Source: Xiphias gladius (Eukaryota > Chordata > Actinopteri > Istiophoriformes > Xiphiidae). Taken from it: a stretch of DNA of 64,000 bases. Location: the NCBI RefSeq assembly GCF_016859285.1, contig NC_053417.1:20263706-20327705 (forward strand). The letters run 5' to 3'. Below, in pieces: positions 1 to 64,000 of the stretch. A program made the translations under genes and the position numbers. The notes beneath the pieces were generated by a model, which had not been told where the DNA came from, did not search any database, and was given only the letters and a program-made list of their open reading frames with translations. Position 1 is the stretch's first letter. Each line of letters starts with the position of its first letter.

Positions 1-424
1 ATAATGATGAAAAAACACGATGATGAAGAAACTAGCATCTTGGATTTGTTTGATAACGCTTCAGTATATATGTCATGTCATTAAATAATGGGGATTTTTT
101 TCCGACCAACTAAATTAAGCCATATAAGGAGACATTTAAAGGCTCAGTCTGTATTTTTTGGACATATAAATTACAGGTATATTTGTTATTAAAATAATGA
201 TCAGAGATGATTTAGATTTAGGTGCTGCCTTGTGGCTTTGTATTAAAAGACTTTTCCAGTCATTGCAGTCTCCAGTACTGTGCCTAGAATTCAGTTCATA
301 TTGATACATTATGGTGACAGATTGGGCCTTTAGGGAGAGCGGTGGGGTTCTGGGGGTTAAATAATTTAAAATCCTTTCCAGTGTTGAGTGAAGAGATGTA
401 AAGAAGTACCTTGTATGTTTGCAG

Positions 425-1452
425 GGAGTGGCACGGTGGACTTTGACGAGTTCCTGGTCATGATGGTGAGGTGCATGAAGGACGACAGCAAAGGGAAATC
501 AGAGGAAGAACTGGCAGAGCTTTTCCGCATGTTCGACAAGTGAGTTTCATGTTTAAACGCTGTTCCTGGTTTTTCCCATTGAATAATAAGAATGAATGCC
601 CTGAAAGCAGTTCACTGACACAATCTTATATCAAAAAAGAAACTGTAAACTCAATGACGGTCTGACAAAATATCTACAACAGGAGAATGCTAGTATCTGA
701 AAATCCCCACAGTCAAATTGCTCCTCATAGAGTCGTTCTAGCAAAGTATGTTCCCCACGTGCAATTATGTGCACTGACAAAATGCCAAGCAGCTCTGCAG
801 AGTACTGCATGTAGTTTGCTCCATAATCCTTTCTGACAGCACAAAATATTTCAAACACCCACTCCATGTAAGCCAGACACCTCATCTGAGCATCAAAGAA
901 TAAACTTGCCATACTTTTTTTTTCTCACACTGATGGTTCCCAAACACTTAAATTCAGGATATGATCAGTCACTTTTCACACACAAACACACAACCTCCCC
1001 CACTGCCATCCGTGAAGCTTAATTCAGGTCTGGTATGTGCAAATAGTATATTTTACTCCTTTGATTGTGCAGGAACGCAGATGGTTACATTGACCTGGAG
1101 GAGCTGAAAATGATGCTGGAATCTACAGGAGAGGCAATTACTGAGGATGACATCGAGGAGCTGATGAAAGACGGGGACAAGAATAATGATGGCAAAATTG
1201 ACTATGATGGTGAGTTTCAACTGATAAAAGAGACATGTTGAAATGGTTGTGTACAGCAAATACTCTAACACTCCTTTTCTGTAATCTATCATTCATCGTT
1301 CACTCCTCAAAAATGCACACCAAATGTGACCTTTGCTTGATAAAGGCATCTTGCAGTTTCATCGCAGATTGTTTTGGGCTCAGCCGCTATTTGCTAACCG
1401 TGTCTTCCTTAATTTTACAGAGTTCTTGGAGTTCATGAAAGGAGTGGAGTAA
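425..1452 (+). CDS. tnnc1: Troponin C, slow skeletal and cardiac type (3' part, last three coding exons)
   Basis: Calcium sensor of the thin filament: calcium binding lets troponin I release actin so that contraction can start. Three coding exons are visible: 425-539, 1073-1209 and 1421-1452 (stop TAA 1450-1452), each with GT/AG borders and consistent phases. They encode about 93 residues matching positions 69-161 of the 161-residue family. These are the end of EF-hand II ([10 protein letters not shown]), the central helix ([13 protein letters not shown]), EF-hand III ([12 protein letters not shown]), EF-hand IV ([15 protein letters not shown]) and the family C-terminus FMKGVE. The sequence is almost identical to mammalian TNNC1 and differs from fast skeletal TNNC2. 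The upstream exons, which hold the N-terminus and EF-hand I, lie left of the window; bases 1-424 are intron. Which teleost co-orthologue (a or b) this is cannot be decided here. Confidence 0.95.
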
Positions 1453-2135
1453 TCCTGAACAAGAGAAGATCCAGAGTGTTATTTTTTGCATTTCTCTGTG
1501 ACTCTATGGTCGTCTGTGGAAAACTGGAAGCTGCCTTTGGATGCTATTGAGAGCTCCTTAGAACGACTTTGCAAGATTTAGTCAAATACTGTATCTGAGT
1601 TTCTGTATTTTTCTACAGATTTTTCTTGCATTGTTGTAAATACAGATTTGAACCACTTTCGGTGCCCATGTAAACTGAATTTGTGTAAATGTATCTAAAT
1701 TACTTATATTTTCTAGGGAGGAAACACAGTATACCAGTTTGGCCGCTTGAAATATCAACTTTGTGTTTGCTTCCGGCTAAATCTTATCTCTGAAGTGCCA
1801 CAGCCAGTTTACGAATCTTCTAACTGATAGGGTTATATTGTTTAGCTGTGCAGAAAATGTATTTGTGCACAAAGCAGAACATATCCATGAGTCAACATTG
1901 TTTTACACCAGGCTCTGGTAGACTAATCCTACTTTTTGAACAATGTACTGGATCCAGTTTGTATACTGTACATTTTATGATGTGCACATTGTATACAATT
2001 CTGTATGTTTAAGATGCCCTCAGGACTTATTATTCCCCCCTCATGTCCCTGAAATGTCTACAGTGTCTGCATATTTCTACGTGAAAAGTCTGCTTGCAAT
2101 GTGCGCTCATGTAATAAACAAGATGCATTTGTCAA
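1453..2135 (+). other. tnnc1: tnnc1 3' UTR with poly(A) signal
   Basis: Follows the stop codon directly with no further splice site needed. An AATAAA hexamer lies at 2113-2118, so the transcript probably ends near 2130-2140. The extent is inferred from this signal alone. Confidence 0.6.
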
Positions 2136-2139
2136 AGCA

Positions 2140-4419
2140 ATCATGTTTGTCAGTTTTTCATTTTGATGGAATATTGTAATTTCAATGTTCTCATATTCAC
2201 TTCAAGAAAAGAGTTGCCTGATGTATCCTGCTGACATGTTATTCTGTCCTTGGGTCAGCGCATATGTTTTTTTTTTACTAGGTTTTCTATCATTATTTTT
2301 GGAAACACTGCGCAAAACAGAGTCACACCAGTGTATCGGAAAGTTTCGTGCTTCATAACTGTGAGATTAAATCAGCATCTGTTACTGAGAAGCAAACACT
2401 TATTTTACTATCTCATTCCAGGTTTGCCTTGCTGGTCTCCAAAATGTTTACAGGCTGATCACATGCTTGCCTCTCTGCCCGGCCTGGCTGTTCACACAAC
2501 AAATAAACAAGCAAAGGAGGCCTGGAATATTACTGTTGTTATATATAAAAGCAGTAATACATTTGTGTTAAACTGAGCCGGCAAACCTAAATTTTGATTT
2601 TTCTGTGTGATTTGTTTTCTATGGTGGTTCTTGTCTGCGGCATGTAAACTATTCACATAGTTGCCATATAAGTATCTAGTTACAAAGTCTATTGGGACAG
2701 GAGCTATTTATGTCTAATCGTGTTAGTGCCCATGTTAGGGGATCTGGATTGACCGACACCAGTTGACAATCAGATGCCTTTGACCATATAAAGAATGCAG
2801 TTCAACTACAAGGGAAAAAACAGTTCTATTGTTAATACAGGTTTAATTGTGACATACACGTTAGTACAATGACATTTTTGGATGATGAGAGTGGAAATAT
2901 TTATTTCTTCTTAATTTAATTTTAGAATAAACACATGCTTTTTTTTTCTTCTGTTAGTGATTTTAGATTCTAGTGACACATTCAGAGGAATTCCTTAGCA
3001 AAACAGTACAAAAACATATCCATAACACCCCAATTTTTTCAGTTAGTTGTGTAAAATATCATTCCTGGCTGAACAGGCTGCAGTTTTAGTAGCAGAGGAG
3101 TTATGCAATTTAGCACTGTCGCCACTTGATGTCAGTAGGAAAACACAATCTTATCTTTCTGTTTTGGTCAGTTACAGGAACCAGAGGATGAGGAGATTTC
3201 ATGGCACAGCTACACTCTCTCCAAAGACGGATGACACCTGACTTGCCAGTCTATTAAAACACATAGATCCAATCAGGATGTAAAGGGGTTGATGATTTAC
3301 AGTATGTTTATGTTCCAAGTGGTTAAATCATTGTTTGACAATGACCATAGAAAAAAAATCAAATCCCATTCTGATTTACAGACTAGATGATGGGATGAGA
3401 GTTAATTTACATCTGCTTCTAAAATGAATATATAACATTTTTCAGAAATCACCCATCATTTTTAAATCATGAAACTGATCTTTCCTATAGTTTCCTTATG
3501 GGAAATGGGATTGACTGTATTTTATTTGAGCAGGTGACGTCAGTGGCCTGACTGATGACAACGTCCAAAGGCCTCCCCACCTCCCTCCGTCTCTCCCCAT
3601 TTCCCCGAGGGTCCTGTTAGCTCCATTCAGCCTCCATGGTCTGTGTTACTTATGGGATTTTAAACCCCAATCAGCAGTGAAGCACAGCTGCTCTGCCAGA
3701 CCAATCTCAACTGTCCAACATATATATCACTCTACATCAGCTGCACTATCTACAGCTATCTCCAGTCCAGCTGTACTGACCAAAAATACTGCATCAAGAC
3801 CGAGTGATAATCTGAAATGAAAAGATGTCACGTTAAAATATGATGTGTGGGTTTTTTTATCGAACAGATTAGACAAATTCTTCATACACTCTGAACTACC
3901 ATGTGCGGCGTGGAACAGGAGGAGTAGTGCTCTCCCTGCCATCAATGGGAGGCTGGGCAGCAGCAGAGCAGTGTGTGAATGAATCTGGGGTGTGGCATAC
4001 TAGCAGCACGTTGGGTGGAGAAGTGACGCAGTTACGTAACATAGGCCTGATGACTCATGCCTGCTGTTATTAACACACATTGCGGTTATGAACCACCTTT
4101 GGTGATGTGGAGTTCACGTACAACATAAGCCAACATAAGAAGAAGTCGTGCGGAACAGTCATATCCCTGTAACACTGACCTTTGAAAGTGATTGAGATAG
4201 TTGGGATTTGCATAGGTAATAGTAAGCCATCAGTATTATGTAACTGACTTCATTCAGTTTTATTCTACCAGTGTCTGTGCGTTCATGTGCATGAGTGTGT
4301 GTATGTGTGTGAATGTATCTGTGTGTGTTTATGTGTGTGTGTGTGTGGGTGTTTGCAGGGTAAAACGGGGTATTTCATTGGCTATAAGTGAATCAGGCGG
4401 AAATAGTGCTGTATATAGT

Positions 4420-4453
<34 letters not shown>

Positions 4454-5090
4454 ACAATACATTCCTACCTTACCACCAGTGTACTGTCGGACTTCAACGA
4501 CCAAATGTGGACAACTATTTTTAGTCATATTGATAAAATGAATAAAATATATCATTTTTTAATTTAATGCCTTATTTCATAATATGAATGCAAAACTGCT
4601 TTTGTAATTTCATTTTATAAATTGTCGAGAGGGTACTTGCAGCCCTGGCTGATGTCTAACTATAAGTGAGGGGATGTCCACAGCCTGCAGTGGAAATGTC
4701 TGTGGTGAACACAGACTGGGACATCAATACATACAAAGACTTTCCTACTGTCTTTCAAAAATGGATCATTTAACTATGTTGTTTTTGACATTTAAACATC
4801 TTGCTTTGACAAATGTTGTAGGTATTAATGTAGTAGGCTACTATAGTAGTGACGGTAGTAGTACTAGTATTTTATTATAGTTGCGAAAATCTACAAACAT
4901 TTTTAAAATCTTTGTCGTAAATTCACGTTTCACCTCAGCTGCTTGTGGTTTTTCCATCCCATAACCCACTGCTCATCCAGGTACTGCAAACAGGCAGGAT
5001 TTGAAGCAGACGCCGCACCAGTGGTGCCTTACAGCCTCAAACAAACATACCATGCTATTTGCACTGGGAGCCTCCTTCTGAACGCTTTTC
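2140..5090. other. Intergenic region between tnnc1 and the tRNA-like array
   Basis: No coding exon seen on either strand. It holds short (GT)n and (CA)n tracts near 4290-4450, a CRE-type palindrome TGACGTCA at 3535-3542 and a small cluster of bZIP-like sites at 4023-4057. Confidence 0.5.
4293..4450. repeat. Impure (GT)n then (CA)n microsatellites
   Basis: Interrupted GT dinucleotides at about 4293-4350, then a CA run at 4421-4450, about 70 bases apart and in opposite dinucleotide sense, so they could pair as a weak hairpin. Confidence 0.85.
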
Positions 5091-5097
5091 AGTTTTT

Positions 5098-6045
5098 ACT
5101 TTTGGGTGTTTGACTTCAAAATTCACTGAGCTTCATAAGGATCAAACCCCCATCCTCAGGTCTTCTAAGCAGTCCTCTAACACCCTGAATTATTTTATCA
5201 GAGAGACTTGAGCTCCAGTTCTTAGAGTCCTTAAGTCTTTCATATGGGTGTCGAACTTCAAAATTCACCAAGGATTGAATCTACAACCTAAAAACTTTAG
5301 AACAATGTTATAGCACCCTGAGCCATTTGGTCAGACACATCTGAGATGTATTTCTTAAAGTTTTTGAGTCTTTGAGTGTTGGACTTCAAAATTGAGCGTA
5401 AGAAGGATCGAACCCACAACCTCAAAACTTCCAAGCACTTCTCTAACACCGTGAGCTAGTTGTAAAAAGATACTGGACAAATATTTTTTGGAGCCATTGA
5501 GTGTTTACTTTAGGCGTTGGGCTTCAAAATTAAAAAAAAAAAAAGTTGGTGGTCCTCTAATACTCTTGAGTTATTTAACCAGACACACTTTTCCTTCATT
5601 TCTTGGAGCATTTGACTCTTTACATTGGACACTGGACTTCAAAATTTAGTGAGCATCACAATGATTGAGCCCTTGACCTCAAAACATCTCAATAGACCTT
5701 TGACTCCTTGAGCCGGTTGGTCAGGACCATTTGAGCAGTGTTTGTTAGACCTTTTGTGTCCATCTTTTGGAAGTTGGACATCAAAATTAAGGAAAATACA
5801 TGGATCCACAACCTCAAAATTTCAAAACAGTCCTCAAACACCCTGAGTCATTTGGTCAGACTCATATGAGCTGTGTTGCTCAGAGCTTTTGAGTCTTCAT
5901 TTTGGGCGCTGGACCTCAAAATTTACTGAGTCTCTTCAAAACTGAACCTCAGAACTTCCAAGCAGTCCTCTAACGAGCTGAGCTATTTAGTTATGGGCTG
6001 TTTCACTCTTTTCTTACAGCCTTGACTCTTTCCTTTGAGTGCTGT
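5098..6045 (-). repeat. Tandem array of about seven tRNA-like monomers (unit about 141 bp)
   Basis: The anchor ACTTCAAAATT recurs, with small changes, near 5111, 5252, 5380, 5519, 5634, 5775 and 5910, giving a unit of about 141 bases with deletions in some units; a partial eighth unit ends near 6045. Read on the minus strand, the better units contain an A-box-like TGGCTCAGGGTG and, about 33 bases later, a B-box GGTTCGATCC, the spacing of a tRNA gene. A TTTT run follows the B box about 20 bases on. Another TTTT lies between the boxes, so full-length RNA polymerase III transcription is doubtful. Best units: B box near 5406-5415, and A boxes near 5316-5327 and 5840-5850. Most likely a tRNA-derived SINE or tRNA pseudogene that expanded in tandem; divergence between units suggests it is old. 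Confidence 0.75.
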
Positions 6046-6419
6046 CCAAAGGAAAAGTTCGGACCACCTTTGGCAGGTCATTGTGGCCAAGTGGAAAGGC
6101 ACTGGAATAACAATAGTAGAATTAGGGGTTATGTGATGGCAAATCATGTGATGGAAAACCAGGAGAGGCTAACATTTTGCTGGAACATGGAGGAAAAGTG
6201 TGTGTATTAACAGGTATATTTTGTATATATACACAAAGAATAATTTTACTATGACTGTGCCTGCATTGGCCCTGTGCTGTTTGTCTGAAATTCCACTGCT
6301 AATAAATAGAGTTTAAGACAGAATTATTGCATGATAACGTCCCCTGTTGGCTCACCAGTCCACTGTTGGTGAGTGTGTAACGACTGGGAGGTCCACTGTT
6401 GAATAGGTATGCAAGTACA

Positions 6420-6437
6420 CAAACACACGCACGCACG

Positions 6438-6491
<54 letters not shown>
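6420..6491. repeat. (CA)n microsatellite
   Basis: Continuous CA run preceded by a few CGCA units. Confidence 0.95.
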
Positions 6492-6492
<1 letters not shown>

Positions 6493-7484
6493 TATAACCT
6501 TTAGATTCACAGGAGTCATGATCCACGATGAAATTGTCCCAAAACTGTGTTACTAAGCTACGTCAACAGTGTGATGTTTTCATGACCTTTTCCTAGCTCA
6601 GTGTGATTTATAGATGCATGAAATCCCTGGAAGAGCGAGGAATACCCCGTTCAGGGTTTGGAAGGCATTAACTGCTCATACCATCTTTTTGCCGCCCACA
6701 CATGCAGATCTTGTTTGAAGCCTGCAGGCTTTTGGGTTTAGAGGATTCCTGTTTTTCTTGCTTCTCTACATCACATGATCTTGGAAGTTGTCCAGTGCCA
6801 AATATTACAGCCAAATCTCTAGAAATTACTCATTCACCATTCACAATGGCATGAATATATGCTCCCAAAATCTCTAGAAAAATTGTCAGCTTTTACTCTT
6901 TTTGTGATAATGTTTTTTTATGTTTGATGTTTTGTTCTATAAATACTCTACTTCTTAAAGGGATGATTTTATGCTTCTACCTCACCCAAAACAAAAGAGA
7001 ACAATGGATTCATTAGGAATGATCATATTCTGAATAAATACAGAAATTTAGATGATTTTGGAGAGGTTGGTAGGTTGTTTTTGTTGCCATAAATACACAA
7101 TGAGCAAATTTGAACAGACAGAATATTGTATCATGATGCTCCATCCCACTTCTGGTGCTGAGAACACTGAAGTACTGTTTCTGCACTGCCCGGCCATAAT
7201 GGCCCATAGAACAGCAAGACTACAAGCGACAGAATTCACAAATTCCACAATAACTATTCATTGATTCAAATGAATAACAGCAATTGTTTTGTTTTAATGT
7301 ACCACTGGAGGGTTTATCTATTTTTACCACTTTGTATACTACTGTGAATAAAATGGTGGAAGAAATAGGCAATTCAGATCATTTACTTAAAAACATTAGT
7401 AACACTACTATGTACCCTCGTGCTAAAGATGCTCCATTACAAAAAAAGTTATTTCTGCATTCAAAATGTAATAAATAAATAATA

Positions 7485-7790
7485 GTAAAAGTACTGTCAA
7501 AAATGTATTTGCCTTTGAAATGTAGTGAAATAGAGGTAGCACAAAATGGAAGGGTAAACTCTCCTCAAAATTGCAGTTAAACCTGCAATAATTTATTTTT
7601 TGGTCACAATTCTCTGTGGGTTCATCAGTCCGAGTGACCATTTTCACATTACATACAGTCATTTGATCATTTGTTATTATGAAAATATTGATTATAGCTG
7701 CATTAAGTACAGTACTTTAGTGAATGTATTTAGTTATGTTCCACTACAGTATAAGTCCGTACTTTTAGCTGAAGAAATAAGATAAATCTT
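7485..7790 (-). repeat. AT-rich dispersed repeat, copy of the family also seen at 26-27 kb and 35 kb
   Basis: Shares, in the opposite sense, phrases with the copies at 26.9-27.4 kb and 35.2-35.8 kb, such as CTCAAAATTG and AAGTACAGTACTTTAGT. The wording resembles an abundant teleost repeat known to me; class not determined. Confidence 0.5.
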
Positions 7791-9577
7791 TAGTTTTAGA
7801 CATTTTTCTTACAGGCCTATTGAGTGTTAATTGAGTTGTTTAGGTCTTAGACACTTGGAGATTCCTTTCCTCTGTGCTATGACATCATTATTTTGGTCAC
7901 TGATGTTGTAGAAGCACATCCCGAGGCTCAGGCATGCTCTTTGGCTCACTCAGCAGTTCTGTAATGTAAGCAACACATGGCCTTGTGTGAATGGCATACC
8001 AGACAGCAAGACAGTTCCCAGCATGGCCTCCTCTAGGGTTCCCAAGCAAGAACACATGATAGACAGATGACCTTTACTTTCTGTTGGGTCTAGCAGGACA
8101 CGAGTAATGTTCCCTTTCATTCACTTCGCCACAGATTAAGCTGCAAACAAATATCACTTTGTTCTGCTGCTTGGTGAGCGCGGGCTACTGTACATCATCG
8201 GATGGTGAAATTGGCCAGAAAATGAGAGACTTCTGGTATTAACAGATGGCTGCCTCGCTCTGCCACTAGTATTCCATGTGGCTCTGCTATACACATGACC
8301 CAGTATACTCTTTGCCAAAACTCACACGTTTCTTCCTCCTCAGAGAACATACATGTCTCAGAAAAGATTTATGTTTCGCAAGAGTTAGTTAGAAAGGTCG
8401 TGAGGGCTGTTTTGAAAAGATACTATATCAGTAGTAGGTTCCTGGAGAGATAAGATACTTCCTGTGAGATTCCCGAAAGTCTGGCATGTATTAATGGATG
8501 TAGTAACATCTGACTCTTCACTGCTGACCGTGTAGCAAATAAGATTACTAAAGCATATGTTTTGAAGTATTTTGTTATAAGCAGTTGTGGCTATGTTGTT
8601 AAATTTTACAATATGGTGACAAACCGCACAAACCACCTTGTTCAGGTTGTAAATGTGTCCTTCTTCTCTAGGTCTATGTAAGGTGGTCTAACTTTTGATC
8701 TAAGCTCATTCCATCAGAAATATGGGGAAGTAGGAAGAATTGCAAATGCTTTCAGTGTGATTCAAGGATTCTGAGACTCAAATGGCAATCCCCAACAAGA
8801 GTAGATGAAATCACTGGCATGATAATACATACCATCCCAATACAGTTGAACATAGCTCCATGAAGCCATGTCCAAAGGGTTTTCCCCTTTTTCAATGCGA
8901 CCATTAACAGATACTGGCTTAGAAGAATTTAAAATTTTCCTGTTCATCATCATTGCTGGAAACAGGCACAGAATGTGTTCCTGTCGTCCAGCTCCGTCTG
9001 AATGCTGAAAATATGAAAAGGAGTGGCCTTTCTCGACAATAGAGACGGCATGGCTCAGAGCGTGGCACAGCATCCATGATGTCACCCCCTCCTCAGTGGC
9101 ATGATGTCACCGACAGCATTCGGCCAAACGCCGAGATTAGGATTATTCTCCTCGGCACTGAACATCTGCTGTGCACAAGCAGAGTGAGTCCACTGAGAGT
9201 AAAAATCCCCGCGCTAAAGATGGCAGTTATTTAGATGAGATTGACTTGACAGCAGGGTGGTCAAACATTTATCTGTAATAGGATAACAGTGACCCTTTCA
9301 GAAATGTCAGATCCACTAGAACTATTATATTATGGAAATACAAAACACCAATTCATTCTACTGAGACAATGTGGTGAATTTGTCCTCGTCTAATAATGAT
9401 TGAGTCCCTATATTCAGCAAGGGTGCGCTGAATAAATGAACTCTTCCAGTTATAGTGCATCAGAAGCAGAAGCAGAAGCAGCTGTGAAATAATTGTCAGT
9501 CATGCAGTATGCTAAGTATGTTCTTATAACCACAGCAGGTGTGAACCAGCTCTGACTGGCGTCTGCTCGGTCTTTAC

Positions 9578-9578
<1 letters not shown>

Positions 9579-9639
<61 letters not shown>
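9579..9639. repeat. (CA)n microsatellite
   Basis: Pure CA dinucleotide run of about 60 bases. Confidence 0.95.
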
Positions 9640-9644
<5 letters not shown>

Positions 9645-11799
9645 ACAATAGGCATACATGCAAACAGACACATGCCCCCACCCCAAGCTAAAATCCTGTC
9701 AGTCCCATGCACATCTGCTTCCCCAGCAACTACTGCTGAGTAAGCACAGCATTAAACCTCTGCTTCCCTTCATGAGTGATCATAACAGGACAGAAATACT
9801 CCATTTATCTATCACACAAAGCATACTGTTTCAGCAAAAAAAAAAAAAACCCTTCTGGATCACACACACACATGTACGTATCCTTCTTTCTATATATGGA
9901 AGTTCAATTTTTTTCTCATCAAAGGTTTTACTTTAAAAGTTCTCCGTCACAGTTCACAATAAACTGTAATTTCTATTTACATGAGCAGGCAAGAGTTTCC
10001 GACTGAATTTCTGGAGTAACTTAGTAACGGGAAAATGGGAGCTGTCAAGACCCCACACTTTGCCTTTCAAGTTGGCAGCAGCACACAAAATGATTTATAA
10101 TTAGAGAATCCAAAAGACTGTGCTTAACTCTCAGGTGAGACACTCAGCATAGAATAGCTGGTGCCAAAAAGTACTGAGGCGCAGCTGCAAGGGAATCCCA
10201 CACATGAACAGTCACGTTATATATCTGAAGATGAGTGTTTGAAGACTCTGCTATGCAACAACAATAAAAATTGACATTTGAAGCTGCGTAAATGTATATT
10301 CATTAATTATTACTCTTGTACAGTACTCTTTATATCCTGTAGATGTACAGTGCCAGTTACAGATAAGACCTATCTGGTTAATGGTCTTCACTTCCCTCAT
10401 CCCCAGGCACTGTACTCCCGTTGCCACCCATTACCTCTGCCTGATCGTGGGTGTCTTTTCAGACCTAATCATAGGTTTACCCTGTAGGTATGTGGCTAGC
10501 CAGGTTCAGTCATGCTGGATAGCCCATCACTCAACAGCTTTTATTACCACAACTGCGAGGTGTTTCTGGGCATGTCTCTTCATGTGCTGCTGTGAAAGTT
10601 GAAGATTTTAGCTCTTGCCCGCCACAGTATTCTCAGTCGTCTCAGCCCAGAAGGTGGAAGTAAAACGGTTTTAGTGCAGTATTGGAGTCAGTAAATCCCA
10701 CCGGGTGACAGATATTGGACCATGAACAGCAGCACAGATCCACTACAGAACATTTTCCCCACCTATTTTCTTCCTGACTTGGAAAGCTTGGCTTCAGTTC
10801 ATGAGATAATTTCTTCAGGGAAGGGAATTCACTGCATCATCATTCTGTCATCTGGCGGAGAACATATAAATAAATCTCACAGACAAAGTAGAAACAATAC
10901 CGAACCAATCGAGCATCCAGGGAGATGGAATGAAACACGAGGCTCAGAAAGCACATAGAGAGAGAACACATATTTCTTCCAGCAACTTAAACAAATTTGG
11001 AAATGTGTAGTCTAATTGGTAGTCTCATCACTGGTTGAGAAAGCAAAGCAAGCATAACTGATTTCTGCCACAAGCTATAACAAACATACCTACCTATTCT
11101 GATTCACCTTGTGGCCACCTGGAACTAGTTTTGCATGGAATTGTATAACATACTCTTCATTGCTTTTTAAGATTCACTGTTTGGTTTCTGGAGACTTAGA
11201 CATTAGCTTTAAATTAATATTAGTTTTAGTGTAGATACTTACATCTTAAGGCTTCTCGCGAGAATTGTAAAAGTCCAGTAGATGAATTATGTGAATTTCG
11301 CTCTGTAAATCATGAGCAAGGATTTGTCAATATTTCATTTCCTCTTTTTAGAACAACACAATACATTTATAGCTTTGCAGGATATTGCACTTTTGCTGAT
11401 AAATGTTGAAGTCATAATAAACAACAAAAAAGATGATTAACTAATACACTTCAAATGGTTATTGCGCTATACTGTTATTAAATTTTATCACTCCCCAAGT
11501 TGCAGTGCACAGCTGTCAGAAATGTATCTGTGCTAGAGTACATGCTGTGTCATCTTCCTCTTCCTTTAAGCACTGTCTGAATGACTGATAGTGGGTGTGG
11601 CCGCACTGTGGTATTGACAGATCTGGCCCTGTCACTCGTCGCTGTGTCAAAAAGCCTGTGGGAGACAGGAAGCCAAGCATCAGAGTGGACAGAAAACAGA
11701 CATCTGACCACACCTAAGGCCTTGGGACTGGACAGCATGGAGAAACTACCCACAACTCTCTGACTTCTCAGAGCACTCTTTGGTCCTGACTTAACCACA

Positions 11800-13193
11800 T
11801 CCACTTTTGTTTTGTTTTATGCAAGTGGGCTGTCAACTTTCAGTGAAGCATTACAAACAAAAGATATTCAAGTAAAAATATACAATATATTTGTTGTATA
11901 AACTTGTACAGAATGTCTTGGACATTTAGTTTTACATATAATATACATAAGGGTCAAAATAGGATCACTTTTGCATTCTTCATGATTTTGAGAAAATGTC
12001 CCTATAACAACCACATTTTATGTACATCTTTACAAACATACAAAACACAACAGCCCTTGGATGCACTTTAAGAGGCCATGACAAGCTACAGATGCCTTGT
12101 ATAAAAATCCCTGAAAATGTCTCTCTGTGAGGTAAGAACACATTAGTCAAACTAATTTCCTTTCATTCCCTCTCATACATTAAACTCACTCATTTGTTCT
12201 GAGACGAGACTGGCAATAGAGAACAGCTAATTACGCATCGTGTTTCCCTTAACATTACTGTGCCACAGAAGGAGTAGCTGCAGGCTGAAGACTGTCAGAA
12301 TAAAAAATAAGGTGGACATCCATTCCTTTATACACTGATTACTTACACATTTGTTCCTTTCAAACGTGGCAAAAACCACTCCTATACGCTATACCTAGAC
12401 ATCTAGTTCAATTTCATGCTAAGGTATGGTAGGCCCTTGGTAGAACATAATCACATGCAAATAATGCAGTTTTAAGCAATGGAATGAACAGGAGGGTTTC
12501 TGAAGAGTAATACTGTATGCTTGACTTTGATATTTCACAACAAGTGGCCACTTATTTAACATCCTGGTGTTTTCCAGATATTAGTTAAGGTATTCTGACT
12601 AAAAGCACAGGGAAAAACTGCTTTCAATGGTCACTCCATTCTGCTGCAAGAGAACTACAAACGGTCATCAGAAGGAAAACTGGACGAAAATTCAAGGCCG
12701 GATCATTGTAGTAGCTTATTTTCCTCCACTAGAGTACCATCAAAACATCTCAGATTGGTCCACAGAAAACATTCTGATTGGCAAAAGACTCCTCTAGACC
12801 ATCAAGGCAATAATCATGAATAATACAAAGAAATACATTAACATCCACTTTACAGCTGGTGAATAACAAGTAACAGTCACACAACAGTCCTAGATTTAAT
12901 AGAAAGTTTATGAAATCTCCTGCTATTATGGCTGTACATGACCATTTATTAATGCCATGTATGTTGGATAGCAAAATTCATCCTTGTGTTAGATATTAAG
13001 GCATTGAGACTTGATCAAACCGAGCATTTTCTCTGCATGTGAGCGTTATTCCTGCCACAAATCAATGTAGTTCCTTTTGGTGCAGAAATAGTGCAACTGA
13101 CTTCCTGCCTGTTTCAACTAGTTAGGCATCTGACAGGCTCAGAAAACATCAGAGACACCACAGGAAACAACGAAAAAGCTGTCCAATTGATCT
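11800..13193 (-). other. dusp7: Probable dusp7 3' UTR
   Basis: Lies directly downstream of the dusp7 stop on the minus strand, is AT-rich and has no other gene. A minus-strand AATAAA is present (plus-strand TTTATT at 12945-12950). The true 3' end is not fixed; family transcripts often have long 3' UTRs. Confidence 0.4.
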
Positions 13194-16022
13194 TCATGTC
13201 GACTCCAGCGTGTCCAGCTGGAAGACGTTGTGATTGGTTGGTGTGGTGAAGAAGAGCTGTTCCTCGCTGGTAGAACGGTTATCACAGGGACTGTGCAGCC
13301 CCAGCGTCCTCTCAAAGTCCAGGAGCTGACCCATGAAGTTGAAGTTTGGGGAAATGTTGGACTTCTTCCTCTTGACAAAGTCATAAGCGTCGTTGAGAGA
13401 AAGGTTGAGTCTCTGCATCAGGTAGGCAACAGTGACTGTCACTGAGCGACTGATGCCGGCCAAGCAGTGGACCAGGATGCCGCACTGCTTCGATCGAGCC
13501 TCATCTGGAGAGGAGAGGAGAACTACCGTCAGCAGAAAGTTAACATACCCTTGCAGTTTTCAGATTGTTCTAAATAATATTTTCATTGATTAATATTTTC
13601 CTGTACTAGAATGTTTAAGGGATATTTGAGGTTACCAATGTGATTCTGGCCCTTAGTTGACAGAAGTAACCCTGTCTTTGACACAACGATGGCAGCACAA
13701 GTTTCTGCTGTTGACTGAGAGGCTCGCTTCTTGTTATTACATTTTGATCTAGAAAACACTGTACCTAACATCCTGTTAGTTACAGAAATCAGCGAACAAC
13801 TGTCAACTTAACAACACTACACCTTATTTGTGATTCTGCAGTTGAACACAGCCCAAGAAGAGTGGAAACAGCATTTCCTTCCTCATTCTACCGCTATACC
13901 TCTTTGGAAACGTATTCATGATACACAACCTTGCTACCACCAAACAAGCACGTCAAAAGATGTGGTTTCAGGTGCAGTCGTGCTGAGAGACAGCGAATCA
14001 AAAGTGAAATATTAACATAATGTTTTGGTGCCATTAAAAAACAAAAACAAATCAGTCAATCAAGATTAATATGTTATTGCTCTGTTCAAAGAGCAATTCC
14101 ATGATACGGTTGTACAACAGCTGATAAAAGCCTACACAACTGGTAAGGGAGGAAAGGTTTTTTCACATCATGCACAATTTGCTAAGAAAATATTATGAAA
14201 ACTGTCACAAACACATTCACACTCCAGTTCAGCGAATGATTATTGTCAAGAAATTATGCAAAAGTATTGATTATTACATTATTATTATTAAACGTAATTA
14301 GGACACAGTGACTTAATGAATACTTTGGTTTAAGTCTCAAATGTCAAAAGGTTCCCAGCCCACATAGGGCTACTGTACAAGACACTCCTTGAGAAAGCAA
14401 CTAAACAAGAAACTAAACACATAAACGCACTACGACCAAATTTCTTATCTGAAAAGTGTGAGTGTGACTGTTAGCCAGTTATTGACCTACTCACCTATAA
14501 ATGATATGGCCTCTGGGAAGAACTGGGACAGGTTCTGACTCCAGTGGTCCGAAATGGGAATCTGTTTGTACCTGAAGTGGCCATCATGCTCAAACATGTT
14601 GGGGAGATTGGGTGTGACGTTCAGAATGTACTTGATGTTGTACTGGCCCAGCACGTCTAGGTTAGTGGAGTCTTTGGCGCAGCCCAGGTAAAGGTAGGGA
14701 AGGATCTGGACAGGGAAGGCAGGCTGATTGCTGGGGATGGGGCTCTCCTCGGGCTCCGTGGCACTGCTCGGTTCTCGATCGGACTCTCCATCGGAACAAT
14801 CTGAGCTGATCCGGAGATTTCCAAAACCCAGAACAGAGAGCGGAGGAGAGGAACTGGGACAGGAGCTATCAAGGAGGGTCTCACAGTGCTCTGGGTACTC
14901 TGTGTGGAACTTGACAAATCCACCTGGACAAGAGCCAGAACACAACATAAGAAAGTCACGTTTAGACGTTTAAATTATTTTTAAATAAAAAGGTCACCTC
15001 GTATCATTTTTTAAATGTTTTTTCATGATTTTAATGAAAAACGACTGTCGAGGATTGAGACAGAGTTGTAAAGAAGTAGCCCGAGTTCCCCCCAAAAAAA
15101 GATCATTCATGAAATGCACGCCTGTTCCTGCTAGAGCAAAACATGGCGCAGCCATTTTGGAATTTTAATTGAGTATTGACAACACACAAACTTTCTGAAC
15201 AAACCGCAAAACCCGCAACACGGGGCGAACGTTGGCGCTGAAGTAACGACGACGTCTGTAACGTTAGAACACGTCAATCTTCGGGACGAACGCGAACAGT
15301 CTCGCGGTTCAAATGGAAAAGCCTCGGCATTTTGGAAGTTTAAAAACCCCTTCCCGTTAAAACTTCTGCTCCACTTGGCAACGTCTCCTCCAAAAAGAAA
15401 TTGTTAGCTTTTCATTCGGTTGGTAAAGATGCTAGGCTTTACTAACACTGCGCCCAAACCGGCTGAATACCCGCAAACTACGAACATTTTAACGTTGGAA
15501 TTGTAACGTTTGAAGCGGCGTCTGTTAGACCGTCTCTTACGTTAGAAGCTCCATCGCAGACACACCACGGTTGACCAGCGTTATCTGTGTCTTACTTTGA
15601 AGCATAGCTAAATCGTATTCCCTTGGGTTCATTCGACAGCGAAACTCTTTACCTTCCAAGTAATACGCTTTGCAGCCGTCTTCCCACAGTTTTTGAAGAA
15701 GCAGACCCAAAACCGACGTCGGGGCTCCGCCGTCCTGCCAGCCCAAGGTGCACTCGTCGTAGAGAACGACCGTGTCCGTCTTGCACCGTCTTATGAACTT
15801 CTCCTTATCCTCGTGGTTGGGGATGATAGTCCGGATCGGTATGTTGCCCTTTTTGAACCTCCGGAGCATCAGCCCAGGTATGGCCAGGTTTATGGCGGTC
15901 TCTATGTGGGAGGACTCATAGAGCTCATGCGAGCGGCAGTCCAGCAGGAGCAGAGAGGTGCCTCCGGACTCTAGCTCGAGTTGCAGCCATTCCACGCTTT
16001 TGCTCGGCGTCACATTAGACAT
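13194..16022 (-). CDS. dusp7: Dual-specificity MAP kinase phosphatase 7
   Basis: Cytoplasmic phosphatase that removes phosphate from Thr and Tyr of activated ERK1/2, a feedback brake on growth-factor signalling. Three coding exons join in frame: 15653-16022, 14495-14923 and 13194-13504, 1110 nt, 369 residues. The N-terminal rhodanese-like domain carries the kinase-interaction motif ([10 protein letters not shown], about residues 51-60). The catalytic domain has [12 protein letters not shown] with the general-acid Asp, and the signature HCLAGISRS with nucleophile Cys280. The C-terminus DTLEST and the run [13 protein letters not shown] fit DUSP7 better than DUSP6. The start at 16022-16020 gives a shorter N-terminus than human DUSP7 (419 residues), which has an extra low-complexity leader. 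It lies downstream of alas1 on the same strand. Exon-intron structure (three coding exons) agrees with the DUSP6/7 family. Confidence 0.95.
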
Positions 16023-16250
16023 ATCGGACTCAATATCATACTACGTGCAGGCGCAAACACTCACTACATGGTCCGCCACACGACGACGAACTACATTGCA
16101 CCCGAAAGAGAGCCGCGTTCGACGTTGTCCCGCCAGTGCCTGGCGCTTCTGCTTGAGCGAAGAGATTTCCCCTTTTTCCCCCTCTTCTCTGGTTCCATCA
16201 GTCAGCGAGTCTGACCTGCCCCAGGGCTAATGGAGACCCATTTACACTTT
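16023..16250 (-). promoter_or_regulatory. dusp7: Probable dusp7 5' UTR and proximal promoter
   Basis: Sequence immediately upstream of the dusp7 ATG. It is CpG-richer than its surroundings and has no clear TATA box. The transcription start is not determined. Confidence 0.4.
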
Positions 16251-16380
16251 AGTGGACGAGATAACGAGTTTAAATGTGAATGTTTGAGAGCCAATAATCT
16301 CTTCATCAACTTCAACTATGCCACATCGTACCAGAGTCCTGAATGCATATTCTCGTTTGGCCATTCCGATGCATGGGAGG

Positions 16381-16383
16381 GTT

Positions 16384-16415
<32 letters not shown>

Positions 16416-16422
16416 TTCTTTT
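16381..16422. repeat. Poly(T) tract with few interruptions
   Basis: About 40 bases almost all T on the + strand, just upstream of the dusp7 promoter. Confidence 0.9.
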
Positions 16423-17834
16423 AGTTGACAGTAGAGCAACTCAAGAGGGTGGAGTTTATTCCTTCTGATTTAAAGTCATAGCAGAAATATCAAAAACTTT
16501 GGTAAATGAGTAGGTCTCCATGGGATAATTTTGTCAATGACAATTTTGTCGGTCACACTGACACCACTCTTCTTACCAAGTGTTTCTGATATAATGGCAG
16601 GTTTACACTGACTCTTAAGGGACTGTTATCACTAACAATAATTAAATGTGATTCCTACAATTTAGGTCTGTTGGAGGCCATGTATTTCCTGATGTGTCGC
16701 TTCATTATTCCTATGCGGGTACAAGGTGTGTCTTGAGTTAGTAACAGTAACAGTCATCTTGCATACTATTTGCATTGTTGTCACTTGCATGATACTTACT
16801 TTTCGGGGGGGGGGGGGAAATTCTTGTGACAGATGAGGTGAGATTGCATTATTGCACATAGTAATGCATTTTTTTCACAATAAAATTCCTTTGACCTAAG
16901 TGGATTTTTTTTAAGTGCTAGTGATACCCTTTTGAAACAGAAATCCTAGCTGGCACCGGCTACCATACATAACTATATACCTATATAGTATATACCTTCG
17001 TACAACAATACTAGTTGTATTACAACAACTATTAACTCAAGATTACCAATGCAATGCAATATTTACAATAAAATCACACCCTCCATTTAGAACACAAACA
17101 CTGACAAATGGGCTGAAGCCATTAGTTTTCTTCCTGGAGGAGGAAACTCTACTGTCCTTTCTTCAATCTGCACTCTGAGTTGCTGATGCAGTTTTTTTGC
17201 AGAATACCACCGGGAGATTTTATCACGGAAGTGTGTGTTTTATCTTTCATCATGATAATATTCATTATCAGACTGGACACTCCCCTGAAACTGCTCTCTT
17301 CCTCAATTTTCATTTTATTTCTGAGGTGAAGTGTGCCACGGAAGTCCCTTTTTCCTTCCCAAGCTATATAACATGGTGCCTGCAATAGGAAAATTACCAA
17401 GCATGGTGCTGTGCATTGGTGTCTTTTCTTAGAATGCAGCCACAACATTCCCATGGTTCACTACTGATGTGTATAATAATTCAAGACAATGGTGAATGGG
17501 GAGGAATAAGAGAGGGAGAGGCAGTGAGAAAGAGAGAGAGAGAGAGAGACAGAGAGAGAGAGATGCGTGCAGTGGGAATCCAGCCATGCAACTCATCTGT
17601 TGGCACACGTGAGTTGGGGAGCCACAGATGTGCAGAGCATCAGGATTAACACAGAATGAGGAATATAGCTAAACCTGCTCACACACTAACATACACATAC
17701 GAATGCTCTCAACCACAGTCAGATCAGACATACAACGCCATAGCACCATATCATCTATAGCACTATAGCACAACACCATTTCAGTACCTGCATCAAACAG
17801 CCAACCACAACATGATGTCAAGGGTTTGAAAACC

Positions 17835-17835
<1 letters not shown>

Positions 17836-17901
<66 letters not shown>
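17836..17901. repeat. (CA)n microsatellite
   Basis: Pure CA dinucleotide run of about 65 bases. Confidence 0.95.
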
Positions 17902-17903
<2 letters not shown>

Positions 17904-19245
17904 CCTGTTGCCCCTCATGCCCACATGATTGCAGTTTCAGTTGAACTCTCCTCCAGGAAGTGTAGTGCTGTTGGACCTGCCCTCAGACATTCTGCATGAG
18001 GGTCTGAGCAGCCTGCATCTACAAAAGACAGTGATGGATGAGGAAAATAATGTGTGACATTTTTATGGGGTCAAACAACAGACAAAGGAGTCTTTCGTCC
18101 CAACAACACCTGTCTAGCTTTTTGTAGACTCACTGAATTTACTGTATATGGTGCAAGACTTGGTTTAGGGGAAAGGATTACCTTGTTTGTCAATCAAATC
18201 TAAGAACAACAAGGAGCTTACGTGTAAGACCTTCTGTATAATGAGTATGTCTCAAAATTTAAATTTAAAGTCAAAATCACCTAAATCAACAGAAAATGCC
18301 ACAAGAGTATTACATTAAAATACAGAACATCAAAGAATGATACTCTGAGCTGGCTGTACTTGCATGATAGTGGTGGTCACCTGACTGCTCCACTTCCACC
18401 GACACTATACACGTTACATAATGTGCTCCAAACGTGAGCTCTTGGTAATTCTCTCAGAAGAAAGACAGAAAGGTCTTTGGTTTACAGAGTCCCAGGTTTT
18501 GCATGTCATGTGCTGCTTTGAGGGTTTCACGCGTACCCGGCGGGCACACAAACACACTCCTGTCATGTGCAGATGTACGGTGGGAAGTATTCAAAGAGGA
18601 GACAGATGGGAGGCAAGCTTCCTCTCCATTGATGTTTCTCTGCATGTGGGAGGAAAGGGATTTTTATTGAGCTAATTTTATCTAAACATGGTGATCACAG
18701 GCCACAGGGTAGAAGATGTATAAAGTCAATGAAAGCGTTCTCAATATCTTGTATGAAAAAGGTACATAACCAGGTTGCCACATTAATGGCAGATAAATCT
18801 GACAGTTCAGTTGACGTAAAAATGCTCCATAACATCTGATTTTGCATGTGTGCTACACTGACACACGCTGTGAGGCAGATAGAAGTGTATTTGCTACATT
18901 TTATTACAACCAAAGTGATCTCTCGTGTTATCTCGCTGGGAAACACAATATCCTGTTCGCTGCTGATACCATCTAGTGGTTCATCACGAGAGCTGCTGCA
19001 CCGGCTATGACTCATCTGCAAAGGGAGGAGGTGTGTGACGCCACGGCCTCGCAGCTGCAAATAGGGGACCGTGGAAGCCTCCATGTGGTGAAACCAAGAA
19101 TGCCATCAAATGCATCTCATGAATGAAAACCAGATGACAACAAATCTGCCTTTAAGCTGATTATACATGGACAGCACTACTTGATACATCTCTGTCTTTT
19201 TGCTGAAATCAGAAGGCTTTTCGATACGGAAATCAAAACAGTACA

Positions 19246-19325
19246 ATACACCAACCAACCAAAACATTAAAACCGGTTAGTGGTTTTAATGTTGTGGTTT
19301 TAATGTTGTGGCTGATTGGTGTATA
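19246..19325. mobile_element. Short inverted-repeat element (MITE-like or solo terminal repeat)
   Basis: Left arm 19246-19274 and right arm 19297-19325 are inverted copies matching at about 26 of 29 positions. Both carry AACATTAAAACC and end in ATACACCAA. The right arm also contains a second direct copy of GTGGTTTTAATGTT. The arm resembles a terminus common in fish genomes, from memory; the autonomous parent is not identified. Confidence 0.55.
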
Positions 19326-20470
19326 GTTAACAACATGGTACATTTTTGAAACGGTAAATCTACTTATTGCAGTTCACTATTTATTTTTTTGCGAAATTTT
19401 TAAGATTACATGACATGAATCCTACAGCACCGTCGACCTAAGCAACAAGCTGCTCCTTCACCTTGCAACTGACTTTTGCGGGACATATCTACAGAGAGAA
19501 GCAGAGATGCAGTGTCACATTCCACAACATGTTATGGCAGATAATCTTTTTTACCAGGAGCACTGCATGCAATGAAATAGTTCGCATATACAAGTATGCG
19601 CATCGAATATCCTGGGTGTCATCATAAATGTACAAGATAAAAACTGTATGAGTCCACAAAGTCATCGTTGCACCATATTAGTAATCTGCGATAATGTGCA
19701 ATTACTGTATAACTGGGTATGAGAGCGTGGGGGAAGTTTCCTACCATCTGTTATCTCAGCCACTTCATACTTGAAGATTATTCTAGCATTAAATGTTCAG
19801 ATAGGTTATTCAGATTAGACCTCATATTGTGCGACACAGAATATGTACATATGCAGCAAATAAGTAGGAAACTTTCACCCCTGTACGTTCTTTAAGGTGA
19901 TATATGCAAGTAAATCTGCAGTTATGATAGCTTTCGGTACAGATCATTTCAGGTCAGAGCTTTACTATTCCGTGAGAGAATTTTTTTTTTTTTTTTTTTT
20001 TACAGAGAGAATTTTTTTTTTTTTTTTAGCAAGGACTCACAAAAAAACAATAAAAACACAACTTAACAATACATGATTTTTCTCTGCTGATGGTTGCTAC
20101 AAATACAACAGTTTAACAGCCAATGGGAGTTAGAAAACATTAATTTAACCTTTAGATGCTCTGAAACCTAGTCATGTATGAAAAGCCTTGGTCAAATGTC
20201 ATAAATGCTTAGCCTTTTGAAATTATTTTTAGCTAACTGCCGACTGGCCAGTTGGTTGACTCATTAATAATGACACACGTGACACATGAATGTGTCACAT
20301 ATGGCTGTATTAATAACCTTTATGACGGAAATTATGTTTAATTTTTGCTCTGTGTATCAAGAAGTGTTGGTTTAATGCTTCAGTGAAAACCACGTTTTCA
20401 CGTGAGTGAAACGATTTCATTTATAAATCCTAGTCAACGTTTAAAAAGGAGAACAGACGAGTAAATGAAC

Positions 20471-20581
20471 GCTTTACCACACATTTATTGGTGACATAGA
20501 ACATTTTACATGCAGTGATATATTTAATATAAATAAATTAAACAGCTTAAATGGAACTCAGATTTAGTGTATGACTTGATA
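20471..20581 (-). other. alas1: alas1 3' UTR with poly(A) signal
   Basis: Directly follows the alas1 stop. A minus-strand AATAAA (plus-strand TTTATT, 20484-20489) lies about 95 bases past the stop, implying a short 3' UTR. Confidence 0.55.
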
Positions 20582-23500
20582 TCAGGCCACAGCTGATATC
20601 ATGTGACTGAGGCCTGTGAAATAGGACTTCTCCCTCTCGCTCATCAGCTCGAAGTGAAGAGGCTGCTGGCAGAAGTTGCACTCCGCTGAGGAGTGCGGCC
20701 TCAGCTCTAAACCCACCTCTGTCCACGTCTTCACCAGCCGTTCTGTGGAGATGAAGCCCAACACACACAGGTGAGGATACAACCATCATTGCCATAAATT
20801 ATGGATGTTGGAAATGCCTAAAAGCAAGTCAAAATTTATCAGTATATGATAATAGTGATAAACAGTATACTGGGGTTTGGAAAAAAAAACCTCTCCTTGC
20901 ACTTACCAGACGTCTGTGTTACAATTTTAGCCCGCCAAGAATTTTTTCTTAAGCAGGGTCAAAAACCTGAAGAGACTGTAACTCATGCATTTCATCATCT
21001 TTGTTAATAATGATGAAGTTGATTTTAATTATAACTACATTTAGTCCCCTATTCCTTCAAATGAAGATTTTACATTGCCCGTGCATTTTATATACCAAGG
21101 ATTGCTTCACCCAGCGAAAAAGTACTTTATAAGGCAGGGTACGTGGGATAAGCACATTTATGGTGCACATACCAACAAAGTACTCCATCATCTGCGGAGT
21201 GTGGTGCGGTGTGGGGGCGATGCGCAGGAGCTCCTCTCCTTTAGCCACAGTGGGGTAGTTGATTGCCTGGACGTAGATGTTGTAACGAGACATCATGATA
21301 TCACAGATCTCAGTGTTCTTCTCTGCATCTGCAACCTTCCAAACAGATAGACCATGTGTCAGATTCCCGCTTCAAAGTGTCCGTAAACATGACATCTTTC
21401 GGTCAATACACCAAGCACCAAATGGACAGCCACGGTAGCAGGGGTCGCCTGGAGGTTACAGAAAAACTGTCCAGTTAGTGGTCAGTCCCTCCACCAGCAT
21501 CAGTAATGGAGAGCATGTTATATCTAGACCTGCTAAGTCAAAGGCAACCGGGCTTACTGTAGATCCAAAGATACACTCAGTTTATTAGGTACACATTCAC
21601 GAGGATTTATTGAAGAACTGTTGTATTTGACTGTATTAGTCTTAGCTAAGTGTACCTAATAAAATACCACGACCTGGACAGCGGGGAATTTTGACAGACA
21701 GATAAATTTTTTATTTTCTTACTCGGACAGGAATAATGTGGCTTGGGCAGTGGACAACCGGAAGGCCCGAGTCCATCAGCATCTGTCGGAGCAGCTTGAC
21801 GCTCCTCTGATGTTTCCTCCTGAGCATCTGGCCCTCTTCACTTTTCAGGATCTTGATGGATTCCTTTGCCCCTGCGAGCAGCATGGGGGGCAGGGAAGTG
21901 GTGAAGATGAAGCCTGCAGCGTAGGAGCGTACTGTGTCCACCAGAGCGCTGGTGCTGGCGATGTAACCGCCCACGCAGCCGAATGCCTTGCCTGGAAACC
22001 AAGCCTATAACAAGTCAGAGAGGCACATATGCAACAGACAAGAATGTTATGAAATGTTTCCCATCATGAGTGAGACTTTTACTTACCAAGGGTACCAGAG
22101 ATGATGTCCATCTTGTGCATGACTCTGTCTCTGTCCCCGATCCCTCCTCCTCTGGGCCCATACAACCCCACAGCATGCACTTCATCCACAAAGGTAAGAG
22201 CACCAAACTCGTGGGCAACGTTACACATTTCTTCTAGTGGACATACAGCCCCTGTAGAGAGCACAGCGTTCATTAGATTATCTTCATTTTTATGACTTCT
22301 GATCAAAATTAAAATACAAATCTTTTTTTAAATCTTTATATATAATTACATGTAGGGTTGTGATGCTTGCTTTGTAATGCATTTTTATTGTTAGCTTAGG
22401 AAAATCTTCCTTTTTAATTAAAATTTTTGTGTATACACAATCATTTACACACTTTTTAGTAAATTAGATAACAGACAATAACACTGAATGCTATAAAATC
22501 CTTGATGTCCTCATTTTCCTTCTACAATGTATTAAAACATATATGTTAGGAATAAATAAATAATAAGAACCCTATACCCTATTAAATAAGCTGATACTTC
22601 AGTGGCAGGGCTGTGTACTTACCGTCCATTGAATGCACTGTCTCAAATGCAACAATCTTTGGAGTTGATGGATCAGACTTCTCAAGCAGTTCTTGTAAGT
22701 GGCTGACGTCATTGTGACGGAAAATAAACTTCTTGACCCCACTGTTTCTTATACCCTGAATCATTGAGGCATGGTTGCCAGCGTCAGAGTAGATTTCACA
22801 GCCTAGAGGGGTAAACAAAAGACAGAACATGTTAACCCTTAAAATGCCGGCTATAAATTTCAATCTAAGACAGATTCAATTCCATCGCGTTAAAATATTT
22901 CCAACCTCTATCTAATGTACCTGGTAGCATTTTTGCCAGAGTAAACAGTGTGGAGTCATTGGCTACAAAGCAAGAGGTGAACAGCAGTGCAGCATCCTTG
23001 CTGTGCAGGTCAGCTAGCTCCTGTTCAAGTTCCACGTGGAATTTGCTCGTCCCTGAAATGTTTCGTGTGCCTCCTGCACCAGTACCATGCTTTCGTACAG
23101 TCTCGCTTGAAGGAAGAAAAAGGTAAAGAGTTTACTTTGTTGAAACCAGCTTCGTTTCGTATTTGACGACACTAACTGGGGTTATTAGCGATCGATGACT
23201 TCTGAGCCTACTTACATGGTGGCCTGGGTGACTCTGGGGTGACGGCTCATGCCAAGGTAGTCGTTGCTGCACCACACAGACACGTCCCTCTTTGCATGAA
23301 AAGACTCTGAGTAGTCATCGGCCATTGGGAACGAGGAGGCCCGCCTGTTCACTGTCTTAAAAACCCTGTACGAATGATCTGTCTTCTTGCTTTCAATCTT
23401 CTTTTCAAAAAACTTGTCGTACTGGAAGGTGCCAACTGATGGAGGGAAATGAGCGGAGGGTTTTATAAGCCTCAAAAAATCTCATATACCTTTTGTGAAT

Positions 23501-24362
23501 TATTGCTCGTTGGGATAAATCCAAGGCTTCCTTACCTTCAGGCAGATGTTCCTTTAACAGGTGAGACACTGTGGAAGATACTGGTATCAAAAGGCTTTGC
23601 GGTGTCCCTGTGTTGGCTTTGTCTGCCTCGATAAGATCCGAAACCGATAAATCCACACCGGTTTTCCCTGATCAAAATAAGGGGCACACTGTTAATAATC
23701 TCTAACTCTATCCATGACATTCCTTTGCTGTGCACTTTAAATATCATTAGAGTGTGTATGCTTAAAACAGTGACCTTTCACAATTTACATAACTGACTTA
23801 CTGTACAGTTATCCAATTATGGGTGTGGCTGTGCAATTGCTTACCTGTGCAGAAAGAATGCATCTCCCGGACGTCCTCCTGTAGCTCCATGCTTGCCTCT
23901 CTTACTACCCTGTTGTTTTTCTGCATCATCTCTGCAGCCAGGAAAGGGCATTTAGAGCCTCCAGCCTGGGCAGCAGGTGGCAAGGTGCGTCCTGGAGGCG
24001 ACTTGACCTCATGCTTTTTACCTACAGAACACAGGATTAAATTTCTAAATTATAACCAGTCTATAAAATTTAAAAAAAAGGATCATGTGCATTTAAAGAA
24101 CCATTAATTGTATTGGGCTAACAGTTAATCATATGTAATAGGGTGCATTATCATGTTCGCCTCACAACTGACCATCGGTTGTTGATGCGCCTTTGGACAC
24201 AGAAGTTGAAGAGGACAGAGCTCTGGCCAGAGGTCTGGAGGCCAGGTTCATCATCACAGGGCACTTTTGGGCATAGCTCACCAGTGACGACTTCCCAGCC
24301 AGCTGCAGGTAAACACTGGGAACAACGGTAAGGAAAGGGCACCGACGGATCACTGCGTCCAT
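20582..24362 (-). CDS. alas1: 5-aminolevulinate synthase 1, mitochondrial (housekeeping form)
   Basis: First and rate-limiting enzyme of haem synthesis: condenses glycine and succinyl-CoA to 5-aminolevulinate in the mitochondrial matrix, using pyridoxal phosphate. Ten coding exons join in frame: 24173-24362, 23845-24021, 23536-23667, 23216-23435, 22921-23105, 22623-22802, 22087-22251, 21723-21991, 21173-21335 and 20582-20742; 1842 nt, 613 residues (human ALAS1 640). The N-terminus [11 protein letters not shown] begins a targeting region with three Cys-Pro haem regulatory motifs (C8, C34, C88), used in the family for haem-dependent import block and turnover. The core has [14 protein letters not shown], the glycine-rich [20 protein letters not shown] and the PLP lysine K418 in SGTLGKAFG. 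The C-terminus [15 protein letters not shown] is ALAS1-like. No iron-responsive element is seen, which agrees with ALAS1 rather than erythroid ALAS2. A small inverted-repeat element sits in the intron at 21336-21722. Confidence 0.97.
21581..21663. mobile_element. Small inverted-repeat element inside an alas1 intron
   Basis: A perfect 14-base inverted repeat, TTTATTAGGTACAC at 21581-21594 and its complement at 21650-21663, bounds 55 bases. The ends resemble a terminus abundant in fish genomes (from memory). No coding content; probably a MITE-like remnant. Confidence 0.6.
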
Positions 24363-25700
24363 AGGAGATACTCTTGACCTAAATGGGAAGGGGGAGGGCA
24401 TTAAAAATGTGTCAAGATAGTTTTCCCGTGAATTTTCAAGGCTTCAACTACAGATATTCCATAAAGTTCAGATATGGGAATACAAGCTGCTCCCGGCTCC
24501 TTTTGACAAACATTATTAAACAACAAATAAAGACAGATATCATGGGCAGTGTGATAAAGAAACTTAACTGAATAAATAATCCAATTAAAAAGGTACCACT
24601 TCAATGTGAAGAGATTTAGCTGTTCTTGTAGCATTTAAGAATATCTTCTACCAAAATTGATCCCATAAAAATGTCGCCTTTATCTGCCTTTCTCTCAGAT
24701 GTCACCTAGTGCCACCCAGTAAATTTATACCTGAACACATCCCAGTCCACCTTGGTGTAACAGATCAAAAATGCCTTGCGAAACATGACTGATTCCACAC
24801 TAATCTATGACCAGTGAGAGAGAATGTTATGTTCGGAGCCCGAGAGACTGCTTTCATTCGCTCTGCTCTATGGTCAGCTGTCGTTGACAAGCGGAAAAGG
24901 GAAGGCCTCTCAAGGACCAGTCCTCCTACTACGGCTGCATGGTCTTGCCTGAGACGGAGGGGAAAAGGAGCCATCTGGCTGCCACTGATGAAAAAGACGC
25001 ATTGACTGCAACAGACTCAGCCCACACCATCCCATATATTACAAAACAGGGGCCTGGTCTCTGGTGCAGGTCATGAAATCATAAAAAGATCATAAAAAGT
25101 CAAAATTTAGTGCCATGTATTCTGGTCTCTCCTCTGTACTGTCAAAGTTACCAATGAATGAATAATAACTGACCTTGACCCAGAATTAACTAATAAGATC
25201 ACAGAAAAAAAAACAGCAGCTCTCAGATCTAGATGGAAGCCGAACTTAACTTTACACAACTTTCATTTACTATACAGTGTTTCACTCATTCCAATAATTA
25301 TTATCACAGCATCGACAATGTTATCAATTAAACCACGATTTAATTTGAAAACTGGCATTAACAGACAGAATTTTTAATAGAGCCGAAAACAACTGTATCC
25401 AGCTGCTTTTAAACTCACTTATTCTCTGCTGGCTTTTAGTCGAGACTGATACGGCAACATCTTAAAGTTGCAAGATGAAGGAAGAAATTCACATCGGAAA
25501 TGAAAAGGTTTTTCGTTTTTTTTTTTTTTTAAAAAAAAAGATCAGTTTGAATCAATATCAGCTCATCAAGCCATGGAAAAAAAATTGATGGCAGAAAAAA
25601 AGGAAAGAGAAAACAGTATAGTAGCTAATCTCCAACCAGCTGTAGAGGAGAATGGACCGCATGCTATACTCTCTCATACAGTGCCTGTCTTTACCCACCT

Positions 25701-25800
25701 GGATGATCTTTTCTTTTTCTTTTTTTTTTAATTGTAACGGTGCTCGGTCTCGCGTCCCTCGGTCCCTTCGTAGACTCGTCCGCTTTCCGGTTGAAAACTC
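25701..25800 (-). other. alas1: Probable non-coding first exon (5' UTR) of alas1
   Basis: A good minus-strand donor, CATCCAG then GTGGGT, lies near 25702. The first coding exon has a matching acceptor about 16 bases upstream of the ATG (near 24378). A non-coding first exon fits the family. The 5' limit is a guess. Confidence 0.5.
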
Positions 25801-25829
25801 CAGCCGCTGAAATTACAACACTTTCGGTC

Positions 25830-25900
25830 ACTGCGGTGACGTAGCGGCAGCATGTTGCACAAGCGCAGAGCCACGCCCCCCACCGACGGTTACGTAATAA
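25830..25900 (-). promoter_or_regulatory. alas1: Probable alas1 promoter with bZIP and GC-box motifs
   Basis: A CRE-like GTGACGTA at 25836-25843, a GC/CACC box CCACGCCCC at 25871-25879 and a full palindrome TTACGTAA at 25890-25897 lie just upstream of the inferred first exon. TTACGTAA is the optimal site for PAR-bZIP factors (DBP, TEF, HLF) and also fits C/EBP-like factors. Mammalian ALAS1 is known to respond to cAMP and to circadian PAR-bZIP input, so the motif set is plausible. Function here is inferred. Confidence 0.45.
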
Positions 25901-28357
25901 GACTGCCAAAGATCGTCTAGGCAAACAGGAAGCACCCTACGTTTATTAAAACGCAGCACATGAACCGCCTCTGAACACGTTTTTCCACAGTGACAGAGCA
26001 GCGAAGTTTAGCTGTGATTTAAACTCTCACGTCTTTAGTGTTACCAAAGTTGCCCACCCCATTTAGCCTTCAAGATGCTATTTACAATGTCGAGATGAGT
26101 AACACAAGTAATGGAATAATTAATAAGTACTGTACTTCAGTACAAATTTCAGGAAATTATACTTTTTTTTCCATTTCATGCCACTTATAATCCACAACAA
26201 TTCAGACAAAAATATAGTACTTTTTACTCCACTGCATTTATTTGAAAGCCGTTACTTTACCAAGCAGTGCCAATTGTTTTTACTAAGCGTAATGCACTGT
26301 TAGAGATTACTGACCGACAGCATACAAAGTAGTAAAAATTAGGAGTGACGCTTTATTTTAAAGGTTCTGTTATTTCCTAGTAATTTTATAGGAATCTCCT
26401 GGAAAAGAAACGTATGTTTGATTGGTTGTGTTGGGTTTATAAAGAGTCACTGATCTGCAGAGAAACATCCAGGAAGGAAGCACTAAAAACTTTTCTGAAT
26501 GACTAGAAGACTATCTAGGTATCACTAACAGTCCATTGTGATTAATTAACTAGAAGTGTACCCATTGAGCAGTTTGTCCATGTTACTCATTATTTACTAT
26601 GCGATGGGAACTGTAAAATAAAGTCTTACTAAAATAGCTACATCTCAACCCTCTACAATAGTAAAATGCTACTTGCACATCTATGCATTAGCTGCAGTAT
26701 ATAAGTGTTTCACTCAAAGGGGTCATTTTTCTGTATTGCTTTTGGTACTCAAAGCATACGTTGATAACACTAACACACTTTTATTCAAGTTACATTTTGG
26801 ATGCAGGACTTTTACTTGTAAATGAGTTATTCTACAGTGTGGTATTGCTACTTTCACTTAAGAATATAAATCCTTCCTCCCCCACCGAGTAGCACAAAAA
26901 TACTGAAAATTTCCCTACTATATTAAGCACATTTGCTCAAGCCCAGATACTGTTATGTACAATTTTGAGCTACTTTAGATGAGTATTTCCATTTTTGCTA
27001 TTTTATACTTCCATTCCCACTATGAATATTAAACTTTTTACACCACTACATTTATGTCACAGTTATTGTCACTAACTAGTTCTGAGATTATGATTTGACC
27101 ATGACTTGATTATGACCATGACATTGCTAGAGATTAAATCACCATAAGGTACAAAAAGCAGTTAACATTTGCTCAAGCTCGACCAACCACAACATAAAAG
27201 TACTTCTTACATGCATCAATAATTCAATGGCATAATAATATAACACTGACAAGGGTAATCCTCTGTAATTACCAGGTTACTTTTACTTTTAATACCCTAA
27301 GTACATTTTGATGCAGGCTTTATCCTTGTTACGACAGATAATGAAAGATAACGTGGTATTTCTACTTAAGTAAACAACTGGTATGGATTAAGTTTTTAAA
27401 CCTATAATTCGTTTTTTTAGGGTTCTCTACCCACTTTTTTCTCTTTATTTACTCAGAACAATTTGATTTCTTGATCTTATAAACATTTAAAGTTTCTTTA
27501 AGTTCTAATATTTCATTATATATATAAAGCTTTTTTTATGGTACCATTAAGTATTGTTTTGTGATCTAACCTAACACTAACCTAACCTTATATTTGTACT
27601 GTTAAAGTTTGGCTAAAGCAAGTAAATATATGCAAATAAATGAGACCTGGAATAGTTAGAAGCGGCTCTGCTCATCACAAGACCACAAAACCTTTTACCT
27701 ATGCAATGTTTTGTTTTCTTTTATCCCAAATGTGTCTGTAATGATGATTTACCAACATCAAAAAGACAGATCTGATAGTGTGGGCTCTTTACCTCTTTCT
27801 TCACTAATGACATTGCCCCATTCTCCACATTTAATGCACACTGTCTCCACCTGCTGGAGAACAGATTATATAAAGGACAGCAGCATGACCTTTGATTTGT
27901 TTTACATAAATGAATGAACAGCCTCACAGATACACCAGTTCCAAACCACTAAAATCAACCTCCTCAACTGCTCACTTGTAATCTTTGCGCCAAGCATGCA
28001 TTGTGGTGTTCAGTGGCTGAAAAGCATGTACAACAATGATGAAACAATTGTAGAGTAATGAAAATGTCTGACATTGTGTTTTTCAGGACTATAAATTACG
28101 AACAACAAAGACATAAACGCCAAAACCATGCTCTGACTTGTCAATGGGATTACAAGATTTTTAATGATATAGTTAGAAGACAAACACACCCCCATTGAAA
28201 AACATGCAAACATTACAAACTAAACAAATGCAAATGAATTTTTAATTTTTTTTTCTGAAAAGGTTAGATAAGACATTTTTACATAGAGGATCTTTCTTTA
28301 GTTTTGCAACATGCTTCAGCAGTTCATTTTTACTTTCACTAGGTGGCAGCATTGTGC
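25901..28357. other. Intergenic region between alas1 and spo11, including the spo11 3' UTR
   Basis: No coding exon seen. Much of 26.1-27.4 kb is AT-rich dispersed repeat. The spo11 3' UTR must start at 28357 and run left; its end is not clear. Confidence 0.5.
26095..27400 (+). repeat. Cluster of AT-rich dispersed repeat copies
   Basis: Phrases recur within the cluster and at 35 kb: GTACTTTTTACTCCACTGCA near 26216, GATGCAGGACTTTTACTTG near 26800, TGTACAATTTTGAG near 26956, and GATGCAGGCTTTATCCTTG near 27311. At least two or three degraded copies are present; 26935-27400 looks like the most complete. The family resembles an abundant teleost interspersed repeat. Confidence 0.6.
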
Positions 28358-31300
28358 TCATACCCAGCCTCCATAATGCAGCTTGTTGGGCAGGTAAATG
28401 CTGGTGAGGAAATCGGGAGCCATGGCTGCCAAGGACTGTATTTCAGCCTTGACCCTAGTCTGCTGCATCAGTTCCATCTACAACAAGAGCAGACACGCAA
28501 TTTTAAGGGGTATGAAGGAGGAAGCCTTGCAAACAAGCATAAATCATCAGCCTCCTCAACAGAGTGGCTACTCTGTGTCCTCTGTACCAGCGAGCGAAGA
28601 GTCCTCTCACACACATTCCTCTGCCATGTGTCACATGAGCAAAATGTTAAAACTGTTTAAACCTCTGAGGAAGAACACTTTTTTTCCTTTTGAGAAAAGA
28701 GCAGGGAGCTTTATACCAACATTTTATCAAATAGGCCCACGGAGGGTGACCGTGGTAGGCTGGGTTGTGCGAAGTTATCCTTTTTACGGAGATAGTTAGA
28801 AAGTCACATTGTTCATCCAATTAAGTCAAATGTTTTTTAGTGCTTCAATGGGACAAAATTTAAAAAACAAATGACAAAGGAAAAAATGTCAAGTATTTGA
28901 GATCTCTGAGATGGAAACAGAATAAACAATAATTCGGAATCTTTCAATCCCATGACTGCTGTATGTTACTCAAAGTGACATGTTTCAGTTACTTTCCTTC
29001 AAAAGACTTATCGAGCTCTCAAACACAAATTCCTGTGCAACTCATGGGCACTTTCCTCTCTCTCTTTCCCTTCTTTTCTCTCACCTCTTTCTGCCAGTCT
29101 GGTTGGCTGGTTAAGTACGGCCTTTTAAGGAGGCTACTGAGTTTGCTTTCATCTCTCTTGGTGAGGGGGATCAGGGCATCCTCGGGAACCCGCAACCTGA
29201 AGAATGTAATGTTGATTTTACCACATGTGACCAAATTCATTTCCTGAAAATGACAGCAGGCAGGAGGCAGTTCTGTTGATGGCAGTCGTCCCTACAGTTC
29301 ATTTCCTCCCATTTTCGCTAGATTTTCACTGAAGAGTTATTATATGTATGTTTAGTGGGAAACAGAAGAGGAAGAACTGTACAGACTACAATTACATATA
29401 TGTCAAAAAGCCTTTATGGCCTAAATTTGTTCAAGGGGACATATACTTAAAACTCAATATGCTCTCAGACACAGTTCCTTGAAGGAAAAAAAAAAAGTGA
29501 GGGCAACAGCAACAGAAACCAAAACAAACAATCTAAATGTCCCCAGAATACAATCCCAAATAGAGGCAGGAGGAGGAAGTAGGAAGTAGCGAATGTTGAG
29601 TCCAAACCTCTGGAGGTCAGAGGGGAGGAGGCCTAGCCACATAACGCTGGGGACGGTCAGGCTGCGGGCCTCAAACGACATGGCCTTTGGAAAAACCCAT
29701 GCACACACAAACACAAACACACACGCCCAGTCACACACACAGACACACGTCATGCTTATACGCACAGTATATCTCAAGTAAACACACGGATCAACAGCAC
29801 CACACCTGCATAATTTGGTTATACCCAGCACATGTTCACGATGAAGTTAATGAACACAAGGATGATTACACAAACATCGCAGCGATCAACAAAGACATTG
29901 CCACACAATGATTCAACATTTTCACCCCATACCATGTTAGTTTAAATACTCTGAGATGGATGTTTGGAGAGGGGCATAATTGCATATGGCTGACAGAGAG
30001 AGACCGAACAGGCCCCATCGGATAATATACGTTACAGGAATAACTGGCATTGGCGGGACTCACCACTGATCCGTACTTGTAGATGCACATGATCTCAATG
30101 CCTGAGAAAATGAGAAGGAAGAGGGAGAGGGAGCGACACGCTGCAATCACCAACATACCAGAGCAATTATCCTCTAAGATGTGTAACGGAGCTTGGAACA
30201 AAGCAAAGCATTACATATGTGTCTCGCCATTCATTGGGAAAAGGGTTAGAGGTATGGAGAGTGGTGGAAATAGAGTCATCCCACCTGGACAAGACCACAC
30301 CAACAGAAATAATAGCCTGACTACTCAGTATGACGTATCGGACAGGTGCTAACATCTGCTGGCTTAGTGGGACATGCAACCCTAATGTGTGTGTGCGGAG
30401 ATGAAAGGAGATTCAAGTGTTGTTAAATTGTGTGGAAATATGTTAGGTATGTGCGAGGGGTAAAGCTGGTTTTCAGTCAGACAGATGATGTGTACCGTGA
30501 GGGTCAGCATCCACAAGAGCAAAGATGGGGATGTGCAGCGTGTCCCAAAGCTTCCTCACCATCAACCTGCTGTTCACATCTGGCACGCCTTTACCCTGAT
30601 GCAAACAAACACATCTGTTATGTATACAGAACACCGACACTGCCTTCTCTGACAAGAGACAACATTAAAATTAATATGAATCAAGTCACATTTACAAAAT
30701 CACCCCAAAATTGTAGGGAAAAAAAGAAACCCACTGTGATTATGATGCAAGGACAGAGCTTTGTGCAGAAATCATCATCCAGCAGTCTCTGGAAAGTTGC
30801 GTCCTTCTCGACTATCATGACAAATTTTGCAGATGATACAATATCGGAACATGGTGAAGGAAAACAAAGACCTTGCAACGATACGGTCGTTTCTGCTCAC
30901 AGAAAGAGATACTGTCTATATAGAATATAATTAGATTCTCAGAAGGATCCAAGAGTGTCTAAAAGGGAAGACACATCCATAAACAAATAGTAGGTGAAAT
31001 GGCTACAATTCTCAAACGCCTTACAAAGGATACTTCTAATCCCACCAATGTTTGACGAAACTGCAACAGCCTAAAACAAAACAGACATAAAAATTGGTTC
31101 AACCAGTAAAAGATGTCTGTCATTGAAATGCATTCCTATCAAATGCAAGCTTACTACTGTTGCTTTAGTTGACTGTAAGGTACCCAGGAGAGATGTTTGA
31201 CACCTCATGCTGCCTTTTAGAGCAACATTTGCATATTGTTTGTATCACATGTTCTACCAGCACATGCAGCAGAGATACACATTTCTGAGGACTGTACACA

Positions 31301-34300
31301 GTCTATAGCTGTTGCCAGTAATGTGCAATAAACCATGACAATGTGGCATTAAACAAGTTTTGAAATTAAAAAAAAAACGCTTTGAAAATGTTTTAAAATA
31401 TAGGAAATGTATTCATGTGTGTTGTTGGGCCCTATGGATGAAGGCAATGTATTGTGGTGAATCACATTATATAAATAGGACTGTTTTGTTTTATTTCTAC
31501 AATGAAAGCTCATCAGGATATCTTTAAGGTAAAGTTGATGTAATGTTTCTCAGTATAGTAACATCAACACTGTTTCAGTCATTGGGGCCGCTGGTGTCTG
31601 CTAACAAGACTTACAGCGGAGCTGGAGTGGCAGTCAATCCTTGTACCATCCTCCTCCATGTAACGCAGATCACCTGCGATTAATCCCTTGGACGAGGCAA
31701 ACTGGCGACGTAAATATTACGCACACTTAAGTTGATGCATTCTCATATTAGCACATACATACAGCATGTACACATACTTCTGACACTGCCTCTGAGTTCA
31801 ACTTTTTTCAATTTCTGTTTGATCAGAAGAACCATATTTTTTCTCCACAGGTGTTTCCTGGGATATGAAGCAGAGCAAAATGCTTAGAATACCGCACTAA
31901 ACTAACAGATTTCATCTGTTGAACCTGAACTAATAATAACAAAGCATATCCAAATGAATTTTGCTTCGAGCTTTCAATGTCTGATGTGCGTGTTTTCTAC
32001 CACAGTCGCATTATACGTAAATTGTTTCTCACATTAACATGGACGTGCATACTTACCACATGAAGTGATCTGCGGGGAACTTTTAGCATGCAGGAGATAT
32101 CATCCACAATACTGTCAACAGTTGTCTGTGAACCAAACAGCTGTGTATTGTTGTAATAAATGTCTCTGTGGAAACAATATGTAAATAATCATGAGCTTAT
32201 GAAAGAAAAAAAATCTAGCGTTAGTGGTCACTTGTGAATTGGTAGTGAATTCACAACAACCTTTTCGTAGCATATGAGTTGCTCTGCACAAGTCTGAAGA
32301 TGACTGAGAGAATCTTCAGAATTTGCGCTTTAAACAGAGAAACAAATAAAAAAAATAACTTTCTCACAAACATTAAACATCATACTCACTATATTGAGTC
32401 TTCTATCACATTTTTAAAGGGCTGGAGTGAAAAAAAACAAACCACTCTGTTCTTAATTAGGATATCCATGTGGTAAACCAATCTTTAAAAACCTCTTTCA
32501 ACATGTTCTGTCTCTGCCAATTTGTCACCTAAAACTAAGCCTGACTTTTATTGCCATTTGTGCAGTTGATGCATATGTTCACAATGAATATAAATGGAAG
32601 CCACATGAAGTACAGTACAACTGCAGAGGTTTTTTGATTCAAAGGAATGTTGGTTGTCAAGAACAGCAAAGTCATATATGAAGCGAAATGAGAAAATAAA
32701 CCAACTGAGGTGTGAGTATCTTCTCACCAAACTTAGTGACAGATGAAGGACAGTCGCTCCTAATGGTGCTGACAGAACTTCCTGAACTCATCTGAAGCCC
32801 GATGGCACTGTCAAAACTTAAGTGGGAAGTAATGAGAGAAAACTTCAATGGAAGTTCAAGTGGAAAAGAAGGGAAGAAAAGAGGCCATTCAAGAAATCTG
32901 CACAGCTTGTATGTGCTACATTTACTACATTTATAAATCAGCTCCCACCTGTGAGCCATCTAAAATTCCCCACACCTCGAGGGCTACCTATGAGAATACC
33001 TCCCCCATACTTCACCGTCCTGATTCTTCTGTGAAACCTTTGGTGCTCAATCTGTGGGATTCTCACATTTGAAAGGGCTAAGTCAGAATGTGCTTTAAGC
33101 TGCGGCAAGGTTTGATCCAAACAAGACCAGACAGTCTGCTTTGTTCAGAGCATAAGGTCTCTGCAGCCGAGTCACATTAAAGCCCCTTGCAAATTTGTGT
33201 TTGTGTGTGCGTATGTGTGTGTGTGTGTGTAGAACACTGCTTTTCAATTCTTTATCACGCTGTCATCTTTTGAGCTCAGGAAGTTATTTCATCTTCAAAG
33301 TTGCAAGTTTTCATTTTTTTGGCTGCCCGTGCAGTGTGCTTAAAACATCCCTTACACAAATTCAGACAGAGCTCAAGTGTGTATTTCCTCTTTAAGGAAA
33401 TTAAACAGCAATTAGATCATCTTGTGTGGGCTGACCTCCCACCAAAAGACCTATGTAGGTAAATGTTTATTTATTTTTTTACACAACATGACTGCTTGTG
33501 TTTATCTTTTAAAGGTCAGACAGCTTACGCAGATCCCAGAGTTGGTGTGTAAAATGACTTCAGTGTTCAAGGTGGGGATGAAAACTTTTCATGCTCACAC
33601 AGGCGTGTTTAAATCAAGTTACCTAACGTTGGCCCAGCTGGATCTGTTGGGCAGTGCCAGGACAGGAGCCTCATCTTTTGACAGACTGGTCACTATTCCT
33701 AGGATTATGTTCTCAATACGGGTCAAAATTTCCCTGCTGGAAATAAAGATACAATGATGATGGCAATATATCAAAAACATGAATAATGCATGACGGTTAT
33801 TTTCGATGTGAATGCCGAAAATGATAGTGAAAATACCGTAGCTGCCAAAAACACAGGGGTTGCTTTTGACTAATCCAGTTAATGAAACACCAAACAAATC
33901 AAGGTACTTGTCTATATTTATTGCCATAAAGCAGTCCTGGTCATTGATTTATAACATTGCCCACAATGGTCTAATACATCCAGAGATATGACAGGGATAG
34001 CCACCATACCCACCATACCCACACCATCATACTGTTTTAAATATCTTTGACGGACAAATGTATTTTGTCTCATGACCGGTGCATTGTTTCAGTCTTGCTT
34101 GTTTACAAAACAACTGTGGAGTACAGTGTAAAAAGTAATTGCTGATCATATCTACCCTTCATTTACTTCACTTTAGAGTCATTATATATGACATGAATTA
34201 TTGCTCCCCTGTTTTACCAGATTAACTGTTACTTTGAACAGTTTTTATGTTTATGCATCAAAATTTGCAAGCTAAAAGTCAAACCTCCTGAGATGATTAT

Positions 34301-34933
34301 CTACTGTATGTCAACAATCAATCTCATCTATTACTTTAGCTGAATGTACCAACAAAAAAGATGCATTTAAGACATGTTGTATTTAAAGATTTAAGATTTC
34401 CTCCAATTTATTTTGCTTTTACCATCCCAGTGTGTTTGTATTTTGTTCATTACTTGCTGACCCTAATTGATATTGTATCCTAAAGAGCCTAATCTGATTT
34501 TGTTTTCAGCATAAGGTTAGCATAGGTCTAGATTAAGGTTTGTTTGTGCAGGATGTACAGCTAGCTAGCTAACTAGCTATAATCGGTAACAACATAACAA
34601 AAACGCACATAGCTACAGTGCATAGTAAAACTGGCTAAACTAGACTGTGACAAACTTATCCATCATTACACCTAGCTACATTGCAGTTGGGCAAGGGAAA
34701 TACCAACTGCATTAAATTGCCATTTTGCTGCTGGAGAGCCGTATAAGGACGGCTAACAAGCTAACCTCAACCCAGTGTAACATCACCTCTTGCAGCTGGA
34801 GCAGGTGAGTGTGAATTTACCCGCTGATTTCTTCTTCCACACGCCGGCCATCTGTCAGGACTTCGCCATTGTTCAGCAGCTGAGCTCGGAGTCGATCGAT
34901 TTCAGAAAACGGTTCTGCTGCTCGGGATCCCAT
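28358..34933 (-). CDS. spo11: Meiotic recombination protein SPO11 (topoisomerase VI A-like)
   Basis: Nuclear enzyme that cuts both DNA strands by a topoisomerase-like transesterification to start meiotic recombination, acting with TOPOVIBL. Thirteen coding exons are recognised: 34821-34933, 33623-33736, 32728-32816, 32261-32327, 32057-32165, 31615-31701, 31025-31070, 30735-30871, 30496-30595, 30064-30101, 29608-29684, 29085-29196 and 28358-28477. They join in frame (1209 nt, 402 residues; human 396). The winged-helix/5Y-CAP part has YATKRDIYYNN with the active tyrosine at 131/132. The Toprim fold shows VEKDATF with Glu230 and LVDADPHG with Asp283 and Asp285 for the metal ion. The end is YLPNKLHYGGWV. 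The exon 7/8 junction is ambiguous: an alternative U12-like donor would remove 12 poorly conserved residues and give 390. Divergently arranged with bmp7. Confidence 0.95.
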
Positions 34934-35224
34934 CGCGTTATTTATCGTTAACCACTGTGTTATTTACCTACACCACGTTCCCGCCTAAGGATTTTGTTGC
35001 TCGGCTGACCGATTGGCTGCGTGTCCGGATGGAAGAATTTACCTTGCCATGTTGTTTTGGGCTTGAAGGGACCGTAGAAACTGAACAGCAGTGTGTTTAC
35101 TTCCACTATATTTACACGTTAACACAATATTCACATTTATGATTATGCATAAATGTAGCCTCTCCAGTATTTCTAAATGGGATTCAGGTGGAAAAAGCCA
35201 GTCTATAGACTAGCCCCAGTTTGT

Positions 35225-35506
35225 TCCTATGAGTAAGTACAGTGCTTTGTACAATTTTGAGTACTTTTACTTTAGTATTTACATATTCTGCCACTTAATA
35301 CTACGTGTTACATACTTCAGTAACTATAAATTCTTACATATCAGAAAGACTAATTGATGGGTGCATCTCTGACTGTAAATAAATAGAATGATGCACACTG
35401 AGATCATTTTAAATGTATATTTACATTAACTCAAGTAACAATTTTAATGCCTTTTACATTTTTAATCAACTTAAGGGTAAGGGTAACTGTATATATATAC
35501 TGTATG

Positions 35507-35561
<55 letters not shown>

Positions 35562-35636
35562 TGCACTACGTGCATACAGTATATACTCTCTCTCTCTCTC
35601 TCCCTACACACATATATATAAATATATGTGTGTGTG

Positions 35637-35679
<43 letters not shown>

Positions 35680-35820
35680 TATACAGTATATAAAATACAA
35701 TCTAAAATAAAATGTGATAGCACACTAAAACAGGAGTTCTGAATAATGAGTACTTTCAGTTTTGATGCTGTAAGTAAACTTTGAATGCAGGACTTTTTAC
35801 TTTTACTTAAAAAGATTGAC
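35225..35820 (+). repeat. AT-rich dispersed repeat interrupted by (TA)n, (CT)n and (CA)n tracts
   Basis: The left part (TTTGTACAATTTTGAGTACT near 35246) matches the copy near 26955. The right part (GAATGCAGGACTTTTTACTT near 35782) matches the copy near 26797. Between them lie a TA run (about 35512-35560), a CT run (35587-35602) and TA/CA runs (35630-35680). One repeat copy whose middle has expanded as microsatellite is the simplest reading. Confidence 0.6.
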
Positions 35821-35879
35821 CATGGTGATGTTAGATACACGCTGGAAACTGTCTTATTATAAAATTCTGAAGGTCTTAA

Positions 35880-36375
35880 GGTTCAGAATTTCTTAAGGTT
35901 GCTCGTTGTATGCTCAGGTTCGATGTTCTGCCTCGTCCACCCGTAGACTTAACCCTTTGCATATTCTTACTTATAAGGCTTCTCTTGGACTGCTTCCTTC
36001 TTACCTGTGGATCTACATCCTTCAAAAAAGCATGGGAAGTTACAGTCTTCACTCCCAGGACTTAGTCCTGCTATCTGTCCCTAAAGGCCATACTGAATTG
36101 GGAAAAAGGCCGTTTAAGTATGCTGCTCCCTCTGCTTGGAATCAGTTGCAAAATTACCTAAATCTTAGGGAGATGGTCTAATTGGTTGCATTTAAAGCAA
36201 TTTTCAGTGACTTTGGGGTGGGCACATCTGGCTGTAGATGTTTTGTCTGATTCATATTGCCCCTGTTTGAGCCCTGATGTTGATGACTTGTGACAAATAT
36301 CTGATTAATATTTTTGATATTTTATGTTTTATGTATTTTTGTAGATAAAGGTCAAATAAAATAAAAATAAATCAA
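35880..36375 (+). mobile_element. LINE-type retrotransposon remnant (3' end of the reverse-transcriptase ORF and tail)
   Basis: Frame 35906-36181 encodes RRLNPLHILTYKASLGLLPS and further on AAPSAWNQLQNYLNLRE. This is the C-terminal pattern of fish LINE polymerases (first motif usually R-LxPLHWLPVxARI, then LTYKAL-GLAPSYL and APxLWNSLP). The stretch ends in an A-rich tail of AATAAA-type repeats at 36356-36375. Only the 3' end is present, as expected for 5'-truncated insertion. The open frame is short and nothing suggests activity. Confidence 0.7.
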
Positions 36376-39300
36376 GAATGTGCCAATTCTGCGTACAGCC
36401 AATCAATCAGCATTCATGATATGAAGCCACATCATAATAAAACAAGTTCTTGATACCACCGCTTGTGGTTTACTTTTTGCCTTTTTGTGTGAAGTCTTCT
36501 CCTCTCCGTATTTATGTGATCAGGTTGCCACAACTGAGAATGCAGAGGTAGCAGACTACATAACCTACAGTAAGTAACGATGTCCTGACATGCACAGAAC
36601 AGCCTGGAAATGACTGCAAGAAGCTACCAGTCTTCTTCTTCGAGCTAAAGGTCAGAGCACACTTGCAACCCGTGCCCATTAATAACATCCGGGACTGTGT
36701 GTGGGCCAGTTAGCACCTCATTGGTGTAGGGTAGTAGGCCTACGCTGGTGGTTCAGAAAAATCCCCATTAGCACACTCTGGCACACAGTAATGGGACCCT
36801 TTATGGTAGCTTGCCGCTACTTGTCCAAAGGTGTGTCTACTGTATGTGTGTGTTTCTGTTTGTGTGTGGTGGTTTCAGTAGGGTGGGTGGGGAGTAATTG
36901 TTAGAGTCCAAGAGAAACCAAATATATATTGTGTCTGGCATCCATGTGTGAATGATTTTTAAATAGAATTTTTATGATGGTTGCGCAGAACGATAATACT
37001 AGGCAACATCTGTTGTAGGGCTCTGTGAGATGCTGCAAATGTTGCTCATTCTTTCTTTAGCAGTTCAGTTTACGAAAACAAACAGTAATTGACTAATTAC
37101 AGCTGTTCGAGGCCCCAAGCATTAAAATGATATTAAATCCATACGATGCCCTGAGGAAATCCCACATATTACTTCACCAAGAACCGTTCAAAACCTTTTT
37201 CTTTTTCGTTGTTGCATCATCTTCCAGTCATGTTACTTTATTGTTATAACAGAGAAATGTGCTTAGATTCTATGACTATTAGGTCATCCAGAGTCCCCAC
37301 CTTTCAGAATTGCTGGCAGGCATGCTGTGTGTGTTTGTGGAGGCACTGCAGTCTTTCTTTCACAGTGTGAAAGCCTGGTCAGAGTGTGTGGGAGCAAGGA
37401 TCTAAAGAGAAGAGGTCCGTGCCCCTGGCCTGACCCTGAATATTTCCTAATGTGCAGCTTTACCAAAGGTCCCCCTTTCCCCTGAGTGGCTTTGACAAGC
37501 TGCTTCCGTAGTAATGGCTCTTAATTTCTGAGTAATTGCTATCTCTAAGTGATGAGGGACAACCCCTCACCCAAACTGAAAAAAATCTTAATATGTGGAA
37601 GACCACAGGTTGTGGGGGTCCTTTTTCCTCTGTTCCAGACCCCTGCTGTTCCTTTGGCCCGGGAGAGATTTGTGTCGAGTGTGAGGCCCTAACCTGAGGA
37701 GACAGAGTGCAACGAGTCATGTGCTTGTCTCGGGATGAGTGTTTGTGCTGGGCTGTAGGGGGGAACATGGGGGAAGTAGGGGCTGCAGGGTCAGAGGAAA
37801 GAGGGGGGAGGGCACCCACTGCAGGTGAGGGGGATTAGCTGCAGCTAGAGGCCCAAAGAAACTAAATACAGATCTGTCAACCTAATCCTCACAAATAGAA
37901 AACAGAGCTGCCCTCCCTTCACAATCCACATAGTTCAGCACATCCACCTCCTGTTCCTCTGCCCTCACCCCACCCCCTCTCCCCCTGACTTTCTACCCCG
38001 GGCTCTCCTGCTCCTCTGTTTCTCATCAGCTTTTGGCCTGGGCCGGTCTGGCAATGCTGCCTCCTCTCTAAAGGCTCCTCAGACCAGCATCCTCTAAAGA
38101 GGAGCTGACTGATCACCCAGGGTCCTCTCTGATTGACAGGCCAACACAGCATTACAGAGTGATGAGAGCAAGAGTCAAAGGGGCAAGGCCTCATGCCGCA
38201 CAGACAAGAATCTAAATGGGACCTCTGGCTAGAGCCGCATGGACCTTTATCAGGCCCTCGCACCTCAGTAATGGATGCTGATAAGTATGTGGCTGGGTGA
38301 GGAGACCAGCTCAGTGTCAAGCCCGGACTTTGTGGCGATGACAAAGGTGACAGAGTGCCTGAGTGATAACATCCTGCAATGGATAAGCCCTACTAAGCTG
38401 GGCATTATGGGAAGCTTAACTAAAACGAAATCTCTGACTGTCAGTGACACCAACTATAACTGATGGGTCTGGCTGGACTGCTGAGAGCTATGAATCAGAT
38501 CCAAGCTACTCTGGTGTTCCCGAGTGCCATTTCCGGCCACAGACACTGGAGTGACAGGGCATACTGGATATAGGTGAAAGTAGGTACTGCAAGGTGAAGA
38601 ATTTCCAATAAGATAAATATGTATGGGAGAATAGGATATGAATTGTGTTGCAATTGCCAGTTCCTACTTGTATTCCAAATTGGTAAAATATTTGTTATAG
38701 CTCACATGTCTTATTGAATATTTTATCTCTTCCTTTTTTCATTAGCATTGAGCAATGAACAAATAGTCTTTTAGGTCAATAAGTAATCTGTCTGGCAAAA
38801 TTTAGCTTTAGTTCTTTGAACAGCAATCTCTTGAGTTTTAGTTCTTAAAAACTAAGTGATGTGTAATTCTTTTTTTTTTTAAATATAAAACTAAAAGGAT
38901 TTGGTATGGTAATGGATAGGGTATTCGAAAGCACATGGATGCAGATTTTTAAAAATCCAATCACACCCAAAACCTAAATGGGATATACAAAGTGAACTAT
39001 TTCAAAGCTGCTTCATATACCCACCCCCTCTCTTTCTTCTGCCTGTTTCACAGCTGTGTCTCATATGTTCGAGAGGCCCCTGGAAGTGTGAGACACCAGA
39101 AAGGGAACATTTGCAATAGCTCAACTCCACCTGGTTAAGATGTTTTAACAGGCCGCTGGTTTGTGCCGTGCACACAGTGGGGTTACGCCAAAAGCGTAGA
39201 CAAGGGCGGACAGGACAGGCAGACAGGGAGGGGGGAGAGGAAAAAATGTGCCTCCACCCTCTCTTGTCCTTGCACCCCGACCCCACACTGCTTCATTCGA

Positions 39301-41722
39301 GGGTCAGTTTACCCTGAAAAAATTTTTACTATATCGTCTGTTGGTCTTCTCGGTCAGACCCCCCCTTCCACCGAACCTCGTCTGCCTGTCTGCATCCACA
39401 GGCCTTCAAAAGACTGCTGCCTGCTGCTTTCTGAGGCGACACATGAAATAAATATTAATATGACCTCTGACCGCATGCTTTGAGTTGCTAAATAGAGATA
39501 ACCAGGCAGACAGAAAGAGCACAAACACTTAACATAGATGAAAAAGAAGAGAAAGAGAGAACAATTTTAAGGTGGAGTGGTTTCTTGTGTTGTTGGGGTG
39601 TCTAAGAATTTCCAGGGATGTTTCAAGGCACTGCTGTGTGGTCTTCTTTGGAGCTTAGTATCATGCTCCAACCTGTTGGAGTGGTGTGTTTTTGCGCAGA
39701 TTGTCCTAGGTCATTGTGGAAAGACTGTATGTGTTTGCACTCAAAATGCTCTGGGCCAAATGCTAAGTTTGAGCTAAATGAAATGTAAGATTAAAGCCTG
39801 AGAGCAGAGAGAAGCAGTTGACCATAAATATGATATTTTAAGAGGTTGTGAGGGCAGTTCTGCACTTGAATTACTTATTTAGCTATACTGGCCCTGCTGG
39901 CAAAAGTGTGTCCACTCTCTTCAGTGGCCAGGCTGGCATTATTGTAAGTAAGTTTATTTTTATTTTAATACTTTATTGTCTTTAATGTAATGGTACAGGT
40001 ACTTGGCAGTGAGGTTGTCTGGCTGTCTAAATATGTAAGCAGTTGCAAGTATCTTAGACAAAATATTGAGTGTAGTGTGAGTTACTTGTGAGAAATTGTG
40101 GCTCTTTTTTTGGCAGTTTGTTTTCTATGTGGGTGTCTTTGACGGAAGGTTCAAACATTGTTTGTTCTGCTATCCTGCTTTAGATCTCCTTGTCAAAGGC
40201 CCCTCAGAGCAGCTCACCCAGCCTGGCCTCAGCCTGTGCCCACTGTTTTCTGTGACTGTCACCAGGCCCGTGGAGGCAAAAACAAAGGGGGGTCTGTTCC
40301 TATTGTCCTGCCCAGGATTGTCAGCCCGTCTCTGGGCACAAACTGAGCCGAGGGCTGGGGGTTGTTGGAGGAGCACCAGGGGGTTTGACCTCATCAACCT
40401 TACAGCAAGGGTAAGAGAGCGAGAGATCAAGTGTAGGACAATGAGAGACGGGGTAAAGAAAGTGAGAGAGAGAGAAAGAGAGGAAGATGTATAGTTATAA
40501 CTTAAACCAAGACCCTTTCAAGTCCGCTGTCGGAAACTGCTGTAATGTAAACACCTGCGGCCATTAGCTGATTCTATCTGAGGCACCGGATAGAAATGTT
40601 TATATGTTACAGGCTACTACTGAAAGGCCATTTAAAAGCAAATAGAGGATTAGATATACAGAATGAGTAGTGGCGGGCTATGTAAGCTTTCAGGCTTTAA
40701 GCCATGTTGAACTGTCACTGGAAAATGAGGAGTGAAACGCCTTTGAAGACAAGAACAACCACATTAAATGGGCAGGAAGGTGAGCTAAGTGTAGAATACC
40801 CCAAGACACGCTCTGCCTCCTTTCCTCCATTCCTCTGTTTGCAATCATAGCTTAAGCCGTCTGGCAGCCTCTCTCGCTGTGCCATTGAAGTCTAATTTTA
40901 TTGTCATAAAAATCACCTGGCAAGCTGAAGCCCTGAAATCTCAATACAGAGCTTTCAAAACTCCTCTCTCTGTGTAGCGAAAAGGTTTTGGGAAGTCTGT
41001 CTAGATAAAGCAGTAATTCCTGGTGCAAGGGCCATCTGAAATCCCTCCGTCTGTGTCAGTGAGAGCAGAGTGTTCAAGAGGGTCAGGAGCGTTTCATTAA
41101 AGTGTGGTGTTTAAGAGGTGCTGGGGCCAGGGGGGCAGATGGAGGGACGAAGCAGCTGCCAAACATCTGCACCCGTCCTTCACAGTCTGTGCTCTGTCCG
41201 TGCACCACTGCCTTTGTCACAAACTTCCTGCTCAAGCAGTGGGGATAGAAAAGCTCGGATATCTTCAAAAATGCGGCATGAAATGGCAGTTGTGAGGCTG
41301 TAATACTGCCTCTTTGACTTCAAAGGACAACTGACTTTTAACTCTCACAACCACGTGACCCAAGGTATTCAGACAGTGCACCTGCAGATCACTGAGTAAC
41401 TATCATAGTGGCAGCATTGCAACAGCATGTTGCAACCTCTCCCACAGTGTTGAAGTATTCACCCACAGAGGCAAATACGTACTCTCTGATATGAAGCCTG
41501 TTATTTTCCATAAGCACACTAACACTGAAAGGCCTATTGTCACTGTCTGCATATCTGGCAGTAGGAATTGTGGGAAAGGAATGACGAAATGTGCTTCATC
41601 CTAAACTGAAGCATCATAATATAAATCCGGTCCTAATCCGTTTTGTATTTGCACATGTAGCCCCAAGCCTTTCTACAACTAGTAACAAAGGCCAAGTTAG
41701 CTCTCCATTAGACAACCACAAC

Positions 41723-41725
<3 letters not shown>

Positions 41726-41771
<46 letters not shown>

Positions 41772-41786
41772 CTCTCTCTCTCTCTC
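41726..41786. repeat. (CT)n/(GT)n microsatellite upstream of bmp7
   Basis: CT run broken by a short GTGTGTGTG block, about 360 bases upstream of the bmp7 start codon and close to the likely transcription start. Confidence 0.9.
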
Positions 41787-41789
41787 CTG

Positions 41790-42141
41790 CTCCTCCCAGC
41801 ACACAGCGCCTCCTCTAAATTTATTCGTGTCTCTCTCCCGGTGAAACGCGTCTGCTCGCAGCCTCCGCTCCGCAGTTGCAGGCTGCACTACAGTTGGTAG
41901 CTGTGAGCCACAGGTTGTGGATGAGGACAGAGTTCCACGCGAACACAATCTGCCCAGAAAAACCAATCAATAAAAGGACTTGAAGTTAAGTTGATGTTTC
42001 ATTTGGGAGTATTTCCCTCAACATGAGGGTCCGTTACTGATTTTGGATATTGAACACAGGCTGCCTGTTGCTAAAACTTCAATATCCATTTTCAAGAGTT
42101 TCGGCGAGCAGAACTGGGCGCAATTACGCACGGCAAGTACC
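41790..42141 (+). promoter_or_regulatory. bmp7: Probable bmp7 5' UTR and proximal promoter
   Basis: Moderately CpG-rich sequence between the CT tract and the start codon. The start context at 42142, AGTACCATGG, is a good Kozak match. The transcription start is not fixed. Confidence 0.45.
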
Positions 42142-45100
42142 ATGGCACCGATTTTGGATAGACGTGCTCCCGCTTTGCTCTTGGTTTGGAGCTACTGCGT
42201 CCTGGCGGATACCGCCTTTACGAACTTTACTTTGGACAACGAGTTCCACTCAAGTTTCATCCACCGTCGGCTGAAGAGCCAGGAGCGCAGAGAGATGCAG
42301 CGGGAGATCCTGTCGATCCTGGGGCTGCCGCACCGGCCGCGACCCCACCTCCACGGAAAGCACAACGCTGCCCCGATGTTTATGTTGGACCTGTACAACG
42401 CCATGTCCACAGAGGGGGACGAGGACAGATACTCCTACCCCTACAAGCCCGTCTTCACCACCCAGGGGCCCCCGATAGCCAGCCTGCAAGACAACAACTT
42501 CTTGAACGATGCAGATATGGTCATGAGCTTTGTCAATTTAGGTAGGCTCCTTCTTCTTTCACTATTTGTGGAACCTTAAACTATTCAAAAATATTTAACG
42601 CTTAAGATCAGAGTCACAAAAACTCAATAGGATAATATACATGTTACAATGATTGCAACAATTAAGGCCACTGAAGTTATTACTGTGCACTAGTTGTCAG
42701 CCCAGTAATCTCAGTTCTTTCAATAATATTTTGGCCAGAAAGATTGGAATTTGCTATGACTTATTTTGATAGCTTCAAACTCACATGAGGTCTGTTTTCA
42801 CACATTTTTGTTTTGAAGTTTCGAAAGCCTTTGTCAAGTGAACACCTATATGTATGCTAGAATTCGCTGTCGGGGCTTCATTAACAGGGAGGATTAATTA
42901 CTGGAAGTATTGGCCTCCACTGGTTGCAACTCACATTTTATCTTGTTACTACACCTTAAGGAGCAACACGTGTATTTTTCTGATGTTACCCCTGCATGCG
43001 CTAACAGGAGACCGGCACAATAACCATGTTTACATACAACTACTACACAACTGGGTGCAGTTATCCAGCTAATACCCAGGAGTGTCACATTCCAGTGTCC
43101 CTCTCTGTTAAACAGCTGTGCAGCCAGCTAATGTTCAGGTGCTTGAGCTGGGGATGATGGACCAGCCAGCAGCTAATATGTCAACCATGTGCTATCTAAA
43201 GAATGAGTAAGTCAACAGTTGAATGGGTTTAAAGTGCACTGGGTCCTCCCTGCACTCTAATCTGGAGACATCCCTACAGACATTCAGACCACAAAATAAT
43301 GCCAGTCAATGCTGATCTGAACTTAGTTCAGCCAGTTTCACTTGGTCACACAATGACTCATTATGTTGATGGATGCACTTCGCTCTAATAGAATTTTTTT
43401 TTAAATTTTTTAGTTGTTGGTTGTTAAAGGTCATTCTGTGGACCACTGTGCTTATCTAATCAGCATGTTTATCGAAAACGAACAGTCTTGGACTATTTTA
43501 CTGCTGTCAGCAACAGTCAGTGGTTGTTCAGTGCAAATAATCACAACTTTAGCAGGTGGTGTGAGATTCATGGATATATAAAGACACCATTATAATTCAA
43601 TGCTCAACAAATTATTCAGTCACAACAAATGCCCCACTTATGTTCCAAATTAGTGGCTGGGTCTTATTTTTAGCTCATTATATTTAAACGTCATTTTGCA
43701 TAAAGAAAACGATATAGTTTATGAAGGCATATATTAGTTAAATGTTTGCGAAATTTTTCAAGGACTTGGAAGTTTATATTCAATCCTGGAAAGATCATTG
43801 TTGGAGCATCTTGGCAAGAGAGAGGGAGGTGACACTGGTTCCTCCACAGCACCGTGTAATTACTGTGGGAGCTGCTGCATTGTGACTATTTTTGAGAGGC
43901 TGTGACACAGATGGATTTGACCGCAGAGACTTGCAAAGTCAAGGGCCTCGCAAAGTCAAGGGCCAAGGCTGCAGTAGGCTGACAAGAAAGAAGGGAGCCT
44001 TTGAGAGAGAAAGAAGAACGAGAGATAGTTTGGACTTGGTCCATTTCTTTTGCAAGGATGATACTCAGAGCAGACAGAAAATCTAAACAAAGATGGGTCA
44101 CATCAGCTAGAGAGAAGAGGTTTATTTAATATATCAGAGGATCATGGAAATGATTCTCACACAGCCTTCCTGGAGTCTTGTGGCTAATGTAATTACTGAT
44201 GGCATTTGCCCAGGTTGAGTCTTCTTCATGGCACATCTTCAGTGTCCCATAAATGTCACTCATTTGCATAGAAAGCGGGTGTTCTTCATTGCATTGTGTG
44301 AGCTATCTGCCACGTATTGCATCTGTCAGTAGGGTTCATTGTTAGCTTTCTCCCTGAGTCTCATGTGATACCATCAAAATATGCGTCCAGGCAGCTTGAT
44401 TTAAAACAGCAGATAATATGCTGATTCATTACCCTTCACATGAGAGCAAAGGGACACAGAGAAGTAAGTGATGGCTATCAAAAGGATTGACTATTTCCTC
44501 TCACGATTCCTTCCTCTCCTCATTTGCTCGTTGTGGGTATGTTTTCTTATTTAGGTTGTCCGAGAGCAAAATGAGTGTGGCTTTTATTTAAAAACTGTCC
44601 CTCAAAACTCTGCATGTCTCCATAACTACCGTGCCAAGGTACATTAGTCAGACTTTGTACACTGGTTACTGCTTCCTGAGAGGCCTGTTTTCATGCACTG
44701 GTTTGTACTATTGCTTAAAGTTGAAAGTCACTATGGGTACATCATAGAGCTACAGTATTGAACTGCCCATCTAGTTATCACAGCAGTGTAAAAGAACAAA
44801 GCTCAGTGCAGTGAGCCACCCACTTATTTTCAGGCAATGCCTTGATATGACAAAAAAGATGTTAATAGCTCTTCCTTTTCCTTCCTAATTGCCACTCAGG
44901 GGAGCTTGTACACTTTTTTGTCAGCTTGTGTGAGTGCTGCAGACTCCAGTGCAGCCAGCTTGGGTGGGTGTGGGCTTTGGGACAGACCCCAGGCCAGGGA
45001 CGTCCTCTCACTGAGTCACCTTAGTTTAAAAGTCCAGCTGTGTAAATGGCTTACAGCATACATTCAGAATTTACACTGCTACACGCAACACAGGTCACCC

Positions 45101-48100
45101 AGGCACTGGGTGTGTGCTGGACATGCCATGATAACACGCCAGCAAGTTAAAGCAACACATACATTCCCTATCTCTCGGGGTGGTAACAGAAAAGAATACA
45201 GAAAGGAAAGAAAGAAAAAGAGAAACGTAATCTATACATACTACATCCATTTTGTAATAATTGCTTAATCGAATCCCAGTGGTCTCTGGCAGAATTAGTC
45301 CTCAGCCACCGTGAATTAAGGCATTTCCTCCTCAACAAACCACAGCTTCCAGGGCTTTCGGCCGCTACTTTGGCCTGTGCTGAGCAACAGTTCAGTTCAG
45401 TTAAGTTCATGTTAAACTACAACACAGGCCAGTCATACTCAGCCATCCAGGCACACGCACAAACACTCATAATGCCCAACCTTAAATGCCCATTTACTCC
45501 TCCCAGACCACAGGAAAGGGCTGTGACTTGGACGTCTGCTATTTGCATCCTGGATGACTGAAACAGTGGCAACATCATCACCTACGCTTGGGAGAGGGTG
45601 TTATGGTCTTTTACTGTAAAATGTTATCATGAGGTACATTAGTCACAGCTTCCTTATTTTCCCTGTTCTCATGCGATCCTGCATGGATTAGCGTAACCTT
45701 TGGTGAGTGTGAGGAAAAGAGACAATGCTACATTCCAACTGTTTTTGTATAATTTAGGGCTAAATAATAAATCAATGTACTGGTTTATCTGTATTCAGCT
45801 GATTCATATTGTGATGATATGGTCTTAACATTTTATTTGTCTGAGTCAGGGAATAAGACTGCTGTTATTCTGTGTTTTTATGTTTATTCTGTGTTTCATT
45901 TTCTTCTATTTTTATTTTATTTTATTCTTATTTACCAAAACCCAAGAAAAGATCAAGGCCAACAATACTTTGTGCCTTCCCTACCCAGGCACCCAGCCCT
46001 GACCCCATTGGTTCCTACTGAAGGTGTTAATCTCTAAAAACAGATTATGAATACATTGTATGTACATTGTTGTCATTTTGAAAAAGGTAGCAGTAATGTC
46101 TTTAAGAAGCTGGGCACCGTAGTTTTTAGCATGCGTTACTCAAACAGGAGTAATATTGCATCTGTTAGGGACTATTTTCAGTTGTGGATTATTACACATT
46201 TGGCGCTCTAGTGAGTGCAAGGTGAATGTGAGATGACTCAAAGTAAACTGCATTTTTTTGGTAATGAAGGAACAGGTTTAAGTAGGATTTGTTTTACTTT
46301 TACATGTATAAGGAGTTTAGTCTCAAGTAGTGCACAACAGTAACACAGTTTATTGCTTTGAACATATATAGTATTTGATTATTTCATAAGTAATTTTACA
46401 TACATTTACTCAAATATCCTTACTAATATCATGATGGTAGCTGCCTCAGTGTCAGAGTCCTCGTATTGTGCGCGCTGGCTCACTGTTCATTCTGTAGCTT
46501 TTTCAGTAACTAAACCCTGGCTGATGGTTTTCTGCATGTGTGAGTGATGTTGTAAGTCAGTCTCTATGTCTGGACACTCAGAGGGGTGCTACTATAAAAA
46601 TAAAAGCATCAAAAAGTGAACAAATATCAAGCCATTGAAAACATGTGCTACCAGAGTGCATTTAATTGCCCAGTGTTCTGCTGATGTTAATCACCACCAG
46701 ATGTGATGCATTTCACTAAACAAATTTGAAAATGGGCAGACAAACAAATTTCCACTGCTTTCTTTATGAAAATGTGACACTCGGATAGTCATTATCTCAC
46801 CCAGTGCCAGCCATGATCTTGCACACGGTGAACAGTTATAGTAGTGTTGTGTGACATGTTAAAGCTCTGCCTGTATTTAACTAGTGAGTTGAGGCTGTGA
46901 CCATTGAAGGGATAAGTATCATACAGACTTGGCGTGCTGAGTGAGTCAGTGCACTAGTAGGTAATTATCCATTGCGTTACCTTGGTGACCTGACAGGACA
47001 CCACCTGGCCCTCCACCATTCATGGCCCTCTGTCTACTCCCATAGGAGCTGCCACACAGTTGTCTGGCAGCTCTCTCTGCTTTAGGGAATGTGTTAATAG
47101 GAAGGTAATGGAGAGGCAGAGAGGGGAAGAAATGTCTAACTGGTAAATTAGTTTGGATTTATTAGAGGCTTTGGCTTTCAGACAGCATTGTGTCACCAGC
47201 TCACACACTCACGGCTGCATGCTCGGAAGCAGTTGTATCACACTAGAGTCACATTAGAGGCCCGCAGCTCTGGGTCTATAGCTGATTGTAATTTCAAGTG
47301 AATAGCTACAATATCTATCTTTTTAAAAACATACTCCTATCTTCTCTTCACTCTCTCCCCACCCTTCTTTCTATTGCTCCTTGCATTCCTCTCCACAGTG
47401 GGCTGCCTGTGGTGCTGAGGTTAATACAGATGTTTCCCTCTGTCTGCAGGCCAAAGCAGCTGTGCAGTGAAACTTTATCTTTTCAGAGTCCAACAAGTCC
47501 CCTCATCTTGACTTCCACCATCATGGACCATCTGATACCGAATTTCCCTCCTTACCCTCCCTGAACTAACAGTATTGATTATCAGCCCTGACCTCCTAGT
47601 TTTAATTACTTAGTTATCATATGGTCCCAGTAGTGTTGTGGGGTGTTTAGTCTCCAACCTCCTGCTCTGGCCCTCACCTCCAGAGGTTTAAACCTCCTGT
47701 GCTCCCAGACATAAAACATTTCAACACTTTCTCAAGTTCTTTTGTGTGTTTTTCCACTCCCCACCTCTCTCTCTCACATACACACATACATACACACACT
47801 TTCTCTGAACCCAAAACACTGCTTTCCCTGTCTCTCTACTTCATTTCTCACTCCTTCTCTCTCTTATAAACACACATACAAACACAGGCACATTTTTACT
47901 TTCTGTCCACTGCTGAGCTGTTGATTTAATGGATTTGTCTGTCTCTGACTCTCCATCTCACACCACAAGCTGCTTTCCGAAATGTTGACATGAGGGCTAG
48001 AGAATTAAAACACGAGCATGTGTTCAAGGCCAGTCTTTCCTCTGTGCATGCAGCCTGTCCTTGACACTGTCAGTATGCCTTTTTCCCTCCTGTAGATTTA

Positions 48101-51100
48101 TGTAATCGCTTCTGTATAAACTCCCAGTGGACCAAAGGCACATGAGTCTGTATGTACACGTATATATACATGTGTGGAGAGAAATGTGCACACATACACT
48201 TTTTTTTTTTTTTTTTTTTTTTTTCACCAAAAGGAATGCTTCTGGAGCTAATTAGTGTTATTGAGTGTTTTATTGCCTTCTGCTGGACAGGGAATGAGCA
48301 GAAGCAGAGGAATGTTACAGTTGGTACAGATAGCCCTGCCTTCCTGTCAGGTAATTTCTCTTAATGCCTTCTATTATTTGATGTATTATGCTGAGGTCCA
48401 GTGTGTAAATAAATAACGCAAATGGAGACAAAGAATCTCTCCTCCCCTAAGCTTCGGGCAACTTTACAGAGTCCACAGCCAGCGAGATCTAGGAAATTTA
48501 TGTTTTTTTCCATTTGTTATCTCCCAGATTCACCTGTTGAGCCCAGGAGTCCAGAATGACATCTGGATGCACATGGCAGAGCCTCTGTGCTCTTGGCCAG
48601 ACTCAGGCATTTTCTGGGAGAGATGATGAAACACTCTGCGGGTGGGACTTGACAATGTGGCGAGTGGTCAAAAGGCCCAGATGTACTAAGCAGCGGGCGT
48701 TCTAGCTCTGCTTCAATGATGGACGGAGCTTCTTCATTGCCAGGAATGCTGGGCTCATTTTAGTTTATCTAATAATTTCACTTTCCTGCTCTGACTTTTC
48801 TTTTTTTCTCTCTGTCTTTCATAACGTAGCTCCAATTTTGTTGTAAACTCTGATTTTGGCCCCTCAGGCAATATGCGACCACTGCAGAATAACAGAATGA
48901 ATTATGTGTCCGTCCGTTTAGCCACTTCCCTTTCATCTGGGTTACTTTGGCCTTGCCTTATCAGTGACCAGCAGCACATAAGACTCCCCTGCACTTCCAT
49001 GACGGCGGGTACCAAGCAGTGAAACTGAGAGAGCAGATGTGGGCCAAAGCACAGCCAGAGATCCTGGGACCAACAGCTCCGCTGCTGCAAAAACAAATAC
49101 AGTACTCTTTGCTTGGTACTGGGGCACTGACAGGGCAGAGGGGAGAAGAGGAATGAGATGAGAGGTGAAGGAAAAGAGAGGAAAGGAAAGGAAAGGAAAG
49201 GAAAGGAAAGGAAAGGAAAGGAAAGGGCAAGAGAGCAGAAAGGTGGATCACAAACGCTTGCTGTGCATTTCTCTCTTTATTCTTTTTTCTTGTGGGAACA
49301 TAATGTGCCTGTAGAACCTTCATGTTAGAGCAGTTATGTGTGTGTTTGTGAATAGTAAAACACTATTTTAGAGCCACCTACCCTGCCCAGTCACCAGCTG
49401 CACTTTGTGATGTGTGTTAGTTCTCCTAGCGGAAGATTGCGTTAGCGGAAGCTCGTAATACTGACCAGATTCCTCACCAGGCTCCAACAGCCAAATCAAA
49501 GCTTGTAAAAGCCAAGCAACAACTGTACGCAAGTGTTTTTATTATACGTGATGAAATACTGTGTACGTGCAGCTTGGAAATTGCATGTGGAAAGTTTCTA
49601 TTTATTTAGGCAAATGCGCAGCTGTGTTTCCCTTGTGTTTCCTGCACAGATATTTTGTTTATTTTAAAAAGGAATGGGTTGTGATTAAACAAAATAAACA
49701 ACAAGCTGTTAAAATCGGGGTGCCAATGTGCCCATCATGTGTGCATAAGATGCAACTCTGAGAAGCAGGTGGAAAAAGTTTTATGTAGTCACTGGAAAAT
49801 CTGTGTGTCTCTTTGTGCCGATTTGCGTATTGTATGTGAATTTTCCTGAGGTCTATAATAAGAGGCGGCTTGGCTGGTTGAGGAGGGTGTGGCCCCTGTG
49901 GCCACAAAATTAAAGAACATAAAAACAAGGGGATGAGGGGAAGAGTGAGTGGGGGAAACTGAATGGCTGTGGTTCCACGTCTCTGAGTTGTTTTATCCTG
50001 CAGCTAAGGGGAAGTGCAGATGGTCACAGTGGCATTAGCACAGAGAAAGATCCCTCACTGCTTGGCACAGATCCCGCCACACACCCTTCATCCGCGTCTC
50101 TCAATGCATTATATCACACCACAGAACAATGACCACTGAAGATTTAGGATGTGGTTTCTTTGTTGTCACCGTTGCCTTTCACTAATGTACAGTCTCTGTT
50201 GACAGACCTCTAAGGGAACATGATGATGTCTCAGTTCCAATTTCCGAGATGACTCAATTTGTCCTGCAGGACCTTCATTCAGTGTAGCTTGGGATCTTCA
50301 GATTCACCACTTTCACTTACAGTAAAGGAGGGGTTCACCAAATTATAAAAATATAAAGAAATAAGAATATAAATATGGAGTTAGTATATACAGTAGTTAA
50401 AACAGCATATATAAAACAAGTGAGGTTCCATTCACCTCTATTAAGTTGCCAGGTGTGAGGGGCTATTTTGGGTGCCCCTGGTTATGCGATTAAGCGTCCC
50501 ATTCTTTTTTTCCTGTAGACAATATTATGTGACTCCAAAGGTGCATTTCGGCAGGACACATCCAGTCACCGAGATGATGGCAGATGGAAGTTTAAGATTA
50601 TGCTGTTGAGAAAACCGATTTTATAATCTGCATCTTAAATCAGTTCACATTTAATTTTGAGGTCAACTTTGAATTCCGCAATTACAATGGCAGGTTTTAT
50701 TAACAAATGCAAAAACGAAGCGTTTTGAATTCACTACTGCTCTGATTCACGCCTCTGGCTAACTTCTCCTCCATAGCAATTGCGCCAGAGGCTCATGGGT
50801 ATTGTAGTATTTATGAGCCGTCCACCATAACCCTGACCCAAATTGATGGATAAAACATATCTCAGAAACAAATTTGAAAATTGTTGAAACTTGTGGTGCT
50901 ACCTATATGCTATATGATCATTACATTATCCATGTTTCTGTGAGGACACAGCAACGAAGAGGACGCTGTTGAACGACAAAGTTGGAACAAGATATAACAT
51001 GTAATTTAGTGAGTTTTGAAGGTGCTGGTAGGTGGATTCTGTTACCTTTGGATGGAGCCAAGCTAGCTGCTTCCCCCTGTTTTCAGTCTTTATGCTAAGC

Positions 51101-53806
51101 TAAGCTACCCGGCTGCTGGGTGCTGTTTCATTTTCAACGGACAGATGTGAGAATGGCATCGATCTTCTAATCTAACTCCCTGCCAGAAAGCGAATAAGCG
51201 TATTTCCCAAAACACGAAATAATTCTTTAAACCAAAACTACCAGCAAGGTTAGGTAACAGTAAAAATCTGTGGTTTTGTAGTTTGGATGGACTGACCTTT
51301 TAACACAGCTGTTGCCTTGGTTCTCTGTAAAAGGGCAGAGGTAGAGCGCCAAAGAGAGGCTATACAGTCACATACAGTCCTGTAAGTTCCAGACTGTTAC
51401 ATATCCGGTATTAATCTGTGGTCTATGATGCCCAGCGAAGCGCGAGGTGGAACCCAGCACTACAGTTTACAGGTGTAGAGGGCAAGCATGTTTGATGGCT
51501 GCATTCAGAAAGAGAGGTGAACAAAGCTGCTCTGAGTATAATCTTAAATCTCTTGATGGCCTTCAAGCCAGAGAACTCAGAAAAGCTTGGTTTGACCACA
51601 GGTCTTAAATGTAAAGACTCTTCCTCCTGTGGTTACTGTTTTTGCTTGCACACAGGCTCAAAGGCATGTGTACGTGATTGTGCACACACGCACACAACAA
51701 TGTGGTGAAAAAAAAAACTGTGAGTATGTTATAGCATGAAGCGCCACTGACCCTTTCCCAGGAAGCCAGTGCTGTCAGGCCCTACAGCAGTATAAATACA
51801 TCACGCAGGCATGATGTCATCAGTAGTCGCCAGTGGGCAAGATGTTTCCTAACGTTGTAATCACCCTACTGTGGGTAGTCATCCCGTCCCTAAGAGATCA
51901 AACCCTCTTTACTCTTAAAGGGATAAACATCTTGAGCAATCGGCCCCTTCCCTGCACTCAGTTTTTCTTCTCCTCTCTCCTTTTAGCTTACGGAAACTAT
52001 GACTTACTTGTTCCCAGTACTGTACTTAAATTATTGTTGGAGTAAGAGCAACAGAAAAAGACAGATCATTACGGTGTATCAAGTCAAATTTGCATGGCGC
52101 TATTTAGTGCTACAGTCCCCTTCGTGGACCTCCAGATCCCATCATGAAATCATCTGACCCTGATTTGATTGACTTACCACTTTACTAGTGTCTGGGTTAT
52201 GGGTATCAGGTGGGTTGTTAGAGTTAATGGGCTCTACAGGGATGTCGAGTGAGGTGCGGATAGTGGGGGCATAGTTAACTCAACTCAAGGGAACTGAAGG
52301 GGGTATGGGAGAGGACGAAGCTTAAGCCATCGGTTTAGAGAAGTGAGAGCGGTGCCAGGGGTGAGATACCCCCCCCCACCGAGCAGCGGAAGCGTGCGAG
52401 GCGGGACTGAGGGGTGTGAGGGTGCTGAACAGACACTTGGGCTAATTCGAGCCGTCAGATCTGTCCGCTGCTGCTCCGGAGCCTGAGGTGTCGGAGAAGT
52501 GTCTCAGGTCTACAGGCTTGGCAGCAGAGGGGGAGGGCTATTAGGGAGTGGAGAGGGCAAAGAGAAGAAAAGGAAGAGACGGACATATAAGTAGAGAAAA
52601 GAGGGAGTTAAATGATAAGGCTGGCGATATTCTGTATTGTTTTTGCCATCAACGAATGCCATGAAAAGACCAAAACAAATATTGTGGTAGTCTGTCTCTC
52701 ACTACTTTGTGATTGTTGTAATTCCTTCAAAATGGTTCACAAATATATCATTTCATATATTTTTTTCATTTAAGTCATTTAACGTTAATGTTTACCCAGT
52801 TTTGACAAATTTTAATCAAACAGAATTTTTTGCCTTTTTTTCAGCTGTGGATTTGGTGCGCTAGTGAGTATTTACACCAGCAAGAAGGTGAATGTGGGAT
52901 TGATTCAAAATAAACTACAGTGCCCATGTTCATTATAATTAAGAAACATCTCACCCAGTGCAATGATGTGGTTCACTGATGTGTTTTTTTCCAGCTTTTG
53001 GACAACATTAGAACTCTATGGCACAGAGGAATAAGCTATATCAGGCTTTGGCTACACAGAAAATATCTTTTTGTAGGATAAAGTCATTGTTGATTTGATG
53101 TTTTCATGGGGTTTGTTGACAGTTAGAAAAATAAAATATCACCAGAATTCAACTTTAAAGACAGACAAAAAAAGTTACAGAAATTGATTTCAAGCTTTTT
53201 ACAAAAAAAACATTTTATATTAAAAGAAGTCAAATGGAATAAAATGAAAAAATGACTGCATGGCAGTAGAGTAGCTCAAATCAGTTTCGATTATTTTCTG
53301 GAGAAAGATCAGAATTTTTGGCTTCCAGGAGGCACAATTCTCTGTGGTGGAAACCATGATAAGGAAGCTCTATGGCCCATGGGGAAGCATAAACCTTGAA
53401 AAATGCTGACACAGTGTTCATACAGTAACCCTCTGGTTGCCAGGTGCAGGGTAGTTTCGAAGATGGAGAAATCATCATCGTCCCAACATCTCTGATGTGT
53501 GCTGCTGTGCACGTGTGTGACATGCACAAGTCAAATGATGTGGGATAAATGTGCATCATCAGCAGTTTGTATAAAAAGCAAATCAGACTCCAGACCAAAT
53601 GATAAAAGAAGCTCACTGTGCATGTGCATGTGCATGTGCATGTGTTCGTGATGTTAGTGTACTTGTGTGTTTGTCTCTTTGCATGTGTGTGTTGTTGCAT
53701 CTCTAATTATGGATTACAGAAACCCATAATGATTGTGTTACTGTGCTGTGACGCACAAGCCTTTTCACTACACAGGCAATACTTTGTGATAGTTGTTGGT
53801 GTGCAT

Positions 53807-53896
<90 letters not shown>

Positions 53897-56800
53897 ATAT
53901 GAGGAGCAGCAACCAATCCGGACGCTGGCTACTCAAAATGAAGGGCTTATATGGCATGAGAGGGTGTGTTCACCATGTTTGTGGTGTGTGTATATGTGTG
54001 TGTGACACAGGTGGGGTGATGGCTACTCACTTCCTCCCAGAGGAAGTCATAAATGCTCCCGCTGGGCTTTAACTGTGCCTCTTCCCCTCACCTAATGACT
54101 GCCATACTGCTATAATGGCCTGTAAGAGAAAGAGAAAGAAAGAGAGAGACAATGGCAGAATCATGGCTGAGGCTAAAGCTACGCTCTTGTAGGCTGCGCT
54201 GATTTTCTCTCAAACTGTACAGATGATTTTCATGCATTGAGAAGCGGAAATGGAAAGTGATGTGATACAAATAGTCAGTGTGGGAGTTTCACAGAAGCAT
54301 CCGGCTGTTCGCACAAGCAAAGATAAAGAGCTTTTACAGTGAAGGGGCGGGCAGCTGCTCCGGAGGCTAAAGAACAGGTCTGGCTTTCTCCCTAGAGGGA
54401 GTGCACCTGCATAGGTCTACAGGAGGAAGGAGAGGTCCCTGGTGTGGTAGAAGAATAAGCAGGCCCTGGAGCAGAGAGGTATGAAGGAGAAATGAAAAAT
54501 CTGTGAGAGTGTAGCAAAAACAGGAAGTAATTGTTTCCTGCAAGGATAATAAAAGGAAAATGGTAGTCCTTACTTTGTAATATACTGTGTTCTACTGTTA
54601 CGCATTACACCAGACTGATAATGAGTTACTGTCCAGGCCTTAAAGGCTAGATCCGTTGATCCCAACCTTGTGGATCAGGACCCCTCAAGGGGTCCCAGGT
54701 TAAATCACACAGAATGGTCACAGGTTGATTAAAGGAATATGAAAGTGTAAACATATTTCTGTTACACAAATTCTATTTATTTTTCTGGCTTTTCTAATGA
54801 TTTTTCAGCTTTTTTTGAAAAATAGGCCTCCATGAATCCTTCAGACTAAGCAGTCTGAGAGGAAAGAAAACACTCTTAAGTTGTGAAGATATGAATTCTT
54901 CACAAATTATGCACACAACCAAGGGGGTAAACTGTGAGGACGAGTCAAAAGAAGACATTGTTTTTTTTTAATGGGTTTCAAGCCAAAAAGGTTAGGAACA
55001 ACTGGTCTAGTATACAGTGTGTAGTAGAGTGTGAGGTGAGCTGCAGGGGTAGTCACAAACCATGCTGGACTACCTTGAGCTTTATGCTTTTTCAGCAGTA
55101 TAATGCTATAAAGGGTGACTTGGAGGGTGGGGGCTTGATGAAAGCCCTGATTGATGGAGTGGTCCATAGTGCAGGATTAGTACAAGTGTTGACAGTGGGG
55201 GAACTGATAGGATGAAAAGAAGTAATAAATAAGCGGGGTTGGTTGGAGGAAGTGATGTTGAATTGATAAAGGTCTATAGTGGAGTCCACATAACCTTGAA
55301 GTCCACCGTTTTCAGAGAGAGTCAAACAGCTTTTCAAACCAGCCCAGTGGCTGCCCATACCAGATGGAGGACAATGGGAGCCTAACGCTAGGCCATCTAA
55401 TGGCCAACAGAGTGCAGAGCTCTCCCTCATTGAGGAGTAATTAGATCCTTTCTTTTACTCTTGCTCTGGCCAATCATCTCACAATGCTGCCTTTGTATAA
55501 AGTCCTTCAGGGATGTAGGGGAGAGAGTCCATAGGGAAAACTCCATAAGAAAGAAGAGGGGAAACAGGGATGAGGAAGACAAAGAGTCAGGTGTGCACTG
55601 AAAAAAAACACCACACTAGCTGTTTAGTGAAACATGCATAACATTTCCGTCATTGCACACTTATATATTCTGACAGCTGGCATAGAACAAGTATGTTGTC
55701 ATCAGATATTAATTTAAATTGTAATGCGACTGTGCATGTGTGTGTATTTGTCCGCTGATGTGCAATGTGTGTGAGTGTGATGATAGTTTAGCAAAGATCC
55801 TGGTACTTGGTGTTTTCCTGCCAAAGTCATAGCTCAGAGGCATGGAAACAGTCGACTCTGGTAAAAAATTGTTGAGTAACAATGGATGGTCGACGGATGG
55901 CTCCTGAGGAGGGCAAGACGGAGGGGCGGCTGGAGAAGGTTTTCCTCTCTCACCCAGCAGTGACCCAGCCCTGCAGGGGAATGTGATTGATATCAAACTG
56001 TATTAAGACTAAATGATTCTTTTCATTATTGCTTAATTGATTGTAAATCATTTTTAGCCATTCAAGTGCCATGGCTCTAGGTGTGGTTCTGTCGGCCTTC
56101 CGGAGCCACTAGTGTGATTGATTTAAATTGCTTGTTTTGTCAGCCCCAAACCCAACAATATTCAAATTAAAATTAAATAATATAATTTGCAAAGCTAAAA
56201 GGAAAAATCCTTTTCTCACTATGTCTTTGTAAAGGACTTTGTAATCTCTATATAAACTAGAAAATGCGTTTTGTAGTGTGCAGACCTCCGCCAAGGCCAA
56301 TGTCAAACAACATACACAAGACTTCAGAGGAAAAAAATTCAAACTCACAGTAAATGATCCGATGCTGCCCCAAAATGTAATGGTTTCTTCCGTGGCCCGG
56401 GCCCCATCCCTCCACCAAGTCCGGAGCAAATTGGTCCAGCGGTTTTTGTGTAATCTGATGACAAATAAACAGACGAACCAACAAACAAACAGACACGGTT
56501 GACCACGTAACCTCCCTGGCGGAGGTAATAAGGGAGGAAGGGCATCTCTACATTTGAGAACCAGAGGAGATATGGCTTTGTCTTTTGCTCATTAATGACT
56601 TAAAGAACAACTATGAAAATTGTTGTTAATCGGTTCTGTTAGTGAATGAATTGATTAATTGTTTCAGCAATCAGCACTAAGCTATATAGAAAGGGGACAA
56701 GATTTTCAAAAAAATGTTTGAAATTCACTGTGGTCTGGCTAGATAATGTATTGTTTTCATAGTTTTTGCAAACTCAAAAGTTATTTAGTGTACTTGTATG

Positions 56801-59306
56801 TGTGTTTATGTATCTGTATATGTATGGATGCATGTGCGTTGTGGGGGGTCTGTCTGGTAGTTGATAAAGATGGTGGTGGAAGGGGAGCTAGGAGATGTTG
56901 AAAGACACGGCGCTGACCCCCGGGATGTCCTACTGGGACATGAGAGGAGCAGGGTCACGGGGAGCAGGTCTTGGGGGTACAGTGGGGGTTGGAAATCTGG
57001 GATGTGGGGATGAGAGAGGAGGGCATTTGGATGGGGTACACCAAATATGGAGACCCAATTCATGAGAACCAGATGAAAGGCAGACTGGATGACTCTCTGG
57101 GGCTATGAGAGGAAGAGAGAGAGAAGAAAGAGGCTCATAAAGCTGTCAGAGCCCGCCTGCGTCTCTCTATCATGGCCCAGTGTGCACCATATGGATTGCT
57201 CGTAGTGCTAGTCCTCATGAATTTTTCAATTATTAGCCAACATGTGTACTACATATCTATAGACGTGTTTAATCTGGGACTGATCCAGAGTCTGGCAAGC
57301 TATGTCACCTGCTCACTAACAACTGAGGTTGATGGACTGTGGGGGAGGAATAAATCGTAAAAAATCTGAGAGGAAGAGATGTCTGTTGTCTACCTCTTGT
57401 GCAAACATGTGTTTTGTTTCCCTGGAAGTCACAACTCAACACTTGTATCAGAGTCAGAATAGCTCACGTAAACCGAAACAATGTTTTCTGCATACTGAGA
57501 TACAGTGTGTATGACAATACACATTTATTTCATTTTCATGTTCAATTTTTTGCAGTGGAGCACGACAAGGAATTCCTACCAGTGCGCCGGCATCACAGAG
57601 AGTTCAGATTCGACCTATCACGGATCCCTGAGGGTGAGGCCGTCACTGCTGCTGAGTTTCGTATATATAAAGACTTCATCCACGAACGTTACGATAATGA
57701 GACTTTCCGCATCAGCATCTACCAGGTGTTGGAGGAACACTCTGATAGGTGAGTATGTGTATATGGGTATGTGTATGTTAATTTTTTCATATTGCTTAGC
57801 AGTGACTCTGTCTGGACTAGCTAAAATGATTAGTTGATTGATCAATTGGTCAATCAACATAAAATTAAGTAACAACCATTTCTGGCCATGGTAGTGGTGT
57901 TTCTCTAGAGATGCCAACGTCAGTCGCTCGGTCGGTCAAACCACCATTTTTTTCCCAGGGCCACCATGAGGTAGACATTTTTGTTGTTTTTTTTTTAAAT
58001 GCCTCGAAAACTGTTCGATGGAGTGCCATGGAATTAGATACAGACATTCATGTCCCCCCTCAGGATTATTTGTAATAACTTTTGCTGATCTCTTAACTTT
58101 TCATCTTGCACCATCATCATGTCAAAATTTTAATTTGTCCAGTAATTTTTTTTTAATGACCAAATCCCTGCAAAACTAACGACATTCCCATCAATCCTAC
58201 ATGTATTTTCTGTTCAGTGGTAATTAGCAACTTTTAGCACGCTAACATGCAAAAGTAACATGTATATTATACCTGCTAAACATCAGCATGATACAGTAGC
58301 ATTGTCATTTTGAGCACGTTAGCACGCGGACGTTAGCGTTTTTGCCGAAAGCATTTTTGTGCCTAAGTACAGCATCACTGAACTTCTAGTGTGACTGTAG
58401 TCTCTCAGTCTTGATATTGACTATGCAACTAACTGTTATTTATCAAGAACACCTTACAAACATTAGTTGGTTCAATTTTCATAAAATTGCATTTCTCGGT
58501 TTTATATCATAGGCCTTTTTCACAGCAGACTGCTGATTTGTCATAGTAGGAAAAGCACAAGTGCAAGATTAATGTTGGCTACGCTCTATTTAAGTGTCCC
58601 ACTAAGCCATGACAGTGCGACAGTAACCCAGCATGCACAGTAACAGGACCCTGAAACCAAAGTGTAATGGAATTCAGCCATGATTACTTTACTTACTTTT
58701 ACTTTATCACTTATTTATTACTTACATCTGTGCTTTTCCTACTGTGGCATGTCTATTGTTAAATGCATGATATTTCAACCTTTGGATCTGGCAATTTGTG
58801 ATAGGCCTTTTTTATTTGCTGTTTTTTTTTTTAGACTGGACAATTATTTAATTAAAAATCAAACATATTTATCAAAAGTGAAAATCATAAATAACAGTTC
58901 TAATCTGGAATCTTCTTTAATCAGAAAAAGATTTTGCCTCACCTTCTCCATGTGGTTACTCTGGGCCATCAGGAAGGTGTATGTAACTCTGGAATGTCCC
59001 ATGTCCTACTCTCTTAGACCCCTCCTAAAGGTTTCTGTTGTCCAGAGGGAACAACACAGTCATTTATTCCTTTGCCAGAGACGGGCCTGGGTACACGAAT
59101 GAACCAGAGCTCTGTGACACACTATCTGCCCAGTCAGAAAATAGGTCGGGATACATGAATGGCCACATGAAGAACAAGAGATTTTATTCTACAATGGTGA
59201 ACGAGTAGAAAATCCAGAATTCACTGTCGGACAATAGGACTGACTTGGATATGCACTACTTCACTTGCTACTTTTCACACAGTTTTTTCCTCTTTCACAG
59301 CTGTGT

Positions 59307-59362
<56 letters not shown>

Positions 59363-60342
59363 CATTGGCTTTCTGGCTGGCCCACAAAATTCCAGCCAGT
59401 GATGGACTGTGTGTAGTGTATGAAAGGACCAGGCGTTTATAAAGCCATTATTGTCAATTAAGAAAATGAAGTGTTCCCCTGGGCCTCACCATCTGGAGCC
59501 CTCCTGCTCTCCCTCCCTACCTCCCTCCCTCTCTTGATTTCTTGCTCCATCTCTCTCTTTTTGTTTCACTCCGTCACACTCCTCTGACTCCCTCTCTCCC
59601 CTGTATTTCTTTGCTTTGCGCTTCGGTCACTTAGCTTTTCACTCTGTCGCATGGTTTCAACCTATCTCTTGTAATTGTGAATGTAATCCCTGTTGACTTA
59701 TGTTCATCTCTGACTTTAAGTATGAACTTTTATTGTCTTTTTTGATCCCTCTCCAGGGAGTCAGATCTGTTCCTGCTGGACTCACGGGTGATCTGGGCAG
59801 CAGAGGAGGGCTGGTTGGTGTTTGACGTGACAGCCACCAGTAACCACTGGGTCCTGAACCCTGGCAGGAACCTGGGGCTACAGTTGGCCTTGGAGAGCAC
59901 AAATGGTGAGTGTCACTCAGATCAGTGTATTCCTCAGCCTGTAGAAAGTTACAGCGTGAACATTTTAACGTGGAGTTGTTGGACATTGTTGGATGTTTAA
60001 CAAACATGAAGGTCTGCCTTATAACAAACATGAAGGTCTGCTCTCTCTCTTAGACCCCTCCTAAAGGTTTCTGTTGTCCAGAGGGAACAACACAGTCATT
60101 TATTCCTTTGCCAGAGACGGGCCTGGGTACACGAATGAACCAGAGCTCTGTGACACACTATCTGCCCAGTCAGAAAATAGGTCGGGATACATGAATGGCC
60201 ACATGAAGAACAAGAGATTTTATTCTACATTGGTGAACGAGTAGAAAATCCAGAATTCACTGTCGGACAATAGGACTGACTTGGATATGCACTACTTCAC
60301 TTGCTACTTTTCACACAGTTTTTTCCTCTTTCACAGCTGTGT

Positions 60343-60394
<52 letters not shown>

Positions 60395-63391
60395 CATTGG
60401 CTTTCTGGCTGGCCCACAAAATTCCAGCCAGTGATGGACTGTGTGTAGTGTATGAAAGGACCAGGCGTTTATAAAGCCATTATTGTCAATTAAGAAAATG
60501 AAGTGTTCCCCTGGGCCTCACCATCTGGAGCCCTCCTGCTCTCCCTCCCTACCTCCCTCCCTCTCTTGATTTCTTGCTCCATCTCTCTCTTTTTGTTTCA
60601 CTCCGTCACACTCCTCTGACTCCCTCTCTCCCCTGTATTTCTTTGCTTTGCGCTTCGGTCACTTAGCTTTTCACTCTGTCGCATGGTTTCAACCTATCTC
60701 TTGTAATTGTGAATGTAATCCCTGTTGACTTATGTTCATCTCTGACTTTAAGTATGAACTTTTATTGTCTTTTTTGATCCCTCTCCAGGGAGTCAGATCT
60801 GTTCCTGCTGGACTCACGGGTGATCTGGGCAGCAGAGGAGGGCTGGTTGGTGTTTGACGTGACAGCCACCAGTAACCACTGGGTCCTGAACCCTGGCAGG
60901 AACCTGGGGCTACAGTTGGCCTTGGAGAGCACAAATGGTGAGTGTCACTCAGATCAGTGTATTCCTCAGCCTGTAGAAAGTTACAGCGTGAACATTTTAA
61001 CGTGGAGTTGTTGGACATTGTTGGATGTTTAACAAACATGAAGGTCTGCCTTATAACAAACATGAAGGTCTGCATTATAACATAACATGCATAAGCCTAC
61101 ACTGTGTCTGTCCTCTGAAAGGCCAAAGATTCACAAGATTTATCCTTTGTGTGCACACAGTAAAGATAAATCAAACCCTGCTCCTCATCATTCATCGTCA
61201 GTCATCCGTCACACCCTCAGCATCATTAGCAGGCATGCAGAAAATGCACTGCGTTAACATAAGGATAACATCTCAGCAGGAGTTTGTCATCACAAGGCTC
61301 GGATTTTAGTCAGTGGAAAACTTTATCAACAAGCAGTGCGGAGTACAAGAACGTGTTTGAGAATATTATCTCCCACAGGATGGCAGGATGTTACATGTTA
61401 GCAGAAAAAAACAGACATTGTATTGCTTTCATGTTGTTGGAGGGGTGTGCATGGAGGTTGTATTCATGAGTGTGTGTTTGTGTGTTGGATCGTGTATGAA
61501 GGGTGATTAGTGAGCATGTACAGACAGGCGCATGGGACGTCCCGTCGCCAGCGGCGACCAAAAGCCTTGATTTACCACCAAACGGTGATCAGAGACACAT
61601 TCTTCTGTGTGAGAACAAGATAGACAAACATGCGCATACGTGCACGAACACACTCACACAAATTTCGCACACAACTACAAGTAGAGAGGCTTTGATGTTC
61701 AGTGTACGCTTGTTCTTGGCATTTCAGAGGTGGAGAAGGGATGAGAAAAAGGGAAAGGAATTCACAGAGGAAAATCTCATTTGTAAAACTGGATGTCGCA
61801 TTAAAGACTTGACAAAAGTGGTTTCAGTGAGATCAAACACATTCAAAAAGAACTCTCGCACGCCAAAAAAGCACTTTGTTTCACCCAATACATTGCCATG
61901 TACAAATAAAATCTAGTTGTTTTTTTTACATAACACCTTTTGCACTATTCTCTGTGCCTCCCCCTACAGGAGAGAGTATCAATCCTCGTGTGGCAGGGCT
62001 GATTGGTCGCAGTGGGCCTCAGAATAAACAGCCCTTCATGGTGGCCTTCTTCAAAGCCACTGAGGTGCACCTGCGAAGCATCCGCTCAGCACCGACAGGG
62101 GCCAAACAGCGTAACCCCAACCGCTCTAAAGGGGCAAAGAGCCAGGAGGCACTCAGAGTGGCCAATGTTGCAGGTAAACACTGAAGCTGTATGTTTTGTA
62201 CATAGAGTCGACGGTCCTTCATATTGTTGTATCGGGTCGACCCCTGCTTTAACCTGGATTTTGTTGGCTTTGTGAGGAATTCGTGGAATGGGTCACAGAT
62301 GAATGATATTTGTCGGTCCATATGAGAAAGATCCCTACATTTTCATAGCACATGGGCCAAAAGATACAGTATGTACTCACTGAGATCCAAACATTCACAC
62401 ACATTCACAAATATACTGTACAATACTTCCAAACCCAACAAAAATATGAAATTGGAATTGATGTGATTCTTGCACGACAAAACATGCAATGCATATTCAG
62501 GGCCTTTGTTTTGGAGGTGTGAGAAGGCTGTGTTTATGTGAAGCGCTGAAACATTAGACTGTAATGCCTTAGCTTCAAATATCCCTCTGCTGTCTTTGTT
62601 TATTTACAAAAGTATTACAGAGCAGTTGGGGCCAAGATCCCTGCATGGAGGTAAGGCTGTGCAGGCTTTTATGGCAGAGCACATCTGCGGTGTGCTGTAG
62701 GGCAACTGGGGCCACAACACATGGGCCAAATGGGCCTGTTTGGAACTTTGGATACCAGTGGTCTTTAACTGGATGATGAGAACCAGTCGCTCATGATCAT
62801 TTCCAATGTGAACTGCTCTCAGGAACTAACGTACCACAGAGCCCCAGAGGTATGGGCTCCCCCAGAGGTCACCAGAAGAAGAGAGAGAGAGATAGAAAAC
62901 AGACTATTCTTTTTTAACACATGGATGGCATAAAGAGAAATGTTGAAATGAGTTTGGAGAAAGCAGAGAGAATAAATAAAAGACTTGCGTTATGAAAAAT
63001 GTGGCAGGCCTACTCTGTGTGCACATCTGTTTCAGCCAGTGGAAACTCAAAGCCCAGCAGAGTAACCTCTAAGCAGGGTGGCCCATTCATTTGAAGCAAT
63101 AACCAAACTGCTGCTGTATCTGGAGGTGATTTCCTTCAGCTATTGTCTAAATGTTAATGTTTTGTATGAGGACACTGGGTGTGTTTAGATCTGTTCTTTA
63201 TCATCTCTGCCTAATTGGGTCCTGACTGCAGTAAATAGTTACTCTTGCAGCTGAATGGGATAATAGAACATGTATTGAATCTCTCTCTTTTTCTCTGTCT
63301 GTCCTTCTCCTCAGAAAACACCAGTACTGATCAGAAACAGGCGTGTAAGAAGCACGAGCTCTACGTCAGTTTCAGAGACTTGGGGTGGCAG
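42142..63391 (+). CDS. bmp7: Bone morphogenetic protein 7 (exons 1-5, 3' part outside window)
   Basis: Secreted TGF-beta superfamily ligand that signals through BMP receptors and SMAD1/5/8; roles in dorsoventral patterning, kidney, eye and skeleton. Exons: 42142-42541, 57556-57748, 59757-59905 (second copy 60789-60937), 61970-62173 and 63315-63391; phases agree when exactly one exon 3 copy is used. 1023 nt, 341 residues. A signal peptide ([17 protein letters not shown]) is followed by the propeptide ([35 protein letters not shown]) and a furin-type site RSIR before SAPTG in exon 4. Exon 5 gives the start of the cystine knot, [18 protein letters not shown]. The last two exons, with the remaining knot cysteines, lie to the right. 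The first intron is about 15 kb. Head-to-head with spo11, as in human. Which teleost co-orthologue (a or b) this is cannot be resolved. Confidence 0.97.
46100..46270 (+). repeat. Dispersed repeat, copy A in bmp7 intron 1
   Basis: Shares CAGTTGTGGAT, GCGCTCTAGTGAGT, AAGGTGAATGTG and CAAAGTAAACT, in that order, with 52838-52930. Wording resembles a known teleost interspersed repeat. Confidence 0.5.
48201..48224. repeat. Poly(T) tract
   Basis: Uninterrupted run of T on the + strand. Confidence 0.9.
49179..49226. repeat. (GGAAA)n pentanucleotide array
   Basis: About nine perfect five-base units on a purine-only strand. Confidence 0.95.
50985..51245 (+). repeat. Interspersed teleost-type repeat in bmp7 intron 1
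   Basis: Contains the phrases TTTATGCTAAGCTAAGCTA, AGAAAGCGAATAAGCGTAT and TTCCCAAAAC, which I recognise as belonging to a widespread repeat in spiny-rayed fish. Class not determined. Confidence 0.6.
52790..53060 (+). repeat. Dispersed repeat, copy B in bmp7 intron 1
   Basis: Same ordered phrases as 46100-46270 (CAGCTGTGGAT, GCGCTAGTGAGT, AAGGTGAATGTG, CAAAATAAACTAC) and continues further right with GAGGAATAAGCTATATCAGG, so it appears less truncated. Confidence 0.5.
53811..53894. repeat. (GT)n microsatellite
   Basis: Pure GT run of about 84 bases, the longest dinucleotide tract in the window. Confidence 0.95.
54647..55010. mobile_element. hAT-like non-autonomous element (MITE)
   Basis: The ends are inverted relatives: the left starts CTAGATCCGTTGATCCCAAC, and the right, read on the minus strand, starts CTAGACCAGTTGTTCCTAAC. 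No coding content. The GTTCCCAACCTT-type terminus is typical of fish hAT MITEs. A clean 8-base target duplication is not obvious. Confidence 0.55.
56284..56526. mobile_element. Short interspersed element with ACCTCCGCC inverted ends
   Basis: Left end ACCTCCGCCAAGG and the complement of the right end ACCTCCGCCAGGG are 12 of 13 identical. The body includes CCATCCCTCCACCAAGT and an ACAAACAAACAGAC-type run, seen in a common teleost repeat. Parent class not settled. Confidence 0.55.
57880..58425 (+). repeat. Interspersed teleost-type repeat in bmp7 intron 2
   Basis: Contains CAACGTCAGTCGCTCGGTCG, TACCTGCTAAACATCAGCAT and GTGCCTAAGTACAGCATCAC, phrases I associate with an abundant repeat of percomorph fish. 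It supports the assignment of the organism. Confidence 0.55.
59316..59360. repeat. (CT)n microsatellite in unit 1
   Basis: CT run about four bases longer than its counterpart at 60352-60390. Confidence 0.9.
59757..59905 (+). CDS. bmp7: bmp7 exon 3, copy a
   Basis: 149 bases between CTCCAG and GTGAGT, encoding [18 protein letters not shown] and on through [20 protein letters not shown], part of the propeptide. The length, 149, is not a multiple of three, so this exon and its twin at 60789-60937 cannot both be used without a frameshift. Confidence 0.95.
60041..61072 (+). repeat. Tandem duplication, unit 2 (carries bmp7 exon 3, copy b)
   Basis: Second unit of the direct repeat. The junction at about 60040-60050 joins GAAGGTCTGC to a short CT run, which is also what stands at the left edge of unit 1, so the break has only a few bases of microhomology. 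Confidence 0.97.
60789..60937 (+). CDS. bmp7: bmp7 exon 3, copy b
   Basis: Identical by eye to the exon at 59757-59905, with the same acceptor and donor. If spliced after copy a, the frame shifts and a TGA appears at 60821-60823. Productive mRNA needs one copy only. It may be a real duplication or an assembly error. Confidence 0.9.
62174..63314 (+). other. bmp7: bmp7 intron 4
   Basis: No exon or clear repeat seen. A short CT-rich stretch precedes the exon 5 acceptor. Confidence 0.7.
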
Positions 63392-64000
63392 GTACGGAAA
63401 GCATTCCTTTCCCAGGTAGCCAAAATTGCTTGGCCGAACAGAGGCCTAAATCAGACACTCCTTGTTGCTAGTTTTAGCCCGGAATCCTGATGAATGGCGC
63501 ACTAGAATCACTGCACTGCACTTTTACAGTTTCAGCTTGATTTACCCACTAAAAATCTCTCTAAACTCTGTCCTCTTAGCTGCCACAATTCAGATAAAAA
63601 ATTTGTTAGATGATTAAAATGTATTCATCAGGTCACCTTCATTTGCAACCACATGCTCAACTTTTCATATTTTTTGCCCTCGGTTTTGGCTTTCAGGCTA
63701 CAGACAGGCTACCATAACCCTCTGATTATATAGAATGATGAGGCCATATGCAGCCTGAGAGGAAGCTCTGCAGACTCTATACAGGCCTGAAAAAAATACA
63801 TGGGCAGAATGAGCAATTAAATTTTAAGCATTTTTAAACATTTTACAGACCAAACGATGAATCGATGAATCAAGAAAATAATGGGACTTGTGAAATTCAT
63901 GACATCATTAGTCCCATAAGTCCCATGAAAATAATATTTATATAATTGCAGATAAATGCAGGAAATAGTATTCAAATAGAAAAAGCCCTGACTTCATTGT
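63392..64000 (+). other. bmp7: Start of bmp7 intron 5
   Basis: Begins with donor GTACGG. No further exon before the window ends; the remaining mature-domain exons are outside. Confidence 0.8.

Follow-up and report, generated by a model that had tools for sequence, protein, structure and literature searches.

The window, by which we mean the whole 64,000-nucleotide stretch of Xiphias gladius DNA analysed here, holds exons 1 to 5 of a bmp7-family gene on the forward strand. Exons were located by tblastn with a human BMP7 sequence. The coding part of exon 1 runs for 400 bases from a presumed start ATG to a donor GT (42142-42541) and is followed by exon 2 (193 bases, 57556-57748), by two copies of exon 3 bounded by splice sites, designated 3a (59757-59905) and 3b (60789-60937), by exon 4 (204 bases, 61970-62173) and by exon 5 (77 bases, 63315-63391). 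When joined with a single exon 3, the frame scores as a TGF-beta propeptide (PF00688, E 6.8e-88). Exons 6 and 7, which encode the mature domain, were found neither in the window nor elsewhere on its contig C18 among 46 matches. A run of 2500 N, the sole such run among the loci analysed, begins exactly at the window end, where these two exons are expected. This run, 2.9 kb from the duplication described below, may be an assembly gap.

The tblastn matches support the assignment to the bmp7 family made in an earlier, sequence-only reading of this DNA, and allow it to be narrowed. In the matched portions of exons 1-4, 230 of 283 positions (81.3%) are identical between the window gene and human BMP7, compared with 182 of 283 (64.3%) for a second bmp7-like gene on C21. 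The latter has matches to all seven exons over approximately 9.0 kb, while exons 1-5 of the window gene alone span 21.2 kb. In zebrafish, bmp7b is reported to cluster with mammalian BMP7 and to be longer than bmp7a (PMC8964609). Because the window gene is likewise closer to human BMP7 and longer, it is labelled bmp7b-like here and its C21 paralogue bmp7a-like, both by similarity. Two further relatives lie on C5 and C11. Upstream of the bmp7b-like gene, on the reverse strand at 13197-16040, another gene is represented by open frames that encode a rhodanese-like domain (PF00581) at 15540-16040 and resemble a phosphatase at 14490-14969 and at 13197-13559 (HCLAGISRS); it is probably a dual-specificity MAP kinase phosphatase.

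Exon 3 of the bmp7b-like gene is contained in a 1.03 kb unit that occurs twice in the assembly, head to tail. Self-BLASTN of the window aligned copy 1 (59009-60041) with copy 2 (60045-61073), both on the forward strand, over 1033 columns with one mismatch and four gap positions (E = 0), a match far above chance. The sole substitution among the 1029 bases aligned base by base is A at 59194 against T at 60230. The second difference is four bases in a CT tract, read by Tandem Repeats Finder as (TC)24.5 in one copy and (TC)22.5 in the other, and the pairwise alignment places the copies 1036 bases apart before this tract and 1032 after it. Exons 3a and 3b, of 149 bases each, are identical, as are the 40 bases on either side; both are preceded by AG and followed by GT. 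The near-identical duplication, its offset of 1032-1036 bases and its two differences had all been described by eye in the sequence-only reading, and the alignments bear each of them out. A whole exon with flanking intron stands twice head to tail at high identity, as in recent intragenic tandem exon duplications, and the case would, if real, be a new instance of this known kind of event. Dating from the single substitution, with assumed rates of 3e-9 to 1e-8, gave 1.2 thousand to 0.9 million generations, a range too loose for use.

The copy edges have one base in common and three extra. The left edge reads CCTA(CT)3TAG, the junction GGTCTG(CT)5TAG, and the right edge GGTCTGC followed by ATTATAAC. 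At the junction, the alignment leaves three extra bases, TCT (60042-60044, forward strand), which can alternatively be read as a CT run two units longer than the one in which copy 1 begins. The right breakpoint falls inside a minisatellite (61030-61089, forward strand; Tandem Repeats Finder) whose 24-base unit is present in 2.5 copies. This arrangement is as compatible with a join between contigs as with end joining or template switching in the vicinity of simple repeats. If the duplication arose in the fish, a routine break-repair event or a template switch between the short CT run and the minisatellite would have duplicated the unit. A homology-driven duplication was rejected, as the edges share one base only.

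When 892 of the 1033 bases of copy 1 (59009-59900) were compared with the whole genome, 12 matches were returned. These comprise the two copies themselves, three exon-3 paralogues (on C21, C5 and C11) and seven short matches (37-112 bases) that lie in the CT tract or in other sequence rich in pyrimidines. A transposon-mediated duplication was also rejected, as beyond the two copies these bases match only exon paralogues and short pyrimidine-rich stretches. The search likewise revealed no retained haplotig or other copy of the unit, since the two copies on C18 were the only ones at high identity across the genome for the 892 bases used; the absence of a haplotig elsewhere was our own criterion and is supportive only. 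No further copy of the flanks was detected. The right flank (61090-61960) returned one match in the genome search, itself, and the left flank (57760-58960) had no match above 85% other than itself at 100%, with 40 of 5127 candidates scored owing to an interspersed repeat. The other 41 rows for the left flank, in the same scored set of 40 of 5127, are this repeat at 69-85%. It lies in intron 2 at approximately 57950-58418, outside the duplicated unit and its breakpoints, and is 69-84% identical to sequence at 39 further genomic positions (again with 40 of 5127 candidates scored).

Joined-exon translation establishes how each combination of exons affects the frame. Either copy alone keeps the frame, which is open and the same for exons 1-2-3a-4 as for 1-2-3b-4, and exons 1-2-3a-4-5 remain open for 341 residues. 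When exon 3 is omitted altogether, a stop occurs at 62025-62027. Use of both copies shifts the frame and produces a TGA at 60821-60823 on the forward strand, as the earlier reading had noted, and this stop lies 114 bases upstream of the junction between 3b and 4. Stops more than 50-55 bases before an exon junction usually trigger nonsense-mediated decay (NMD), and decay of such a transcript is therefore expected. The intron between 3a and 3b is 883 bases long, which far exceeds steric limits on splicing; given this length and the intact, identical splice sites on both exons, the default transcript should contain both. A transcript of this kind would shift frame, stop at the TGA and be cleared by decay. 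The resulting allele would be a null or a weak one, and chance skipping of one copy would still yield some normal mRNA.

The sequence-only reading had held that the duplication, if real, forces mutually exclusive use of the two exons or else lowers bmp7 output through NMD. We searched for a feature that would exclude double inclusion and found none among those considered, namely the length of the 883-base intron, the AG/GT sites, which are identical, and perfect complementarity, which reaches at most 10 bases. Exclusion by a steric or simple RNA-pairing constraint was rejected on these grounds, and with it the notion of forced exclusion; lowered output through NMD stands as the default prediction. 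The longest perfect complement among intron 2, the 3a-3b intron and the 3b-4 intron, at 10 bases, is close to what we roughly estimate for chance. A working pair in which 3a or 3b is used but never both, leaving protein output normal or regulated, is nevertheless suggested by three properties of the exons: a length not divisible by three, a frame kept by either copy alone, and a frame broken by both together. U2AF1 exons Ab and 3 offer a parallel, being a tandem pair of 67-base exons, also not a multiple of three; including both creates a stop, and such transcripts are reported to be removed by NMD (PMC5224494). The U2AF1 pair, however, is described in the same source as old, regulated and slightly diverged (by seven amino acids). 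The bmp7b-like exons encode the same peptide, nothing in the exons or splice sites tells them apart, the intron between them is too long for steric exclusion, and the duplication is probably too young for control to have evolved. We consider such a pair highly improbable.

A nearer precedent, in our analysis, is the exon-2 duplication of dystrophin (DMD Dup2). As in the bmp7b-like gene, one internal exon is doubled, the frame shifts and a premature stop follows soon after; the protein is reported to be essentially absent in the mouse and 80% of patients to have the severe form (PMC8047432). Dup2 differs in being a disease allele whose transcripts have been measured, whereas the present case concerns another gene, with a paralogue present, and is known from DNA sequence alone. 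This precedent, together with the failure to find a bar to double inclusion, makes loss of output the better prediction, and double inclusion with NMD appears likelier than mutually exclusive use. The same disease bears on a further reading, that the duplication is real but nearly neutral, with the spliceosome usually skipping one of two identical copies and leaving near-normal bmp7b mRNA. Approximately 20% of patients with the exon-2 duplication are reported to be milder (PMC8047432), which we would attribute to some normal mRNA. Against this, the mouse with the same duplication is essentially without dystrophin according to that source, and the splice sites of 3a and 3b look canonical by their AG and GT; near-neutrality is the least probable of the readings considered. 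Whether the duplication is real or false, mutually exclusive exons should not be deduced from a frame argument alone.

The earlier reading correctly posed the choice between a real duplication and an assembly artefact, and the assembly was sampled for comparable structures. We took 10 kb at each of 14 round coordinates of our own choosing on C5, C7, C11, C18 and C21 (140 kb, 0 N) and scored these stretches for tandem duplications without a gap, 100 bases or longer and with 90% identity or more. Two of the 14 stretches hold other such duplications, of unlike divergence. This equals 14 per Mb (interval 1.7-52), a rate from a small, hand-picked sample in which real duplications and assembly faults are not separable. 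In stretch L030 (2782-5375), a 1.3-kb unit is repeated in tandem at 96.6% identity without a gap; the same 18-base T-rich sequence stands at its left edge, junction and right end, and part of the unit resembles interspersed repeats at 66-92%. In stretch L033 (2428-2966), a gapless tandem unit of 267 bases has GT tracts of unequal length. Its copies match in pieces (227 bases at 98.7% and 49 bases at 100%; 94% over 258 of the 267 bases), and a genome search places the unit only at these two copies. Around the window and the paralogues, 171.5 kb of sequence other than N contained no such pair besides the bmp7b-like duplication. Because neither the window nor the 14 sampled stretches contain an N, the assembly is contiguous over these regions.

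The strongest competitor to a real duplication is a false one. In this scenario, the assembly placed end to end either two haplotypes (heterotype) or two versions of a single haplotype that contain errors (homotype), or it failed to merge a 1.03 kb contig overlap and closed it without any N. False duplications are documented in several studies (PMC9516828, PMC8081667, PMC2864568), and partial tandem exon duplications are among the known assembly errors, for example in GABRG2 (PMC8081667). The resemblance to such false exon gains, of which GABRG2 in zebra finch is one, is close: near-identical exon copies lie close together and the few differences look allelic, one base and a dinucleotide-tract length being common both as allelic differences and as sequencing errors. 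A false copy is also the simplest way of keeping the gene whole, as double inclusion would break it. The three odd bases at the junction could likewise be the trace of a contig-end join or of a gap filler, as could breakpoints located in a CT run and in a minisatellite, and the two other sampled tandem duplications might stem from the same assembly fault. The 2500 N beyond the window end, if an assembly gap only 2.9 kb from the copies, also count on this side. In an older-assembly survey, most mis-assembled contigs are given as shorter than 2,000 bases, and 316 of 381 suspect coding contigs in chimpanzee and 427 of 585 in chicken fitted mRNAs lacking the duplicate (PMC2864568).

Other evidence weighs against an artefact. 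The window contains 0 N and hence no gap lies between the copies, in contrast to false duplications as described in one account, which most often have a gap between the copies although some are joined without one (PMC9516828). The identity of the copies exceeds that of most false duplications in the older-assembly survey, where the reported median is 98.1% and few are above 99.5% (PMC2864568). In addition, the genome search found no second copy of the flanks, and the unit is far shorter than long reads, provided that long reads were used. For stacked haplotypes, the probability of at most one substitution in 1029 bases is 0.73, 0.19, 0.036 and 0.0004 at assumed heterozygosities of 0.1, 0.3, 0.5 and 1%, values that carry no weight for an error within one haplotype. 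From the sequence evidence taken together, the duplication is somewhat more probably real than not, while an artefact keeps a substantial, though smaller, share of the probability.

The explanation we prefer overall is a young 1.03 kb duplication in the bmp7b-like gene that is most likely a real structural variant, has NMD as its outcome and is tolerated; as a whole, we give it a probability of roughly 0.52. It is weakened by the consideration that a gene with a developmental role is unlikely to carry a frameshift at high frequency. The variant could be fixed or segregating in the species, and segregation seems the more likely. Zebrafish provide some guidance on tolerance: bmp7a nulls are reported dead at 12-24 hours, whereas fish lacking bmp7b survive but grow slowly, have more melanin and see less well (PMC8964609). 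Because these bmp7b nulls are viable, a bmp7b loss allele is plausible in an outbred fish, above all when heterozygous. The fish could tolerate the allele through the putative bmp7a-like paralogue on C21 and, if heterozygous, through a normal other allele. The duplication is thus plausibly a loss-of-function variant of an ordinary kind, which the fish tolerates and which perhaps segregates.

The two outcomes differ in their consequences. If false, the second exon is one more exon gain for removal from annotation; if real, the duplication constitutes a natural loss-of-function or low-output bmp7b allele. A narrow literature search that combined the gene, duplication and fish found no published bmp7 exon duplication in fish. 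It is a rather long shot that the duplication is not only real but fixed or common in this species, in which case bmp7b would be naturally silenced or strongly reduced in healthy fish, an effect on pigment, eye or growth would be expected, and dispensability of the gene would extend beyond zebrafish. Since the zebrafish knock-out is described as dark, slow-growing and visually impaired (PMC8964609), a real duplication would predict a scorable trait in Xiphias gladius.
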